Source of the DNA: Cellvibrio zantedeschiae | GTDB lineage: Bacteria; Pseudomonadota; Gammaproteobacteria; Pseudomonadales; Cellvibrionaceae | Direction of reading: 5' to 3' | Length of the DNA: 64,000 nt | Assembly: GCF_014652535.1 (NCBI RefSeq) | Contig: NZ_BMYZ01000001.1 | Location: forward strand, 1,240,001-1,304,000 | Shown here: piece after piece, positions 1-64,000 of the stretch | Layout of the letters: each line of letters opens with the position of its first letter | Position numbering within the stretch: position 1 is the stretch's first letter | Translations under genes and position numbers: made by a program | Notes under the pieces: generated by a model | The model's database searches: none | Told to the model about the DNA's origin: nothing | The model's input: the letters and a program-made list of their open reading frames with translations, nothing else

Positions 1-774
1 TGGGCTCTGCTGACCAGCCAAACCTGGTTGATATAGACCCACCACACCTTGGCGTTTTTCACCTACGCGCAACAACAAAATTTTTGTTTTGCCATTTTCA
101 TCAATCGGTAATTTATCCGACGGAATTAATGGAACGCCGCGCCAGGTAATAAATTGTGAGCCGAATAAACTTACAGTAGGTGGTGGTACACCACGACGAG
201 TACATTCACGACCAAAAGCGGCAATCGCCAATGGGTGTGCCAAAAAGAAACCTGGTTCTTTCCAAACTTTAACCAAAAGTTCATCAAAATCGTCGGGAGT
301 AGGCGCACCGGTTAAGGTAGAAATGCGTTGGGTTTCATCAACGTTTGCCAACAAACCGTATTCGGGATTGTTGATCAATTCGCTTTCTTGACGCTCTTTG
401 ATTGTTTCAATCGTTAAGCGAAGTTGCTCTTTGATTTGATCGTGCGGGCTATTGTACAAATCTGAAACACGTGTATGAACATCAACAACACTGGTTACTG
501 CATTTAAAAAATATTCACGCGGCTTTTCATCATAATCAACAAAAGTTGGTTTGATTTCTGATTCATCGCGTTGCGAGCAAGTTACAGTCACTTGACGTGG
601 GTTTTTCACGCGGTTTAAGCGAAAAATGCCTGCTTCAACAGGTGTCCATTGCAGCAAATGAACAAGCCAACGCGGCGAAATAGTGGAAAGTTGTGGGGTA
701 GTTTTAGTGGCGTTGGCAAGTTGGCGTGCTGCGTTATCACCAAGTGCTAATTGCACTTCATTTTCGGTAGACAT
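1..774 (-). CDS. Family 2A encapsulin shell protein, SrpI type (partial, 3' end beyond the window)
   Basis: This is the HK97-fold shell protein of a family 2A encapsulin nanocompartment. The 258 visible residues begin MSTENEVQLALGDNAARQL and continue with ISPRWLVHLLQWTPVEAG, matching what I recall of the conserved N-terminus of SrpI/major membrane protein I. The family is about 310 residues long, so roughly 50 C-terminal residues are cut off. The ATG at 774 follows a good ribosome-binding site (AAAGGAGC). Characterised family 2A shells enclose a cysteine desulfurase. That cargo gene is not in the window and would be expected just past the left edge. The upstream genes on the same strand encode a serine acetyltransferase and a rhodanese, which are typical partners of these shells. 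Family assignment is from recognised sequence; the sulfur role is inferred from characterised relatives. Confidence 0.87.
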   Translation of the reverse strand, partial: MSTENEVQLALGDNAARQLANATKTTPQLSTISPRWLVHLLQWTPVEAGIFRLNRVKNPRQVTVTCSQRDESEIKPTFVDYDEKPREYFLNAVTSVVDVHTRVSDLYNSPHDQIKEQLRLTIETIKERQESELINNPEYGLLANVDETQRISTLTGAPTPDDFDELLVKVWKEPGFFLAHPLAIAAFGRECTRRGVPPPTVSLFGSQFITWRGVPLIPSDKLPIDENGKTKILLLRVGEKRQGVVGLYQPGLAGQQSP

Positions 775-879
775 ACCGAAGCTCCTTTAAAAAATTAAGT
801 GTTGAAATTCGAACAGTGAATTATTTGCATAGAAGAAAAAATACTAAGCTAAGATCACATTCTTATAAGGGAATATCAA

Positions 880-893
880 CCGGCTATAGCCAG
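880..893. promoter_or_regulatory. Palindrome upstream of the encapsulin gene
   Basis: CCGGCTATAGCCAG contains the perfect 10-bp palindrome GGCTATAGCC. It lies in the 152-bp gap between the XRE regulator gene and the encapsulin start, about 106 bp before the encapsulin ATG. It is a candidate operator, possibly for the neighbouring XRE protein. No binding evidence exists beyond symmetry and position. Confidence 0.35.
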
Positions 894-926
894 CATTAAA
901 ATACGCGCTTATATTTTTTTAAAAAT

Positions 927-1172
927 TTAACTAACGTTTTCCAATTGTGATTGTTCATAAGCTTCATAACGCGCTAGTAACGCAGAGGGTGATAAGTTCA
1001 ATGCTTTGGCTATTTTTGTTACTGTTCCAAGCGATGGCATAGCAGTTCCGCGCTCAACTTCACCCACGTAGCTACGGTTTAGATCTGCACGATCGGCCAA
1101 AACTTCTTGCGATAGACCGTGCTCTTCACGCACACGTTTTACAATTCTGCCGAAATAAATAGAGAGGCTCAT
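927..1172 (-). CDS. Small XRE-family helix-turn-helix regulator
   Basis: An 81-residue DNA-binding protein made of little more than one XRE/Cro-type HTH domain (LSQEVLADRADLNRSYVGEV, then ERGTAMPSLGTVTKIAKAL). I chose the ATG at 1172 because it overlaps the stop of the serine acetyltransferase gene as ATGA, which suggests translational coupling, and because the residues before it in the longer frame are not part of the HTH fold. It sits between the acetyltransferase and encapsulin genes on the same strand, so it is probably the local regulator of the nanocompartment locus. A palindrome at 880-893 is a possible binding site. Confidence 0.85.
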   Translation of the reverse strand: MSLSIYFGRIVKRVREEHGLSQEVLADRADLNRSYVGEVERGTAMPSLGTVTKIAKALNLSPSALLARYEAYEQSQLENVS

Positions 1173-2131
1173 ATTTGCGCCTCCGCAATGTTTCGAAGTG
1201 TGGCTTGGGTAATACTGCTGCCGGGTGGTACGCTCCGGGTAAGCCACACATTACCGCCTATGGTTGAACCTTTGCCGATAGTGATACGACCTAAAACGGT
1301 TGCGCCTGCGTAAATCACCACATCGTCTTCAACAATAGGGTGACGAGGAAGTCCTTTTTGCAATGCGCCGGTTTCATCGGTAGGAAATGTTTTTGCGCCG
1401 AGAGTAACGGCTTGATAAACACGTACACGTTCGCCAATGACTGCAGTTTCTCCAATCACAACACCGGTTCCGTGATCGATAAAGAAGCCACTACCGATTT
1501 GTGCTCCCGGGTGAATATCAATGCCTGTGCTGGAGTGTGCGAGTTCCGCAACGATTCTCGCTAATAGTGGGACGCCAAGCTCATAAAGTGTATGTGCCAG
1601 GCGGTGATAAATGATGGCCAATATGCCGGGGTAGCAAAGCAAAACCTCATCGACACTGCGAGCCGCAGGATCACCTTGAAATGCAGCTTGCACGTCAATA
1701 TCTAATACACGGCGTAAACGTGGCAGAGCGGACGCAAACAAACGCACAATATTATTGGCCTGGATTTTTAATTCTGCTTCGTCTGCGCTATCAGATTGCT
1801 GGCGAGCTACATATAACAATTCAAGTTGAACTTGAATTAATAATTGATTTAATGCGGCATCAAGCGTATGTCCTACATAATAGTCTTCGCTCTCTTCGCG
1901 CAGGTCTTGCGGTCCCAGGCGCATAGGGAAAAGCGCACCGCATAATTCGCTGAGAATTTGTTGTAATACCTCGCGTGACGGCAATTCACGAAGGCCAGCC
2001 TCGCGCAAACGTCCGCGTTGGCTACGCCATTCGTTGCGCACTGAGCGCAACTCATTTACGATTTTGTCCAGCTCCCAATTGGTGGCTGCGACAAACGAAA
2101 ATTCCGCTTCTTTGTTGGTTTTTTGAGGCAT
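1169..2131 (-). CDS. epsC: Serine O-acetyltransferase, EpsC type
   Basis: A 320-residue enzyme that would acetylate L-serine with acetyl-CoA to O-acetylserine, the acceptor for sulfide in cysteine synthesis. The C-terminal half is a left-handed parallel beta-helix with hexapeptide repeats, including HSSTGIDIHPGAQIG and GFFIDHGTGVVIGETAVIG, the signature of serine acetyltransferases. The alpha-helical N-terminal half is long, as in the EpsC group rather than the shorter CysE group. The gene lies 112 bp downstream of the rhodanese and overlaps the XRE gene by 4 bp. Its link with a family 2A encapsulin fits delivery of acceptor substrate next to a desulfurase/sulfur-storage compartment; that role is inference. 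Confidence 0.9.
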   Translation of the reverse strand: MPQKTNKEAEFSFVAATNWELDKIVNELRSVRNEWRSQRGRLREAGLRELPSREVLQQILSELCGALFPMRLGPQDLREESEDYYVGHTLDAALNQLLIQVQLELLYVARQQSDSADEAELKIQANNIVRLFASALPRLRRVLDIDVQAAFQGDPAARSVDEVLLCYPGILAIIYHRLAHTLYELGVPLLARIVAELAHSSTGIDIHPGAQIGSGFFIDHGTGVVIGETAVIGERVRVYQAVTLGAKTFPTDETGALQKGLPRHPIVEDDVVIYAGATVLGRITIGKGSTIGGNVWLTRSVPPGSSITQATLRNIAEAQI

Positions 2132-2243
2132 GGTTAACTCCCTGCAGAAAATCTTTGTATTATCAAAGTCTTTTAATTTTCAATTTTTAATGTGCGTTAA
2201 AGATTTTGTATTAATAAATCTTGGTCGTTTTGCGTTAAAGAAA

Positions 2244-2741
2244 TTAATCTTGTACCCAAGGCAATCCACGCTGACGCCAGCCGCCGCTAGAGCCGCGTTG
2301 CTGGTTTTCATCCAGGTCGCCTTCAAAGCCTTCCCTTACGTTAAAAACGTTTTTAAATCCTGCGGCGGTAGAAGCCTCGGCAGCAGCAGCCGAGCGCTTC
2401 CCACTGCGGCACAACAACAAAATGACCGAATCTTTTGAGAGCTTGCTTTCCAATTCACGCAGGAATCGCGGGTTTTTAATCAAAGCGGGGCCGGTTTGCC
2501 AGGCGACATGAAAAGTATTGGGTACATGTCCAACAAACTTACGTTCTTCCGCTGCGCGCACATCGACTAAATGTGCTTGTCCATTTACAAAAAGTTTCCA
2601 CGCTTCATCGGGCGAAACTTTTCCGGCATAACCAAGACCTTCTGAAATTGCTTGCTGTTTTGCAGATTCAAGCACTTCTGGCAAAGCCTCGTTTAATTTG
2701 GACGGGGTGGGCGATGGATTATTCAGTTGCACCACAGTCAT
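2244..2741 (-). CDS. Rhodanese-like sulfurtransferase
   Basis: A 165-residue single-domain rhodanese that would carry sulfane sulfur as a persulfide on its catalytic cysteine. The active-site loop is LLLCRSGKRSAAA, six residues starting at the Cys as in typical sulfurtransferases. The sequence also contains HLVDVRAAEERKFVGHVP, the conserved substrate-side segment. The ATG at 2741 is preferred because a GAGGAAA ribosome-binding site lies about 6 nt upstream; a longer reading frame to 2804 has no such site. It is the first gene of the sulfur/encapsulin group on the minus strand and could pass sulfur to or from the encapsulated cysteine desulfurase. Confidence 0.9.
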   Translation of the reverse strand: MTVVQLNNPSPTPSKLNEALPEVLESAKQQAISEGLGYAGKVSPDEAWKLFVNGQAHLVDVRAAEERKFVGHVPNTFHVAWQTGPALIKNPRFLRELESKLSKDSVILLLCRSGKRSAAAAEASTAAGFKNVFNVREGFEGDLDENQQRGSSGGWRQRGLPWVQD

Positions 2742-3124
2742 AAGATTTCCTCGTATCTTGCAGGTGTTTAAAATTAAACAGCTGATTAATTCCTGGCTGC
2801 GCATTCATTAATAGGTGCGCCTAATTAATAGTTGCGCATGAATTAGTTTTCGTGAAGTCGAGGGGAAATATAATGGTGGCTATAGACAATTGGAAAGAAT
2901 ATATATGTATATCCTTATAATCATGTTGGTCCATATCCAGTTTGTGGACTGCGTTAATTGAAGAAGCTGCGCTATTTCTGGATTATTGAAGTGCCATAGT
3001 TTGATATTTAAACATTCTGATGCGCTGAGTTATAAGCTGAGAATATAAAATTCTTTTCTAATCAAAAATCTGGTCCTTATCATGCATTGCCTAAAGCAAC
3101 TTAATTGACTTACCGGATTTTGAT
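2742..3124. other. Divergent intergenic region with repeated operator-like units
   Basis: This 383-bp gap separates the rhodanese (minus) and the EAL-like gene (plus), and no coding region is evident. At 2808-2820 and 2825-2837 there are two direct repeats, TTAATAGGTGCGC and TTAATAGTTGCGC, 17 bp apart. A weaker copy (TTAATT...CTGCGC) lies at about 2786-2802. The first repeat also forms an imperfect inverted repeat with the following CCTAATTAAT. The cluster begins 67 bp before the rhodanese start, where an operator or activator site for that operon would be expected. A TATAAT hexamer is present at 2916-2921 without a convincing -35. Confidence 0.45.
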
Positions 3125-3952
3125 ATGCCGCTTACTGAGCTGATGAATTACTTTAATGACCAATTACAAACGCAGGCGCGCACAAAGTCTTTGCCTAAAA
3201 CAGGATTTTATAAAGCCGATAATGTGTATTGGGCGCGCTTTGGCAGTTTGATTCTGGGTAGCGATTTTCATCCTTTAAGCGCTATTAAGGATGAAAAAAT
3301 TTTAGGTTATGAGGCGGAGCTGATTGTACGCGCCTCAACAGGCAACCGTTTAAATATAGACAGTATCTTTAACTCGCTGGATAGTAATGAACAGATTGTA
3401 CATTTGGATCGACTGGTGCGAACACTTCATTCGCTCAACTATTTACAGCAGTTTGATGGACAAGATCATTTGCTCTCTCTGCAGGTTCAGTCTCGACATA
3501 TTGTGAGTGTAAGCGACGACCACGGTAAGGCATTTGAAATAATACTAAGTGATTGTGGGCTTAAACCCGAAAGGGTTTTGTTGCATACGCGTTTGCTTGA
3601 TCACGCAACCTTGAAGCATTTTAAAAAGGCATTAGAGAGTTATAAAAATCGCGGGTACAAAATTGGTATCAATATCACTCAGTCACGGGAGTTGACTTTG
3701 CTCGCCAGTTTAGAGATAACCCCCGATATTATTTTCGTGCACAATCCCTCTTTGATATTGGGCAACAAAACTGCAGATACCACTACCAACCAGGCATTCC
3801 TGACTCCCGTTGAGTTTTATGAAGGGCAGCGAATTTTGGTCAGCGAATCAAAAGATGCTGTTGTAGATATAGTAGATTCGTTTGATGGTTTGCTTTTGTT
3901 GCCGCAGGGCGCGTACGACGAAGATAAAACGGTAAATTATTTTACGGGATAG
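3125..3952 (+). CDS. Degenerate EAL-domain protein
   Basis: A 275-residue cytoplasmic protein with the outline of a c-di-GMP phosphodiesterase (EAL) domain but without its catalytic residues. The EAL motif region reads GYEAELIVRAS. The segment that normally carries DDFG reads GYKIGINITQS, and the E of the ITES-like strand is replaced in VLLHTRLLDHATL. It therefore probably does not hydrolyse c-di-GMP and may bind the nucleotide or a protein partner instead. It stands alone, with a strong terminator just downstream and a divergent promoter region upstream. Assignment rests on overall pattern, so a distant relationship to another TIM-barrel family cannot be excluded. Confidence 0.65.
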   Translation: MPLTELMNYFNDQLQTQARTKSLPKTGFYKADNVYWARFGSLILGSDFHPLSAIKDEKILGYEAELIVRASTGNRLNIDSIFNSLDSNEQIVHLDRLVRTLHSLNYLQQFDGQDHLLSLQVQSRHIVSVSDDHGKAFEIILSDCGLKPERVLLHTRLLDHATLKHFKKALESYKNRGYKIGINITQSRELTLLASLEITPDIIFVHNPSLILGNKTADTTTNQAFLTPVEFYEGQRILVSESKDAVVDIVDSFDGLLLLPQGAYDEDKTVNYFTG

Positions 3953-3973
3953 CATCTTCTTTAATATCTACCC

Positions 3974-4003
3974 AAAAAAGGATGGCATTGCCATCCTTTT
4001 TTT
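3974..4003 (+). terminator. Rho-independent terminator after the EAL-like gene
   Basis: A GGATGG/CCATCC stem with a short loop is followed by a run of seven T residues and preceded by six A residues. It lies about 20 bp past the stop codon at 3952, so it ends the EAL-like transcript and insulates the downstream operon. Confidence 0.85.
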
Positions 4004-4192
4004 ATTGCTGAATTAATCACACATAAAATTTTAATCGTCATAAGGATGTTGTGTCTGCTGTCTTTAGCCAACAAAAAGATGTCTATAGGCGGTGATAGGC
4101 TGTCTATGGCCACCAATTTAAGTTGGATGGTTATATCAATATAAAATTAAAGTATTTTGGGTAATTTTTTTCTCTTCATATACTCGCTCGCA

Positions 4193-4208
4193 ACTTGTTA
4201 TAACAAGT
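4193..4208. promoter_or_regulatory. Perfect palindrome, probable operator of the GntR regulator
   Basis: ACTTGTTATAACAAGT is a perfect 16-bp palindrome 42 bp upstream of the GntR-family gene. HutC-type GntR regulators bind short A/T-centred palindromes with GT...AC arms, which this resembles. Its position suggests that the regulator represses its own operon, including the AprA-like flavoprotein and transporter genes. Confidence 0.65.
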
Positions 4209-4250
4209 ATTGATGAGCGAAATTCTATTTATTTTTATGTCGGATAACTG

Positions 4251-5003
4251 ATGAGCAAGCATCAAAAACTTTTACCGCTTTCGCCAGTTCCTTTATACAG
4301 CCAATTAAAGGAGCTGTTGCGCACACGTATTTTAGATGGAAGTTATCCGGCCCATAGCCAGATGCCCTCTGAGAGTGAATTAGGCGCGATTTATAAGGTG
4401 AGCCGAATTACCGTACGCCAAGCGTTAAGTGATTTGCACAAAGAAGGTTTGATTTTCAAGATTCATGGCAAAGGTACCTTTGTTGCAAAGCCCAAGGCTT
4501 TTCAAAATGTGAGTAAGTTGCAGGGGCTGTCAGAAGCAATGTCTCAATTGGGATACGAAGTTTTAAATCAATTATTAAGTTTTAAATTTGTTAAGGCAGA
4601 TTCGCAAGTTGCGAACAGGTTGCAGGTTCCAGAAGGAACCAAAGTCGCGGAAATTAAACGTATTCGTTTAATTAACCGCGAGCCGGTTTCCTTGGAGGTA
4701 ACTTATGTTCCCCAACTTATTGGCGAGCAATTAGAAAAGGCAGATTTAATAACCCGCGATATTTTTTTGATACTGGAAAATGACTGCGGTGTTGCCTTGG
4801 GGCATGCCGATTTAGCAATAGACGCTGTTTCTGCCAGTGGTGAATTACTTAAAGCGCTCAATATTAATGAGGGCTCGCCCATTATGCGCATTGAGCGTTT
4901 AACGCATAACGCGGAAGGTGTTCCCATAGATTTTGAAAATCTTTATTACCGCGGCGAAGCCTTCCAATATCGTTTGCGAATTGATCGCCACACCAATAAT
5001 TAA
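4251..5003 (+). CDS. GntR-family transcriptional regulator, HutC/UTRA type
   Basis: A 250-residue repressor-type regulator. Residues 1-75 form the GntR winged helix (PLYSQLKELLRTRILDGSY, LGAIYKVSRITVRQALSDL, then GLIFKIHGKGTFV). Residues about 95-245 form the UTRA effector-binding domain (LQVPEGTKVAEIKRIRLINR, then PIDFENLYYRGEAFQYR). It is the first gene of the plus-strand cluster, with the AprA-like flavoprotein starting 32 bp after its stop. The effector is unknown; by analogy with HutC-type regulators it is likely the transported substrate or a product of the pathway. A perfect palindrome at 4193-4208 is the probable operator. Confidence 0.92.
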   Translation: MSKHQKLLPLSPVPLYSQLKELLRTRILDGSYPAHSQMPSESELGAIYKVSRITVRQALSDLHKEGLIFKIHGKGTFVAKPKAFQNVSKLQGLSEAMSQLGYEVLNQLLSFKFVKADSQVANRLQVPEGTKVAEIKRIRLINREPVSLEVTYVPQLIGEQLEKADLITRDIFLILENDCGVALGHADLAIDAVSASGELLKALNINEGSPIMRIERLTHNAEGVPIDFENLYYRGEAFQYRLRIDRHTNN

Positions 5004-5035
5004 TTTTTTGATACAGATGTTAGTTGGGAAAAACT

Positions 5036-6790
5036 ATGAGCAATACCGCTTTTGATATCAGTAGTTTGAAAACCATTGAACAAGAATACGACATAGTCGT
5101 TGTTGGCGGTGGGACTGCAGGCCCTATGGCTGCTATTAAAGCTAAAGAGCGTAATCCAAATTTACGCATTTTGTTAATTGATAAAGCCAACGTGAAACGT
5201 TCCGGTGCTATTAGCATGGGAATGGATGGATTAAATAACGCAGTCATTCCTGGTCATGCAACGCCAGAACAATACACAAAAGAAATTACGATTGCGAATG
5301 ATGGTGTGGTGAATCAAGCCACTGTTTATGCCTATGCAAAACATAGTTTTGCGACCATTGAGCAGTTGGATCGCTGGGGCGTGAAATTTGAAAAAGATGA
5401 AACGGGCGATTACGCCGTAAAAAAAGTGCATCACATGGGGTCATACGTATTGCCCATGCCGGAAGGGCACGACATTAAGAAAGTGCTTTACCGACAACTT
5501 AAGCGTGCGCGAATTTCAATTACTAATCGTTTGGTTAGCACGCGTTTATTAACAGATAGCGAAGGTGCAGTGAATGGCGTTTTAGGTTTTGATTGCCGCA
5601 CAGCAGATTTTTACGTGATACGAGCAAAAGCTGTGATTCTCTGCTGCGGTGCAGCTGGCCGTTTGGGTTTGCCAGCCTCCGGTTATTTAATGGGTACTTA
5701 TGAAAATCCAACCAATGCTGGCGATGGCTACTCAATGGCTTATCACGCCGGTGCTGAGTTGGCGAATTTGGAATGCTTTCAAATCAATCCATTAATTAAA
5801 GATTACAACGGGCCTGCGTGTGCTTATGTCACGGGGCCACTTGGCGGTTACACCGCAAACAATAAAGGCGAGCGTTTTATCGAATGCGATTATTGGAGCG
5901 GCCAAATGATGTGGGAGTTTTACCAGGAGCTGGAAGGTGGCAACGGCCCCGTTTTTTTAAAGCTTACGCATTTGGCAGAAGAAACAATCCAAAATATTGA
6001 AACTATTTTGCACAGCAACGAGCGCCCAAGTCGCGGTCAATTTCACCAAAATCGCGGTACAGACTATCGCGAAAATATGGTTGAAATGCATATTTCTGAA
6101 ATTGGTTTTTGTTCGGGCCATAGCGCTTCAGGTGTATGGGTTAATGAAAAAGCAGAGACCAGTGTTAAAGGTCTTTACTCGGCGGGTGATATGGCAGCCG
6201 TGCCACACAACTATATGTTGGGTGCATTTACCTATGGTTGGTTTGCGGGTGTGAATGCAGCAGATTACGTTGCAGAGCGCGAATTTTCTTTAGTGGATGC
6301 TGCGCAAGTAGAGTGTGAACGCTCACGTGTATATGCACCCTTGCAGCGCTCTGAAGGTTTGCCACCCGCGCAGGTGGAATACAAATTGCGCCGCTTTGTA
6401 AATGATTATTTGCAGCCGCCGAAAGTCACTAAAAAAATGGAAATAGGTTTGCAGCGGTTTGATGGAATCGCAGCAGACATTGAACAAATTAAAGCCAATA
6501 ACCCGCACGAATTAATGCGCGCTATGGAGGTCAGTTTTATTCGCGATTGTGCAGAAATGGCTGCCCGTGCATCTTTATACCGTACTGAAAGCCGTTGGGG
6601 TTTGTATCACTATCGCGTTGATTATCCAGAGCGTAATGATGCTGATTGGTTGGTGCATTGCCATCTTAAGAAAGACGAGCAGGGCAATATGATCAGTATA
6701 AAACGTCCTATAGAACCTTACCTGGTTTCGCTCAACGAACAAGAACAGGGTGCTTATAACAAGCTGCGTTTGAAAGTAGCCAACGGTTAA
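5036..6790 (+). CDS. AprA-like FAD oxidoreductase (APS reductase/fumarate reductase flavoprotein family)
   Basis: A 584-residue soluble flavoprotein. The FAD-binding Rossmann motif is VVVGGGTAGPMAAIKAK near residue 20, followed by KANVKRSGAISMGMDGLNN, which closely parallels the RSGA(V/I)xxGLxxxN stretch of adenylylsulfate reductase AprA. The late segment SGHSASGVWV...VKGLYSAGDMA...GAFTYG also parallels AprA (GSHSGEAGFWV...VKGLFAIGDCA), keeping the His near the active site. The ATG at 5036 is preferred over an upstream in-frame TTG at 5024. The AprB-like ferredoxin follows 30 bp later, and the two probably form one enzyme. No ATP sulfurylase gene is nearby, so the substrate may not be APS. 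Family placement is firm; the reaction is not known. Confidence 0.85.
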   Translation: MSNTAFDISSLKTIEQEYDIVVVGGGTAGPMAAIKAKERNPNLRILLIDKANVKRSGAISMGMDGLNNAVIPGHATPEQYTKEITIANDGVVNQATVYAYAKHSFATIEQLDRWGVKFEKDETGDYAVKKVHHMGSYVLPMPEGHDIKKVLYRQLKRARISITNRLVSTRLLTDSEGAVNGVLGFDCRTADFYVIRAKAVILCCGAAGRLGLPASGYLMGTYENPTNAGDGYSMAYHAGAELANLECFQINPLIKDYNGPACAYVTGPLGGYTANNKGERFIECDYWSGQMMWEFYQELEGGNGPVFLKLTHLAEETIQNIETILHSNERPSRGQFHQNRGTDYRENMVEMHISEIGFCSGHSASGVWVNEKAETSVKGLYSAGDMAAVPHNYMLGAFTYGWFAGVNAADYVAEREFSLVDAAQVECERSRVYAPLQRSEGLPPAQVEYKLRRFVNDYLQPPKVTKKMEIGLQRFDGIAADIEQIKANNPHELMRAMEVSFIRDCAEMAARASLYRTESRWGLYHYRVDYPERNDADWLVHCHLKKDEQGNMISIKRPIEPYLVSLNEQEQGAYNKLRLKVANG

Positions 6791-6820
6791 TTTTAAAGAT
6801 TTCATGAGAGGAGGCGACCC

Positions 6821-7066
6821 ATGCCCCAACAAGCACAAGAAATTTTTTTTCGCAGTAACGCTCCTGTCACTGTGGATGAAGATAAATGTATCGCCCACAA
6901 AGGTTGCACTGTGTGTGTAGAAGTGTGCCCTATGGATTTGTTAGCGATCAATCCTGTTACACAAAAAGCATATATGCAATTTGACGAATGTTGGTATTGC
7001 ATGCCCTGTGAGGCCGATTGCCCAACAGGTGCGGTAAAAGTCGATATTCCCTATTTGTTGCGTTAA
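6821..7066 (+). CDS. AprB-like 2[4Fe-4S] ferredoxin
   Basis: An 81-residue iron-sulfur protein with two cluster motifs: DKCIAHKGCTVCVEVCP and DECWYCMPCEADCP. The lengthened first motif and the CWYC...CEADCP second motif resemble the ferredoxin part of AprB, the electron-transfer subunit of APS reductase, but it lacks the AprB C-terminal tail. A very strong ribosome-binding site (AGAGGAGG) precedes the ATG. It lies directly behind the AprA-like gene and most likely moves electrons between that flavoprotein and the cell's electron carriers. Confidence 0.9.
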   Translation: MPQQAQEIFFRSNAPVTVDEDKCIAHKGCTVCVEVCPMDLLAINPVTQKAYMQFDECWYCMPCEADCPTGAVKVDIPYLLR

Positions 7067-7182
7067 CTATTTTTATTCTGCCACCCGAAAACATTGGGCG
7101 CGTTTTTTTCGAAGTAACCTCTCGTTGTCCACCTTATGTGAGGCGATAACGATTCACACATTAGATTGAGAGGAAAAGGACC

Positions 7183-8583
7183 ATGCGTTTTACCACCAAG
7201 ATAACAGCGAGCATTGCTTTGGCTGTTGCCAGTTTTGCCAGCGTTAACACCTATGCTGAAACTATTCGTGTTGCATTGGGTACACAAGACACCACTATTA
7301 ATTGCTCGACCGGTGGTTTGTTAATTCGTGAGTTGAAATTATTGGAAAAATATTTACCGCATGAGGGTAAGTACAAAGATGCAACCTACGATATCCAATG
7401 GAAAAACTTTACCAGCGGTGCTCCACTCACCAATGAAATGGTTGCGGGTAAGTTGGATTTCGGCGCAATGGCCGATTTTCCCGGTTCATTTAACGGCGTC
7501 GCTCATGAGGCGGCGGGTAAGCACAGTATTTTCTTAAGCGTTTTATCCGGCAGCATTAAAGGCAGCGGCAACGGAATTGTTGTACCTGCTGCATCGCAGG
7601 TGCAATCAATTACCGAATTAAAAGGTAAAACGATTTCTGTACCTTTTGCATCAACTTCACATGGCATGTTATTGCGCGCGATTAAGGCTCAAGGTTGGGA
7701 TCTTGATAAAGACGTAAAAATTATTGCGCAAGCCCCGGAAATTGCTGGCTCGGCATTAAAAAGTAACCGTATTGAAGCCCATGCTGATTTCGTTCCTTTT
7801 GCGGAATTATTTCCTAACCGCGGTTTTGCTCGCAAAATTTATGATGGCTCGCAAGCTAATGCACCAACTTTCCACGGAACTTTAGTAGACGCTGCTTATG
7901 CAGAAAAATATCCGGAAATTGTTGTTGCTTATTTGCGTGCTGCTTTGGAAGCAGATCGATTAATTGCGGCTGAACCAGAAAAATACAGCGAGTTAATTGA
8001 AAAGGTGACTGGTATTGATGCGGAAGTGAATTATTTATTCCACGGCCCTCTAGGACTACAAACTCGTGATTTAACCTGGAAGCCAGAGTATCGCCAAGCC
8101 TTGGCGACAGCGATTGATACGCTGAAATTGTTGAAGAAAACGGATCAAGGTTTAAATATTGAGAAGTTTATTAATGATAAATACATCCGTGAAGCTTTCA
8201 AACAATCCGATTTGGATTACAAAAAATCTCTTGCTAATTACGCACAATTGCCGCTGAACGCCAAGGACGCAATAACAGGTAAGCCCATTACAGACTTTAA
8301 ACATGTTGCTCAAATTTGGGTGCGCGGTGAACCTTTGGTTCGCCACTACGCTTCGTTTAAAGATGCAGTAAAAGTGTTAAAAGAATTAGAGTCTGAAGGC
8401 AAAGATATTCGCGCTATTTATGCACAAGCATCTGACAGCGGTATTAAATTGCTCGCTAACCAGGCTTGGTTTGTTGAAAGCGCACAGGGTCAAGTCGATG
8501 CCTTCTTGCTAAAAGAGCAAGCAGAAGCTTTCGCGAAAAGTAATTCAGGAACGGTACGCGATTTCAGCTCCATCCGTTTGTAA
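7183..8583 (+). CDS. ABC transporter periplasmic substrate-binding protein, NrtA/SsuA-like
   Basis: A 466-residue secreted solute-binding protein. An N-terminal signal peptide (ALAVASFASVNTYA, cleavage near residue 25) is followed by an NMT1/SsuA-like fold: ELKGKTISVPFASTSHGMLLRAI is the hallmark strand-loop-helix, and MVAGKLDFGAMADFP lines the ligand cleft. It is longer than SsuA or TauA (about 320) and close to NrtA/CmpA (about 440). The family binds nitrate, bicarbonate, sulfonates, taurine and thiamine precursors; the substrate here cannot be read from sequence. The permease and ATPase genes follow, and the AprAB-like pair precedes it, pointing to import of the compound those enzymes act on. 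Confidence 0.88.
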   Translation: MRFTTKITASIALAVASFASVNTYAETIRVALGTQDTTINCSTGGLLIRELKLLEKYLPHEGKYKDATYDIQWKNFTSGAPLTNEMVAGKLDFGAMADFPGSFNGVAHEAAGKHSIFLSVLSGSIKGSGNGIVVPAASQVQSITELKGKTISVPFASTSHGMLLRAIKAQGWDLDKDVKIIAQAPEIAGSALKSNRIEAHADFVPFAELFPNRGFARKIYDGSQANAPTFHGTLVDAAYAEKYPEIVVAYLRAALEADRLIAAEPEKYSELIEKVTGIDAEVNYLFHGPLGLQTRDLTWKPEYRQALATAIDTLKLLKKTDQGLNIEKFINDKYIREAFKQSDLDYKKSLANYAQLPLNAKDAITGKPITDFKHVAQIWVRGEPLVRHYASFKDAVKVLKELESEGKDIRAIYAQASDSGIKLLANQAWFVESAQGQVDAFLLKEQAEAFAKSNSGTVRDFSSIRL

Positions 8584-8617
8584 TGTACCCAAAGATTTTT
8601 ATAAGGTGGTTTAGCTA

Positions 8618-9415
8618 ATGTCGTTGTTAAAATTTCCTTCCATACAATTGCAGGGTGTGGCGCTGCAACTGGGTTCGATTGCAGTATGTTTGCTGTTCTG
8701 GCAAGTCGCAGCCACGCAACATTTGAATTTAGGGTTGGTGACTTTTAGCAACGTACCAACACCGGGAGCTGTGCTTGCTGCTGTATGGCAGTTAGTGAGC
8801 TCTGATTCGCTGTGGCCACACCTGAGCAGCAGTTTAACCCGCGTGTTTAGCGGTTATTTAACGGCAAGCGTGTTAGGGGTCGGCTTGGGGTTGGCGGTTG
8901 GCCGTTCCAAACGCGCAGAAAAAATTCTTATGCCGCCGTTGGAATTGTTGCGTCCAATTCCCGCGGTTGCCTGGATTCCCCTAGCAATTTTAATGTTTCC
9001 ATCATCGGAAGCTTCCATGATTTTTATTACCTTTACCGGGGCATTGTTTCCAATATTATTGAATACAGTTCACGGTGTTGAGGCGGTTGATCCACGTTTA
9101 ATTGCATCGGCTCGCAGTTTAGGTGCGAGTAAAAGTGCAATTTTGCGCGAGGTAATTTTGCCCGGTGCAACGCCAAGCATTATTACAGGCTTGTCAATTG
9201 GAATGGGTACATCGTGGTTTTGTTTGGTAACTGCTGAGATGATTTCCGGGCAATTCGGAATTGGTTATTACACCTGGTCATCTTACGTCATTCAAAATTA
9301 TGCGGACATTGTAGTGGGAATGTTGTTAATAGGTTTGCTCGGAATGGGGAGCAGCTGGTTAATAAAAATCCTCGGCAATTTTTTAACTCCTTGGTACCGT
9401 CTGGGAAAATCATGA
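8618..9415 (+). CDS. ABC transporter permease, SsuC/TauC-like
   Basis: A 265-residue inner-membrane permease with about six predicted membrane segments. The EAA coupling loop is visible as DPRLIASARSLGASKSAILREVILPGA, the family consensus for contact with the ATPase. Segments such as LRPIPAVAWIPLAILMF and GMGTSWFCLVTAEMISG are typical of the NrtB/SsuC/TauC group. It overlaps the ATPase gene by four bases (ATGA), indicating translational coupling. It would move the ligand delivered by the upstream binding protein into the cytoplasm. Confidence 0.92.
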   Translation: MSLLKFPSIQLQGVALQLGSIAVCLLFWQVAATQHLNLGLVTFSNVPTPGAVLAAVWQLVSSDSLWPHLSSSLTRVFSGYLTASVLGVGLGLAVGRSKRAEKILMPPLELLRPIPAVAWIPLAILMFPSSEASMIFITFTGALFPILLNTVHGVEAVDPRLIASARSLGASKSAILREVILPGATPSIITGLSIGMGTSWFCLVTAEMISGQFGIGYYTWSSYVIQNYADIVVGMLLIGLLGMGSSWLIKILGNFLTPWYRLGKS

Positions 9416-10338
9416 TGACTATTTACGAATCTGCCAATGCAAAACAATTGGCTGCTGAAACACATGGCGCTGCGTTTGAAATGGCTGATGATGTTGGCTT
9501 TGAAAAAAATAAAGCTGCACAGGGTCAAATTAACGCTGAAAAAATTTCAATTCATCTCGGTGAAGGTAAAGCAGCGTTTGAAGCTGTGCAATCAGTAGAT
9601 TTTACGATTGCTCCCGGTGAATTTGTCTGTATTTTAGGACCGTCTGGTTGCGGTAAATCTACTTTGTTGGGTGCGTTGGCCGGGCATATTACGCCGAGCC
9701 ACGGCAGTTTAAAGCTGGATGGAAAATTCATTAAAAATCCATCACCAGAACGGGGAATGGTTTTCCAACATCACACACTTTTGCCTTGGCGCAGCACGCT
9801 CGATAACGTTGCATTTGGTTTGAAAATGCAGGGGATTGGTAAGCAGGAGCGTCGCCAGCAAGCGGCTGAAATGCTCAAACTTGTTGGGCTGGAAGATTCT
9901 GCTAAACGTTGGCCTAGTCAATTGTCGGGCGGCATGCAGCAACGTGTAGAAATTGCACGTGTACTTATTAATAAGCCCCGCTTGTTGTTAATGGATGAGC
10001 CTTTTGGCGCGCTCGACGCGCAAACACGTTTAAAAATGCAGCAATTATTGTTAAGCATTTGGGGAAAAATTCGCACCACTGTGGTGTTTGTTACGCACGA
10101 TATTGATGAAGCATTGTTTCTTGCTGATCGAATTTTGGTTATGAGTCCGCGGCCTGGGCGCATCATTGAAGATTTGTCGGTGGACTTTGCGCGTCCGCGT
10201 ACAACCGAGTTGGTGACTACACCGGAATTTATGCGGCTCAAACGCCATTGCCTTGAATTACTTAGTCATGAAGAAGGCCGACAGTTACCACGTTTATCAC
10301 CTCTGGGTTTGCCGCCGGCAGTTGAGTTTACCTATTAA
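9412..10338 (+). CDS. ABC transporter ATP-binding protein, SsuB/TauB/NrtD-like
   Basis: A 308-residue ATPase that energises the importer. Walker A is GPSGCGKST, the Q-loop lies in ERGMVFQHHTLLPW, the ABC signature is LSGGMQQR, Walker B is LLLMDEPFGALD and the switch His is in FVTHDIDEAL. About 40 extra residues precede the usual start of the domain (INAEKISIHLGEG); this N-terminal extension is not typical of SsuB. The ATG at 9412 forms ATGA with the permease stop, and an ATG one codon later is equally possible. Confidence 0.92.
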   Translation: MMTIYESANAKQLAAETHGAAFEMADDVGFEKNKAAQGQINAEKISIHLGEGKAAFEAVQSVDFTIAPGEFVCILGPSGCGKSTLLGALAGHITPSHGSLKLDGKFIKNPSPERGMVFQHHTLLPWRSTLDNVAFGLKMQGIGKQERRQQAAEMLKLVGLEDSAKRWPSQLSGGMQQRVEIARVLINKPRLLLMDEPFGALDAQTRLKMQQLLLSIWGKIRTTVVFVTHDIDEALFLADRILVMSPRPGRIIEDLSVDFARPRTTELVTTPEFMRLKRHCLELLSHEEGRQLPRLSPLGLPPAVEFTY

Positions 10339-10386
10339 ACATCATCGCGTTTTGCGATCTACATTCTTAATGGAATTTGAGTCTCT

Positions 10387-11349
10387 ATGAGTTTTATTGA
10401 TAATCCAGACATCATTGCCCTGCAGCCACGCTTGCAAGATAGCGATGCAGCTGTGCGTCGCATCGCGTTGATTGATCTTGCTGATTTGGAAGAACCAGAT
10501 GCTTTGCCATTGCTGACGACAAGTTTGCGCACAGATAGCGATGCCGATGTACGTGCTGAGGCTGCGCGTTTGCTTGCGGCATGGGAAGAGCCAGAAGTGA
10601 TTACTGCATTGTGCGAAGCGCTTACAGATAGCAATCACAGTGTGCAGGAGCTTGCAGCTCACAGCCTTACGCAACTTAAAGAATCTATTTCTGGCCAGTG
10701 GATTTTGCCTTGGGCTGTTCATAGCGATGTCAGCGTGCGCCGCCGGGCTTTGCGGGCCCTGCGCGAGCTGCGTTTACCTGCAGCAGCTGAACCCGCCATT
10801 GCGGCTCTGGGCGATGCAGACGCGGGCGTGCGTCGCGAAGCTGTAGGTGTATTGGCTTGGCTCAAACATAAACCTGCGCTTGCCGATTTAGCCACGCTCG
10901 CGAGTCATGATATAGATGTGGACGTACGTCGCGCGGCCACGGGTGCCCTGGGATTTGCAGCAGAACCGCAATCACTTAGGGCGCTTTATAAGGCCTTGCA
11001 GGATAGTCAGTGGCAAGTGCGCGAGGAGGCAGCCGCAACTTTGGGTAAGCTGGGCTTTAAAGAGGCGGGCACCGAATTGGTGGATGCCTTGGCTGATGAC
11101 TATTGGCAGGTGCGCCTGCAGGCCGCTCGTGCTTTGGGTAAATTGCGTTTTATACCCGCTAATCCTGCGCTGATTAGCTTACTGGGGCATAGCATCAGCA
11201 ATTTGCGTAAGGAAGCCGCGCTCGCTTTGGGCGAAATTGGCGATCAACATGCCGTATTAGCTTTGCGTCATGCTGAAAATGATAGTGACCCCGAAGTTCG
11301 CAAAGCCGTACGCATTGCGTTGGCACAACTTAGTGAGCGCGTAGCGTGA
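10387..11349 (+). CDS. HEAT-repeat (PBS lyase-type) protein
   Basis: A 320-residue cytoplasmic protein built almost entirely of about ten HEAT-like helical repeats of 30-31 residues, with the recurring pattern D(A/S)xxxVRxxAAxxLGxL (for example DSQWQVREEAAATLGKLGF and DDYWQVRLQAARALGKLRF). Such proteins act as scaffolds or as lyase/maturation partners for cofactor-bearing proteins. Its place between the transporter ATPase and the DUF971 gene, with a 4-bp overlap to the latter, suggests a helper of the AprAB-like enzyme, for instance in assembly. That role is inference; no catalytic motif is visible. Confidence 0.88.
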   Translation: MSFIDNPDIIALQPRLQDSDAAVRRIALIDLADLEEPDALPLLTTSLRTDSDADVRAEAARLLAAWEEPEVITALCEALTDSNHSVQELAAHSLTQLKESISGQWILPWAVHSDVSVRRRALRALRELRLPAAAEPAIAALGDADAGVRREAVGVLAWLKHKPALADLATLASHDIDVDVRRAATGALGFAAEPQSLRALYKALQDSQWQVREEAAATLGKLGFKEAGTELVDALADDYWQVRLQAARALGKLRFIPANPALISLLGHSISNLRKEAALALGEIGDQHAVLALRHAENDSDPEVRKAVRIALAQLSERVA

Positions 11350-11639
11350 TCTTTGCACCGCAAAAAATACACAATGCTCACCTGGAGCAGCAGCTTGTTA
11401 TTTGCTGGCGCGATGGACAGGAACACAGATTTAGCTATGGCGAGCTGCGTGCGGCTTGTCGCTGTGCTACTTGCCGTGCTGAACAGGTGCGTGGGCATTT
11501 GGTCTTGAGGGATGCAGATTTGAAGATTAAGAAAATCAACAATCTAGGGCAGGGATTGCAATTTGTTTTTAGCGACGGTCACGAGCGTGGCGTTTATCCC
11601 TGGCAATATATGTATGAACTCGGCTCGCGTCCCCTATAA
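11346..11639 (+). CDS. DUF971 (GBBH-like N-terminal domain) protein
   Basis: A 97-residue protein that is a stand-alone DUF971 domain, the fold found at the N-terminus of gamma-butyrobetaine hydroxylases and beside iron-sulfur assembly proteins. The motif RAACRCATCRAE supplies three Cys that could bind a metal, and FSDGHERGVYPWQYMYEL is the conserved C-terminal part. It starts with GTG overlapping the HEAT-protein stop (GTGA), so it is translationally coupled. As last gene of the AprAB/ABC operon it may help metal or cluster handling of the redox pair; that function is inferred. Confidence 0.87.
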   Translation: MIFAPQKIHNAHLEQQLVICWRDGQEHRFSYGELRAACRCATCRAEQVRGHLVLRDADLKIKKINNLGQGLQFVFSDGHERGVYPWQYMYELGSRPL

Positions 11640-11810
11640 ACAGCTGTTTAATCCTCACAAGTCCGTAAATAGTTTATTGAGCAACACACTGCTGCAAATT
11701 GCACAATCTCAAAGCAGTTATAAGCTTGAAAAAAATTGATATTTCCGCTCGTTCGCAAATAACCATACTATGCTGACTATATTCATTTAGCAGTTTTGGT
11801 GATCGAGCCC

Positions 11811-12593
11811 ATGTGCCAGTTGTTAGGAGTTAGTTGCAAGCAGCCAGCAGACATCAACTTTACGTTTGAAGGTTTTCGCGCACGTGGTGGTTTAACCGAT
11901 GAACATAAAGATGGTTGGGGAATTGCGTTTTTTCGCAACAACAACTTCGATGTTTTTCTGGATCACCAGCCAGCCGCTAATTCTGAATTGGCAGCAGAAA
12001 TTAATAGTGCGGGTATTAAATCCAAAACGATTATCGCCCATATCCGCAAGGCTACTGTTGGCGAAGTTAAACTCAGCAATTGCCATCCATTTCACCGTGA
12101 GCTTTGGGGTAAAACCTGGTTGTTTTGCCACAATGGCGACCTGAAAAATTTTGCTCCGGAATTAAATGGAAGATTTAATCCGCAAGGTGATACCGACAGC
12201 GAATTAGCATTTTGCTATTTGTTGCAGCAGTTGGAATCGCAACTGCCACAAGGTACTGATGACAGCGAGGCTTTGTTTAAAGTCTTGAATGATTTGAGCA
12301 GGGAAATAGAGAAGTTCGGCACTTTCAATATTATTTTCTCGAATGGTGATTTGCTATTTACCTATTGCTCAACTTCATTGGCACATGTTGAAAGAAAATA
12401 TCCTTTCACTACTGTAACCCTGGTGGATAAAGATGTGTCGCTCGATTTAAGTCAACATCACAACGAGCACGATAAAATGATTTTGATTGCTACCAAGCCT
12501 TTAACGATTAATGAAGACTGGAAAGTTTATCAACCGCAAGAGGCAAGGATGTTTCGAGAGGGCGAAGTGATTTACAGCGGAATTAATATTTAA
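11811..12593 (+). CDS. Class II glutamine amidotransferase, YafJ-like
   Basis: A 260-residue Ntn-hydrolase-type glutamine amidotransferase. I placed the start at the ATG at 11811 because the catalytic Cys must be residue 2 (MCQLLGVSC); an upstream in-frame GTG at 11796 would bury it. Conserved segments include DGWGIAFF, HIRKATVG, NCHPFHRE and FCHNGDL, the glutamine-binding and oxyanion region. The protein has only the glutaminase domain, as in YafJ, so its acceptor enzyme is unknown. It stands alone and ends at a bidirectional terminator shared with nrdA. Confidence 0.88.
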   Translation: MCQLLGVSCKQPADINFTFEGFRARGGLTDEHKDGWGIAFFRNNNFDVFLDHQPAANSELAAEINSAGIKSKTIIAHIRKATVGEVKLSNCHPFHRELWGKTWLFCHNGDLKNFAPELNGRFNPQGDTDSELAFCYLLQQLESQLPQGTDDSEALFKVLNDLSREIEKFGTFNIIFSNGDLLFTYCSTSLAHVERKYPFTTVTLVDKDVSLDLSQHHNEHDKMILIATKPLTINEDWKVYQPQEARMFREGEVIYSGINI

Positions 12594-12622
12594 GGTTTAA
12601 ATATTTTTAAGAATGACCAAAT

Positions 12623-12652
12623 AAAAAAGCCCGCAATGTGCGGGCTTTTTTA
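12623..12652. terminator. Bidirectional terminator between the amidotransferase gene and nrdA
   Basis: A perfect GCCCGCA/TGCGGGC stem with a 2-3 nt loop is flanked by A6 on the left and T6 on the right, so it can end transcription from both converging genes. Confidence 0.9.
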
Positions 12653-12664
12653 TTGCTCAGATAA

Positions 12665-15601
12665 TTACTGGCAAGCTTCGCAATCAGGATTATCGATTGA
12701 ACATGCGAGTGGCACTGGTGCCGCTTGCGCAAAGCTGGCTTGTTCAACTTCTGAAATCACTGGCGCTGCAACTGCTGGAGCAGCTGCAATACCACCGCCT
12801 GCACCTGTTGCAGATACTGCGTTCAATGCACCGGTATTAATGGTAGATTTTTCAGTAGTAGTTGCTGCTAATGCACGCAGATAGTAAGTGGTTTTCAAAC
12901 CGCTGAACCATGCCATACGGTAAGTGATATCCAACTTTTTACCGTTAGCGCCAGCAATGTACAAGTTCAAGCTTTGCGCTTGGTCAATCCATTTTTGGCG
13001 ACGGCTTGCAGCTTCAACAATCCACTTGGGTTCTACTTCAAATGCGGTCGAATAAATCGCTTTTAAATCTGCGGGAATGCGATCAATTTTTTGCACCGAA
13101 CCTTCGTAATATTTCAAATCATTAACCATTACGGTATCCCACAAGCCACGAGCTTTTAAATCGTGTACCAAGTGCGGGTTTACTACAGTGAATTCACCAG
13201 AGAGGTTAGATTTCACGTAGAGGTTTTGGTAAGTCGGTTCAATCGATTGAGTTACGCCAGTGATGTTGGAAATAGTTGCCGTTGGGGCAATCGCCATCAC
13301 ATTGGAGTTACGCATACCCTGTGATTTAACTTGTGCGCGCAATGAAGCCCAATCAAGTGTTTGGCTGCGGTCAACTTTAATGTATTTCTCGCCACGGTTC
13401 TGCGCGAGGTTTTCAATCGAATCGATTGGTAGAACGCCCTTGCTCCACAAAGAACCTTCAAAGGTAGAGTATTTACCGCGTTCTTTTGCTAATTCGCTTG
13501 ACGCTTTAATCGCGTAGTAACTTACTGCTTCCATTGAAGTATCTGCGAAGGCAACGGCTTCATCAGAACTGTAAGCGATGCGTTGTAAATACAATGCATC
13601 CTGGAAGCCCATAATGCCCAAGCCGATTGGACGATGACGCAAGTTAGATGCTTTAGAGGTTGCAACAGCGTAGTAGTTAATATCAATTACGTTATCCAAC
13701 ATACGGATAGCGGTTTGCACAGTGCGTTCAAGTTTTGCTTGATCAAGTTTGCCGTTCACAATGTGTTGTGCGAGGTTGATCGAACCCAAATTACATACCG
13801 CGATTTCATCATTTGCTTTGGTGTTCAGAGTAATTTCTGTACACAGGTTAGATGAATGCACTACGCCGCAATGTTGTTGTGGGCTGCGAATGTTGCATGG
13901 GTCTTTAAAGGTGATCCATGGGTGGCCAGTTTCAAACAACATGCCGAGCATTTTGCGCCACAAATCCAACGCGCGAACAGTTTTGAAAACTTTGATTTTG
14001 CCTGCAGCGGCTTGTGCTTCGTAAAATGCGTAACGTTCTTCAAAAGCTTGGCCGTATAAATCGTGCAAATCTGGAACATCGTTTGGAGAAAAAAGAGTCC
14101 ACTCTTTGTCATCAAACACGCGCTTCATAAATGCATCGGGCACCCAGTTAGCGGTGTTCATATCGTGCGTACGGCGACGGTCGTCACCAGTATTTTTGCG
14201 GAGCTCTAAGAACTCCTCAACATCCATATGCCAAGTTTCAAGGTACGCACATACAGCGCCTTTACGCTTACCACCCTGGTTAACAGCAACAGCAGTATCG
14301 TTGGCAACTTTCAAGAAAGGTACAACGCCTTGTGATTTGCCGTTGGTGCCTTTGATGTAAGCACCGAGTGCGCGAACTGGTGTCCAGTCGTTACCCAAAC
14401 CGCCCGCAAATTTACTGAGCATTGCGTTGTCTTGCATTGCACCGTAAATACCGTGCAGATCGTCTGGTACAGTAGTTAAGTAGCAAGATGACAATTGCGG
14501 ACGCAAAGTACCAGCGTTAAACAGAGTTGGGGTAGAGCTCATGTAATCGAAAGATGACAACAAGCGATAGAACTCGATTGCGCGTTCTTCTTTTTGTTCT
14601 TCTTCAATGGCGAGGCCCATGGCAACACGCATGAAGAAAATTTGTGGCAATTCGATGCGTACATCATTGCTGTGAATGAAGTAGCGGTCGTACAGAGTTT
14701 GCAAACCCAAATAAGTGAATTGCAAATCGCGGTCAGCTAATAAAGCTTTGCCTAATTTTTCGTGATCGAATTTCAAAAGTTCTGGAGATAATAATTCGAG
14801 CTCCACGCCTTTTTTCAAATAAGCAGGCAGGGCGCGAGCGTAGTAAAGCTCCATGTCTGATTGGGTGGCTTCTTGTGCTATGCCAAGGAAGCTCAAAGCT
14901 TCTGCACGCAATTTGTCCATCAACAAACGCGCGGTTACGAAAGAATAATTCGGCTCTTTTTCTACCAATGTGCGGGCAGTGATAACCAAAGAGGTGTTTA
15001 CATCAGATTCGTTTACGCCGTCATAAAGGTTGCGCATGGCTTCATCGAGAATCGCTTTCTCTTCAACGCCTTTCAAATTAGCGCAAGCTTCAGCAACTAT
15101 GGTGCGCATACGGCCAATGTCTAAAGGCGCGCGGGTGCCGTTGGACAAGGTTACGTTGATGCTTGGGTATTCACTGTCAGCAGCTTGTTCTGAACTGCGT
15201 TTTTCAGCGCGCATACGCGCATGCTTTTCGCGGTAAAGTACATAGTCACGGGCAACTTTTTGCTCGCCGGAGCGCATGAGGATCAATTCAACCTGATCCT
15301 GAATCTCTTCAATGTGGATAGTGCCACCAGAAGGCATGCGGCGCTTGAAAGTCGCGGTAATTTGTTTGGTGAGATTGTCTACGGTTTCGTGGATACGGGT
15401 CGACGCTGCAGCGGTACCACCTTCAACAGCCAGGAATGCTTTTGTCATGGCAATGGCGATTTTGCTTGCATCAAACGGAACAACCGTACCATTGCGCTTG
15501 ATAATGCGCAGTTGGCCGGGCGCTGTAGCCGCAAGGTTTTGGTTGCCATGAATATCGTGTTGAGGGGTAGTGCTGGTACTGCTTTCAATGTCGGTGTGCA
15601 T
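12665..15601 (-). CDS. nrdA: Ribonucleoside-diphosphate reductase class Ia, large subunit
   Basis: A 978-residue catalytic subunit that reduces ribonucleoside diphosphates to deoxy forms. The first ATP-cone starts at QLRIIKRNGTVVPFDASKI and a second cone follows at INVTLSNGTRAPLDIGRMR; two cones are known from Pseudomonas-type NrdA, while E. coli has one. Active-site elements are present: SSCYLTTVPDD, SSNLCTEITLN and AVCNLGSINLA. The protein ends in the redox-shuttle cysteines CEACQ. I chose the ATG at 15601 for its GGGAGA ribosome-binding site. Unusually, nrdB does not follow: the gene ends at a terminator. The upstream gap holds a perfect DnaA box and NrdR-like sites. Confidence 0.95.
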   Translation of the reverse strand: MHTDIESSTSTTPQHDIHGNQNLAATAPGQLRIIKRNGTVVPFDASKIAIAMTKAFLAVEGGTAAASTRIHETVDNLTKQITATFKRRMPSGGTIHIEEIQDQVELILMRSGEQKVARDYVLYREKHARMRAEKRSSEQAADSEYPSINVTLSNGTRAPLDIGRMRTIVAEACANLKGVEEKAILDEAMRNLYDGVNESDVNTSLVITARTLVEKEPNYSFVTARLLMDKLRAEALSFLGIAQEATQSDMELYYARALPAYLKKGVELELLSPELLKFDHEKLGKALLADRDLQFTYLGLQTLYDRYFIHSNDVRIELPQIFFMRVAMGLAIEEEQKEERAIEFYRLLSSFDYMSSTPTLFNAGTLRPQLSSCYLTTVPDDLHGIYGAMQDNAMLSKFAGGLGNDWTPVRALGAYIKGTNGKSQGVVPFLKVANDTAVAVNQGGKRKGAVCAYLETWHMDVEEFLELRKNTGDDRRRTHDMNTANWVPDAFMKRVFDDKEWTLFSPNDVPDLHDLYGQAFEERYAFYEAQAAAGKIKVFKTVRALDLWRKMLGMLFETGHPWITFKDPCNIRSPQQHCGVVHSSNLCTEITLNTKANDEIAVCNLGSINLAQHIVNGKLDQAKLERTVQTAIRMLDNVIDINYYAVATSKASNLRHRPIGLGIMGFQDALYLQRIAYSSDEAVAFADTSMEAVSYYAIKASSELAKERGKYSTFEGSLWSKGVLPIDSIENLAQNRGEKYIKVDRSQTLDWASLRAQVKSQGMRNSNVMAIAPTATISNITGVTQSIEPTYQNLYVKSNLSGEFTVVNPHLVHDLKARGLWDTVMVNDLKYYEGSVQKIDRIPADLKAIYSTAFEVEPKWIVEAASRRQKWIDQAQSLNLYIAGANGKKLDITYRMAWFSGLKTTYYLRALAATTTEKSTINTGALNAVSATGAGGGIAAAPAVAAPVISEVEQASFAQAAPVPLACSIDNPDCEACQ

Positions 15602-15934
15602 AGACGTCTCCCGCGTGAGGTCATATCCGTAGTTATGTATATAAAGCGATAAATCCAAAAAACCGGTGACTGCGTTCAATAGACAACGCAAATAATCAGC
15701 GGTTTGTAAATCCTAAAACTAAACAGTGAAGGTGAAACAGGGATTGGTAATTGCCATGTCCATTTCTTACAGCTTTTAAACCCTAATTCTGGCCAAGGGC
15801 CATTTTGTATTTATTAAAATCAGGGTTTAGAACGCTACTCAGCAGGTCAATTTACGGCCTGAGCCATAATTTACTGCTACCGCCTCCTTATATATGGGAA
15901 TACTTCCAAGCGCATTAAAGACACTTTTAAGTAA

Positions 15935-15950
15935 ACACAACATATAGTGG
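15935..15950. promoter_or_regulatory. NrdR-box-like site upstream of nrdA
   Basis: ACACAACATATAGTGG matches the NrdR consensus (acaCwAtATaTwGtgt) at 14 of 16 positions by my alignment. It lies 334 bp before the nrdA ATG. NrdR boxes usually occur as pairs about 31 bp apart; I do not find a good partner at that spacing. A weaker match with 12 of 16 lies at 16134-16149. Confidence 0.5.
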
Positions 15951-16220
15951 CGGTTGTTCCCAAACTACTGATGCCAAAACTGTGCGCTCAGGGCCTGTTT
16001 TGGCTGTCTATAGAAACTGACTATCTCTATAAACACTCAATTGGGTGTAAAAGCCTTACCAAATCTACTTGACAGGCGGAGCATCAATCGTTTGATTGCA
16101 CTATTGGAAACCAATAGAGAAGCCTGTCACAAAACCCTATATGTAGGGGTTTAGTCAAATCTGAGCAACAAGATAATGCGATTAAGTGATTAATGCAAGC
16201 CTGAAAATTGCCGTTCGGCC

Positions 16221-16229
16221 TGTGGATAA
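16221..16229 (-). promoter_or_regulatory. Perfect DnaA box upstream of nrdA
   Basis: TGTGGATAA is the reverse complement of the consensus DnaA box TTATCCACA. In E. coli DnaA boxes upstream of nrdAB tie dNTP supply to replication. Here the box is about 620 bp from the nrdA start, so a control role requires a distal promoter; a chance match is possible for a 9-mer. Confidence 0.45.
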
Positions 16230-16564
16230 GATGTGGGTAGTCGGTGAAAAAACTGCGTAAAACCCTTTAAACAGCGTGCTGACGCGGGTTTTGTATCTAA
16301 GTGAGGGGTTAAGCAGAGGTTAGAATTTTTTCTTCTAGGGTAAGTCGCTGTTTATTACTACATCTTGTGGTTCAACACCGAACAAAAATAATTGTGGATG
16401 AACTAAAAAATCGAACGATTTTTCGCGTCTATTTTCTGTGGGTTCTTCAAATCAGTATTGCGATATTATTATCATATAGTAATAATGACTACGTGATCGC
16501 ATGGACGATTTACAGCAGGCTAATAAAAATCCAAACACAAGATCGGCAATGAGGAAAAATAAAA

Positions 16565-17587
16565 ATGCGTCAATTAACTCGTTATTTTATTGTTTTTTTA
16601 CTCTTAACACCCCTCTGTTCCAGCGCATTTGCGGACCACCCCATCAAGCATCACGTGGGAATCGTTTGGGCCAGCCCTAAGGGTTTTAACCTTACGCTGG
16701 ATATCCACGTTCCCCAAACCCAAGCTACCAAGCCCAAACCAGTTTTAGTGATCTTCCACGGCGGCGGCTTCTTGCTAAATAGCAAGTCAATCATGACTGA
16801 CCTTGCGACCAGCATTGCAAGCCGTACCGATGTTATTACGGTTAATGTGAACTATCGTTTGCTGTCAGATCTGGATAACACCACCACTATCAACGAAATT
16901 ATTGAAGACGGTATGGGATCGGTGCTTTGGGTGAAGGACAACATCAAACAATACGGTGGCGACCCAACCAAAGTGGCGGTGACTGGCGATAGCGCGGGTG
17001 GCCATTTAGCTTCAATGGTGATGTTAGCTGGCCGTAATTTGGATAGTGACGGTTTTGCGAAAAAGCCGCTGGGCTTTAAACCTACTTACCTTCCACAGGG
17101 CATGACGGCTGAGCAGGTTGCCAGTAAAGACGGCTTGAAATTACAAGCAGCTATTTTGAGCTACACCGGATTTAGCTTAGTGGGTATGGCAGAAAATGGT
17201 TTTGAAAAAGGCGGTCCTATTTGGGGTTGGGCGCATGCAAAAGCGCGCGGCTTTTTTGGTGATGCTATCAACCTTAAAGATAACCCGGACTACTACCTGG
17301 CCCTTTCTCCAGATCAATATTTAGTAAACGCCAAAAAATATAAGTTGCCGCCACAATTTGTGCACGTAGGCGAAAACGACCAAGCCACTAGACCAGAATT
17401 TTCGCAAAAATATACGGAGCAGCTTAAGAGCTTGGGTCAATCCGTTCGCCTCAAAATTTATCCCGGTAAAAAACACGGGTTCCTCGATTCTGGTTGTAAC
17501 GATTACAACCAGGGTTGCTTTGATGATATGTCAAAACCTGCGGTTGACGACATGATTGCATTCTTAAACGAAGTATTCGGTCTGTAG
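16565..17587 (+). CDS. Secreted alpha/beta-hydrolase, HSL-like carboxylesterase
   Basis: A 340-residue exported esterase. A signal peptide (FIVFLLLTPLCSSAFA, cleavage near residue 23) precedes the alpha/beta-hydrolase fold. The oxyanion-hole motif is FHGGGFLL and the nucleophile elbow is VTGDSAGGHLA, with the catalytic His probably in KKHGFLDSG. This pattern is that of hormone-sensitive-lipase and BD-FAE-type esterases that deacylate sugars or small esters. A GAGGAAAA ribosome-binding site precedes the ATG. The next gene is a GH3 glycosidase, so removal of acetyl or feruloyl groups from hemicellulose fragments is a sensible guess, not shown by sequence. Confidence 0.83.
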   Translation: MRQLTRYFIVFLLLTPLCSSAFADHPIKHHVGIVWASPKGFNLTLDIHVPQTQATKPKPVLVIFHGGGFLLNSKSIMTDLATSIASRTDVITVNVNYRLLSDLDNTTTINEIIEDGMGSVLWVKDNIKQYGGDPTKVAVTGDSAGGHLASMVMLAGRNLDSDGFAKKPLGFKPTYLPQGMTAEQVASKDGLKLQAAILSYTGFSLVGMAENGFEKGGPIWGWAHAKARGFFGDAINLKDNPDYYLALSPDQYLVNAKKYKLPPQFVHVGENDQATRPEFSQKYTEQLKSLGQSVRLKIYPGKKHGFLDSGCNDYNQGCFDDMSKPAVDDMIAFLNEVFGL

Positions 17588-17706
17588 AAAAACACTTCAG
17601 CTTCAACATTCTGCACAGGGTTCGATTTAAAAAAACTTGTGCAGAAATTAACAAGCGGGCAAACACAGCGCAGCAGCATCTTGCTGCGTATCCCTCCAAT
17701 AAAAAG

Positions 17707-20418
17707 ATGGAATTCATTATGGGTAAATTTACTCAGTTAAAGCATTTCCCTCGCATGAAAAATTTGCGTGTGAAAAAATACCTAGGCACATCTTGTGCAC
17801 TTATTTCGGCAATGCTGTTTTCTGCGTTTGCCAGCGCGCAACTCATGCCAGATCAGCTTAAGCCAAAAGTTTTGCCATACAAAGATACATCGCTCAGCTT
17901 TGAAGAGCGCGCCAAAGATTTGGTGTCGCGTATGACGCTGGAAGAAAAAACACCACAGTTAATTAACGACGCACCGGCAATTCCTCGCCTTGGCGTGCGT
18001 GAATACAACTGGTGGAACGAGGGCTTACACGGTGTTGCAGCCTTAGGCGATGCAACCGTATTCCCGCAATCTGTAGGTATGGCCGCTGCGTTTAACGAAC
18101 CGCTCATGCAAAAAATTGGCGATGTGGTGAGCACAGAATTTCGCGCAAAACATTTTTCAAAACTCCATCGCTTTGGTGGCTCAGATTGGTTTGCAGGTCT
18201 AACCGTTTGGGCGCCCAACATTAATATATTCCGTGATCCGCGTTGGGGGCGAGGCCAAGAAACCTACGGTGAAGATCCATATTTAACATCACGTCTTGGT
18301 GTTGCCTACGTAAAAGGTTTGCAGGGTGATGATCCGCATTATTTAAAAACCGTGGCCACGCCTAAACACTATGCGGTTCACAGCGGTCCGGAGGCTGGTC
18401 GTCATAGAGACAACGTAAATCCTAGTGCAAAAGATCTTGAAGAAACTTATTTGCCTGCATTCCGCGCAACAGTGGTTGAAGGAAAAGCTGAGTCAGTGAT
18501 GTGCGCTTACAACGCCATTAACGGTGTTCCTGCTTGTGCGAATACTATGTTGTTAAAAGAAAACTTGCGCGATAAATGGGGCTTCAAAGGTTTTGTTGTG
18601 TCTGACTGCGCAGCAGTATTTGATATTTATTTCAAAGGCAGCCATGGCTTTACTGCGACACCGGAAGAAGGCATAAAAGCGGCCTTTGATAGCGGTATGG
18701 ATTTGATTTGTGGTGAGGCAAATGAAGTAGACAACATCAACAACGCGCTCAAAAAAGGTTTGGTGACCGAAGCGCAAATTGATACGGCTCTGGTGCGTTT
18801 GTTCACTGCGAGAATGCGCCTTGGTCAATTTGATCAACGTACACAAGTGTTTCCAAAAATTACCGCAAATGACAATGACACTGAAGCGCATCGTCAACTT
18901 GCTCGCACTATCGCCAGTGAATCACTCGTGTTGTTGAAAAATAAAGATAGCTTCCTGCCATTTAAATCGTCCATTAAAAAACTTGCTGTAGTTGGTCCAA
19001 ACGCTGATAGCGTTGCAGCATTGGAAGGTAACTACAACGGCAGTCCTTCAAATCCTGTGACTGTGTTGAAAGGTATGCGCGCGCGTTTTGGTGAAAATAA
19101 TATTCAATATGCACAGGGAACCGGGTTGGTTGATCCTGTTCAGTCAGCTGTTCCAAATAACGTACTGTGTGTTGATGAAAAATGTAAAAAATCCGGTTTG
19201 AACGCCGAGTATTACGCTGATAAAAGTTACAAAGATAAGCCGCTTGTTAAGCGTATAGATGAGAATGCAACGGTTAGCTGGCGCAACGAAGTTGCCAGTG
19301 GTGCCGTGCGTTGGACCGGTTTTGTGAAAGCGCCTGAAACCGGCACTTATTCCATGCGTTATCTTGCTGATGGTGGTTACCGTATTTGGGTCAACGACAA
19401 AATCGTTATTGATGCCTGGAACGTTGATTGGCGCCCGGTAATTGCGAGCGGTAATGTTGATTTGGTTGCTGGCCAAACCTATCGTTTGAAAATTGAAGCC
19501 TTCCAGCGCGGTGAGCAAGGTAATGAAAAATTGATGTGGAGTGTGCCTTCTAATCCTGGTGCGCAAGCCGCTGTAAGTGCAGCAAAAGATGCAGATGCCG
19601 TTGTGTTTGTGGGCGGTATAACAGCACAAGTTGAAGGCGAAGAAATGCCGGTGCCTATGCCAGGTTTTACTGGTGGTGATCGTACTGATTTGAATTTGCC
19701 AGCAGCGCAACGCGAATTGTTGAAGAAACTTTACGCAACCGGAAAACCTGTTGTGGTTGTGCTGATGAACGGAAGTGCATTGGCGGTTAACGAAGAAGAT
19801 GCATCTGCGACTGCGTTGGTTGAAGCCTGGTATCCGGGTGGGCAGGGCGGTGAAGCAGTTGCTTCCATGCTGGCAGGTGATTTTAGCCCGGCAGGTCGTT
19901 TGCCCGTGACTTTCTATAAGTCGCTTGATCAATTGCCAAAGTTCAATGATTACTCCATGGACAACCGCACTTACAGATTTCATACAAACGACGTACTTTA
20001 TCCATTCGGATACGGTTTGTCCTACAGCAAGTTTTCTTATGGTGAAATTAAATCGCCCAAGCAATGGGATTCAAATGGTGCTGTAACTGTGTCTGTGGAT
20101 GTAACCAACGTGGGTAACCTGGATGCTGACGAAGTGGTGCAGTTGTATGCCTCGCGTAAAGATATTCAAGGTTCGCCAATTCGTACGCTGGTAGGCTTCC
20201 AACGCGTTCACATTGCCAAAGGCAAGACACAAAAAGTGAGCTTCCAATTGGATGATCGCCGTTTAAGTACAGTAGACGCAAAAGGACAGCGTGCAGTGGT
20301 CCCCGGAACGGTTAACTTGTGGGTTGGTGGAGGTCAGCCAGCGCAGCGCGCGGGGCTTGAACCGGCAGCTGGCGGCGAAACCAGCTTGATCATCAAGAAA
20401 GGTAAAACTGTGTTGTAA
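17707..20418 (+). CDS. GH3 beta-glycosidase with inserted PA14 domain (beta-xylosidase/beta-glucosidase)
   Basis: A 903-residue exported exo-glycosidase. The signal peptide ends near SAMLFSAFASAQ; starts at 17707, 17719 or 17755 are all possible because all precede it. The GH3 N-terminal barrel carries WAPNINIFRDPRWGRGQE, KHYAVHSGPE and the nucleophile Asp in GFVVSDCAAV (about residue 300). The C-terminal alpha/beta sandwich is interrupted at about residues 490-620 by a PA14 domain (LNAEYYADKSY...GGYRIWVNDKIVID), which often binds substrate. A fibronectin-III-like domain ends the protein (VTNVGNLDADEVVQLY). Residues such as YNWWNEGLHGVA recall GH3 xylosidases. The upstream gene is an esterase, suggesting hemicellulose oligosaccharide breakdown in the periplasm. 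Confidence 0.93.
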   Translation: MEFIMGKFTQLKHFPRMKNLRVKKYLGTSCALISAMLFSAFASAQLMPDQLKPKVLPYKDTSLSFEERAKDLVSRMTLEEKTPQLINDAPAIPRLGVREYNWWNEGLHGVAALGDATVFPQSVGMAAAFNEPLMQKIGDVVSTEFRAKHFSKLHRFGGSDWFAGLTVWAPNINIFRDPRWGRGQETYGEDPYLTSRLGVAYVKGLQGDDPHYLKTVATPKHYAVHSGPEAGRHRDNVNPSAKDLEETYLPAFRATVVEGKAESVMCAYNAINGVPACANTMLLKENLRDKWGFKGFVVSDCAAVFDIYFKGSHGFTATPEEGIKAAFDSGMDLICGEANEVDNINNALKKGLVTEAQIDTALVRLFTARMRLGQFDQRTQVFPKITANDNDTEAHRQLARTIASESLVLLKNKDSFLPFKSSIKKLAVVGPNADSVAALEGNYNGSPSNPVTVLKGMRARFGENNIQYAQGTGLVDPVQSAVPNNVLCVDEKCKKSGLNAEYYADKSYKDKPLVKRIDENATVSWRNEVASGAVRWTGFVKAPETGTYSMRYLADGGYRIWVNDKIVIDAWNVDWRPVIASGNVDLVAGQTYRLKIEAFQRGEQGNEKLMWSVPSNPGAQAAVSAAKDADAVVFVGGITAQVEGEEMPVPMPGFTGGDRTDLNLPAAQRELLKKLYATGKPVVVVLMNGSALAVNEEDASATALVEAWYPGGQGGEAVASMLAGDFSPAGRLPVTFYKSLDQLPKFNDYSMDNRTYRFHTNDVLYPFGYGLSYSKFSYGEIKSPKQWDSNGAVTVSVDVTNVGNLDADEVVQLYASRKDIQGSPIRTLVGFQRVHIAKGKTQKVSFQLDDRRLSTVDAKGQRAVVPGTVNLWVGGGQPAQRAGLEPAAGGETSLIIKKGKTVL

Positions 20419-20465
20419 TCTGTCTATCGGTATCTATGTCGGGTGCGGATACTGATAAGATCCTG

Positions 20466-20502
20466 AAAATGGTTTCGATGAAAGTCGGAGCCATTTTTTT
20501 TA
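20466..20502 (+). terminator. Probable terminator after the GH3 gene
   Basis: AAAATGG...CCATTTT arms, extended by further pairs with G-U, are followed by eight T residues about 60 bp past the GH3 stop. Confidence 0.6.
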
Positions 20503-20542
20503 ACAAACCCTTTTAACTTTTCTCAACATACAGAAAATTCCT

Positions 20543-21304
20543 ATGAAAAAATTAATCTGTGTCTTAGGTATTTTGTTTAGCGTTTTATTAACGGTTACAC
20601 CCGTCCAGGCAGCTGAGCCCGCTCCGGTTTATGAGCTGCGTATTTATACTGTTCACCCAGGCAAAATGCCGGACATGCTAGCGCGTTTTAAAAACCACAC
20701 CACTAAAATTTTTGAGCGCCACGGTATGGTCAATGTGGGTTACTGGGTGCCGGTAGAGCAAAAAGACGGCGACAAACTTTATTACATTCTCAAACACAAA
20801 AGTCGTGCGGCAGCCGAGGTCTCATGGAAAGCTTTTGGTGATGATCCTGAATGGGTAAAAGTTCGCACAGCCAGTGAAGCGAATGGACCTATTGTGCAAG
20901 GTGTCGAATCTGTGTTTTTAGCACCAGCAGATTATTCGCCGGAAAAGTTTAAACTCGCCGGAAAACATATATTCGAGTTGCGCACCTACACGACTAACGA
21001 CGATAAGTTGAGCACATTAGATACGCGTTTTCGTGAACACACGATTAAACTGTTTGCTAAACATGGGATGACAAATATTGCTTATTGGCATCCAACAGAT
21101 GCAGATAAAGGCAGTGCAAATACTTTGATCTACTTGCTGGCACATAAAGATCGCGACGCTGCAACCCAATCCTGGGCAAATTTTATTGCTGACCCTGAAT
21201 GGATAAAAGTCCGCGATGCATCGCAAATCAACGGCAAAATCTTGATAGAAAATGGAATTAAATCAGTGTTTATGAATCCGACGGATTTTTCTCGTTTGCA
21301 TTAA
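20543..21304 (+). CDS. Secreted protein with two NIPSNAP domains
   Basis: A 253-residue exported protein. The signal peptide (GILFSVLLTVTPVQAAE) is followed by two tandem NIPSNAP/dimeric alpha-beta-barrel domains. Each begins with YELRIYTVHPGKMPDMLARF or FELRTYTTNDDKLSTLDTRF and each has a HGM.N(V/I)(G/A)YW strand and a DPEW(V/I)KVR segment. The two halves clearly arose by duplication. NIPSNAP proteins have no settled biochemical role in bacteria. It follows the GH3 gene by 124 bp with a terminator-like hairpin between, so it is probably expressed separately. Confidence 0.88.
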   Translation: MKKLICVLGILFSVLLTVTPVQAAEPAPVYELRIYTVHPGKMPDMLARFKNHTTKIFERHGMVNVGYWVPVEQKDGDKLYYILKHKSRAAAEVSWKAFGDDPEWVKVRTASEANGPIVQGVESVFLAPADYSPEKFKLAGKHIFELRTYTTNDDKLSTLDTRFREHTIKLFAKHGMTNIAYWHPTDADKGSANTLIYLLAHKDRDAATQSWANFIADPEWIKVRDASQINGKILIENGIKSVFMNPTDFSRLH

Positions 21305-21319
21305 AAGAGAAGGGCGCGC

Positions 21320-23581
21320 TTAGTGCGCGCCTACCTGCATATAAAGATTAAATTTTCCGTCATCCGCGAAACCTATGCCGAGATAAGCAGGGCCTAAAGG
21401 TGTTTCGCCACCTAAATAAATTACCGCAGAATTTAACCAGCCATCTGTTTCATCAAAAGTATAGGCATTTTTTAATTTAGCCGCTTCCAAACCCAAGCCC
21501 AAACGCAAATCTCCGTTAAATCCTAGCGGCATTCGGCCAATAATACGTTCACCGCGCAAGTGAGCGTAGAGCGCATTATCAGCAATAATTTGATTGCTTG
21601 CGAAGGCCGACAGGTTTAGAAAACCGCCAAGATAGGCAGCATCTACGGCAGGCAATTGTCCAAAGACTGAGCGAATGTAAGATGCCCGGCCTGCCAATAC
21701 AAATTTATCGAGCGGGTAGGCGAAATTAAATTCGCTGCTTAATTTTCCGTAGCCTTCGTGGGTAGATTCAAAATAACTAATTTGAGTTGACCAACCGCGC
21801 GAGGGAAAATGCAAACGGTTGCGGCGATCAATATTTATATCAAATAAGCTGCCACCAAATTTGTCGTGGGAGTTCCCCAGTTCTACTGAGCTGAGGTCAG
21901 AGGTGCTTTTAATATCGTATTCGCGCCACGCAAATTTCATTTGACCAAAATTGCCCAGGTTTCTACCTAAGGCTAATTCAGACCAGGCGCGAACAACTTC
22001 ATATTCGGCAATTTTTTCATCGTTTTGAAACACATTTACCATTTCGCTTTTACGATAAAGCGAAGGTTGTACAAAATAAGTTTGGCGGTAATTCAGTGGT
22101 TGATACAATTCAACTTCAAAACCAGGGTTGCTGCCGATATCCATGCTGCCAAAAAGCTCGCCACCGTGATGATTGATCCATGTACTGCGGTAGGCCGCGC
22201 GTAAATCGAAATTGGTGCCTTGGCGATATTCGTTGTTAATATCAAACCCAAAGATGAAATAATCCGAGCTCCATGTCGCTTCGCGGGCGTTAATTTTTAA
22301 GATGTTTTTTTCACCCGGCGACTCGATTGAATAATCCACATTTTCATAAAAGCCATCGCCGTAAAGCCGAATTAAATCTTGTTCAAGATTTTTAATGTCC
22401 AAAGGCTTTTGGATTTTCTGGCGAATGTGTTGCTTAATGTATTCGGGTGATTGATCTTTTAATGGGCTAATTGCAATTTCATCAATACGAATGGGCTCTT
22501 GGGAGCTTTTTTTGTCATGGCGCCAATCGGCGTATGCAGATTCGCTAACAGAATATTGTTTTAGCTTGTCGAGTTTTGCTTCTGCGGCTGCCTTGCCTAT
22601 ATCTGCCGCCGTTTTATAGCGTAAAAAATCCGCTGCCGAGAAATCGCCTAGTGCGGGCTCCAAATAAATATCTTGTGAACGCAAAGTAGAAATTGACTGT
22701 GCAACATTTTGCTTGGCCAAAATATCAATCATTTGCGTGGTAACGCTTAGCAGTGAATCAATTTCTTCGGCGGGTTTTAAGGGGGTTCCCACGTTCACCG
22801 CAATAATAATATCGGGGTTGCATAGCTCACGCGCCACGCCAACCGGCAAGTTATCCACCAAGCCGCCGTCTACTAATTTGTGGCCTTCGTAATCAATCGG
22901 CGTCATAAGCCCTGGCACAGACATGCTCGCTCGCATGGCCATGGGCAAGCTGCCTTTTTTGAACACAAATTTTTCACCCGTACCTATATCGGTTGCTACA
23001 AGCGCAAGTGGTATGGGCATTTCTTCAATATTACGAGCGGCGTAATCGGCGCCGACTAATAAGTTGAAAAACAATTTAATTTTTGTGCCGGCGATAACCC
23101 CAGGTTTAATTTGTACACCGCGTTTGGTCAAGCCTAATTCTGTGCCGGATAAAAAACGATTACTAACGCGCTTTTTACGAAACCCTAGCTGCGAATAATC
23201 GGCGGAATCGAGAAATAAATCAGTCCAATCTGCTTTGTTTAATTTTTCACGCATTTCTGCAGGTGAAAGACCTGCGGCATAAGCTCCTGCGGCAAGCCCA
23301 CCCATACTGGTACCTACAACACAGGCGAGTGGAATGCGTTCACGTTCAAGCACTTCGAGTACGCCAATATGCGCAGCACCGCGTGCGCCACCGCCGCCCA
23401 ACACTAATGCAATGCGTGGCGCGCGCTGGTCATGTTGTTGTGATTCAAAGGATTGCTTTTCAATAGATTGTTGGGCAAGGGCAGGGTAGTGAACAAGTCC
23501 ACCCAATAAAAAAAAGAATAAGGCGACCCAATTAAGCTTCTGCTTTGCGCGAATATTTTTCTTCCAGTAACGACAGTCCAC
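21320..23581 (-). CDS. Patatin-like phospholipase with POTRA and outer-membrane barrel (type Vd, PlpD-like)
   Basis: A 753-residue outer-membrane protein. After a signal peptide (FFFLLGGLVHYPALAQ) comes a patatin domain with the glycine-rich loop LGGGGARGAAH, the nucleophile Ser in GTSMGG (about residue 90) and the dyad Asp in DGGLVDN (about residue 237). A POTRA-like segment follows (EYIKQHIRQKIQKPLDIKNL) and then a 16-strand-type barrel of the Omp85/FhaC kind to the C-terminus. This order matches P. aeruginosa PlpD, a type Vd autotransporter whose lipase domain is exported through its own barrel. Translation starts at a GTG with an ACAGGAAC ribosome-binding site. Substrate and release from the barrel are not visible from sequence. 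Confidence 0.92.
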   Translation of the reverse strand: MDCRYWKKNIRAKQKLNWVALFFFLLGGLVHYPALAQQSIEKQSFESQQHDQRAPRIALVLGGGGARGAAHIGVLEVLERERIPLACVVGTSMGGLAAGAYAAGLSPAEMREKLNKADWTDLFLDSADYSQLGFRKKRVSNRFLSGTELGLTKRGVQIKPGVIAGTKIKLFFNLLVGADYAARNIEEMPIPLALVATDIGTGEKFVFKKGSLPMAMRASMSVPGLMTPIDYEGHKLVDGGLVDNLPVGVARELCNPDIIIAVNVGTPLKPAEEIDSLLSVTTQMIDILAKQNVAQSISTLRSQDIYLEPALGDFSAADFLRYKTAADIGKAAAEAKLDKLKQYSVSESAYADWRHDKKSSQEPIRIDEIAISPLKDQSPEYIKQHIRQKIQKPLDIKNLEQDLIRLYGDGFYENVDYSIESPGEKNILKINAREATWSSDYFIFGFDINNEYRQGTNFDLRAAYRSTWINHHGGELFGSMDIGSNPGFEVELYQPLNYRQTYFVQPSLYRKSEMVNVFQNDEKIAEYEVVRAWSELALGRNLGNFGQMKFAWREYDIKSTSDLSSVELGNSHDKFGGSLFDINIDRRNRLHFPSRGWSTQISYFESTHEGYGKLSSEFNFAYPLDKFVLAGRASYIRSVFGQLPAVDAAYLGGFLNLSAFASNQIIADNALYAHLRGERIIGRMPLGFNGDLRLGLGLEAAKLKNAYTFDETDGWLNSAVIYLGGETPLGPAYLGIGFADDGKFNLYMQVGAH

Positions 23582-23608
23582 AATTGTTCCTGTAAAAATT
23601 CTAAATAT

Positions 23609-24193
23609 TTATGGGTAAGATCTAATGAGCCTTTGGCTTTCGTAAGACTCTGGATAACGGCGAGCTTCAATTTTATAGTAGGCGCGCAGTAAGTCCGCTT
23701 CTATACCAATTTTTCCACGGGCTTCTTTAATGCTGAGATGGGCTAGTGAAGGGTAATCGACTTTATTGAGTGGCTGGCAGTTGGAGATGTAACCGAGCCT
23801 GACGGCATCTTTATAAATTTGAAAATCTTCGTCGCTAAAACGATAGTTCTTGGGGTAAAAATGTTTGGTGAATAAGCCGTAAAGTTTTTCTTCCCATTCG
23901 CCCACTTGCTTGGTCGAACCCATGGTAAAGCCGATGACAAAAGCTTCGTCTTTGGGTAATACGCCTCGGCCTAATAAAATATGAATGTAATCGTGAGTGG
24001 CAAGATCAGTTGCGCCAGAAAAAATATCTATGCCCGGTAAATCGTATTTGGGGTTTTCGACCAATTGCACCAGCAGCGGAATCGACTCTTGCTGCAATGC
24101 AATTGCTTTCATTTGTGCATAGGCCTCCGCAAGAGTTTGTTGGTCCTCATGCAGGGGAATGAGCCATTCGCGTACTTGCTTGGGTAAACTCAT
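23609..24193 (-). CDS. Coq4-like family protein
   Basis: A 194-residue cytoplasmic protein. The segment HDYIHILLGRGVLPKDE fits HDxxH-x11-E, the metal-binding signature of Coq4, the ubiquinone-synthesis protein that removes the C1 carboxyl and hydroxylates that position in eukaryotes. Length and the mainly helical character also fit Coq4-like proteins. No ubiquinone gene is adjacent: the neighbours are a patatin autotransporter and an RNA methyltransferase. The start at 24193 has an AAGGACA ribosome-binding site. I did not recognise it by overall similarity, so the call rests on the motif. Confidence 0.6.
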   Translation of the reverse strand: MSLPKQVREWLIPLHEDQQTLAEAYAQMKAIALQQESIPLLVQLVENPKYDLPGIDIFSGATDLATHDYIHILLGRGVLPKDEAFVIGFTMGSTKQVGEWEEKLYGLFTKHFYPKNYRFSDEDFQIYKDAVRLGYISNCQPLNKVDYPSLAHLSIKEARGKIGIEADLLRAYYKIEARRYPESYESQRLIRSYP

Positions 24194-24229
24194 AGTGTTG
24201 TCCTTAGTGAATGCCCTTTAATCCATTTG

Positions 24230-24952
24230 CTAACGTACTAATTCATAAGCGCACATGTTAACGGCAGAGGCCAGGTTGAGCGAATCAATTGCGCCACAGC
24301 CTGGAATATTGAATGAGTGAAAGCAAATGTCTTTTAATAAATCGTCTGGCAATCCGCGCGCTTCGTTACCAAATAAATAACAGTCGTAATCTTTGAAGGA
24401 AACTTCACTGACTTTATCGCCATGCATATGCAAGCAGGCAATTTTGTTAAAACGTTTGCCGATTTCTGCGATTGAAACGTCTAGCTCCATGGGTAAATGA
24501 AATATGGCGCCCATGCTTGAGCGAACAACTTTTGGGTTATAGGGGTCAACAGAATTAGGGCTGAGCAGCAAACGAAAATTTCCAAACCACGCAAGTGTGC
24601 GCACAATAGTGCCGAGATTGCCGGGGTCTTGTACTTCGTGTAAATAAATCGCGCGCTCTGTATTTTGCGCAGCAGACGCCGCTGGTAAGAAGGGTACTAT
24701 AGCCAAAATTCCCTGTGGAGTTTTGGTGTCAGAAACTTGCGACATTTGTTTTTCAGTGATGACGTTTTTTCTAAACTCGCTCGGCCAATCCGCATAAGCT
24801 TCGGTAATATAAAGCTCGCTTTTTTTCAGCTCCGGAATTTTTTCAGCAGCTTTTTGCAACTCAAGCACAAGATGTTCACCCTCAACCAAAAAATGGCCGA
24901 GTTCTTCGCGGTATTTTTTTTGCTGAAGTTTTTTTACGTCGTCGAGTTTCAT
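24230..24952 (-). CDS. SpoU/TrmH-family RNA 2'-O-methyltransferase
   Basis: A 240-residue SPOUT methyltransferase acting on rRNA or tRNA ribose with S-adenosylmethionine. The three family motifs are visible: motif 1 NLGTIVRTLAWFG, motif 2 CYLFGNEARGLPDD and motif 3 SFNIPGCGAIDSLNLASAV. The N-terminal part (RNA-binding L30e-like) includes FLVEGEHLVLELQKA. I prefer the ATG at 24952 (MKLDDVKKLQ), which begins at the usual family start; one at 24973 is also possible. Target nucleotide is unknown. It lies 36 bp upstream of the Coq4-like gene on the same strand. Confidence 0.9.
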   Translation of the reverse strand: MKLDDVKKLQQKKYREELGHFLVEGEHLVLELQKAAEKIPELKKSELYITEAYADWPSEFRKNVITEKQMSQVSDTKTPQGILAIVPFLPAASAAQNTERAIYLHEVQDPGNLGTIVRTLAWFGNFRLLLSPNSVDPYNPKVVRSSMGAIFHLPMELDVSIAEIGKRFNKIACLHMHGDKVSEVSFKDYDCYLFGNEARGLPDDLLKDICFHSFNIPGCGAIDSLNLASAVNMCAYELVR

Positions 24953-25057
24953 AGTTTTTTGCCATGTGGGCACAATGGTGCTGACTTTTAAATCATTATT
25001 TTCGTTTAAAGCAACATCCGCATCCGTGCGGAGGATTACATTAGTTTTGGGTGGTGA

Positions 25058-26674
25058 TTAAGCTAAGTCTTCCAACATGGCTTTAGCCACCGCTTCTGCA
25101 ACTTTAATCCCATCCACGCCCGCAGACAAAATTCCGCCTGCATAACCTGCACCTTCACCGGCAGGATACAAACCACGCGTATTTAAACTTTGCAGGCTTT
25201 CATTGTCACGTGTAATGCGTACGGGCGATGAAGTTCGAGTTTCAATGCCGGTGAGAATCGCATCGTCGCGATCAAAGCCGCGAATTTGTTTACCGAACTC
25301 TGGTAGTGCTTCGCGGATTGCATCAATAACGTATTTGGGGAGTGATGGATTCAAATCACCCAAGCGCACGCCGGGTTTATAAGAAGGTTCAACTTCGCCG
25401 AATTCGCTGGAGGCTTTGTTGCGAATAAAATCGCCCACCAATTGGCCGGGTGCACAATAATCGCTGCCGCCTAATATGTAGGCCGTGGACTCAAGTTTCT
25501 CTTGAAATTCAACGCCAGCAAGCGGGCCGCCGGGGAAATCGTCTTCCGGTGTAATGCCAACCACAATACCCGCATTGGCATTGCGCTCATTGCGCGAATA
25601 TTGACTCATGCCGTTAGTAACAACGCGTTCTGGTTCTGACGTTGCGGCAACCACTGTTCCACCGGGGCACATGCAAAAGCTGTAAACCGCGCGGCCATTT
25701 TTTGCGTGATACACGAGCTTGTAATCTGCTGCGCCTAATTCCGGATGGCCCGCATATTTGCCGAGTCTTGCCTTATCAATCAGAGATTGCGGGTGTTCGA
25801 TACGGAAACCAACTGCAAAGGGTTTTGCTTCTACATATACGCCGCGCTCGTGGATTTTTCTAAAAGTATCGCGAGAACTGTGACCGAGTGCGAGCACGAC
25901 ATAGCGGCTGCGAATTTCTTCGCCGTTTGCGAGAGTTACACCTTGCATACGGCCATCTTCAATAATGAAATCGGTCACTTTGCTTTCAAAGCGAACTTCG
26001 CCACCGAGCGCGCGAATTTCTTCGCGCATGGTGGAAACTACGCCGGTCAAACGAAAAGTCCCAATATGCGGTTTACTCACATACATGATTTCTTCGGGCG
26101 CGCCGGCACGAACAAATTCGTGCATCACTTTGCGGCCGTAGAATTTCGGGTCTTTGATTTGGCTGTAAAGTTTTCCATCCGAAAATAAACCCGCGCCACC
26201 TTCACCAAACTGCACGTTGGATTCTGGAGTGAGCACCTTGTTGCGCCAAAGCGCCCAGGTATCTTTAGTGCGGGCGCGAACGTCTTTGCCGCGCTCGAAC
26301 ACAATAGGTTTGAAACCCATTTGGGCGAGCAAAAGGGCGGCGAATAATCCGCAAGGGCCAAAACCTATAACTAACGGGCGCTCGGTCAAATTGGCAGGTG
26401 CCTGGCCAACGGGGTAATAGTTGGTGTCGGGAGCGGGGCGCACGTGAGTGTCATCGTTAAAGCGGGCGAGAATTCGCTCTTCGTTGTTGGCTTTTAAATC
26501 GATGATGTAAACGAATTTGATTTCGCTGTTTTTCTTGCGTGCGTCGTAACTGCGTTTGAAGACGGTAAAGTCGAGCAGCTCGGCATCTTTGATTTTTAGG
26601 CGTTCAATTATGGCTTTGCGTAGGGCTTCAGCGGGATGATCAAGCGGCAAAGCGAGTTCGGTAATGCGAATCAT
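25058..26674 (-). CDS. FAD-dependent oxidoreductase, COG2509 type
   Basis: A 538-residue soluble flavoprotein of the NAD(P)/FAD-dependent dehydrogenase group annotated as COG2509. An N-terminal domain (MIRITELALPLDHPAEALR) precedes the FAD Rossmann motif PLVIGFGPCGLFAALLLAQMG near residue 90. The C-terminal NLNTRGLYPAGEGAGYAGGI-like segment (seen as SLNTRGLYPAGEGAGYAGG) completes FAD binding. The ATG at 26674 has an AGGAA ribosome-binding site and is preferred over one at 26740. The substrate is unknown for this family. It is separated by about 100 bp from the methyltransferase gene. Confidence 0.9.
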   Translation of the reverse strand: MIRITELALPLDHPAEALRKAIIERLKIKDAELLDFTVFKRSYDARKKNSEIKFVYIIDLKANNEERILARFNDDTHVRPAPDTNYYPVGQAPANLTERPLVIGFGPCGLFAALLLAQMGFKPIVFERGKDVRARTKDTWALWRNKVLTPESNVQFGEGGAGLFSDGKLYSQIKDPKFYGRKVMHEFVRAGAPEEIMYVSKPHIGTFRLTGVVSTMREEIRALGGEVRFESKVTDFIIEDGRMQGVTLANGEEIRSRYVVLALGHSSRDTFRKIHERGVYVEAKPFAVGFRIEHPQSLIDKARLGKYAGHPELGAADYKLVYHAKNGRAVYSFCMCPGGTVVAATSEPERVVTNGMSQYSRNERNANAGIVVGITPEDDFPGGPLAGVEFQEKLESTAYILGGSDYCAPGQLVGDFIRNKASSEFGEVEPSYKPGVRLGDLNPSLPKYVIDAIREALPEFGKQIRGFDRDDAILTGIETRTSSPVRITRDNESLQSLNTRGLYPAGEGAGYAGGILSAGVDGIKVAEAVAKAMLEDLA

Positions 26675-27002
26675 GGCTGGGTTCCTGGCCGGTTGATCCG
26701 GCAGAGGTAAATTGAAAGGCCATTTTACGCAGGTTGGCACTCCAGGTCACCATATCTTCCTCGAACACTGATAGCTGATCTGTATGAGCCTGTTTAAATC
26801 CGGCGTAATTGCCTAATCGCAATAGCTAAAAGTGATGGCTTTTGGGTTGTGCGCACAAATGCTATTGAAGTAAAAACGCGGTCGCTCATTGCCAAGGCTC
26901 AATCAGCTCGCGTTTGCTTTTCCTTTGTCGAAGAGGAATGCAAGTTCCGCGAATAGGTGTAATGGGCATAGATGTTTATTTCAGTTGCTTTCAGAGGCGT
27001 AT

Positions 27003-28484
27003 ATGTCCCAAAAAATAAAAAAAGTCGTTATTGCTGGAGGAGGAACCTCGGGCTGGTGTACTGCTGTGGCGTTATCGCGTCAATTTGGCACTTTGCTGGA
27101 TATCACCTTAATCGAGTCTGCCGAGATTGGTACTGTGGGCGTAGGTGAAGCCACCTTTCCCACCATTAATTCATTCCATAAGATTAACGGCATTGATGAG
27201 CAGGAATTTTTGACGGCTACCCGCGGCACCATTAAGTTGGCCATCTCTTTTGAAAACTGGGGCCGTAAGGGTGACAAATATATTCATCCATTTGGCTCAG
27301 TTGGAAAGCCTAGCTGGATTGGTGGTTTTTATCATTATTGGTTGGCGGCTAAAGCTCGTGGTTATGAAGGCGAGCTTGAAGATTTGTGCTTTGAGCGGCA
27401 GGCAGCAAAAGCTCATAAGTTTGCCCTAATGGAGAATCCCAGACTCAACTATGCCTATCACTTTGATGCGAGTCTTTATGCGAAATTTCTACGCAAGCTC
27501 AGCGAGGAAAAAGGCGTTAAGCGCCTTGACGGAAAAATTGTTGAGGTTAAGCAGCATCCAGATACCGGCTTTATCAAGTCTGTTGTTCTGGAGTCCGGTG
27601 TCAGCATTGAAGGTGACCTATTTATCGACTGCACAGGATTTCGCGGTTTGCTAATCGAGCAGACCTTAAAGGCCGGTTATGAAAATTGGGGTCATTGGTT
27701 GCGTAACGATAGCGCCGTGGCCTTGCAGACAGAGTTTTCCGGTGATATTCCTCCCTACACCCGTGCTATCGCCCATGACGCCGGCTGGCAATGGAAAATT
27801 CCCTTGCAGCATCGTCAGGGGACGGGCCATGTTTATTCCAGTGCGTATATTTCTGATGAGGATGCTCGTAACACCTTACTCAATAATTTGGATGGCGATA
27901 TTCGGGTAGAACTTCGTTTGCTCAAATTTAATACCGGGCGCCGCAAACAAGCTTGGGTAAAAAATTGTGTTGCCGTAGGTTTGGCGGGTGGATTTATCGA
28001 GCCTCTGGAATCGACCAGTATTCACCTTATCCAGATGGGTATAACCAGACTGTTGCAGCTGTTTCCCTTTGAGGGATGTAACGAGCATTTGATTCGCCGC
28101 TACAACGAACAATCGCGTGCGGAATACGAGGAAACTCGCGACTTTATCATCCTGCATTACAAGGCAACGGAACGCGACGATACTCCTTATTGGAGAGATT
28201 GCCGGGACATGGTGATTCCAGATTCTTTAGCAGGAAGGATTGAACTGTTTAAGGAAACCGGTCACTTGTACCAGGGGCCTAATGATATTTTCAGTGTAGA
28301 TTCCTGGTTGCAGGTGCTCATGGGTCAGCGGATAGAACCTCGCAGTTATCATCACGCCCCGCACGTCATTAGTGATGAAGAAATCCGTGCTGGCCTTGAT
28401 AGCATGAGATCAAAAATTGCAGAGGCTGTTGAAAAAGTCCCGTCGCACACTGACTTTCTAAAATCCTACTGTGCGATAAGTTAA
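27003..28484 (+). CDS. Tryptophan-halogenase-family flavoprotein
   Basis: A 493-residue FAD-dependent halogenase-like protein. The FAD motif VVIAGGGTSGWCTAVAL is at the N-terminus, the family WxWxIP motif is present as GWQWKIPLQ, and GTIKLAISFENWG holds the Lys that positions hypohalous acid in true halogenases. The ATG at 27003 is chosen as the start because it directly precedes the Rossmann strand. In marine and soil polysaccharide degraders many such proteins sit beside glycoside hydrolase and TonB-receptor genes and have no proven halogenation activity; here the GH16 laminarinase follows. No separate flavin reductase gene is near. Confidence 0.85.
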   Translation: MSQKIKKVVIAGGGTSGWCTAVALSRQFGTLLDITLIESAEIGTVGVGEATFPTINSFHKINGIDEQEFLTATRGTIKLAISFENWGRKGDKYIHPFGSVGKPSWIGGFYHYWLAAKARGYEGELEDLCFERQAAKAHKFALMENPRLNYAYHFDASLYAKFLRKLSEEKGVKRLDGKIVEVKQHPDTGFIKSVVLESGVSIEGDLFIDCTGFRGLLIEQTLKAGYENWGHWLRNDSAVALQTEFSGDIPPYTRAIAHDAGWQWKIPLQHRQGTGHVYSSAYISDEDARNTLLNNLDGDIRVELRLLKFNTGRRKQAWVKNCVAVGLAGGFIEPLESTSIHLIQMGITRLLQLFPFEGCNEHLIRRYNEQSRAEYEETRDFIILHYKATERDDTPYWRDCRDMVIPDSLAGRIELFKETGHLYQGPNDIFSVDSWLQVLMGQRIEPRSYHHAPHVISDEEIRAGLDSMRSKIAEAVEKVPSHTDFLKSYCAIS

Positions 28485-28893
28485 TCCCTGCCAAGTTGAA
28501 TCGGCCTGATTCGAAGAACCAGTAAGCTGGACTCGAATTAGGCTGGTTCGCCATTCGATATATCTAAATTCTGCGTTAACGGCTTTTTGACGCATTCCCT
28601 TATTAGGCTTGGTTGTAACGCTATGGTGCCACCTTGTTGGCACAAACCTGAACCATCCCACGTTCCAGTTTTCCCTAAATCTGGGACGAACTTGATCTCT
28701 TCAAAATGACATTGTGCTGCGGCTGCGCGCACAGGTCTCCATCACCCAATTTCAAAAAATTACTCCGGCGGTTCTCCATGCCCCTGGGCGCATCCAGCAT
28801 ACAAAAAGGCGTACCCCGGTCAATAAAACATAAAAAAGTCAGCGGACTACACCTGGGTTTAATAAAAATAATCACCATACGAGGTTCGATAAA
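28485..28893. other. Intergenic region upstream of the GH16 gene
   Basis: This 409-bp gap has no supported gene. It contains separated inverted arms GAACCAG (28516-28522) and CTGGTTC (28543-28549) soon after the halogenase stop, without a T-run, and a short GTGCC/GGCAC inverted repeat near 28625-28640. One or both may be regulatory; nothing stronger is visible. Confidence 0.4.
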
Positions 28894-31506
28894 ATGAGCA
28901 GATACAAAAATAATTTTTTGGCCAGAGCGCGGCTTGCCGTACTGGCTGGCGCTATGGCGCTGACGGGGGCATCTGTTACGGCAGATGTGTTAAACCCGGT
29001 TGTAGGCCCGCTTTTATACGAAGAGAATTTTAATACGCTGGATTCCGCAGTGTGGAACTCCATTGATAGCGATGGCTGCAGCATCGGCTTGTGCGGTTGG
29101 GGTAACCAGGAGCTGGAATACTACCGCCCGGGTAACCTCAGTATTGATAACGTACCTTTCGAGCCGGGCACTAAAGCTTTGGCATTCCAGGCTCGTCGTG
29201 AAGCTTTTGGTGGCAAGCCTTTTACCTCAGGCAAAGTGACTACCGAAGGTAAGTTGCAAGTGAAATACGGTTTGGTTGAATTCCGTATGAGCACGCCGCA
29301 AGTGGGCACAGGTTTGTGGCCTGCAGGCTGGATGTTGGGCACCACTTTGGCAACCTGGCCAGCAAAAGGCGAGTTGGACATTATGGAGATGGGGCATCGC
29401 TTGTCTTCCATGATTCCATTAGGTTCAGATATTAATAGCTACACCGCTTCCAACGCGATTTTCTATGCGTCTGCTGCTTGTGTTCCGGGCAATGAATCTT
29501 GTGCGGCCTCTACTGCATGGCAAACCAAAAACTCTTACGTAGCAAGCACTCCGCTGACTAACCGTTTTGTGGTTTACCGCATGTATTGGACGGATACCCA
29601 AATTCGTTTCACCGTTGTGGATAACGGCGTTGAGCACGACATGTATGCAGCGCCAATTCCTGTTGGGGGCGAGTCATCTGAATTCCAGGCTCCGTTCTAC
29701 TTCCTCTTTAACCTCGCTGTTGGTGGTAACTTCACCGATGCCGCTAACGACGCCCAAGTGACTGCGCCTTTACCAGCCAAGATGTACCTCGATTACGTTC
29801 GCGTTTACCAATTGAATGGTTTGGGTGAAGTAAAACTTGGTAACCAAACGCAAAAAGAAACCGGCACTTTCGGTGTATTCACTGATGCAAATGTCACCAA
29901 CAAACAAGAAATTGGTGGCAGTGCTGATTTGTGGGTTTGGAACCCGGCTTCGCTCAGTGCTGGTACTACACCTCCAGCTGAAGGCGCAAATGTAATTGCC
30001 TGGAACTACACCGCGCCGCAATGGTTTGGTGCTGGTATTGCTTCCCGTCAGCCACGCGATATGAGCAACTTTGGCAACGGTAGTTTGAAATTCAAAATCA
30101 AAATCCCTGCGAATGTTGGTTTCAAAATTGGTATTGCAGATACTTACACTAACGAGAAGTGGGTGAACTTCCCCGCTAACACGACTGCGTATGGTTTGGT
30201 TCGCAACGGCGATTGGGCGCAAGCAACAATTCCACTGTCAGAAATTCGCGGCATTAACGCGCTGCAATCCATGTCGCAATTGTTCATGATCGCAAGTCTT
30301 GATCCAACACCTGGCAGCAATTTCCCATTGGCGATTGACGATATCGTATGGGATTGCGGTAGCGATGCAGTTTGTCAATCAAGCGGTTCTTCTTCATCTG
30401 GTTCTTCTTCGTCATCAGGCGGTGTTGTTTCTAGCAGCTCTTCATCTGTTGCAAGTTCAACTGCTACCAGCTCAAGCAGTTCATCGGTTGTGAGCAGTGT
30501 TGTTGCTTCTTCTAGTTCAAGCAGTGCTGCAACTTCTTCCAGCAGTTCATCTTCCAGTGCCGCTGCATTTGAGTGGTTCGTACAAGCAGAAAGTTTTGTT
30601 GCAACTTCAGGCGTACAAGTGATTAGCACGCAAGATGCTGGTGGTGGTCAAAACGTGAATAACGTAGGTGCCGGCAATTGGATGGCTTTCGCTGGTTTGA
30701 ATGTTCCAAGCTCTGGCGTTTATCAAATTGAATACCGTGTGGCGAGCCCGGCTGCAACTATGTTCTCGTCTGATTTAAACGGCGGCTCAATTGTATTGGG
30801 CAACGTAAGTGTGCCAGCAACTGGCGGCAGTCAAACCTGGACCACCATCACTCAAGTTGTGAATTTGAATGCAGGTTCTTACAGCTTTGGTATTTACGCT
30901 CAGCAAGGTGGTTGGAGCTTGAATTGGTTCCGCATTACCAAAGTGACGGGTTCGTCTAGCAGTTCTTCTGTTGCGAGCAGTGTTGCGAGTTCATCTTCAA
31001 GCAGTGTTGCAAGCTCAAGTGCTTCTTCAACGTCCAGTGAATATGGCTACACACCTTTGTCGAGCAGCAGCCTTAAATTCTACGTGAATAATGCAATCTG
31101 GGCGGATATTCATTACATCGTAAATAACGAAGGCCAACAAAATATCCGCATGACTCACAACGTTGATAACACCAACGTATTTACGCTCAGCAATATTCCA
31201 GCGGGTGCCACCGTGAAATATTTCTTCACTGTTGGGCCATTGGTGAATGGTGCCTTTGATACGCCTTGGCAAACATTGAGTTTGGGTGGTGCTAGCTCGA
31301 GTTCAAGCTCATCTGCTGCGCCTTTGATGTGTGATGTCAACAACAGTAAAACAGTTGATATAGATGATATCGACATGATTCTCGCGCGCAAAAATACTCC
31401 GGTACAAGGCGCAAGTCCGTTCGATGTGAATAAGGATGGCGTTATCAATGTGCTGGACTCGCGCGCTTGCGTACTCAAGTGTACGAAGTTGTCGTGTGCT
31501 CGCTAA
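28894..31506 (+). CDS. Multimodular GH16 endo-beta-1,3-glucanase (laminarinase-like) with CBMs and dockerin-like tail
   Basis: An 870-residue secreted enzyme. In order: signal peptide (to about 30); GH16 catalytic domain (about 35-305) with the acid/base and nucleophile in GELDIMEMGH; an ExoP/galactose-binding-like domain (about 310-490); a poly-Ser linker; a CBM6 module (about 558-690, starting WFVQAESFVATSGVQV); a second Ser linker; a CBM56-like beta-1,3-glucan-binding module (about 722-800, with HYIVNNEGQQNIRMTHNV); a short Ser linker; and two dockerin-type calcium loops (CDVNNSKTVDIDDID and FDVNKDGVINVLDS) with four Cys. The predicted substrate is laminarin-like beta-1,3-glucan. The next gene encodes a cohesin-like PEP-CTERM protein, a possible anchoring partner. 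Confidence 0.9.
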   Translation: MSRYKNNFLARARLAVLAGAMALTGASVTADVLNPVVGPLLYEENFNTLDSAVWNSIDSDGCSIGLCGWGNQELEYYRPGNLSIDNVPFEPGTKALAFQARREAFGGKPFTSGKVTTEGKLQVKYGLVEFRMSTPQVGTGLWPAGWMLGTTLATWPAKGELDIMEMGHRLSSMIPLGSDINSYTASNAIFYASAACVPGNESCAASTAWQTKNSYVASTPLTNRFVVYRMYWTDTQIRFTVVDNGVEHDMYAAPIPVGGESSEFQAPFYFLFNLAVGGNFTDAANDAQVTAPLPAKMYLDYVRVYQLNGLGEVKLGNQTQKETGTFGVFTDANVTNKQEIGGSADLWVWNPASLSAGTTPPAEGANVIAWNYTAPQWFGAGIASRQPRDMSNFGNGSLKFKIKIPANVGFKIGIADTYTNEKWVNFPANTTAYGLVRNGDWAQATIPLSEIRGINALQSMSQLFMIASLDPTPGSNFPLAIDDIVWDCGSDAVCQSSGSSSSGSSSSSGGVVSSSSSSVASSTATSSSSSSVVSSVVASSSSSSAATSSSSSSSSAAAFEWFVQAESFVATSGVQVISTQDAGGGQNVNNVGAGNWMAFAGLNVPSSGVYQIEYRVASPAATMFSSDLNGGSIVLGNVSVPATGGSQTWTTITQVVNLNAGSYSFGIYAQQGGWSLNWFRITKVTGSSSSSSVASSVASSSSSSVASSSASSTSSEYGYTPLSSSSLKFYVNNAIWADIHYIVNNEGQQNIRMTHNVDNTNVFTLSNIPAGATVKYFFTVGPLVNGAFDTPWQTLSLGGASSSSSSSAAPLMCDVNNSKTVDIDDIDMILARKNTPVQGASPFDVNKDGVINVLDSRACVLKCTKLSCAR

Positions 31507-31536
31507 CATCTAAAAATAAATTCAGGAATCATAAAA

Positions 31537-32160
31537 ATGAAACTATTAATAAAAGCTCTGATTAAAAAAATTCTGGCAGTAGGTGTGTTGGGTTTGTTCG
31601 CATCCAGCGCCTACGCAACACCGGTATTATCTTTTGGTAATTCCGGCAGCAATCTTGCGCAGTGGTACAATGTTGGCGATACGGTTTCGCTCGATTTGTG
31701 GGTATCAGGTTTGGATGGCACTGATGGAGATGGATTGGGCGGTGTAGATTTTGCCGGCTTTGATATGAATTTGTCTTTCAATGGCGCTGTAACGGGCTAT
31801 CAAAATACCAGCTTTAGCTCAGACCTGGATGACTCGCTGTTTTACGGTCTTTCCTCCAATCCGACATCCAGCAATAGCCTAAACCTTTCTGGTTTATCGC
31901 TCTCCTGGGATTTATCTGGCCAGGCCAGTGCATTGAAACTCTTTACGCTGGTATTTACGGCAGGTCAGGCAGGAACCAGCACCATTAAGCTAGACGATTT
32001 TCTGTTGTCGGATTCGTGGGGTCTGGATTTTGCCAGCAGCAGTTACCTGGCTGAAATTACCGTAAAAGATCGCCCAGCCTCTGTACCCGAGCCAAGCACT
32101 TTGATGTTGTTCTTAAGTGCCTTGGGTGTAATGGCTGTGCGTCGTCGCAAGCTCATATAA
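31537..32160 (+). CDS. PEP-CTERM surface protein with a cohesin-like domain
   Basis: A 207-residue exported protein. The signal peptide ends near GLFASSAYA. Residues about 25-175 form a beta-sandwich with cohesin-like features: NVGDTVSLDLWVSGL, FAGFDMNLSFN and LKLFTLVFTAGQAGTSTIKL match the strand pattern of cohesins. The C-terminus is a textbook PEP-CTERM sorting signal: VPEPST, a hydrophobic helix and RRRK, recognised by an exosortase. The gene starts 30 bp after the GH16 gene, whose C-terminus is dockerin-like, and ends at a terminator. Together they may be a surface anchor and its cargo. The cohesin call is by pattern, not by search. Confidence 0.78.
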   Translation: MKLLIKALIKKILAVGVLGLFASSAYATPVLSFGNSGSNLAQWYNVGDTVSLDLWVSGLDGTDGDGLGGVDFAGFDMNLSFNGAVTGYQNTSFSSDLDDSLFYGLSSNPTSSNSLNLSGLSLSWDLSGQASALKLFTLVFTAGQAGTSTIKLDDFLLSDSWGLDFASSSYLAEITVKDRPASVPEPSTLMLFLSALGVMAVRRRKLI

Positions 32161-32179
32161 AGTTAAGTTTTAGTGAGTC

Positions 32180-32213
32180 AAAAAGGCGAATCTTTGCGGG
32201 TTCGCCTTTTTTT
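32180..32213 (+). terminator. Terminator after the PEP-CTERM gene
   Basis: An AAGGCGAA/TTCGCCTT stem with a 10-nt loop is followed by a T-run of seven, 20 bp past the stop. Confidence 0.85.
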
Positions 32214-32291
32214 ATACCTTTGTTTGGAGTGGCTAACAGCTTACAATTAGCGTCTTATCGCAATATCGCCCTTTAGTGAGTTGTTTTACCC

Positions 32292-32912
32292 ATGGCTCGA
32301 TCAAAAAGTAGTAACCGTTGGCTGGAAGAACATGTCAATGATCCCTATGTGAAACGCGCCCAGGTTGATGGCTACCGCGCGCGCGCGGCTTACAAGCTTA
32401 TCGAGCTGAACGAAAAGGACAAACTTATAAGGCCCGGTCATTTGGTGGTAGATCTTGGCTCGGCCCCCGGTAGCTGGTCGCAAATTGCCGGCCGCATGGT
32501 GGGGGTGAAGGGGCGGGTAGTGGCTTCAGATATTCTGCCGATGGATTCCCTCGAAAACGTTGACTTTATACAGGGCGACTTTACCGAGGAGTCGGTGTTC
32601 AACCAGATTATGGAATTGCTTGGCGGTAATAAAGCCGATGTTGTTATTTCTGATATGGCGCCTAATATTAGCGGCGTAGATGCGGCAGATCAGGCCTCGT
32701 CCATGTATTTGGTTGAACTTGCGTTAGACATGGCGCGCTCGGTATTAAAGCCAAAAGGCGATTTTGTCGCCAAGGTTTTTCATGGCGAGGGCTATGATGA
32801 TTACGTAAAGGAAGTACGTACCAGCTTTGACAAAGTGGTTATCCGTAAACCCGACGCGTCGCGTCCACGCTCCCGCGAAGTCTATGTGGTCGGTAAGGGT
32901 TTTAAGGGGTAG
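32292..32912 (+). CDS. rlmE: 23S rRNA 2'-O-ribose U2552 methyltransferase
   Basis: A 206-residue FtsJ/RrmJ methyltransferase that modifies U2552 in the 23S A-loop late in 50S assembly. The SAM motif is [13 protein letters not shown]. The catalytic K-D-K-E set is visible: Lys35 in AAYKL, Asp in ISDMAPN, Lys in FVAKVFHG and Glu in SREVYVV. Length equals that of the E. coli protein. The usual partner ftsH is not downstream; the next genes encode an RND efflux pair. Confidence 0.96.
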
Positions 32913-33109
32913 GGCTTCTGTTGGAAGCTGCGCTCATTGTCGTTTTGCTGGACCTTCTCGCTACTTGCATTTTCTTTGCTTAATTCTTTACACATCCACA
33001 CAATTAAATTCATACAGGTGCATCTAAACTGCACTCTTATGCCGTCTAAAAAACCAATGACGTATCACCGAAACCTTTTTTACCACAATTGATTTATTAA
33101 GGAATTGCT

Positions 33110-34261
33110 ATGCCGAATAAAACGCTTATTGCTTTGGGCCTGGCGGCACTCTTGTCTGCCTGCGGTGCATCCAAAGAGGCGCCTTCCAAAGAAACCAAGC
33201 AAGCCATGCTTGTTGTAAAGGAAGATTTGGTCACCATCTCGTCCAGCCGCGTTGCCTCTGGCCCCATTATCTCCGGTTCTTTGGAAGCCAAAAAGCAAGC
33301 CGATTTGCGCGCTGAGGTATCGGCCATAGTGGTGCAGGTGCTTAAGGATAACGGTGATAAGGTTCAGGCAGGCGATTTGCTCGTGCGCCTTGACGATACG
33401 ATTTATCGCCAGGCCTTAATCTCCTCACAAGAAGCAGAGCGCGCAGCCCAACAAAGTTTTGATCAGGCTGAGCGTCAATTTAATCGCTTGAAGGCTCTTT
33501 CTACCAGCGGAGCAGTTTCCACCCAAGCCAGGGAAGATGCCGAACTGCGCCGTAACGCAGCGCAAAGTGAGCTTGCGGCTGCCCGCGCTCGTCTTGCACA
33601 GGATACCCAACAGCTCGCCCGCACCCAGGTTCGTGCACCTTTCGCTGGTGTTGTAGGTAATCGTGAAGCATCCAATGGCGATACCGCACAGGTAGGCAAG
33701 GCCTTACTCAAAGTGATTGACCCTAGCAGTATTCGTTTCGAAGGGTTTGTGCCTTCTGATCAAATCCAGCATGTCAAAGTAGGCCAAGCCGTTAATTTTT
33801 ATGTGAACGGTTCGCGTGACCTTATGCACGAAGGCAAAGTTGAGCGCATCAATCCTGTTGCCGATACCAGCACTCGTCAGGTAGGTGTTCAGGTCAGCTT
33901 GAAAGACACCAAAAACCTAACCGTAGGTTTGTTCGCTGAAGGTCGCGTACAAAGTCTTACCGAACAAAGTTTAACTATTCCTGAAACGAGTTTGGTACAG
34001 CAGGGCGATCACGCTTATATCTGGCGTGTGCAACAAGGCAAGCTTAATAAGGTTGAAATCCAGCTGGGCACGCGCGATGTTCAGTCCGGTGATTTTGCCA
34101 TCAAATCAGGATTGAACGAGGGAGATACCATTCTCCGCCACCCACGTGGCATTTTGGTTGATGGAGCGCTTGTAAGCGTTGAGAAAACGCCGGCTAATAC
34201 TGCTAAATCTGCCATGAACGCCAAGCCGGCTGTTGCCCCTTCTGCTAAGAAGGAGGGTTAA
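33110..34261 (+). CDS. RND efflux periplasmic adaptor lipoprotein
   Basis: A 383-residue membrane-fusion protein. The lipobox LLSACGAS (Cys about 18) predicts lipid anchoring in the inner membrane. The biotinyl-lipoyl half motifs are KKQADLRAEVSAIVVQVLKDNGDKV and RTQVRAPFAGVVGNREASNGD, flanking an alpha-helical hairpin (AERAAQQSFDQAERQFNRLKA). The beta-barrel and membrane-proximal domains follow. It joins the inner-membrane pump encoded 5 bp downstream to an outer-membrane channel that is not in the window. Start has an AAGGAA ribosome-binding site. Confidence 0.94.
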   Translation: MPNKTLIALGLAALLSACGASKEAPSKETKQAMLVVKEDLVTISSSRVASGPIISGSLEAKKQADLRAEVSAIVVQVLKDNGDKVQAGDLLVRLDDTIYRQALISSQEAERAAQQSFDQAERQFNRLKALSTSGAVSTQAREDAELRRNAAQSELAAARARLAQDTQQLARTQVRAPFAGVVGNREASNGDTAQVGKALLKVIDPSSIRFEGFVPSDQIQHVKVGQAVNFYVNGSRDLMHEGKVERINPVADTSTRQVGVQVSLKDTKNLTVGLFAEGRVQSLTEQSLTIPETSLVQQGDHAYIWRVQQGKLNKVEIQLGTRDVQSGDFAIKSGLNEGDTILRHPRGILVDGALVSVEKTPANTAKSAMNAKPAVAPSAKKEG

Positions 34262-34266
34262 AACCC

Positions 34267-37200
34267 ATGTTCTTATCTGATTTTAGTATCAAGCGTCCGC
34301 TGGTGACTGTGGTATTGGTTATCGGTTTGATGGCGATTGGCTGGCTTGCATTAGGCAAGTTGCGTGTTAACGAACGGCCTGATGTTGCGCCACCTGTGTT
34401 GCGTATCACTATTCCATACCCTGGTGCTTCGCCGGAAACGGTTGAACGGGAAATTGTTGATCGACTTGAAAAAGCCATGCAGGGAATTCCAGGCGTGCAT
34501 CAAATGCGCGCCTGGGCTAACGAAAGCAATGCGAGCTTTAGCATTGAATTTGAATTCAACAAAAATTTAATTGAAGCGGCGGATGAAGTTCGCAACTCAA
34601 TTGCAAGTGTGCGCTACAAATTACCGATTGAAATGCGCGAACCGATTATCAGCCGGGTTGATCCTGATTCATGGCCCATTATGTCGCTGTCTTTATCTTC
34701 AGAAAGCCAGAGTCATATTGAACTATCCATTCTGGCGGAAAAAGAAATTGGCGATCGTTTGCGAGCAATCCCCGGTGTTGCCATTATTAATGTTTCCGGT
34801 GATTTGCGGCGCGAACTTTCGGTGTTGTTGCGCAGCGAAAAATTGCGCGCGCACAATATTTCTGTGGTTGAAGTTCAACGTAGCTTGCAGAGCCAAAACC
34901 TCACGGCGCCGGGCGGAAAAATCCAGGGCGATCTTGAAGACCGCAGTATTCGTTTGCTTGGGCGCCTCGCCACACCTGCAGATTTTGGCAACATAGTGCT
35001 TAAGCGCAATGGCAATGAAGTTTTGCGTTTGAGCGATGTTGCAGACGTTGTTGATGGCAACGCCGAACAAAACAGTATCAGTTTGTACAACGGCCACGTT
35101 TCTGTGGGCATTAACGTTATACGTACGCGTGAAGCGAGCACAGTGTCAGTTTCAAAAGCTGTTCGCAAAGAATTAACTGAAATTCGAAAAACGCTAAAAC
35201 CCGGTACTCTCATTGAAATTGCGAACGATGGGGGTGAGTGGGCTGAATCAAGTTTGAATAACGTTATTGAAGCGCTAATTCTCGGTGCAGGTTTAACCAT
35301 ATTTGTGGTTTACGCGTTTTTGAATTCGTGGCGCTCTACTTTAATTACTGCACTTGCTTTACCAACCTCTGTACTCGCTGCATTTATTGCGGTTTGGTTG
35401 TTCGGCTTTTCGCTCAATTTTATGACGCTACTTGGATTGTCTTTGGCAATTGGTGTATTAATCGACGATGCGATTGTGGTGCGTGAAAATATTGTGCGGC
35501 ACATGGAACGTGGGTCAGATCGTGTTACTGCATCGCGCGAAGGTACAAAAGAAATTGGCTTGGCCGTAATGGCAACCACTTTTTCTATAGTTGCTGTATT
35601 TATTCCCGTTGCCTTTATGAGCGGCGGCCCCGGTCAATGGTTTAAACCTTTTGCATTAACAGTTGTTGCATCTGTTTTAGTGTCCTTGTTAATTTCGTTT
35701 TCGCTCGACCCTATGTTGTCATCGCGTTGGGGTGATCCGGTTGGATATCAACATCAACCTAAACGCGGGTTTAGCGCATTGTTAAAACGTTTTAATGAAT
35801 GGTTTGATCATCAAGCAGATCGTTACACCAATGTTATTCGCTGGGCTTTGGGTCATAGACGCTCCATGGCGGGCATTGCTATCGCCAGTTTGGTAGCTGC
35901 CTTGGCTTTACAATCTGTTAAAGGCGGTACCAGCTTTTTACCCGCGGCAGACAACGGTCAATTGGTTGTGAATATTCGTTTGCCCTCCGGCGCCAGCCTT
36001 GAATATGCGCGTATTAAAACCGAACAAGCTGCTGAAATAGCGCGCAGACTTCCTGAAGTTAAATCTGTTTTTAGCGATATCAGACGCAACAACAGTCGCC
36101 TTGATATTGATATCGATAAGCCGAGTTCACGCAAGAGAACTGCCGCAGAAATTGCAAAAGAATTGCGTACCAATACCAATCGTTTGGTTGGTGCTGAATA
36201 CACCGTTCAGGACGATACTAGTAACGGCGGTGATAAACCTGTACGCATCAATTTCTACGGACAAGACTCGCGTAAATTGATGGAAATTACCGAGTCCTTT
36301 ATGAGTGACTTGCGTAAAGTGAAAGGCGCTGTCGATGTTGGTCTCGCCGATCAGGATGCTATGCCGGAATTGCAAATTGAATTGGACCGCGGTTTGGCAA
36401 ATAGCTTGGGTATTGTAATGAGCGATGCGGCACAAGCTTTGCGTCTTGCCTTCGCGGGTACCGAAGTGGGCGATTGGGTAGACCCCAATGGTGAAACTCG
36501 CGATGTAGCTATCAGGCTTCACCCTGATGACCGCGCAGACGCTTTGGCGTTGGCTCGTTTACCGCTGGTTCCCGGTGGTAGTAATTCCGTGGTTCCTCTG
36601 GAGCAAATTGCAAATATTCGTATGGACAAAGCGCCTTCGCGTATCGCGCACTCAGACGGTAAGCGTACCGTGACGGTTACCGCTAACGTTGAAGGCGCAA
36701 ACCAGGGGCAGGTGATTGACGAAGCCATGAAGCTCACCAAGGCTATAGATTTCCCTCCCGGCTACGGCATTCAATTGCGCGGAGCAGGTCAGGATCAACA
36801 AATACTGTTCAGCGCCATGCTTACTGCGCTCCTTTCAGGTATTGCCTTAATGTATTTTATTTTGGTGATTCAGTTTGGTTCTTTCCTCGCACCAGTTCCG
36901 GTAATGATGAGTTTGCCTTTAAGTTTAATTGGTGTGGTAATCGCGCTGGTTTCAACGGGGCATACGCTCAACCTCATGAGTTTTATCGGCATCATTATGT
37001 TGATGGGATTGGTCGCGAAAAATGCAATCTTGCTTCTCGATTGCGCGCGCGCTAAAGAGAAAGAAGGCTTTAGTCGTGAAGAAGCTTTGATGTACGCAGG
37101 CCGCTCGCGTTTGCGTCCAATTTTAATGACAACATTCGCATTGATTGCGGGTATGTTGCCTGTAGCAATTGGAATGGGTGAGGGCGGCGAGTTCTATCAA

Positions 37201-37467
37201 CCACTCGCAGTAGCGATTATCGGCGGAACCATTACCTCAACAATTTTAACGCTGTTAATGATTCCAACTTTTTACGATAGTATCGAAATTGCCCGCGATC
37301 GCTTGGTTAAAAAATTCCACCGCCGTGCCAACGAGCGCGGAACTTTTGCAAGCGGTGTAATTACTGCGGTAGAAACAATCCTTACCTTAGTATTTGTACG
37401 TTTAATTTATCGCTTGATAATGCGCGTGTGGGGAATGCGAGCTGCGCGCTCGGTTGCCGCACATTAG
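34267..37467 (+). CDS. RND multidrug efflux permease (HAE1/AcrB family)
   Basis: A 1066-residue inner-membrane proton antiporter. It has the family's twelve-helix plan with two large periplasmic loops: TM1 is VTVVLVIGLMAIGWLALG, and TM4 carries the proton-relay Asp pair in LAIGVLIDDAIVVREN. Periplasmic motifs such as PYPGASPETVEREIVDRLEKA are conserved. The second half repeats the pattern (LMSFIGIIMLMGLVAKNAILLLD). It uses the adaptor encoded upstream; no TolC-type gene is adjacent, so a channel encoded elsewhere is needed. Substrate range cannot be read, and nothing suggests metal specificity. A terminator follows. Confidence 0.95.
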   Translation: MFLSDFSIKRPLVTVVLVIGLMAIGWLALGKLRVNERPDVAPPVLRITIPYPGASPETVEREIVDRLEKAMQGIPGVHQMRAWANESNASFSIEFEFNKNLIEAADEVRNSIASVRYKLPIEMREPIISRVDPDSWPIMSLSLSSESQSHIELSILAEKEIGDRLRAIPGVAIINVSGDLRRELSVLLRSEKLRAHNISVVEVQRSLQSQNLTAPGGKIQGDLEDRSIRLLGRLATPADFGNIVLKRNGNEVLRLSDVADVVDGNAEQNSISLYNGHVSVGINVIRTREASTVSVSKAVRKELTEIRKTLKPGTLIEIANDGGEWAESSLNNVIEALILGAGLTIFVVYAFLNSWRSTLITALALPTSVLAAFIAVWLFGFSLNFMTLLGLSLAIGVLIDDAIVVRENIVRHMERGSDRVTASREGTKEIGLAVMATTFSIVAVFIPVAFMSGGPGQWFKPFALTVVASVLVSLLISFSLDPMLSSRWGDPVGYQHQPKRGFSALLKRFNEWFDHQADRYTNVIRWALGHRRSMAGIAIASLVAALALQSVKGGTSFLPAADNGQLVVNIRLPSGASLEYARIKTEQAAEIARRLPEVKSVFSDIRRNNSRLDIDIDKPSSRKRTAAEIAKELRTNTNRLVGAEYTVQDDTSNGGDKPVRINFYGQDSRKLMEITESFMSDLRKVKGAVDVGLADQDAMPELQIELDRGLANSLGIVMSDAAQALRLAFAGTEVGDWVDPNGETRDVAIRLHPDDRADALALARLPLVPGGSNSVVPLEQIANIRMDKAPSRIAHSDGKRTVTVTANVEGANQGQVIDEAMKLTKAIDFPPGYGIQLRGAGQDQQILFSAMLTALLSGIALMYFILVIQFGSFLAPVPVMMSLPLSLIGVVIALVSTGHTLNLMSFIGIIMLMGLVAKNAILLLDCARAKEKEGFSREEALMYAGRSRLRPILMTTFALIAGMLPVAIGMGEGGEFYQPLAVAIIGGTITSTILTLLMIPTFYDSIEIARDRLVKKFHRRANERGTFASGVITAVETILTLVFVRLIYRLIMRVWGMRAARSVAAH

Positions 37468-37486
37468 TTGATTCGATGAGTGAGTT

Positions 37487-37520
37487 AAAAATAAAGCCGC
37501 AATAGCGGCTTTATTTTTTT
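37487..37520 (+). terminator. Terminator after the RND pump gene
   Basis: An AATAAAGCCGC/GCGGCTTTATT stem with an AATA-type loop is followed by a T-run; it begins about 20 bp past the stop. Confidence 0.88.
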
Positions 37521-37570
37521 GTTTAAGTACCTGCAAGCTTGAGTGTGGTGATGAATGTGTAAAGGAGTTA

Positions 37571-38008
37571 ATGTTGAAATTTAATGTGCAAGAAAAGTTT
37601 TTAATTGCGGGGGGTACGATTGCTGGGCTCGCGGCTATTTGGCATTTACTGATGATTGTCGGTGGTCCTGAGTGGTATGCTTTTGCCAGGGCACCCCAAT
37701 ACATTGTCGAGTCCGCAAAAGCAAAAACATTCGTTGCACCTCTAGGCGCTGTGGCGATAGCGATTTTAATGTTCACTTGCACTGCTTACGCATTCTCCGG
37801 TGCGGGTTTAATAAGGAAAATTCCGTTATTAAAATCAGCACTGACAACAGTGGCCTTAATTTGCTTGGTTCGTGGGCTCTATATTTCTCCTTTATTTTAT
37901 TCGGTAAAAAAATTAGGTGTATGGCATCTAACAGCAAGTGCAGTTTGGTTTTTTGTCGGAGTTTGTTTTTTAATCGGTACAATAAATCAATTTGTTGTTA
38001 AGAAATAA
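37571..38008 (+). CDS. Small four-helix membrane protein, unknown function
   Basis: A 145-residue predicted inner-membrane protein with four hydrophobic segments (about residues 10-30, 54-74, 90-110 and 118-140). An AAAGGAG ribosome-binding site lies 5 bp before the ATG. I do not recognise the family and see no catalytic motif. It has its own start after the RND terminator and is followed by the hairpin-rich repeat region. Confidence 0.7.
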   Translation: MLKFNVQEKFLIAGGTIAGLAAIWHLLMIVGGPEWYAFARAPQYIVESAKAKTFVAPLGAVAIAILMFTCTAYAFSGAGLIRKIPLLKSALTTVALICLVRGLYISPLFYSVKKLGVWHLTASAVWFFVGVCFLIGTINQFVVKK

Positions 38009-38333
38009 TAGAAAACGAGCGCGAGGTGCACAACGGTTACATCTTATTTCGCCTCTTGGCGAGTCACTTTTCTTTGTCTCGCCAAAGAAAAGTAACCCAA
38101 AGAAACGCGACCCATCTCGCACCTATTCCTCGGCAACTGCTCCTGCGTTGCTCTACCTCCTGCATCCATGCAGTCGTGCGCGCTTCAGAAAATCGCTGTC
38201 GTTCCGACGCGACATCCATGTCGCGTAGTCACTAAAACAAACTTCCTGTTTGTTTTACACCGATTTTCTTCCAGTGCTCGGGGTGCTCGCGTGGGATGGT
38301 GGAGCAAAAGCGAAAAACAACAAGCAAAAGCAA
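38009..38333. repeat. Intergenic element with three perfect hairpins
   Basis: No gene is supported here. Three perfect inverted repeats lie within 200 bp: ACTTTTCTTTG/CAAAGAAAAGT at 38066-38076 and 38083-38093; CGCGACAT/ATGTCGCG at 38208-38215 and 38218-38225; and TAAAACAAAC/GTTTGTTTTA at 38233-38242 and 38248-38257. The first, with its flanking GGCGAGTC and AACCCAAAGAAACGCGACCC, resembles dispersed intergenic repeats seen in many gammaproteobacterial genomes. None has the T-run expected of a terminator. Confidence 0.65.
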
Positions 38334-40769
38334 TTACTGTTTGGCCAATCCATAAACCTCACTCGCTGCCATCAAAAACGCACCTGTTGCAAAAGGTTCT
38401 GAATGGCTTGGATCAAACCCGTGAGGTGCTGCGCCAATCGGTTGTACGTCTTCTAATTTGCCTTCGCTAGTTACGCTGGTGGTTAACGAATTCCACGCTT
38501 TAATCACTGCAGGTTTGTAAGTTTTCTCATCAAGCACTTTATGATTTAAACCCCACGCCAATGCATAAGTAATAAATGCAGTACCGCTGGTTTCGCGGGC
38601 GGTGTGGGTTTGTGGATCTAAAATACCGGGGCGCCAGAGGCCGTCTGGTTGTTGTGCGCGTAAAAATGCGGCAGCCATTTCTTTAAATTGTGCGTGATAG
38701 CGTGGGTAATCCGGGTGATCTTTTGGGAAGTGTTCCAACACTTGTACCAAGCCTGCAACTGACCAACCGGTGCCGCGTGCCCAGTGAATGGTTTTGCCAT
38801 TGCGTTCGCGCATATCTAAATAAGATTCATCGCGAAAGTACATTCCAATTGCGGGGCGATAAAGTCTTTCTGTCGTTGCCCACCATTCTTTGTTCATAAA
38901 ATCCAAATAGCGTTTATCGTTTGTGACTTCATACATTAACAACCAACTCATTGGCCCCATAAATAAAGCATCGCTCCAACTCCAGCGGTCGCGATCATTC
39001 GGTGAAGCCCAATCTAGCGATGATGTTGCAGGGTTTGCGAGTAGGTAATCCAAACGCGCTTTGGAGGGCGCAATCATTTCGGGCTTTTTATATTTCATGT
39101 AGAGATGCAAATAAGCCTGCATGACGCAGTGGTCATCGGCATCGTAAATTCTGTCGTGCGGTTGCCAATTAATTTTTTCAGCTTGCGCTAGCATTTTTGC
39201 TTCCAAATCCAGCTTTGGAATTTTGCGTGCTGCATAAATATTGCCGAGATAAAAAGGTGCGAATGTCCATGCTTTGGGGTCGTAATCCCAACCACTTGGA
39301 AAATTTTTCCACTGCCAATCCGCAGTTTGTTGCGCAATTTTTGCGATAGCTTTTTTGCGTAGTGGCGAATTTAAATTCGCAGGAATAGGTTGCTCAGGTG
39401 TTGGGTGCAACGCTTGATGGCGTTCCCAATTAGTATTCCAGGCGAGCAATGCAATTGGCGATGCAAGTTGGCTTGCTGCTTGGTCATTGCCGTCTAACTG
39501 CTGCACGTTTTGAATCAACATTTGCGCTTGTCCCATACGGCTCCATTGAATGGGGTCAAGTGATGGTTCCCACGCGCCAACACTATCTTTGGTGAGTAAG
39601 TGTTCTGTCCACACCGGCTTTTCCAGATTATCGATGGTTGCGGCAGTTACTTGCCCACGAGCGTTACGATAAATCAAATGCACCCATGAACCTTTCCAAC
39701 CGTTTTCTACCAATAAAGCAGCGCGTGAAATGGGCGGATGTTTCGTACCCTTACCGTTCAAGCTGAAGTTTTCCGCCGCCTCTGGTCCTGCAATGGTTTG
39801 CCATTTTCCTTTATCGCCATAAACCACATGAAAGCGCGGTTTGCTATTCGCGGTTGGTGACCAATAGGAGGCGATAAAAGGGCGGCCACTATTGTCGATG
39901 GCAACGACAGGTGGATTCATTAAGTTGGAGTTCTGCGGGATTTTCAGCGCGTAATCTGCATTAGCTTGGGTAATAGGAAGCTTGAGTGTTTTGCCATCTA
40001 ATCCTGTCCAGTTAATGCCGCCATCGATGGAGCGGGCATAAGCCAAGTCATGATTGCTGGCGACATCCGGTGTTTCTCGCCAAATCCAGGCGAGATGCAA
40101 ACCGCCTTTTTTATCGACATTCATATCCCAATAAGCATTGCGTTTACCCTGGCCTTCGATCAATGAACTCTGAACACGCTGCCATTGTTGGGTTTTAGTG
40201 ATGTAGCGATTCATCACCAGATTGCCGTTGCCGGAACCACCGTCGCGATATTGGAAGAGCAAATCACCATCGGGCAGGCGATAAAACTGGGGATAGGTGA
40301 CGCTTTGCTCTTGCTTGCCGAGCATGGCTTGTGATTCACCAAGTTCAAGGCTGCCCGCAGTTTTGCTGCGAGCGTAGTTAAGCTTGTTGTTGTGGTGATC
40401 CCAACTTACATGCAAAAAGCCAGCACCATCAACTACGAGGCTAATGTGATTGTGAGCGTCTTTAACATTGCCTTTGTGTCCGGTGTTTTGGGTTTGCCAT
40501 GTGTCCTCGCCGATGCGACGTTTAGCGAGCATCAAGCTATCATCGGCACCATAGTAAGCGGCATATTGGTAAATACTTTCGGTAAACAGGGTTTGATGCA
40601 CACCGGCCAGCACATTGACCGAGCTGCCCGCCCAGGCTTGGGAGTCCAACGGGATAATTCGAGCGGTTGAGTCCGCTTCCAAGCTGAAGCTCGCATGGCT
40701 TATCAAAAGGCCTGCGCTGAGTAAGAGGGTGGTTACGCAAGTTGGCAGTTTATGGGAGAACAATTTCAT
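38334..40769 (-). CDS. BNR_4 beta-propeller fused to a GH105/GH88 unsaturated uronyl hydrolase
   Basis: An 811-residue exported protein. After a signal peptide (LLLSAGLLISHASFS) residues about 35-430 form a BNR_4-type propeller (GNVKDAHNHISLVVDGAGF, then HVSWDHHNNKLNYARS); this fold includes ulvan lyases of the PL24/PL25 kind. Residues about 470-810 are an (alpha/alpha)6 barrel of GH105/GH88 type with WARGTGWSVAGLVQVLEH and LDPQTHTARETSGTAFITYAL; these enzymes remove unsaturated uronic acids left by lyases. A lyase joined to the next enzyme in the pathway would be logical, but lyase activity of the propeller is inference. Start has an AGGAACAGG ribosome-binding site. Confidence 0.82.
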   Translation of the reverse strand: MKLFSHKLPTCVTTLLLSAGLLISHASFSLEADSTARIIPLDSQAWAGSSVNVLAGVHQTLFTESIYQYAAYYGADDSLMLAKRRIGEDTWQTQNTGHKGNVKDAHNHISLVVDGAGFLHVSWDHHNNKLNYARSKTAGSLELGESQAMLGKQEQSVTYPQFYRLPDGDLLFQYRDGGSGNGNLVMNRYITKTQQWQRVQSSLIEGQGKRNAYWDMNVDKKGGLHLAWIWRETPDVASNHDLAYARSIDGGINWTGLDGKTLKLPITQANADYALKIPQNSNLMNPPVVAIDNSGRPFIASYWSPTANSKPRFHVVYGDKGKWQTIAGPEAAENFSLNGKGTKHPPISRAALLVENGWKGSWVHLIYRNARGQVTAATIDNLEKPVWTEHLLTKDSVGAWEPSLDPIQWSRMGQAQMLIQNVQQLDGNDQAASQLASPIALLAWNTNWERHQALHPTPEQPIPANLNSPLRKKAIAKIAQQTADWQWKNFPSGWDYDPKAWTFAPFYLGNIYAARKIPKLDLEAKMLAQAEKINWQPHDRIYDADDHCVMQAYLHLYMKYKKPEMIAPSKARLDYLLANPATSSLDWASPNDRDRWSWSDALFMGPMSWLLMYEVTNDKRYLDFMNKEWWATTERLYRPAIGMYFRDESYLDMRERNGKTIHWARGTGWSVAGLVQVLEHFPKDHPDYPRYHAQFKEMAAAFLRAQQPDGLWRPGILDPQTHTARETSGTAFITYALAWGLNHKVLDEKTYKPAVIKAWNSLTTSVTSEGKLEDVQPIGAAPHGFDPSHSEPFATGAFLMAASEVYGLAKQ

Positions 40770-40895
40770 AGCCTGTTCCTGTCATAGAGAGTTCCTGGGT
40801 TAAATTTTTATTTTGAGGTTACGGGGCTAAGTCTAGCAGGCTGTTAAGGAGAGTTTTTGCTAGACTGCGCGCCTGAATTTATCTTGAGCTAACTA

Positions 40896-41786
40896 ATGTT
40901 TAACGAACTCTTCGCCATCCTAGCGCCCATTATGATTACAACCGGAGTGGGTTATGTGTGGGGTAAAAGTGGCGCCGAATTTCCTACCGAGTTTATTTCC
41001 CGCATCGTCATGAATATAGGCACTCCATGTTTAATCATAGGTGTAATGGCCAAAGTTGAAGTAAAACCTGAGGTTATGGGCGGGGTTGCCTTAGGTACGG
41101 CGCTGGTTATGTTGTTTATGGGTTTGATTGGTTGGCTATGGCTCAGGCTGGTTAAACTGCAAGTTGCGACTTATCTTCCACCGCTGATTTTTCCCAATAA
41201 TGGCAATATGGGCTTGCCTCTGTGTTTATTCGCATTTGGGCAAACCGGGCTCGCTTTAGCCTTGGGCTCTTTCATGGTAATGATGGTTGCTACCTTCACG
41301 GTCGGTTTATTTTTAGTGGCCGAAGGCGGCTGGCGCGACCGGATAATGTCTGTTGCCAAACAGCCAGTCATTTATTCTATGGCCGTTGCGGTTATTCTGT
41401 TTGTCACTGATACCGCTCTGCCGCGCTGGGTCAGTAATACCGTAGATTTAATCGGCGGTATCGCAATCCCCCTGATGACAATTGCGCTCGGTGTCTCACT
41501 GGCAAGTTTAAAAATCCGTTTTTTAAAGCGAAGCATCGCATTTAGCCTGGCAAGGGTGTTCGGTGGCCTCTCGCTCGGTTATATTGTCTGCCATCTTTTA
41601 GGCCTAACGGGAGTGTCCCGTGCGGTTGTTCTCTTGCAGTCAGCCATGCCTATTGCGGTATTTAATTATTTGCTCGCGCTGCGTTACAACCGGCAACCGC
41701 AGGAAATAGCGGCCATGGTCTTGGTATCCACGCTTATTGCTTTTGCAGGCTTGCCATTTTTATTGGCGATCTTGTTGAATGTTTAA
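40896..41786 (+). CDS. AEC-family transporter
   Basis: A 296-residue inner-membrane carrier of the auxin efflux carrier family, with about ten hydrophobic segments. The start LFAILAPIMITTGVGYVWGK and the half-repeat LIGGIAIPLMTIALGVSLAS are family features. Bacterial members carry malate, malonate or other organic anions; the substrate here is unknown. The purU gene follows 27 bp later and may be co-transcribed. Confidence 0.9.
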   Translation: MFNELFAILAPIMITTGVGYVWGKSGAEFPTEFISRIVMNIGTPCLIIGVMAKVEVKPEVMGGVALGTALVMLFMGLIGWLWLRLVKLQVATYLPPLIFPNNGNMGLPLCLFAFGQTGLALALGSFMVMMVATFTVGLFLVAEGGWRDRIMSVAKQPVIYSMAVAVILFVTDTALPRWVSNTVDLIGGIAIPLMTIALGVSLASLKIRFLKRSIAFSLARVFGGLSLGYIVCHLLGLTGVSRAVVLLQSAMPIAVFNYLLALRYNRQPQEIAAMVLVSTLIAFAGLPFLLAILLNV

Positions 41787-41813
41787 TTGATCATAAAAAT
41801 CGAAGAGTCATTT

Positions 41814-42674
41814 ATGTCTGGCGTACAAGAAATTGTTTTAACCTTTAGCTGTCAGGATTCCAAAGGCATAGTTGCTGCAGTCGCTACTTTGTTCGCAACC
41901 CTGGGTTTTAATATTAAAGAGTCTTCGCAATTCGAAGATGTGGAACAGCGTCGCTTTTTTATGCGCACCGTATTCGAGTGCCCAACGGGCTACAACCTCA
42001 GCCAAATCCGTTCACTGTTTAAACCCTTGGGTGAACAGTATCAAATGGAATGGCAAATATCTGACGCGCACGTAAAACCGCGCGTGTTAATTGCAGTATC
42101 CCAATGGGGCCACTGCTTAAATGCCTTGTTGAATTCGTGGAAAAATGGCTCGCTGCCAATTGATATTGTGGGTGTGGTTTCCAATCACAATGTGATGCGC
42201 GATTTAACCGAATGGTATCAATTGCCATTTCATTATTTGCCCATTACATCCTCAACAAAAGCAGAGCAAGAAGCGCAGCTTTGGCAATTAATGCAAGATT
42301 TGCAGGCAGATTTTTTAGTGCTCGCGCGCTACATGCAAATTTTGTCGGATGATCTTTGCCAAAAATTGAATGGCCGTGCAATCAATATTCACCACTCATT
42401 TTTGCCCGGTTTTAAAGGCGCTAAGCCCTACCATCAAGCATTTGATCGCGGCGTAAAACTCATTGGCGCCACTGCACATTTCGTGACGGCAGATTTGGAT
42501 GAAGGTCCGATTATCGAGCAAGCCGTTGAACGTGTATCACATATTAATTCGCCAGAAGATATGGCAGAGATTGGTCGTGATACTGAAGCAGTTGTGTTGA
42601 ACCGCGCAGTGCGTTGGCATGCGGAACATCGCGTATTGTTGAATGGCAGTAAGACGGTAGTGTTTTCTAAATAA
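41814..42674 (+). CDS. purU: Formyltetrahydrofolate deformylase
   Basis: A 286-residue enzyme that hydrolyses 10-formyl-THF to THF and formate, supplying formate to PurT and balancing one-carbon pools. An N-terminal ACT domain (VLTFSCQDSKGIVAAVATLF) is followed by the formyltransferase-like catalytic domain with NIHHSFLPGFKGAKPY (catalytic Asn-His) and the late Asp in FVTADLDEGPIIEQ. The ATG at 41814 is the family start; upstream in-frame codons lack support. Its stop overlaps the start of the next gene by one base. Confidence 0.95.
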   Translation: MSGVQEIVLTFSCQDSKGIVAAVATLFATLGFNIKESSQFEDVEQRRFFMRTVFECPTGYNLSQIRSLFKPLGEQYQMEWQISDAHVKPRVLIAVSQWGHCLNALLNSWKNGSLPIDIVGVVSNHNVMRDLTEWYQLPFHYLPITSSTKAEQEAQLWQLMQDLQADFLVLARYMQILSDDLCQKLNGRAINIHHSFLPGFKGAKPYHQAFDRGVKLIGATAHFVTADLDEGPIIEQAVERVSHINSPEDMAEIGRDTEAVVLNRAVRWHAEHRVLLNGSKTVVFSK

Positions 42675-43042
42675 TGACAATCCTTTTATTTAAACTACAA
42701 AACGTTCCCGACGATGAAGCTGCCGACGTGCGGGAGCTTCTTGCCGGGAATGATATCTATTTCTACGAAACCCATGCTGGCTTTTGGCGATTAGGAATCG
42801 ACGCCTTATGGTTGCCAGACGATACAAATCTTGAGCGCGCGCGTGAATTAATTCGCGTATATCAAGCTGAGCGTACGGCTAACCAACAAAAAATTTATGC
42901 TGATTTGGTAGAACAGGGTCAGGCGCCCACGCTCTGGCAAAACTTTTTGTTATCTCCCTTGCGGTTTATCGCACTCATCATTGCGGTGTTTTTTATATTG
43001 ACCCTGACCCTCGCTCCTTTCGGGTTTATGGGTAAACACTGA
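42674..43042 (+). CDS. DUF6164-like small membrane protein
   Basis: A 122-residue protein with a soluble N-terminal part (LLFKLQNVPDDEAADVRELL) and one C-terminal membrane helix (FIALIIAVFFILTLTLAPFG). It resembles the conserved DUF6164 family, of unknown function. It is translationally coupled to purU through TAATG. Confidence 0.8.
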   Translation: MTILLFKLQNVPDDEAADVRELLAGNDIYFYETHAGFWRLGIDALWLPDDTNLERARELIRVYQAERTANQQKIYADLVEQGQAPTLWQNFLLSPLRFIALIIAVFFILTLTLAPFGFMGKH

Positions 43043-43066
43043 TAACTGTTGTAACCCGCAAGTCAT

Positions 43067-43095
43067 TTGGCCTAAACGGCCATCTCATGTAGAAT
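43067..43095 (+). promoter_or_regulatory. Probable sigma-70 promoter of prfB
   Basis: TTGGCC (43067-43072) and TAGAAT (43090-43095) are separated by 17 bp and lie about 70 bp upstream of the prfB ATG. Confidence 0.6.
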
Positions 43096-43166
43096 GCCCG
43101 CCTCGCAATTTTTAGCCCCAAACCATGTATTTTGGGGCACAAACTAAGGCAACTTTACGCATTACC

Positions 43167-44262
43167 ATGGAAATCAACCCGCTTTTAAACGCCCTGAAAG
43201 ACCTCACTGAGCGCACCAATGTGCTTAGGGGGTATCTTTGACTATGCCACCAAAAAAGAACGCTTAACGGAAGTTGAGCTGGAGCTTGGTGAATCCAACG
43301 TCTGGGAAAACCCGGAACGCGCCCAAACCCTCGGCCGCGAACGCTCAAGCCTCGAAAACGTCGTAAAAACCATTGATGACCTTGATACCGGTGTAGCGGA
43401 TTGCCGCGAACTGCTGGATATGGCCGTTGAAGAAAACGACGAAGACAGCGTTGCCGATGTTCAATCTGAAATCGACCGCCTTGATCAACAACTTGCCGCG
43501 CTAGAATTCCGCCGCATGTTCTCCAACGAGATGGACCCCAACAACGCTTATCTGGATATCCAATCTGGTTCCGGCGGTACCGAAGCGCAAGATTGGGCCG
43601 AAATGGTATTGCGTATGTACTTGCGCTGGGGTGAAGCCAAAGGTTTCAAAGTTACGCTGGAAGAATGCTCTGCCGGTGATGTAGCCGGTATTAAAAGTGC
43701 GACTATTCGCTACGAAGGTGAATACGCGTTTGGTTGGTTGCGCACCGAAACTGGCGTGCATCGTTTAGTGCGTAAATCGCCGTTCGATTCCGGCAACCGT
43801 CGTCACACATCTTTCTGTTCTGTTTTTGTGTCACCAGAAATTGACGACAATATCGAAATTGATATCAACCCATCTGACCTGCGTATCGATACTTATCGCG
43901 CGAGTGGAGCAGGTGGTCAGCACGTAAACAAAACCGATTCGGCGGTACGTATTACGCACATCCCAACCAACATTGTTGTGCAATGCCAAAACGAACGTTC
44001 ACAACACGCGAACCGTGATCAAGCGTACAAAATGCTGCGCGCAAAAATGTACGAACACGAAATGCAAAAACGCAACGCTGAAAAACAAGCCATGGAAGAC
44101 AGTAAATCTGACATTGGTTGGGGCAGCCAAATTCGCTCATACGTGTTAGACGACTCGCGCATTAAAGATTTGCGCACTAGCGTTCAAACCAGTAACTGCC
44201 AGGCCGTATTAGACGGCGCACTCGACCAATTTATGGTTGAGAGTTTGAAGGCCGGTTTGTAA
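43167..44262 (+). CDS. prfB: Peptide chain release factor 2, with programmed +1 frameshift
   Basis: RF2 ends translation at UGA and UAA. The gene starts at the ATG at 43167, runs 24 codons to an in-frame TGA at 43239-43241, and continues in the +1 frame. The shift site is complete: a Shine-Dalgarno-like AGGGGG, then TAT CTT TGA C, the known autoregulatory slip on CTT-T. RF2 itself senses its level because UGA decoding competes with slippage. In the main frame the stop-recognition SPF motif is KSPFDSG and the catalytic GGQ is in [13 protein letters not shown]. lysS follows 43-46 bp downstream, the usual order. Confidence 0.96.
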
Positions 44263-44308
44263 TTAATTTTCGATTTATTTTTAATTTACTTTAGCAATTA
44301 TCACAGTG

Positions 44309-45805
44309 ATGACTATGACTACCGAAAATACTTCAGTACAAGCGCAAGACGAAAACAAACTTATTGCCGAACGTCGCAGCAAGCTTGATGCAATTCGTGA
44401 AAAGGGTAATGCCTTTCCTAATGACTTTAAACCATCTAATAAAAGTCAGGAATTGCAAACTGCGTTTGGCGAAAAAACTAAAGAAGAATTGGAAGCATTG
44501 AATCATGTGGTAAGCGTTGCTGGCCGTATTATGGCAAAGCGCGGTCCGTTCCTGGTATTGCAAGATGGCAACGGCAGCATTCAGCTGTATGCCGACAAGG
44601 CGGCGCAAGAAGTAATTAAAGATAAATGGGGCGTGTGGGACATCGGCGATATCGTTGGTGTAAAAGGCGCACTGCACAAATCAGGTAAAGGTGATTTGTA
44701 CGTAAATTTGGAAGAGTATCAATTGCTCACCAAAGGTTTGCGTCCATTGCCCGATAAATATCACGGCTTGAGCGATCAGGAAATTCGCTACCGTCAACGC
44801 TATGTGGATTTGATTGTAAATCCAGAAGTTCGTGACACTTTCCGTTTGCGTTCACAGTGCATCAATTTCATTCGTCAATACATGGTTGGCCGTGACTTCA
44901 TGGAAGTTGAAACTCCAATGCTGCACGTAATTCCTGGCGGCGCATCTGCAAAACCATTTATCACGCATCACAATGCTTTAGATATGGAAATGTTTTTGCG
45001 TATCGCACCAGAGCTTTATTTAAAGCGTTTGGTAGTTGGTGGTTTCGAGCGCGTATTTGAAATCAACCGCAACTTCCGCAACGAAGGTGTCTCAACTCGC
45101 CACAATCCAGAATTCACCATGATGGAATTCTATCAAGCTTATGCCGACTACAAAGACTTGATGGATTTGACTGAAGATATGCTGCGCAAAATGTGTCAGG
45201 AAGTGATGGGCACTACCACGCTGAAATATCAGGAAAGCGAATACGATTTTGGTAAACCATTCACTCGCTTGACCATGTTTGATTCCGTGTTGCATTACAA
45301 CCCGCAAATCACTGCAGAACAATTAAGCACGGTAGAAGGTGCAACCAAAGCCGCAGAAGCCTTAGGTTTAAAAATTAAAGCGGGCACTGCACTCGGTAAA
45401 ATCCAAACCGAAATTTTTGAAGAAACCGTTGAGCACAAATTGGATCAGCCGACGTTCATTACCGAATATCCAATCGAGATTTCACCACTCGCACGCCGCA
45501 GCGATCACAATCCCGCAGTAACAGACCGCTTCGAATTTTTCATCGGCGGACGTGAGTTGGCAAATGGCTTCTCAGAGTTAAACGACGCTGAAGACCAAGC
45601 CGAACGTTTCATGCAACAAGTTCGCGAAAAAGACGCAGGCGATGATGAAGCCATGCACTACGATGCAGACTTCGTTCGCGCATTAGAATACGGTTTGCCA
45701 CCAACTGCTGGCCAAGGCATAGGTATCGACCGCTTGATTATGCTGTTTGCCAATGCACCATCTATTAGAGATGTACTGTTATTCCCGCATATGCGTCCTG
45801 AATAA
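44309..45805 (+). CDS. lysS: Lysyl-tRNA synthetase, class II
   Basis: A 498-residue enzyme that charges tRNA-Lys. An N-terminal OB-fold anticodon domain ([20 protein letters not shown]) precedes the class II core: motif 2 is [20 protein letters not shown] and motif 3 is [19 protein letters not shown]. Length agrees with E. coli LysS. GTG 44306, ATG 44309 and ATG 44315 all give nearly the same protein and none has a clear ribosome-binding site. A strong terminator follows. Confidence 0.96.
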
Positions 45806-45811
45806 TATGAT

Positions 45812-45844
45812 AAAAAAATAGCGCCTAAGGGCGCTATTTTTTTT
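45812..45844 (+). terminator. Terminator after lysS
   Basis: An AATAGCGCC/GGCGCTATT stem with a short loop ends in a run of eight T residues; the leading A-run also allows function toward the converging small gene at 45864. Confidence 0.9.
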
Positions 45845-45863
45845 CTTGAAGCAACAGATGTAC

Positions 45864-45980
45864 TCATCTTTTCGGACTTTTTTCACGAGCATTTCCATGT
45901 CCGCTTTTTACGTTGCTTGATTTCCCGGATTCGCTTTTACCGCCGGATTTTTTGCTTTTGTCTTCTGGATGTTGGCTCAT
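45864..45980 (-). CDS. 38-residue Lys/Ser/Gly-rich basic protein
   Basis: A very small gene with an ATG at 45980 and an AGAGGA ribosome-binding site 8 nt upstream. The product begins MSQHPEDKSKKSGGKSES and ends in AREKSPKR; it is rich in Lys, Ser and Gly, has no hydrophobic core and no Cys. Such composition suggests a disordered protein, similar in flavour to short stress-response or nucleic-acid-binding proteins. It lies between converging lysS and djlA and ends near the lysS terminator. The well-placed ribosome-binding site is the main evidence that it is real. Confidence 0.6.
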   Translation of the reverse strand: MSQHPEDKSKKSGGKSESGKSSNVKSGHGNAREKSPKR

Positions 45981-46147
45981 AATAAAATCCTCTAATGATT
46001 AATTAGTTTGAGCATTGTCCGGCTTATATTAAGCCGTATGATGATTTTGGGTTTGTACGCTTTTCTATTCCGTGCGATAGCTAACCTCTACATTGGTTTT
46101 GAAAAGCGCCCGTGATAATTAACAATCCTCATCTATGTGCGCGTCAC

Positions 46148-47023
46148 TTACTTTCTAGCCTCCTTTATATAATTATAAGCTGCCTGGATTTTTTGAAAGC
46201 ACTCGGTTGCTGATTGGATCATGTAAGGTGGCAACCCTAAACCGATTAGCTTGTCGGGGTGATATTGGTTCACCAGGTTGCGATAGGATTTCTTTACTTC
46301 TGCATCGCTCGCAGTCGGCGGTAAATCAAATACAGCATAAGCTGCGGGTAGTTGATCGCTTCTGGTTTCAAAATCCTTGGTTTGTTCTTCGCAAGTTTTT
46401 TTGGATTTTTTTGCAGATTGATTTTCGGTGAAGGGTGTGGATTTTGATTCCGGCGTTCTATTTTTGATTGGTTTGTTTTGCGGCTTTTGATCTTGGATGG
46501 CGTCGCCAAATTTATTTTGCGCAGATACCATTTTTAACAAGTGTTGAAAGGTAATATTGGTGTAGCCAAGCCCTAAGGCAACTTTTTGCACGGCTTCAAT
46601 TTCTTGGTTAACTAATAATCCATCCACCCTTGCCAAATTGATTAAATACACCAAAAGTATTTGTACCAAATTTGGGCTTTTCTCTGCCAGCCATTGAAAT
46701 TGCTTGATGGTTTTATCAATTGTGAATTCCGGCTCTGCGCCCATTTTAAATAGACGAATAGCTTCGCGTTTGTGCGCAGCATCCAGTTCCATTTTTTCCA
46801 TATAGGTTTCGGTGCGTTTAACTTCGCGTTGGTTGATGGCGCCATCACGTTTTGCTACATAACCGAGGAGGGTGAAAACAGTACGAAAGAATAATTCTTG
46901 AATATCTGTATGTTGGTTAGTAGACGTACTGGAGAACACGCCTATAAGTGCGCCTGAAAATGAGCTGGAAAGTTTGTAGAGGACGAATACACCTAAAAGA
47001 AAAAGCGCGAGATATGTAATCAT
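46148..47023 (-). CDS. djlA: DjlA-type membrane-anchored DnaJ co-chaperone
   Basis: A 291-residue type III J-protein. One N-terminal membrane helix (YLALFLLGVFVLYKL) is followed by a TerB-like helical domain (about residues 40-165) and a C-terminal J-domain with the HPD tripeptide in NLVNQYHPDKL, needed to stimulate DnaK. The Lys/Pro/Glu-rich linker (about 175-220) is typical. The ATG at 47023 places the helix at the very N-terminus, as in E. coli DjlA; an upstream in-frame start at 47053 is less likely. Confidence 0.9.
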   Translation of the reverse strand: MITYLALFLLGVFVLYKLSSSFSGALIGVFSSTSTNQHTDIQELFFRTVFTLLGYVAKRDGAINQREVKRTETYMEKMELDAAHKREAIRLFKMGAEPEFTIDKTIKQFQWLAEKSPNLVQILLVYLINLARVDGLLVNQEIEAVQKVALGLGYTNITFQHLLKMVSAQNKFGDAIQDQKPQNKPIKNRTPESKSTPFTENQSAKKSKKTCEEQTKDFETRSDQLPAAYAVFDLPPTASDAEVKKSYRNLVNQYHPDKLIGLGLPPYMIQSATECFQKIQAAYNYIKEARK

Positions 47024-47144
47024 TTTTTGTTGCCCTGTTAGCGGTAGCAACAATTAGGATTTGCTTATTTAGGTGAAGATTCAGTTCGTTAGCACACCTT
47101 ATCTCAGTCAAGATAAAGCTGCATCCCTGCAGCTTTTTCCCGGA

Positions 47145-48419
47145 CTAGGCTTGTTGAGGTAATTCCTGGTTTTGCTTTTTTTGTAGTGGCTGCCATTTTA
47201 AGTAGGTGGCGGAGCGCCATAACCATTCAACAGGGCCATAATTAAAATGTTGTAACCATAATTTACAAAACGCAATTTGCACGCCGAAGACAATGAAACA
47301 AAGAAGGGCGTTCATCGAAGGCGATGTGATAAAGAACAAACCTAATCCAAAATGGAAGAATAGGATTACGCCGAAGAGCGATTGGGTTAGATAAGAAGTA
47401 AGTGCCATTTTGCCGATGTGCGACAGTGGTGCCAAACGGGCGTGCCATTTCGGTTTTAACATAAGCAGCGAAATACAAGCGATATAAAAAATTGTAACGC
47501 TGGCATTAAAAACATCGACCAGCGATCCGCCTATCCAGCGTACCCAGGGCGCGTTTTTAACATCAACTGCCAAGACGTTAACGGCGATGCCAAAAGCAAT
47601 ACTTGCAAGGGCAACTGCAATAATCGTAAGTCCTGATTTTTTCCATACTTTTTTAAAGAAGGGTTGAGATGCTTCAATGTCCTCAAACCATTTTAATCTT
47701 CCTGCAAGCATGCCCAGCAGGAAAAAACCAAAGGTAATTAAGAAGCGGCCTGAGCTTAGCTGGTAATCAATTTTTTCTTGTATTGCGTAAATGTTATGAG
47801 CGACTACATCTGCAAAAGTGCCTTGGGTTATGGCTGCATAATACTTTGCGCCATTTTCAACGAAGTTATCAGCAATAAATTCGGGCTTGCCTTGCACAAT
47901 GATCGAAATTGCTTCAATAACTTTTGTTGGTAGGTTCAAAATTAAAATCGCAGCCAGTATCGCGGTGGTTTTATTGCTTAGGTTGCGAGCAAATAATAAA
48001 AGGAATCCTAAAGGAACGTAGATGGTTAAAATATCTGCACGCCAGAAAAGGTGGTGGATAACTCCAATCACTCCAAGAATAAAAAGTCGCCACGCGAAAC
48101 GTACAACTGCATTTTCATGTTTGGCCGTTAAGCCTTTTATTTGTATGTAAAAGCTCAAACCAAATAAAAACGAAAAGAGTGAAAAAAACTTGGCGTTAAA
48201 AAACAAAAAATTAAACGCAGTTGCGATGCCGTTGGGAATATCCATATAGGCGGTGTAAACGTACTCGGGCAATGGGCCACCGGAATACCAAAAAATCATG
48301 TGTGCATACAAAATGCCGAAGAGCGCAAATCCACGTAATACATCAATAGTGAGGATTCTAGGTTGCGTCTGTGCCGGAGGTATTGGCGGTACGTTTTTGA
48401 GGAAGCTAACATTGCCCAT
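47145..48419 (-). CDS. DUF418-family membrane protein
   Basis: A 424-residue inner-membrane protein with about ten hydrophobic segments. The N-terminal LTIDVLRGFALFGILYAHM and the C-terminal half (FGVILFFHFGLGLFF, then GPVEWLWRSATYLKWQP) are characteristic of DUF418 proteins, which are related to acyltransferase-3-like transporters but have no known function. The ATG at 48419 has an AAGGAAA ribosome-binding site; the frame is open further upstream but without resemblance to the family. Confidence 0.88.
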   Translation of the reverse strand: MGNVSFLKNVPPIPPAQTQPRILTIDVLRGFALFGILYAHMIFWYSGGPLPEYVYTAYMDIPNGIATAFNFLFFNAKFFSLFSFLFGLSFYIQIKGLTAKHENAVVRFAWRLFILGVIGVIHHLFWRADILTIYVPLGFLLLFARNLSNKTTAILAAILILNLPTKVIEAISIIVQGKPEFIADNFVENGAKYYAAITQGTFADVVAHNIYAIQEKIDYQLSSGRFLITFGFFLLGMLAGRLKWFEDIEASQPFFKKVWKKSGLTIIAVALASIAFGIAVNVLAVDVKNAPWVRWIGGSLVDVFNASVTIFYIACISLLMLKPKWHARLAPLSHIGKMALTSYLTQSLFGVILFFHFGLGLFFITSPSMNALLCFIVFGVQIAFCKLWLQHFNYGPVEWLWRSATYLKWQPLQKKQNQELPQQA

Positions 48420-48678
48420 AATGTTTCCTTTTGCGTGAAGTATTGTTTTTATGCTTTTTGGGTGCAGGTGTAAAAGTCTATTTGTTAAGACGTATTTTGA
48501 TTGATTTTGGATGCACGCCAAAGGTTTATTTGTCACCTTCTTATGCGTTAGTTTCCGTGAACGGCTTCCCGAATTCCCAGCGCATTGTTTACGTGCGTGA
48601 TAAGATGCGCGCCCGCAGAACACCCATTCGGTCACACAGATACAGACCAATTTGTTTAGATATCAAAATAGGTAACCC

Positions 48679-49020
48679 ATGAAAAAGACGTTTAAGCTCC
48701 ATGTTGAAGGCAAAAACAGCGACCGCCTGTTGGAGGCCATTAAGCACGAAGTTCGCAAATACGTTAAACGCGAGAAACGTAAGACGCTACCGCAAGGGGC
48801 AAATTATTGGGCATTCGATTGTAAGTTTGGCGCGACCGTCGAAGTGGCGGAGCCTTTACACCTGGGTGAAATCACCAAGCAGATGGACGTGGTTTCCAAA
48901 GCGGGTGGCGATAGCTTTTATGTGGAAATTTTGGCGCGCCCGGCAGTGCGTACACCGCGTGAGCGAGCTGAATCTAGCGAAGATGAGCTGGATAGCGATG
49001 ATGATATGTTTGATGAATAA
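48679..49020 (+). CDS. DUF6172-like conserved protein
   Basis: A 113-residue soluble protein. The start MKKTFKLHVEGKNSDRLLEA and KHEVRKYVKREKRKTLP match a conserved proteobacterial family of unknown function. The C-terminus is very acidic (SSEDELDSDDDMFDE), opposite in charge to the Lys/Arg-rich N-terminal half. A terminator follows. Confidence 0.82.
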   Translation: MKKTFKLHVEGKNSDRLLEAIKHEVRKYVKREKRKTLPQGANYWAFDCKFGATVEVAEPLHLGEITKQMDVVSKAGGDSFYVEILARPAVRTPRERAESSEDELDSDDDMFDE

Positions 49021-49041
49021 TCGAATATAAGTGATTGATTT

Positions 49042-49075
49042 AAAAGCCGCCAAGGGAAGCTTTGGCGGCTTTTTT
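49042..49075. terminator. Terminator between the DUF6172-like gene and rhlE
   Basis: An AAAGCCGCCAA/TTGGCGGCTTT stem with a 7-nt loop ends in a T-run; it sits between converging genes and has A residues at the other side, so it may work in both directions. Confidence 0.88.
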
Positions 49076-49085
49076 AATGCTCGGT

Positions 49086-50399
49086 TTACGCTTTAGGCTT
49101 TTTAGGCGCAGCCGTTTTAGGTTTGGATGCATACACTTTTTTGGCGGGCGCATTGGCTGTTTTGCCTCCACCGCGACGTACTTTTGCAGGAGCATCCGCA
49201 CGGCTTACGGGCTTCTTCGGCGCTGGTGCGGCGCGCACTTTGCGTTGATTCAGTGGTGGTGATTCAGTCACATCAAAACCTTTGACGCGCACACGTTTGA
49301 TTTTGCTGCCCACCAAATCCTCAATCAGGGTGAGTTTGTATTCCTCGGCAGGCGACACAAGGGAAATAGCGGTTCCTTTAGCGCCCGCACGGCCTGTACG
49401 ACCAATGCGATGAACATAGTCTTCGGTGAAGAAGGGCAAATTCAAATTCACCACAAAATCCAGGCCCTGGATATCTAATCCGCGTGCCGCAACTTCAGTA
49501 GCCACAAGCACCTGTAACTTTCCATCTTTAAAATCCTGCAACGCGCGGCGGCGCGAGCCCTGGGTTTTCTCGCTGTGAATTACGGCAGCGTCCACATTGT
49601 CTTCTTTAAGTGCGGCGATAAGTTTGTCGGCTTCTTCACGCGTGCTGCTAAATGCCATCACCTGATACCAGTTTTGGCTGCGTAGCAAGTGTACAAACAA
49701 CTCATATTTGCGCGCGTCATCTACCGGATAAACAACATGATCAATGGTGTCTGCCACAGCATTGCGTTTGGATACAGCAATCAGCGTAGGCTTATTCATT
49801 GCCTGTTTAGACAGGTTGGTCACTAGCGGCGAGCTGGTTGCAGAGAAAAACAGGGTTTGGTGTTTACGGGTAATGCCGGTCAGGATTTTATGGATATCGT
49901 TGACGAAACCCATATCCAACATGCGGTCAGCTTCATCCAAAACGGCGAACTCAATTTTAGAGAGGTTGATATTTCCTAATTCAACATGCTCCAAAAGACG
50001 GCCGGGTGTTGCCACAAGGATATCTACCCCTGCGCGCAATTTAGCGGCTTGGCTGGTTGCTTTTACGCCGCCAAACGCGGTGGCGACTTTAAAAGGCAGA
50101 AATTGCGCAAGCTGTTGAATGCTCTCGGCCACTTGTTGCACCAATTCACGGGTAGGTGCCAGCACCAAGGTGCGTGGATGCAAAGGCTCAGCGCTTTTAG
50201 GTTTGTCGAGCATTTGTTGAAGTATGGGCAGCGCGTAGGCTGTGGTCTTGCCGGTTCCAGTTTGGGCTGTTGCAAGCATATCCACACCGCGGCGCGCGAC
50301 AGGTATTGCCTGCTGTTGAATTGGTGTCATCTGCTTATAGCCAATGACTTTAATGGCATGAAGTAGCTCTGGAGCAAGGCCAAGGGAGGCAAAATTCAT
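49086..50399 (-). CDS. rhlE: DEAD-box RNA helicase, RhlE type
   Basis: A 437-residue ATP-dependent RNA helicase. The Q-motif (GYKQMTPIQQQAIP), motif I (AQTGTGKT), motif Ia (LAPTRELVQQV), motif II (VLDEADRML), motif III (FFSATSS) and motif VI (HRIGRTGRAG) are all present. The C-terminal tail of about 70 residues is rich in Lys, Ala and Pro, as in RhlE, and probably binds RNA. RhlE acts in ribosome maturation and RNA turnover. Confidence 0.92.
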   Translation of the reverse strand: MNFASLGLAPELLHAIKVIGYKQMTPIQQQAIPVARRGVDMLATAQTGTGKTTAYALPILQQMLDKPKSAEPLHPRTLVLAPTRELVQQVAESIQQLAQFLPFKVATAFGGVKATSQAAKLRAGVDILVATPGRLLEHVELGNINLSKIEFAVLDEADRMLDMGFVNDIHKILTGITRKHQTLFFSATSSPLVTNLSKQAMNKPTLIAVSKRNAVADTIDHVVYPVDDARKYELFVHLLRSQNWYQVMAFSSTREEADKLIAALKEDNVDAAVIHSEKTQGSRRRALQDFKDGKLQVLVATEVAARGLDIQGLDFVVNLNLPFFTEDYVHRIGRTGRAGAKGTAISLVSPAEEYKLTLIEDLVGSKIKRVRVKGFDVTESPPLNQRKVRAAPAPKKPVSRADAPAKVRRGGGKTANAPAKKVYASKPKTAAPKKPKA

Positions 50400-50660
50400 A
50401 ATTGTTTAACTGGTAAAAAATAGGACGGGCAGTATAACAGCTTGCAGCCGGACATTTAGCTTTAAACGGGGTGCCCGAATCCGCGTTTGTATACTTGTCT
50501 GCCGTGTAAAACAGTGTAAAAGAGCGAAGCCAACTGCCTAGTAGGGCGTATATATCATATAAAATTCTCGCGCCTGACTAATAATGAATAACCTGGGCTT
50601 TTACATTTGCAACTCTGCTAGATACATATCTCCAGAATCATCAAAAAATCCATAAAACAA

Positions 50661-52040
50661 ATGAGTAAACGTGCTATGCAACCATTAAAATTTTTACCTG
50701 TTTTGTGTGTAACCTCAATCTTCCTCATGGGCTGTGGCGGCGGGGGAGGCGGAGGTGGAGACACTACGCCGCCAGTAACCGTTCAGAGTTCGGCTGTGGC
50801 CACTTCTTCCTCAAGCTCGTCTTCATCCTCGTCAAGCTCGTCCTCAAGCTCAAGCTCAAGCTCAAGTAGCTCCAGTGTTTCATCATCCAGTTCAAGCACT
50901 GCTACAGGGTTTACATTTTGTGCAAAGTTAACCTCGGATCCGGATGGAGACGGCATTGGTTTGGAAAATGACAAGTCTTGCCAAATGCGCACCGGCTTCG
51001 ACATTACCAGCGAAATGGGCATGGGTTGGAACCTGGGTAATACTATGGATGCTTCTGGCAACAAGGCTAGCCCCATAGATGACGAAACCTACTGGGGTAA
51101 CCCAAAAACAACCAAAGCCAATATGACTGCGTTGAAAGCGGCCGGCTTTAACACGTTGCGTTTGCCAGTGAGCTGGGATGACCATACAGGCGCATCTCCA
51201 GATTTCACTATTGATGCAGCCTGGATGACCCGCGTAGAAGAAATCGCTAACTACGCCTTGGACAACGGCATGTATGTGATAGTCAACATCCACCACAACA
51301 CCGGCTGGGAAAACCCGACGCTCGCCAACGAAGCTAACGCAAAAGCCAGATTGCAAAAACTTTGGACGCAAATTGCAACGCGCTTTGAAAAATACGATCA
51401 CCATGTAATTTTCGAAACAGTGAACGAACCGCGCGATCAAAAAGTAGAATCAGATTCAGGCGATGATGATTGGTGGGGTAACGATTCCACTTATTTTGCA
51501 GTGCTTAATCGCTTAAACGCAGCAGCATTGGATTCCATTCGTAATACGGGCGGCAATAACGCAAAACGCCTGGTGATGATGCCCGGCTATACCGCAGGCG
51601 TTGCAGAACACCAACTCAACGCTGTTGTTATTCCCAACGACAAAATGGTCGCTTTATCTGTTCACTCTTATACGTCTTACAATTTCGCCCTTAATCTTGG
51701 CGTGGGTAGCGTAACTACCTTTGGCGCCGCCGACCAAACAGAAATAGATGCAATTTTTAACCGCATTGATAGCAAGTTTCTGAAGAAAGGCATTCCAGTC
51801 ATCATGGGCGAGTGGGGTTCAACTGATAAGGGCAATTTGGCCGAGCGTATCAAGCAAGCCAAGTATTACGCGCAAAAAAGTAGCACCTACAAAATCCCGC
51901 TTGTTGTCTGGGATAACGGCAATATGGCCGTCTTTGACCCTAACAAAAACCAGGGGGAAATTATGGGGATTTTCAATCGCAACACTAATACCTGGGCCTT
52001 CCCAACCTTGTTGGATGCCATTATGGGCGGCGGCAAATAA
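50661..52040 (+). CDS. GH5 endoglucanase (cellulase), lipoprotein with poly-Ser linker
   Basis: A 459-residue surface lipoprotein. The lipobox is IFLMGC (Cys25), followed by a poly-Gly stretch and a serine-rich linker of about 40 residues. A short DPDGDGIGLEND calcium-loop-like element precedes the GH5 barrel (about 105-455): GMGWNLGNTMDA, FNTLRLPVSWDD, the acid/base Glu in FETVNEPRD (about residue 256) and the nucleophile Glu in IMGEWGS (about 384). The likely reaction is hydrolysis of beta-1,4-glucan or mixed-linkage glucan. No carbohydrate-binding module is present. A terminator follows. Confidence 0.93.
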   Translation: MSKRAMQPLKFLPVLCVTSIFLMGCGGGGGGGGDTTPPVTVQSSAVATSSSSSSSSSSSSSSSSSSSSSSSSVSSSSSSTATGFTFCAKLTSDPDGDGIGLENDKSCQMRTGFDITSEMGMGWNLGNTMDASGNKASPIDDETYWGNPKTTKANMTALKAAGFNTLRLPVSWDDHTGASPDFTIDAAWMTRVEEIANYALDNGMYVIVNIHHNTGWENPTLANEANAKARLQKLWTQIATRFEKYDHHVIFETVNEPRDQKVESDSGDDDWWGNDSTYFAVLNRLNAAALDSIRNTGGNNAKRLVMMPGYTAGVAEHQLNAVVIPNDKMVALSVHSYTSYNFALNLGVGSVTTFGAADQTEIDAIFNRIDSKFLKKGIPVIMGEWGSTDKGNLAERIKQAKYYAQKSSTYKIPLVVWDNGNMAVFDPNKNQGEIMGIFNRNTNTWAFPTLLDAIMGGGK

Positions 52041-52059
52041 ACATTATTAATTTTGCGTG

Positions 52060-52089
52060 AAAAAGCCCGGCAATTTGCCGGGCTTTTTT
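52060..52089 (+). terminator. Terminator after the GH5 gene
   Basis: An AAAGCCCGGCAA/TTGCCGGGCTTT stem with T6, beginning 20 bp past the stop. Confidence 0.9.
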
Positions 52090-52132
52090 GTTAGTGTGCA
52101 AGGCTCTCAATAATATTGCGTAAGGTTAAATC

Positions 52133-52609
52133 GTGAATTCCTTAAATCTCTCAAGCAACGCCATCTACTGGCTCGACTTTGTGGCAGATACCTACACGCC
52201 TTTGCTTCTGCTCGTCGCAGTCTTAGAGATATACCGAAGCTGGAAGAAAAACAATCGGGCGCACTTGCTGTATTTCATTTACGCAGTCACGATTGTTTAC
52301 GCCCTAATGTTTGCAGATGCACGTTGGAGTCTCTGGGCATCTTGGGGGCTAGACTATTCTACGCATTCAGCGGCGGCATTTTGTTTGGTTGTGATTATGT
52401 GTTTGTACAAAGGCGCCAGAACTTGGGTGATCGCTCTATCGACGCTGATAGCTTATGGGCTGCTTATGCACATCTTGAACTACCACAGCTGGATGGACAT
52501 GTTCACCAGCGTTTTTGCCTGCACTGTGGGTTTGCTGCCTTTAAGCAGGGCTCGTGGTCGCCGTTTAAATGGTATTGGACTGGGGCGCGAAAAAACCTGT
52601 GCAAGCTAG
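52133..52609 (+). CDS. Small polytopic membrane protein, unknown function
   Basis: A 158-residue protein with four to five hydrophobic segments, starting at GTG after an AAGG ribosome-binding site. The motifs DYSTHSAAAF and NYHSWMDM, on helix ends, loosely resemble the His-containing motifs of PAP2 phosphatases, but the first PAP2 motif (KxxxxxxRP) is missing. I do not assign a function. Confidence 0.65.
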   Translation: MNSLNLSSNAIYWLDFVADTYTPLLLLVAVLEIYRSWKKNNRAHLLYFIYAVTIVYALMFADARWSLWASWGLDYSTHSAAAFCLVVIMCLYKGARTWVIALSTLIAYGLLMHILNYHSWMDMFTSVFACTVGLLPLSRARGRRLNGIGLGREKTCAS

Positions 52610-52758
52610 GGCAACCAAGGTATCCAGGCAACTACGCCAAGGAACCAAAAAGCCTAAAATCTACTCAATAGGATTTTAAAGGGTGCGCGAGAAACCGGTG
52701 GTTTTATGGTATTCTGCGCGCCTTTTCCGTTAAACCCGAGTATTCACTAGAGAGTCTT

Positions 52759-53100
52759 ATGGCAGTAAAACCCGTTTACCGTGTAATTTTCCTCAATCAA
52801 AACCAGGTTTACGAAGTCTTCGCCTGTGCTATTTACCAAAGCGAAATGTACGGTTTTATTGAAGTGGAAGAATTCGTGTTTGGTGAGCGCAGCCAGGTAT
52901 TGATTGACCCGGCAGAAGAGAAATTGAAAAACGAATTCGCCGGCGTAAAGCGCTCCTATATTCCTATGCACGCCATAGTGCGCATCGATGAAGTTGAAAA
53001 AGAAGGCCCCGCAAAAATTAGCGAAGTAAAAGGCGGTGGCGATAAAATTGCGCAATTCCCTTACGGCGGTTTTATTCCAAACCCCAATTTGGGCGAATAA
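52759..53100 (+). CDS. DUF1820-family protein
   Basis: A 113-residue soluble protein. The sequence KPVYRVIFLNQNQVYEVFA and the following GFIEVEEFVFGERSQVLIDP match DUF1820, a conserved gammaproteobacterial family of unknown function. It is a single-gene unit ended by a terminator. Confidence 0.88.
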   Translation: MAVKPVYRVIFLNQNQVYEVFACAIYQSEMYGFIEVEEFVFGERSQVLIDPAEEKLKNEFAGVKRSYIPMHAIVRIDEVEKEGPAKISEVKGGGDKIAQFPYGGFIPNPNLGE

Positions 53101-53113
53101 AACGATTGGTTTC

Positions 53114-53139
53114 AAAAAGCGGCTTAGGCCGCTTTTTTT
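53114..53139 (+). terminator. Terminator after the DUF1820 gene
   Basis: AAAAGCGGC-TTAG-GCCGCTTTTTTT, a perfect stem with T-run just past the stop. Confidence 0.9.
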
Positions 53140-53238
53140 ATGTTCGTAAAACGCCTTACTTACGCAGTTCGTCTTGCGGTGAGCTAGTGTCGATGCTTCA
53201 ATTAACTCATATCCTTTCACGGCTTGCGATTCCACTTT

Positions 53239-54744
53239 ATGACGACCCAATCACTCATTCTCGCTATAGACCAGGGCGGCCAAAGTTCGCGCGTTGCCGT
53301 TTATTCCGCTAGCGGAACGCAAGTGCATTGTTTTTCTGCGCCTTGTGCAACCTATCGCAAATCTGTCGATGGTGTGGAATATATAGAGCAAGATCCGCAG
53401 GATATTTTAAGCGGCATAAAAGAATGCCTTGATAAAATTCGTAAGCTTATGGGGGAAGATGTAAAAAATATTCTCGCTGCGGGTTTTGCAGGGCAGGGGT
53501 CATCGCTCTTATGTTGGAATAACAAAACCGGTGAAGCTTTGTCACCCGTTTTAAGTTGGCAAGATATTCGCGGTAAAGATTATCTGGATGAAACTCTACT
53601 AACAAATTCACAAACGCAAGCCATCACAGGTTTGCGAATGTCACCGCATTATGGCGCGAGCAAAATTCGCTGGTGTCTCGATCACAATCCACACGTCCAG
53701 CAAACCTATAAAAATAATTCGCTCAGCATTGGCCCCATTGTTAGTTATATCTTTTGGCATTTATGCAGCACAAATCTTGTAGACCCTGGTCACGCGCAGC
53801 GTACTTTGTTGTGGAATTTGCAAACGAAAACCTGGGATCAACATTTGTTGGATTTATTCCAAATCCCCAGAAGTGTTTTACCAACACCCAAATTGCACAA
53901 CAGCCATTTTGGCTACATAGATGTAAATAATATTTCGATTCCATTTAAAGCTAGCGCACGCGATCAGGGTGCATCTTTATTTGCGCGTGGTTTGCCTGAT
54001 AAAAATGCGTGCTACGTCAATATAGGGACTGGCGCGTTTATTCAGCGTGTAAGCGAAAAGTTAATCGCACCCGAAGGACTTTTGGTAAGCCCTCTGTGGA
54101 TTCCGGAAAATACCTCACCAAAAAATAGTGTAGAAGTTTCATCACCCGTCTGTTACGCCGCAGATTTTGCAAGCGACTTTCAAAAAGCATTGTACGCATG
54201 GGAGGCAACGGTAAACGGTGCTGCATCTGCAATTGACTACATCGAAAAAGAAACTAACCTGAATATTACGCCACAGCAAATCAATAAATCACTCGCACTT
54301 GCTCCCACACGGGAATGTTATTTTTTAAATGCAGTAGGTGGATTAAGCGCACCTTATTGGCGAACCGATGTGCAATCGCGTTTTAGTGAAGATCTTTCGG
54401 CAGACGAAAAAGTTCTTGCATGGTTAGAGTCCATTATTTTTCAAATTGTAATCAATGTACGGCTCATGGATTCCTTGGGTAAAACGCAAAAAATTTATAT
54501 CAGCGGCGGTATTAGCAATGCCGATGCAATTTGCCAAAAGCTAGCAGACTTATTAGAAGCTCCAGTTCACCGCAGCGAAAATACCGATGCAACATTGCAG
54601 GGCATTGCTTATCTTGCAGCGGGGCAGCCCGAGTTATGGGGGAGTGAAACGGCTGAGGATATTTTCACACCTGCACCTAATGCCGGTTTGTCAGCTCGCT
54701 TTCAGTTATGGCAAAACAAGCTTGGCGATTGGTTGAAAAATTGA
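53239..54744 (+). CDS. FGGY-family kinase, glycerol-kinase-like
   Basis: A 501-residue sugar/polyol kinase. The phosphate-1 motif LAIDQGGQSSRVAVY and YIEQDPQDILSGIKE are closer to glycerol kinase (IDQGTTSSR..., VEHDP) than to xylulokinase. The adenosine and phosphate-2 motifs follow (CYVNIGTGAFIQRV and IYISGGISNADAICQKLADL). I use the ATG at 53239. The neighbouring gene encodes a glycerol-3-phosphate dehydrogenase-like enzyme, which supports glycerol as substrate, but the sequence is divergent and another three- to five-carbon polyol is possible. Confidence 0.82.
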   Translation: MTTQSLILAIDQGGQSSRVAVYSASGTQVHCFSAPCATYRKSVDGVEYIEQDPQDILSGIKECLDKIRKLMGEDVKNILAAGFAGQGSSLLCWNNKTGEALSPVLSWQDIRGKDYLDETLLTNSQTQAITGLRMSPHYGASKIRWCLDHNPHVQQTYKNNSLSIGPIVSYIFWHLCSTNLVDPGHAQRTLLWNLQTKTWDQHLLDLFQIPRSVLPTPKLHNSHFGYIDVNNISIPFKASARDQGASLFARGLPDKNACYVNIGTGAFIQRVSEKLIAPEGLLVSPLWIPENTSPKNSVEVSSPVCYAADFASDFQKALYAWEATVNGAASAIDYIEKETNLNITPQQINKSLALAPTRECYFLNAVGGLSAPYWRTDVQSRFSEDLSADEKVLAWLESIIFQIVINVRLMDSLGKTQKIYISGGISNADAICQKLADLLEAPVHRSENTDATLQGIAYLAAGQPELWGSETAEDIFTPAPNAGLSARFQLWQNKLGDWLKN

Positions 54745-54927
54745 GGGCATACTCCTTTTTTGCTCATCGTTGTATTCCCAAATATATTTGTAATTTATCG
54801 CAATTGGATGGCAAGTGTGGCTTGATGTGCCAAACTTATAGAAGTTTTTGACGACTATTGCCTAAAAACCTCTATTCCCCTTAAAACTCAGTTACACTTC
54901 GGCCATCTTCCGGTTGGACTCTACTTG

Positions 54928-56103
54928 ATGAAATACGATTTAGTCGTGGTAGGAGCAGGTATTCAGGGTGCGGGAGTCGCCCAAGCAGCAGCGGCAGCAG
55001 GTTACACGGTACTGGTTTTGGAGCAATCCTCACCAGCGGCTGGTACGTCTAGCAAATCTTCAAAATTAATTCATGGTGGTTTGCGCTACCTGGAAAGTGC
55101 CCAATTCGGGTTAGTACGCGAAAGCCTGCACGAGCGCGCGCTTCTACTCAAGCTGGCGCCAGAGCTGGTAAAGCTACAGCCTTTACATATCCCCGTTTAT
55201 AAAGATGCCAAGCGCAGTCCGCTAACGATTCGCGCCGGCCTAAGTCTTTATTCCATGCTCTCCGGCTTTAATCCAGATGCAACTTTCCGCAGCCTTCCCC
55301 AATCACAATGGAACGAACTGGATGGCCTAAAGCAAGATAACCTACAAGCTGTTTTCCGCTATTACGAAGCCCAAACCGACGACGCCGCGCTTACCCGCGC
55401 AGTGCTACATTCGGCAATGGAGTTGGGAGCAGAGTGTGAAATTCCCGGTTATTTTGTAAAAGCGCATGTGAACTCCCAATCTTGCCTGGTGGAATTTGAA
55501 AGTGAGTTCGGCTTCAAAACGGCTAGTTGCCGCGTGCTGATTAACTGCGCCGGGCCTTGGGCAAGCGATGTTATTTCCCGCATTGAGCCAGATATGTATT
55601 TGCCCAAAGTGGATTTAGTGCAGGGCAGCCATTTGATTCTTCCCCCTTTATTAAAAGATTACTTCTACCTGGAGGCTCCGCAAGATAAACGTGCAGTCTT
55701 CGCCTTACCCTGGCAGGGCAAGTTAATGCTAGGGACTACCGAGAAAACCCATTACGGCGCGCCAGAAGAAGCACAGTGTTCAGAAGCAGAACGCGATTAC
55801 CTGTTAGAAGTGCTGCTCCATTACTTCCCGCATTTATCCATTGATATGAACCAGGTCGATAGCTTTGCAGGCTTGCGTGTTTTACCGCGCAGCGATCAAA
55901 GCGCATTCTCTCGCACGCGCGAAGTCTTGTTCGAGGTAGATAACGAAGCATGTCCTCGCGTGTTATCCGTTATGGGCGGCAAATTAACCACCTACCGCTC
56001 AACAGCCCTAATGGCCCTGGCTAAAGTAAGGCGATCTTTACCGGTTAAAGAGAAAATCGCCGATACCAGCCGAATTCCCTTGTCGCCTGTGGATTGGCAT
56101 TAA
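54928..56103 (+). CDS. GlpD-like FAD-dependent glycerol-3-phosphate dehydrogenase, short form
   Basis: A 391-residue flavoprotein of the GlpD/DAO family. The FAD motif is DLVVVGAGIQGAGVAQAAA, then GTSSKSSKLIHGGLRYLE, the segment that marks GlpD. The active-site part LPWQGKLMLGTTEKTHYG and FAGLRVLPRSDQ are kept. It lacks the roughly 110-residue C-terminal domain of full GlpD (about 500 residues), so membrane contact or oligomer form may differ. The ATG at 54928 is used. It follows the glycerol-kinase-like gene by 180 bp; together they could convert glycerol to dihydroxyacetone phosphate. Confidence 0.85.
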   Translation: MKYDLVVVGAGIQGAGVAQAAAAAGYTVLVLEQSSPAAGTSSKSSKLIHGGLRYLESAQFGLVRESLHERALLLKLAPELVKLQPLHIPVYKDAKRSPLTIRAGLSLYSMLSGFNPDATFRSLPQSQWNELDGLKQDNLQAVFRYYEAQTDDAALTRAVLHSAMELGAECEIPGYFVKAHVNSQSCLVEFESEFGFKTASCRVLINCAGPWASDVISRIEPDMYLPKVDLVQGSHLILPPLLKDYFYLEAPQDKRAVFALPWQGKLMLGTTEKTHYGAPEEAQCSEAERDYLLEVLLHYFPHLSIDMNQVDSFAGLRVLPRSDQSAFSRTREVLFEVDNEACPRVLSVMGGKLTTYRSTALMALAKVRRSLPVKEKIADTSRIPLSPVDWH

Positions 56104-56127
56104 TTCAGCGATTGATGATAAAAATCA

Positions 56128-56156
56128 TTGGTACCAATCGCATCTGCCGTTAAAAT
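56128..56156 (+). promoter_or_regulatory. Probable sigma-70 promoter of pyrB
   Basis: TTGGTA (56128-56133) and TAAAAT (56151-56156) with a 17-bp spacer. The predicted start near 56163 gives a leader of about 60 nt with a hairpin before pyrB. Confidence 0.65.
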
Positions 56157-56172
56157 GCCTGCACTTCATTTC

Positions 56173-56197
56173 GGTAAGCTTTTCTAGCTTACCTTTT
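56173..56197 (+). promoter_or_regulatory. pyrB leader hairpin with T-run, attenuator-like
   Basis: A perfect 8-bp stem GGTAAGCT/AGCTTACC with a TTTCT loop is followed by TTTT, 27 bp before the pyrB start. It lies after the predicted promoter, so it would be transcribed in the leader and could act as an attenuator. The T-run is short, which weakens the call. Confidence 0.5.
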
Positions 56198-56224
56198 GTC
56201 CACCCTCAGCTTTAAGGACTCACT

Positions 56225-57238
56225 GTGAATTTTACTGGCGCCCACATTCTCTCCATCAAACAATTTGAACGTGCTGATATCAAGCGAATCTTCGACGTGG
56301 CCGACGCCATGGAACCCTACGCGCTGCGCAAAAAAGTCACGCGGGTGCTGGAAGGTGCAATTCTGGGCAACATGTTTTTTGAACCGAGTACGCGCACGCG
56401 GGTAAGCTTCGGTGCGGCCTTTAACTTGTTGGGCGGCAATGTTCGTGAAACAACAGGTTTTGAAAGTTCATCAATTACCAAAGGCGAATCCCTTTACGAT
56501 ACCGCACGCGTGTTATCGGGTTATAGCGATGTAATTTGCATGCGCCACCCCGCAGGCGGCTCAGTCGCCGAGTTTGCCGAAGGCAGCCGCGTGCCCGTGA
56601 TTAACGGTGGCGATGGCCCTAACGAACACCCTACGCAAGCGCTGTTAGATTTGTACACCATTCGCAAAGAAATGCGTTCAAAAGGGCGCGGCTTAGATGG
56701 CTTACGTATCGCCATGATTGGCGATTTAAAACACGGCCGCACCGTTCACTCCCTGTGCAAATTGGTGAGTTTATTTAGCGATATCCAGCTCACACTCATA
56801 TCGCCCAAAGAATTGGCAATGCCGGAATATATTGTTGAAGAGTTGCGCATGGCGGGCAACAAAGTCACCATCACCGACGATTTAACCCACAGCATTTCTG
56901 ACATTGATATTGCCTACTCAACGCGTATTCAAGAAGAGCGTTTTGGCAATAAAGAAGAAGCGGATATGTACCGCGGCCGCTACCGTTTGAATCAACGTAT
57001 TTACACGGAGCACTGCCAACCTAACACTGTCATCATGCATCCACTTCCACGTGATTCCCGTGAAGAAGCCAACGAGCTGGACAACGACCTCAACGCAAAT
57101 CCCAACCTCGCCATTTTCCGCCAGGCAGATAACGGCGTACTCGTGCGCATGGCATTGTTTGCTCTGGTGTTAAACGTGGCTGATCAAGTGGATAAATATT
57201 CGCGCGAAGTGAACTGGCATAGTTCGTTGCGGGGATGA
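56225..57238 (+). CDS. pyrB: Aspartate carbamoyltransferase catalytic subunit
   Basis: A 337-residue enzyme that joins carbamoyl phosphate and aspartate, the first committed step of pyrimidine synthesis. The carbamoyl phosphate loop is FFEPSTRTRVSFG and the next conserved segment is NEHPTQALLDLYTI; HPLPRDSRE is the aspartate-side motif. Translation begins at GTG after an AAGGA ribosome-binding site. Neither pyrI nor a pyrC-like gene follows, so it is not arranged as the E. coli pyrBI or the Pseudomonas pyrBC' pair. It is slightly longer than E. coli PyrB (about 310). Confidence 0.95.
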   Translation: MNFTGAHILSIKQFERADIKRIFDVADAMEPYALRKKVTRVLEGAILGNMFFEPSTRTRVSFGAAFNLLGGNVRETTGFESSSITKGESLYDTARVLSGYSDVICMRHPAGGSVAEFAEGSRVPVINGGDGPNEHPTQALLDLYTIRKEMRSKGRGLDGLRIAMIGDLKHGRTVHSLCKLVSLFSDIQLTLISPKELAMPEYIVEELRMAGNKVTITDDLTHSISDIDIAYSTRIQEERFGNKEEADMYRGRYRLNQRIYTEHCQPNTVIMHPLPRDSREEANELDNDLNANPNLAIFRQADNGVLVRMALFALVLNVADQVDKYSREVNWHSSLRG

Positions 57239-57282
57239 TCAATAATTCAGAACGAAGCCGCGCGTTTTTGTGGAGAAGTGGA

Positions 57283-57531
57283 ATGAATATTTCGCCTAAA
57301 AGCCTGACATTTGATGATAACAATATGTGGTTACTTTTAAGTGATGGTCGTACATTAGGTGTTCCGTTGGTTTGGTTTCCACGCTTAATGAATGCGCCCA
57401 AAGCCGAGTTGGAAAAGTTTGAGCTAAGCGCTCGCGGAATTCACTGGGATGCATTAGATGAGGACATTTCGATTGATGGACTATTGCTTGGTCAAGGTGA
57501 TATCACGCACAAGCCTCATAAAGCTGCTTAA
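57283..57531 (+). CDS. DUF2442 protein
   Basis: An 82-residue protein with the DUF2442 pattern (LTFDDNNMWLLLSDGRTLGVP and FELSARGIHWDALDEDIS). The ATG at 57283 follows GAGAAGTGGA; an ATG at 57235 overlaps the pyrB stop and would add 16 residues. DUF2442 often pairs with a DUF4160 gene and the two have been suspected to act as a toxin-antitoxin pair, but no DUF4160 is seen here, so this copy is solitary. Confidence 0.85.
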   Translation: MNISPKSLTFDDNNMWLLLSDGRTLGVPLVWFPRLMNAPKAELEKFELSARGIHWDALDEDISIDGLLLGQGDITHKPHKAA

Positions 57532-57741
57532 ATTTTTCAAATTTGATTAAGAAGGGAATCATCCTCCTCACGAATCTATTCTCCAGCGGCTTATTTAACT
57601 CTTTACGAACTGGGTCCCCACTGCGCGAGGATGACGACTCCCTATTAAATCCTGTGTTGTACAACAATCAAAAATATTACATTAAGAGCCTTCCAAGCGC
57701 GCGTCACATTTTTCGCGTAGTCAACCTTTACGGAATCCCCA

Positions 57742-59004
57742 ATGAAAAAAATAATAATCTATGTTCTCGGCACCGGTGGTGATATTGACCCTATGGTTGG
57801 GGTCGGTATCGAATTGCAGCGGCGCGGTTTTTCGGTGGCCTTTTTATCGAACGATTATTTTAAGCCAAGAATTGTTGCGGCAGGTTTGGAGTTTGTTTCC
57901 GTTGGCACTGTTGAGCAATACCACAAGGGAAACACTCCGGAGGCCTGGGAGCGTACAAATCGCGCGGACAATTTTGAGCACTACCATGCACCTGCATTTG
58001 AGCCAGCTTTTAATTATGTAAAAAGCCTGGCTAACGAAAAAGTATTAGTTTTGGCGTTAGGCGAAGAGAGTGGTGCAAGGGTAGCTGCACGAAAATTCAA
58101 CCTTCCGTTTATTGATATTATTCTATCCCCAAATATTGTTTTTTCAGCATTTAAACCTCCTGCACCTACGAGTTGGGTAATTCCTTCTTACATTCCCGGT
58201 TTTATTATGCGTTTTTTATTGCGGCGAAATCGCAAAGCAAAATTTAAACGATTTTGTAATGCGCCTCACACGGCTGCATATCGCGCTGTACGTGAGCGTT
58301 TAGGATGCCCGTTACCATTTCGAAGCAAAGCTACTGCGCTATTGCACATTGGTTTTTTTCCAGAATGGTTTGGAATGCCTGCGAAAGACTGGCCAAGGAA
58401 TTTAAAGATGGTGGGCTTTCCTTTATTAAACCATGCGAGTAGCAGTAGCCGAAGTGAGTTTGATGCCTTAATTGAAAAGCAGGGTGCCCCCATTATTTTT
58501 ACATCTGGCACAGGCGTAAAAGATGTGGAGGATTTGTTTAAAGAAGGGCGAAAGATTTGCGAGCAATTGCAAGTGCCGGGGTTGTTCGTGGGTGGAAACA
58601 TCGGTGTTGAATTTTTGCAGGGCTCTAGTCTGTGCGCTCATATGGGCTATATAGATTTTGAATACGCGCTACCAAAAACCTTGGCGATTGTTCACCACGG
58701 TGGAATAGGTACAACTGCGCAAGCAATTAAAGCTGGAATTCCGCAATTGATTCGCCCACTTAAATATGATCAGCCAGATAATGCTGATCGCATTTATAAA
58801 TTAGGTTTGGGCACCTATGTGGTGCCAGAGAAATTTAAGGCGGAGCAGGTAGCTCCTATGATTGGCAATATGATACGGAAAGGTAAAACGTCTAAGGCCT
58901 TAGCCCATTATGCAGAAAGAGTTCGCAAGAGTGCTGCGATTGTTGATGCGTGTGATTTAATTGAGCGGGAATTTATGAGTTTAGAACAAAGTAAATATAA
59001 ATAA
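57742..59004 (+). CDS. Glycosyltransferase, UGT/GT1-like
   Basis: A 420-residue GT-B glycosyltransferase. The N-terminal acceptor half begins IIIYVLGTGGDIDPMVGVG, the UGT/GT1 start pattern, and the nucleotide-sugar-binding half carries IVHHGGIGTTAQAIKAGIPQ followed by DQPDNADRI, the family signature. Homologues glycosylate lipids, sterols, flavonoids or macrolides; the acceptor is unknown. No biosynthetic neighbours indicate a substrate. Confidence 0.9.
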   Translation: MKKIIIYVLGTGGDIDPMVGVGIELQRRGFSVAFLSNDYFKPRIVAAGLEFVSVGTVEQYHKGNTPEAWERTNRADNFEHYHAPAFEPAFNYVKSLANEKVLVLALGEESGARVAARKFNLPFIDIILSPNIVFSAFKPPAPTSWVIPSYIPGFIMRFLLRRNRKAKFKRFCNAPHTAAYRAVRERLGCPLPFRSKATALLHIGFFPEWFGMPAKDWPRNLKMVGFPLLNHASSSSRSEFDALIEKQGAPIIFTSGTGVKDVEDLFKEGRKICEQLQVPGLFVGGNIGVEFLQGSSLCAHMGYIDFEYALPKTLAIVHHGGIGTTAQAIKAGIPQLIRPLKYDQPDNADRIYKLGLGTYVVPEKFKAEQVAPMIGNMIRKGKTSKALAHYAERVRKSAAIVDACDLIEREFMSLEQSKYK

Positions 59005-59053
59005 TTTACTCTGTTCTAAAAATTTACGTGCGAGCCGAAAAACGCCGTAGAGA

Positions 59054-59449
59054 TTATTGATTGCTAACAGTAACCTCAGGGTCTAAGTAAAAAGCTGCAT
59101 TGGTATCGTTGGTTTTATACATCCCCAATAAATGGAATACCCAAGAACCTACCCAAGCGTCGGTTACTGTAATAGGTTTATCGAAGTCATCGCTAAAATC
59201 CAGATCCGTTTCTTTTTGTGAAGTAGTGACGTTGTATTGGGTGAGCAAACAGCTATCCATTGTCACATTAGGGTTGGCTTGTTGGTAGGTAAACGTAAGC
59301 GTATCACCTATGTCAATTTGCGCTGGCATTTTGTTTTGAGCTAGCGGCGGTTCAATAGCTGGGTCACCGGTAACTTGAAAACCTACTTGGGTGACTTTGC
59401 TTTGATCAATAGCGGTAGGGAACAGAAGAGTAAATAGATACTTGGTCAT
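59054..59449 (-). CDS. Unrecognised beta-rich protein in the kinase operon
   Basis: A 131-residue protein without signal peptide or membrane helix. Strand-like stretches (VTQVGFQVTGDP, GDTLTFTYQQANP, KPITVTDAWVGSWVFHL) suggest a beta-sandwich. I do not recognise the family. It starts 43 bp after the Ser/Thr kinase gene on the same strand and is probably its co-transcribed partner, possibly a substrate or effector. Confidence 0.7.
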   Translation of the reverse strand: MTKYLFTLLFPTAIDQSKVTQVGFQVTGDPAIEPPLAQNKMPAQIDIGDTLTFTYQQANPNVTMDSCLLTQYNVTTSQKETDLDFSDDFDKPITVTDAWVGSWVFHLLGMYKTNDTNAAFYLDPEVTVSNQ

Positions 59450-59492
59450 GCTGAATCCTTTAGTAAGTGACTGTAAGACTTCATTATGTAAA

Positions 59493-61769
59493 TTAGAATT
59501 TACCGCTTATGCGGCGTAACTCCATTAAGTCAGGCTCTGCTTGAATGAACTTGATCGGGTAACCAAGTTCAACAGCGGCAGAAAGTGCTGCAATTGCCGC
59601 ATCACGCTCACCTAAGAGCTCGTAGGCTAAGCCTGCACGAAATTGAACACTAGCATTCTTTGGCGCGATTGCAATTACATGAGCTAACAGAGGTTTCGCT
59701 TGTGTACTTTCTCCCACTCTTGCCAGATAAAGTGCCTTGCGTGAAATTAACGTGACATCGTCTTTTTTGCGCTCTAATCGCGGAGTTAGTAAATCAATGG
59801 CTTTTAAATACGCTTTTTGCGCTTCTGTTTTTCTCCCTGGAATCCATAACAAAGTGTCCGCTAAATTCGCCCAAGCAAGGTGGCTTTTGGGGTTGCCTTT
59901 GTCGGGTGACACGGCGGCCTCAAATGCAGTTGCAGCGCCAACATAATCCCCTTTGTTGAACAACATATTGCCAAGGTTGCCAAGTAGCTGTTCACTGGAG
60001 CGTATTTGCAAACCTTGTTGCAAAATTTGCAGGGCTTCATCAGTTCGGTTTTGGCGAATAAAAATATAACTCAAGCCTGTATAGGCGAGCACTCCGTCAG
60101 GTTGAAGTTGAATGCTTAGTCGAAAAGCTTCTTCTGCTTTCAAATCATTTTTTTGATCGACGTAAGTCAAACCTAAAGCATCAACAAACAAACTTTCTTT
60201 AGGGAATCTCTCTAATGCAAGCTTAGCAAGTTGAATGGCTTCGTCAAAACGCTGTGAGGCTCTTAATGCATATATCTTACCGAGCCATGCAAAAATACTG
60301 GTTGGCTCAAGTGCAAGGGCTTTTTCAAACGCGACCAAGGCTTTATCCTGTTCTGCCTTAAGGTTAAAAACACGTCCTAAAGCAACATGAGCCAGTGCTA
60401 ATTGTGGATTCAACTTCAGTGCTTGTTGTGCGCTGGCATCTGCCTTTTGCATCCAAATAGGATCTTCAAATTCACCACGGTATCTATAGCTATACACCAG
60501 TGATAAGCCAGCAACTGCCGCCGCATTGTTCGGCATATGGGAGACAATGGTATTAAAACTTTTTTCTGCCGCATCCAAATTCTCAGGGCGATCAAAAAGT
60601 TTGAGCGCCTCCAGGCCTTTTTTAAACTCCCGTGCTTGTGAATAGGGTTCGCCGGAAGTTTGCGTCTCTGCTATTTCTTCTTGTTCAATCTTAGGCTGCA
60701 TCTTCCATATCAAAGCGCCCACTGTGCCCGCCAAAATCAAACCGAACACAGCGAAGGTTGCAATATTGTTGCGTAGATAATTTTTAGCGCGTACCGAAAA
60801 TGGTGCGGACTTTTTCAGCAGGTGCGTTTCAAAAGTAGGGTGCTCTTGCGTTACACCTTTAGATATATTTATACGAATGCCAGAATTGGTATTGTGCAAA
60901 GCTTGGGTGTGGTCTTCATCTACTTTGGTGTTAGCCAAAAACCATTGGTACAGTTTTTCGCACTGTGCTGCTACCCAGCGAGAATTGGCAGGTCGGTTGT
61001 CAGGATTTTTGCTTAAGAGTTGCCCTAAAAGCTCAACGGCTTCTACCGGTAAATCAGGATTATTTTTTGTAGGCGAAATTGGCGGGTGCGAAATAATCCG
61101 CTGCATAATTTGCAGTTTGTTTTCGGCTTCGCCAAAGGGATGTGCGCCGCACAAAAGTTGATAAGCCAAAATACCAAACGAAAATAAATCGCTGCGGAAA
61201 TCAATCGCTTCACCCATGGCTTGCTCGGGCGACATGGATGCATAACTACCGGTTACATGATCGGTAAGTGTTGCATTGTAGTCTTGCGATTTGGCGATAC
61301 CCAAGTCGGTAATTTTGGCGAGCTTGTGGTGGCTGATTAAGATGTTTTCGGATTTTAAATCGCGGTGAATAATCCCCGCGTCGTGGGCAACGGCTAAGCC
61401 TTGTGCAATTTGGGTAAGCCATTGCATGCGCTGGGTAATGGGAACTATATGCTCGCGCAAATGCTGTTGCAGGTTTTGCCCGTCAACGTATTCCATGACC
61501 AACGCGAGTTTTTCGTCTGTCTCAATGTAGTCGTAGATTTGAACAATGTGCGGGTGGTTAAGCTTGGCGAGCAGCAGTGCCTCGCGCTTAAAGCGCTCGC
61601 GATAATGGGCTTCGTATAAATCGCTGCGTAGGCATTTGATGGCAACCTGACGATCTAACCGGGGGTCGTGCGCAAGGTAGACCAACCCCATTCCGCCACG
61701 CCCGAGGGTACGGATAATCGTGTAATGACCGATTTGGATTAGGTCTTTGTTTGCCGACAATTGGGTCAT
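59493..61769 (-). CDS. Transmembrane Ser/Thr protein kinase with C-terminal TPR repeats
   Basis: A 758-residue Hanks-type kinase. The glycine loop LGRGGMGLVYLAHD, the ATP Lys in VAIKCL, the catalytic loop HRDLKSEN and the metal-binding DLG (in place of DFG) lie in residues 15-275; the activation segment ends GSYASMSPEQA. One membrane helix is near residues 345-365 (FAVFGLILAGTVGALIW). Residues about 380-750 form about ten TPR repeats (for example AHVALGRVFNLKAEQDKALV) on the other side of the membrane, probably sensing or binding partners. It lies 33 bp after the FHA-domain gene, a common partnership. Confidence 0.92.
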   Translation of the reverse strand: MTQLSANKDLIQIGHYTIIRTLGRGGMGLVYLAHDPRLDRQVAIKCLRSDLYEAHYRERFKREALLLAKLNHPHIVQIYDYIETDEKLALVMEYVDGQNLQQHLREHIVPITQRMQWLTQIAQGLAVAHDAGIIHRDLKSENILISHHKLAKITDLGIAKSQDYNATLTDHVTGSYASMSPEQAMGEAIDFRSDLFSFGILAYQLLCGAHPFGEAENKLQIMQRIISHPPISPTKNNPDLPVEAVELLGQLLSKNPDNRPANSRWVAAQCEKLYQWFLANTKVDEDHTQALHNTNSGIRINISKGVTQEHPTFETHLLKKSAPFSVRAKNYLRNNIATFAVFGLILAGTVGALIWKMQPKIEQEEIAETQTSGEPYSQAREFKKGLEALKLFDRPENLDAAEKSFNTIVSHMPNNAAAVAGLSLVYSYRYRGEFEDPIWMQKADASAQQALKLNPQLALAHVALGRVFNLKAEQDKALVAFEKALALEPTSIFAWLGKIYALRASQRFDEAIQLAKLALERFPKESLFVDALGLTYVDQKNDLKAEEAFRLSIQLQPDGVLAYTGLSYIFIRQNRTDEALQILQQGLQIRSSEQLLGNLGNMLFNKGDYVGAATAFEAAVSPDKGNPKSHLAWANLADTLLWIPGRKTEAQKAYLKAIDLLTPRLERKKDDVTLISRKALYLARVGESTQAKPLLAHVIAIAPKNASVQFRAGLAYELLGERDAAIAALSAAVELGYPIKFIQAEPDLMELRRISGKF

Positions 61770-61802
61770 TCAATAATCAAATTATAAGATGGATGAACGT
61801 TG

Positions 61803-62792
61803 CTATTCGGTGGTTGCCAATGGTGACTCGACGGTTAATGCTTCACCTTTGTAGATTTTGAACTTCTCGCAACCAAAACGAATTTTCCCACCGCGCCTTT
61901 CTAATAGGTGCTGTTGCCCCAGTATAGTCGGCAAACTGTCGGCTATCTGTTTACGTAAGCGAAAAATGTGAATATTCATATGAGTTGTGTCCAACCCCAG
62001 CTCACTGGCGAGTCTATCGGTGTAAATCCAGCCCCGGCTTTTGCTATCTAACCCGCGTGCGGCATCGGCAACGCGATGGCGAGCCAGTTGTGCGAGGAGG
62101 TAATGGTGGTTACGTACGGCCAAGTCCACCTTTTGCTGGCCATGTACCAATTCCAGCTGGGTGCTTTCTTCGTCCAGGCTGAGGTTGAAGATAAATTCCA
62201 TATCGCTGAGCTGATGCATGGGGAATGCATGGACTTCTGTAGGGCCATAAACCTGTGCACGCATCAACTGCCAGTGTTGGCTGCCCAGCTGAACCAAACC
62301 GCCATCTTCGACGGGATGGGTGTGGTGCTCCTGGTCAGCGGTCAGGGTTTCCAATTGCCACTGCTGGCTCTGCTCATCGAAATAAACGGCAAGCTCCGGG
62401 GTAATGGCGTCGGGCAATAAATGGTAGCGCGAGAGGTAAATCGGCTGGGGCGTGACGCCAGCGGGAGTGTCCAGCGGCCAAAGCATGTCGGCTGGTGCCG
62501 AAAGATCGCTGATTTTGAATGCCGGATCGGCGAGTTCCGCAAAATGCAGTTCGTCATTCAGGTTGAGCGTTACGGATTCGTTGGCCGACAGTTTTACATC
62601 ATTCACCCAAGTGCCGTTAAGCCCCAGGTTTTTTATTCGCCACTCTTTGCCGCTCCATTCAATCGCAGCGTGAAGTTTGGAGATGTAAGGTTTGTTAATT
62701 TGGGTATCAACCGAGTTCGCAAGGCGGCCAAAGGTATGATGCGGCGCGAGTGCAATGTAGGTTTGGTGAGCGGTATCGAAAATATAAGCCAT
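61803..62792 (-). CDS. FHA-domain protein with C-terminal winged-helix DNA-binding domain
   Basis: A 329-residue cytoplasmic protein. The N-terminal FHA domain (about 15-90) keeps the phosphothreonine-binding residues: FGRLANS, ISKLHAAIEW and NLGLNGTWVNDV. Residues about 225-310 form an OmpR/DNA-binding-type winged helix (GWIYTDRLASELGLDTTHMN, then IHIFRLRKQI, ending LLERRGGKIRFG). A phosphopeptide reader joined to a DNA-binding domain suggests that the downstream kinase controls transcription through this protein. A 17-bp inverted repeat upstream at 62932-63004 is a candidate binding site. Confidence 0.85.
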   Translation of the reverse strand: MAYIFDTAHQTYIALAPHHTFGRLANSVDTQINKPYISKLHAAIEWSGKEWRIKNLGLNGTWVNDVKLSANESVTLNLNDELHFAELADPAFKISDLSAPADMLWPLDTPAGVTPQPIYLSRYHLLPDAITPELAVYFDEQSQQWQLETLTADQEHHTHPVEDGGLVQLGSQHWQLMRAQVYGPTEVHAFPMHQLSDMEFIFNLSLDEESTQLELVHGQQKVDLAVRNHHYLLAQLARHRVADAARGLDSKSRGWIYTDRLASELGLDTTHMNIHIFRLRKQIADSLPTILGQQHLLERRGGKIRFGCEKFKIYKGEALTVESPLATTE

Positions 62793-62931
62793 AAAATTGT
62801 ATACAGGGTTGTATTTGTTGCTTCGTTAATTCCCTGTTTTATCTTCCACTGATGCTCATTGAACCGGCGTGTAATAACGCGTAATGGGCAAGTTATTTAA
62901 TAAACCATAGAGTGCCACAGTCAAGACAAGG

Positions 62932-63004
62932 TTTCACCCGTTTATAGGCGCTTATTGCACGAATGGATGCACGCACCCCCGCAAGTACCTATAAATGGGT
63001 GAAA
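62932..63004. promoter_or_regulatory. Near-perfect 17-bp inverted repeat in a divergent promoter region
   Basis: TTTCACCCGTTTATAGG (62932-62948) and CCTATAAATGGGTGAAA (62988-63004) match in 16 of 17 positions and flank a 39-bp spacer. The repeat sits between the divergent FHA-protein and ATPase genes; the right arm ends 25 bp before the ATPase ATG, which favours a regulatory site controlling both genes. Confidence 0.7.
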
Positions 63005-63029
63005 TGCTTGTCCCTCTGGAGAAGCACTT

Positions 63030-64000
63030 ATGATCTCATTATTTCAAAATAATAAATCCAACAAACCCGTCGCCAAGGCGGTTTATGCGTTTGATGAACA
63101 ATCGGGCGCGAAATGGGTTCCGCTCAATAAAAGTTTTATCACCCTCGCCAAGATTGTCTTGCAAAGCGCGGCCGAGCGTATGGGCGTAAGTCACATTGCC
63201 GTTACTTTGCGTTGCATTACCCACCAGGGATATCGCCATTTACTGTTGGCGGGTGATGAGCCGGATTCTACTAGCAGTGCGTTGGGTTTGGTTGAAGAAT
63301 TTATTATCTCTAATGATTCAGCTATTGCTCCATCGACTGAGTATTTTAATCATCAAGATACTATTTCTGTTTCCATGGATTATCAGGGGCAACGTTTGGG
63401 TTATTTATTAGCCACTTTGCCTGAAGCAGATTTTATTGAACAGACGATAAAACATTCGCCACGAATTATCGAATCTGAACTTCACATGATAGCGAGTGAG
63501 TTGGGCTCGATTATTACACGCTACCAAACTCGCTACCGCGCTATTTTTATTTACGGTGACCAAAGTTATTGGATTGGCCATAGCGCAGCGCTGCGCCAAA
63601 TTGATAAGCGTATCGAACAACTAAAAGATGCCAGCCAGCCGATTTTAATTCGCGGAAATAAAGGCACGGGCAAAAGTATTGCTGCACGCAGCATACATTG
63701 CTCGCGTCATCAAAGCATTTTGCCTTTTATTGAATCATCTTGTAATGAGTGGCAAGAAGGTGCCGCAGCCAGCATTTTGCAAGCGCTTTATTCTTATGCA
63801 AAAGGTGGAACCTTATATTTGCGCAATGTGGATACCTTATCGCAAAACAATTTTCGAGTATTGCAGCGTTTTTGGGAAACCATCAAAAAGGAACATGCTT
63901 CAAAGGGTGTTACAGAATCTGTAGGTATTATTTTTTCGGTAAGCAGCAAGCAATACACCAACGAATTCGAAATGGTGGCTTGGCTTAAGGAAAATACACT
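63030..64000 (+). CDS. NtrC-like AAA+ regulator of degenerate sequence (partial, runs off the right edge)
   Basis: At least 323 residues, starting at an ATG with a GGAG ribosome-binding site. Residues 1-160 look GAF-like. From about residue 170 the sequence follows sigma-54 activators (YWIGHSAALRQIDKRIEQLK, the usual start) and has a P-loop GNKGTGKS. The stretch between P-loop and Walker B is much shorter than usual, and no GAFTGA-type sigma-54 contact loop is visible. The Walker B region reads GGTLYLRNVDTLS, lacking the acidic pair of LFLDEIG. It may therefore regulate without activating sigma-54 RNA polymerase. The end, including any DNA-binding domain, is outside the window. Confidence 0.75.
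   Translation, partial: MISLFQNNKSNKPVAKAVYAFDEQSGAKWVPLNKSFITLAKIVLQSAAERMGVSHIAVTLRCITHQGYRHLLLAGDEPDSTSSALGLVEEFIISNDSAIAPSTEYFNHQDTISVSMDYQGQRLGYLLATLPEADFIEQTIKHSPRIIESELHMIASELGSIITRYQTRYRAIFIYGDQSYWIGHSAALRQIDKRIEQLKDASQPILIRGNKGTGKSIAARSIHCSRHQSILPFIESSCNEWQEGAAASILQALYSYAKGGTLYLRNVDTLSQNNFRVLQRFWETIKKEHASKGVTESVGIIFSVSSKQYTNEFEMVAWLKENT

Follow-up and report, generated by a model that had tools for sequence, protein, structure and literature searches.

The window, a stretch of 64,000 nucleotides of the Cellvibrio zantedeschiae genome, contains two genes on the forward strand that are separated by only 30 bp. The upstream gene (28894-31506) encodes a secreted GH16 enzyme of 870 amino acids, and the downstream gene (31537-32160) a 207-residue protein with a signal peptide, a cohesin-type domain and a PEP-CTERM tag; in both cases the open reading frame lies exactly at these coordinates. 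The signal peptides of the two proteins were called by eye. In the enzyme the signal peptide is followed by the GH16 domain, an unassigned region, Ser-rich linkers, a CBM6, a CBM56 and a dockerin. The catalytic domain (29032-29811) is laminarinase-like and was matched by PF00722 with 27.1 bits against a cut-off of 22. Comparison of this part with the PDB returned 27 solved GH16-type sequences with E values from 5e-31 to 2e-6, several of them named laminarinase. The domain also contains the GH16 motif ELDIME, spotted by eye. The CBM6 (30583-30942; PF03422, 80.1 bits) and the CBM56 (31042-31263; PF22184, 70.5 bits) precede a tail with two calcium-loop motifs (31318-31503) that was recognized by sequence reading, alignment and a profile match. 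As read from its sequence, the product of the upstream gene is a secreted laminarinase-type GH16 enzyme with a C-terminal two-loop dockerin.

In the smaller protein the cohesin-type domain, identified through relatives and without a direct Pfam match, spans 31621-32082, and the PEP-CTERM sorting tag (32080-32151) scored 28.7 bits with PF07589, above the cut-off of 20.7, and 25.8 bits with TIGR02595. Downstream of this gene, on the same strand, lies a hairpin with a T-rich 3' arm (32180-32211; -17.7 kcal/mol, z -4.1), which is probably a rho-independent terminator closing the two-gene unit. A simple promoter and terminator scan, whose performance was near chance level, did not list this hairpin.

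Examination of the dockerin tail revealed two 12-residue loops, DVNNSKTVDIDD at 31333-31368 and DVNKDGVINVLD at 31423-31458, which when read and aligned constitute the duplicated calcium-loop motifs of type I dockerins (PF00404). The tail has one cysteine before loop 1, one in the sequence RAC and a C-terminal CxxxxC, the last being common to most dockerins of our set. The Pfam Dockerin_1 model (PF00404) gave 13.9 bits with the whole protein and 18.3 bits with the tail, both under the cut-off of 22.9, while the sister dockerin of the same genome exceeded it with 28.0-33.6 bits, and all 22 members of the dockerin alignment (A4) were matched by the Pfam model at E≤1. Searching the PDB with the tail alone returned two ATP synthase chains at the top (E 0.12 and 0.14), the first dockerin appearing only at E 0.66; with the dockerin-family profile, ordinary EF-hand proteins were matched as well, and the top match was one of these. 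The window dockerin is best described as type-I-like, with calcium probably bound in its two loops.

The small protein alone matched neither the Pfam cohesin model (PF00963), even at E≤1, nor any PDB entry. PF00963 did match its relatives, in 17/22 and 18/21 sequences of two sets, with a best E value of 3.3e-8. The cohesin profile (A5) gave five PDB matches at E≤0.001, one scaffoldin and four NagJ chains, and 18 at E≤1, of which 12 are named scaffoldin, scaffolding or cohesin, four are NagJ and two carry the name 'Endoglucanase' (5nrk_A and 5nrm_A). The partner chains of the latter two are dockerins, as matched by the dockerin profile in the PDB, and we take the NagJ and 5nrk/5nrm chains to be cohesin modules. 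A profile that leaves out the window protein (A9) returned 15 matches of the same kinds (nine scaffoldin, scaffolding or cohesin, four NagJ, two 'Endoglucanase'). In hhalign comparisons A5 aligned with independent Pfam cohesins (A7) at 96.5%, and the three-member subgroup of the window cohesin (A8) aligned with A9 at 97.2%; the subgroup matched the independent cohesins weakly, at 33.6%. The untrimmed profile (A3) found six NagJ or scaffoldin sequences in the PDB together with seven non-cohesins at E values of 0.12-0.36. The family profile can thus be placed with cohesin (PF00963) through homology to known cohesins, and the window protein is assigned as a cohesin because its homologous relatives match cohesin. 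The NCBIfam model NF038129 covers residues 72-204 of the window protein with 21.4 bits, far below its cut-off of 65, and matches 22/22 members of alignment A3 at E≤0.1. The original prediction of a GH16 enzyme ending in two dockerin loops, followed 30 bp downstream by a cohesin-like PEP-CTERM protein, was therefore borne out, the two modules falling under the Pfam cut-offs by themselves and being supported as dockerin and cohesin by their relatives.

Both an exosortase and a further dockerin-tailed enzyme, for which a genome search had been suggested, were found in the genome. The exosortase is a single one (TIGR02602, 112 bits in the genome search against a cut-off of 105.55, and 110.2 bits on the ORF). 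The other enzyme is an ExeM-type nuclease whose gene lies 10 bp from that of its own cohesin-PEP-CTERM protein, forming a second, diverged pair. The two cohesin-PEP-CTERM proteins are homologous (BLASTP E 6e-16, 33% identity), and among the 22 PEP-CTERM loci of the genome the cohesin profile matched only these two dockerin-adjacent ones. A third Pfam dockerin match (C4:29378) was set aside, since on visual inspection it looks like an EF-hand-like segment within a protein of 1192 aa.

Cohesin and dockerin modules occurring together could indicate a classical cellulosome with enzymes assembled on a scaffoldin, but the inventory of the genome runs against this reading: it comprises two dockerins by profile, two cohesin-profile matches in frames of 216-217 aa with space for a single domain each, and three Pfam cohesin matches, which all stay under the cut-off and fall in three different frames. 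As neither a scaffoldin with several cohesins nor many dockerin enzymes were found in this genome, we reject the cellulosome as extremely improbable. The earlier description had the lineage as one without known cellulosomes, although the modules as such have been in print for a relative: the genome paper of Saccharophagus degradans, in the portion available, lists two dockerin-like and six cohesin-like ORFs (PMC2386152).

To gauge recurrence we considered the family and the class. Across 20 Cellvibrionaceae genomes a cohesin gene lies directly downstream of 22/22 strong dockerins (E<1e-15), with gaps of 8-63 bp. The weak dockerins of the family search numbered 11 in 10 genomes, and none of the ten fetched had a cohesin beside it; two of these (G112 and G005) have a CxxxxC tail. 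The class draw comprised 369 genomes, 368 once the genome under study was left out. Dockerins were found in 20 of these, cohesins in 14 and both in 12, against 0.76 expected (Fisher 1e-15), and in all 12 a dockerin and the cohesin lie on one strand within 2.6 kb. The strong dockerins of the class are spread over 6 families. Two genomes (G269 and G165) have a cohesin without a dockerin match. For five dockerins with a CxxxxC tail (G112, G005, L064, L070 and L072) the fetched stretch contained no cohesin; the stretches of L064 and L070 stop near contig ends. Dockerin and cohesin distances correlate over 30 pairs (r 0.872, with none of 5000 permutations as high) and less so within the 16 ExeM pairs (0.555), a correlation that partly reflects shared descent. 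Recurrence in the genome, the genus, the family and the class survey rules out chance adjacency of the two genes.

The carriers of the dockerin belong to unrelated families and include a nuclease, a glucanase, a subtilase, a GDSL lipase and large repeat proteins; both carriers and gene order of the linked modules change across the class. Among ExeM homologues a cohesin neighbour is present in 15/15 with a CxxxxC-tail dockerin and in 0/15 with other tails, where one stretch is cut 147 bp after the gene and 14 were checkable. Fifteen close GH16 relatives scored over 400 bits, and 14 of these were read: three have a dockerin and a cohesin, and 11 match neither profile. In nine of the 11 the sequence continues for 800 bases or more beyond the gene, and in two (L162/L222 and L221) it ends within 177 bases. 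The pair was accordingly rejected as a feature of GH16 enzymes. By these comparisons, the link tracks the dockerin and not the enzyme. By eye, L222 has a GlyGly-CTERM-like tail of GG plus a hydrophobic stretch, for which NCBIfam gave no match.

We consider it likely that the two genes form a two-part anchoring unit, in which a dockerin-bearing enzyme is held at the cell or matrix by a cohesin-PEP-CTERM protein. This proposal draws on the profiles of the relatives, the gene pairing and its recurrence, the homologues in which both parts are missing together and the presence of an exosortase. The GH16 enzyme would be secreted carrying its type-I-like dockerin, and the tag of the single-cohesin protein would be recognized by the exosortase, placing it at the outer surface or in the exopolysaccharide matrix. 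The dockerin may then plug into the neighbour-encoded cohesin, with calcium probably in both loops, so that the β-1,3-glucanase would be kept at the cell or in the matrix rather than diffusing away; the second pair would do likewise for the ExeM-type extracellular nuclease. Conservation of the gene pair suggests that dockerin and cohesin are a cognate couple, and we infer their binding, its one-to-one specificity, its calcium dependence and the final location.

Two other readings of the pair have to be weighed. The small protein might instead aid export, folding or protection of the enzyme in the periplasm, like a chaperone or inhibitor, with the PEP-CTERM serving as an inner-membrane hold and no surface complex being formed. 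A tight operon with one small partner per secreted protein fits this equally well; exosortase was not detected in 3/14 pair genomes, where the tail may be a plain membrane anchor, and the ExeM of S. oneidensis mostly remained with the inner membrane according to the portion of that report available (PMC6085458). We nevertheless regard a helper role as unlikely: the profiles identify the partner as a cohesin, the carriers are unrelated and an inhibitor would be of little use to the large repeat proteins among them, and the link goes with the dockerin rather than the enzyme. It is quite unlikely that the two do not bind each other at all, the EF-hand tails and the cohesin-like proteins being separate surface features inherited in linkage. 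Some CxxxxC-tail dockerins have no cohesin neighbour, and the Cellvibrio counts are not independent because closely related loci share descent; yet linkage holds across the class even where gene order and carriers differ, and ExeM homologues have either both parts or neither.

Because the second pair serves an ExeM-type nuclease and other carriers are unrelated, the anchoring unit appears to be a general module rather than a special case of laminarinases, and the earlier wording of a one-enzyme surface complex was too narrow. We lean towards a general exosortase-linked plug-and-socket display in proteobacteria. In this view secreted nucleases, glucanases, proteases, lipases and large repeat proteins would be anchored through a disulfide-tailed dockerin subtype, a portable module at either the C or the N terminus. 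Each of them would plug into a single-cohesin PEP-CTERM protein encoded together with it and so be placed on the surface or exopolysaccharide, and in ExeM-type nucleases this arrangement would replace the direct GlyGly-CTERM tag. We know of no assigned task for most PEP-CTERM proteins. The pairing ties this question to that of the role of non-cellulosomal cohesins and dockerins, within a small two-gene unit. If the proposal holds, the PEP-CTERM protein acts as the receptor for a dockerin that works as a portable plug. Proteobacteria would then have a means of displaying an enzyme that bears no tag of its own, and the two diverged pairs of a single genome might be of use as orthogonal tools for protein display.

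Peer and colleagues reportedly described non-cellulosomal cohesin- and dockerin-like modules in 2009. A 2017 review, in the portion available, calls the function of such modules outside cellulosomes unknown and notes them in ANME archaea with archaeosortases, along with exosortase-type enzymes (PMC5244752). Our literature search found nothing joining dockerin, or dockerin and cohesin, with PEP-CTERM, and exosortase with dockerin or cohesin only in that review. The available portions of the Saccharophagus and ANME papers (PMC2386152; PMC5244752) do not describe the pairing of neighbouring genes or a sorting tag on the cohesin. Cellulosomal cohesin-dockerin complexes (e.g. 3l8q, 5lxv and 2y3n) share the same module families by profile. 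In contrast to those systems, no scaffoldin or repeated cohesins were found here, the carriers are mostly not cellulases, the dockerin is CxxxxC-tailed and the cohesin bears a PEP-CTERM. With PEP-CTERM/exosortase sorting (PF07589; TIGR02602) the locus shares a tag over the cut-off and an exosortase in the genome; what differs here is that the tagged protein also has a binding module and looks like the receptor of a neighbour that lacks the tag. In ExeM-type nucleases with GlyGly-CTERM and rhombosortase a C-terminal element likewise keeps the nuclease with the envelope, as far as the available text of the reports goes (PMC6085458, PMC3237569), whereas the Cellvibrio ExeM-type protein has a dockerin in this place, with the membrane tag carried by a second protein. 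NCBIfam holds a model named exonuc_ExeM-GG, in which we read GG as GlyGly. In NagJ, too, a single cohesin pairs with a dockerin in a non-cellulosomal setting, and its chains (PDB 2jh2, 2o4e, 2ozn and 2w1n) rank among the best matches that our cohesin profiles gave in the PDB. The cohesin described here differs from NagJ in being a small protein of its own that bears an exosortase tag and is encoded beside its presumed client in proteobacteria.

The two genes lie next to each other on the forward strand. The first (28894-31506) encodes a secreted enzyme of 870 aa that combines GH16, CBM6, and CBM56 domains with Ser-rich linkers and a C-terminal dockerin-like tail; 27 solved GH16-type sequences in the PDB resemble its catalytic part, several of them named laminarinase (best E 5e-31). 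The second gene (31537-32160) begins 30 bp later, the spacing given in the original prediction, and encodes a 207-aa protein with a signal peptide (assigned by eye), a middle domain, and the expected PEP-CTERM tag, which scored above cut-off. Downstream, at 32180-32211, lies a strong hairpin whose 3' arm is rich in T, and the pair therefore looks like a single transcription unit. The gene that comes after it encodes an unrelated FtsJ-type methyltransferase. Immediately 5' of the GH16 gene, on the same strand, is a tryptophan halogenase-family gene (26889-28484; PF04820, 625 bits).

Taken singly, the window proteins give weak module assignments, which become firmer once relatives are included. 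The dockerin proposed for the enzyme falls below the Pfam Dockerin_1 cut-off (18.3 vs 22.9 bits), but among 22 aligned couples all 22 dockerin tails matched Dockerin_1 at E≤1. The dockerin profile retrieves PDB dockerins, from E 1.5e-4, and also plain EF-hand proteins, one of which ranks first. Likewise, the small protein searched alone had no Pfam cohesin or PDB match, and the cohesin-like character predicted for it is borne out only through its relatives, 17 of the 22 partner proteins matching Cohesin at E≤1. A profile built from 21 trimmed partner domains (A5) gave 18 PDB matches at E≤1: twelve named scaffoldin, scaffolding, or cohesin, four NagJ, and two labelled endoglucanase, both of which are partner chains of dockerins. 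Five of these, one scaffoldin and the four NagJ, were at E≤0.001. Leaving the window protein out of the alignment (A9) returned 15 matches of the same kinds. The first, untrimmed alignment (A3) returned 13: four NagJ ranked first, two others were scaffoldins, and the remaining seven, at E 0.12-0.36, were unrelated enzymes. An hhalign comparison of A5 with an independent set of 11 Pfam cohesins, of which nine came from the class of a Gracilibacteraceae MAG and two from Bacteroidales MAGs, gave 96.5%. The three-member subgroup that contains the window protein scored 97.2% against the other partner domains but only 33.6% against the independent set, values that point to cohesin identity by descent; the small protein is thus a predicted cohesin by way of the related partner domains.

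A genome search for further dockerin-tailed enzymes found a second one, as part of a second couple on the minus strand of contig C2 (L007, 8077-11203). This enzyme is an extracellular nuclease of the ExeM/NucH family (647 bits, cut-off 300) whose C-terminal dockerin is above cut-off (28.0 bits, whole protein searched). A 200-aa PEP-CTERM protein begins 10 bp after the nuclease gene, with a cohesin match below threshold (18.9 vs 24.1 bits). The partner proteins of the two couples are 33% identical (E 6e-16) and their dockerins 39%. Only these two partner proteins, of the 22 PEP-CTERM loci in the genome (20 above cut-off), matched the cohesin profile, and both adjoin a dockerin.

A two-row dockerin profile run over 144 Cellvibrionaceae genomes identified 22 strong dockerins (E<1e-15) in 20 genomes, and in 22/22 a cohesin-PEP-CTERM (or VPLP-type) gene lies immediately downstream at a gap of 8-63 bp. 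Eleven dockerins were weaker; none of the ten examined, including two with a Cys pair at the dockerin end (CxxxxC tail), had a cohesin neighbour. A contig scan yielded 27 loci, of which those from Cellvibrio largely duplicate genomes of the family search; other taxa were Burkholderiaceae, Zoogloeaceae, Paucibacter, Methylibium, Aquabacterium, a Deltaproteobacteria MAG, and a Deferrisomatales MAG. A cohesin-like gene lies downstream of the dockerin in 20 of the 27 and upstream in L066; beside the CxxxxC dockerins of L064, L070, and L072 no cohesin match was found in the stretch examined, and L068, L071, and L073 carry ordinary dockerins. The tail of the L069 cohesin-like protein is PEP-CTERM-like by eye only and has no NCBIfam match. 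In L070 and L072 (Candidatus Accumulibacter), the CxxxxC-type dockerins sit within longer frames.

Across the class, one draw of 369 genomes was searched with both profiles. With the own genome left out of the counts, dockerins were found in 20 genomes, cohesins in 14, and both in 12, against 0.76 expected (Fisher 1e-15). In all 12 the two genes share a strand and lie 119-2503 bp apart, with the cohesin gene either up- or downstream. Nine of the 12 carry the CxxxxC tail; its absence in G188, G429, and G219 indicates that this tail, though common, is not a requirement. Twelve strong CxxxxC-tail dockerins (E<1e-13) occur in 11 genomes of six families, and 11 have a clear cohesin neighbour, that in G282 seen only on local inspection. 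The twelfth (G491) adjoins a gene for a small protein whose C-terminus is hydrophobic and whose cohesin-profile match is only weak (E 0.0024 in one profile search, not significant in another). Two genomes have a cohesin without a dockerin match: in G269 none was seen within 11 kb, and the G165 contig is only 3 kb.

Several loci depart from the simple couple. In G385 a single cohesin gene is flanked by two dockerin genes (L143, C1, 2810-12990): the cohesin-PEP-CTERM gene sits between a 619-aa carrier that matches Pfam IgGFc_binding and a 2458-aa RHS/teneurin-like carrier with an N-terminal dockerin. In L145 (G444), L102 (G207), and L066, the dockerin is near the N-terminus of large proteins (2655, 1851, and 1803 aa frames), and the cohesin gene is upstream. 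G219 has two more dockerins on other contigs; in its loci L110 and L120 one protein combines a dockerin-like repeat with a tail that resembles PEP-CTERM by eye, a different arrangement. In L146 (G219 C18, 2769-5229) a 354-aa frame has a weak cohesin match and a dockerin match, and the 476-aa frame after it also matches cohesin weakly.

The cohesin linkage tracks the dockerin rather than the enzyme type. Thirty ExeM loci were examined, out of 76 genomes with an ExeM match: a cohesin neighbour was present in 15/15 with a CxxxxC-tail dockerin and 0/15 with other tails, some of them Cys-free and dockerin-like (14 with at least 960 bases past the gene, L205 with only 147). The frame of one ExeM locus, L203, is interrupted by undetermined bases. 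Among close GH16 relatives, three have both dockerin and cohesin and 11 have neither; nine of the 11 offer at least 800 bases to inspect, and one belongs to the own genome. A GH16-CBM56-type paralogue there (C1:2198511-2200079; L179, L223), 76% identical to the window enzyme over the matched part, ends, judged by eye, directly after its CBM56-like stretch, and neither a dockerin nor a cohesin was matched within ~900 bases past it. Another GH16 relative (L222, G032 C314; 70% identical) has a long Ser-rich tail ending GG-hydrophobic-basic, which resembles GlyGly-CTERM by eye and has no NCBIfam match. Other dockerin carriers include subtilase, GDSL lipase, RHS/teneurin-like, Ig-like repeat, EGF repeat, and propeller-like proteins. 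Dockerin and cohesin distances correlate (r 0.872, 30 pairs; 0.555 within 16 ExeM pairs), a relationship that these data do not separate from common descent.

Two additional cysteines, one immediately ahead of loop 1 and the other four residues before the tail, occur together or not at all among 43 dockerins with the CxxxxC tail: both are present in 23, both are absent in 20, and neither is found alone. Five further CxxxxC-tail dockerins agree (three both, two neither). We read the paired extra Cys as a putative second disulfide that would clasp both dockerin ends. As the rows were picked by similarity, the CxxxxC tail is in part a product of that selection; this does not apply to the co-occurrence of the two extra Cys, although related rows have common ancestry.

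The original prediction described the PEP-CTERM anchor as exosortase-dependent, and the genome indeed encodes one exosortase (112 bits, cut-off 105.55), which is XrtA-like (138 vs 208 bits). Exosortases occur in 125 of the 369 class-draw genomes and in 11 of 14 pair genomes (the 12 plus G282 and G491; p 6e-4), with none detected in pair genomes G340, G429, and G219. From these findings and the literature on sorting tags and matrix, we infer that the cohesin protein would display its dockerin partner on the surface or matrix. A study of S. oneidensis describes an ExeM that bears a GG-type C-terminal membrane anchor, resides mostly at the inner membrane, and is little affected by rhombosortase loss (PMC6085458). 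Haft and Varghese note that within some families members carry differing sorting tags (PMC3237569), and PEP-CTERM proteins have been proposed as a component of the extracellular polymer matrix (PMC9850573).
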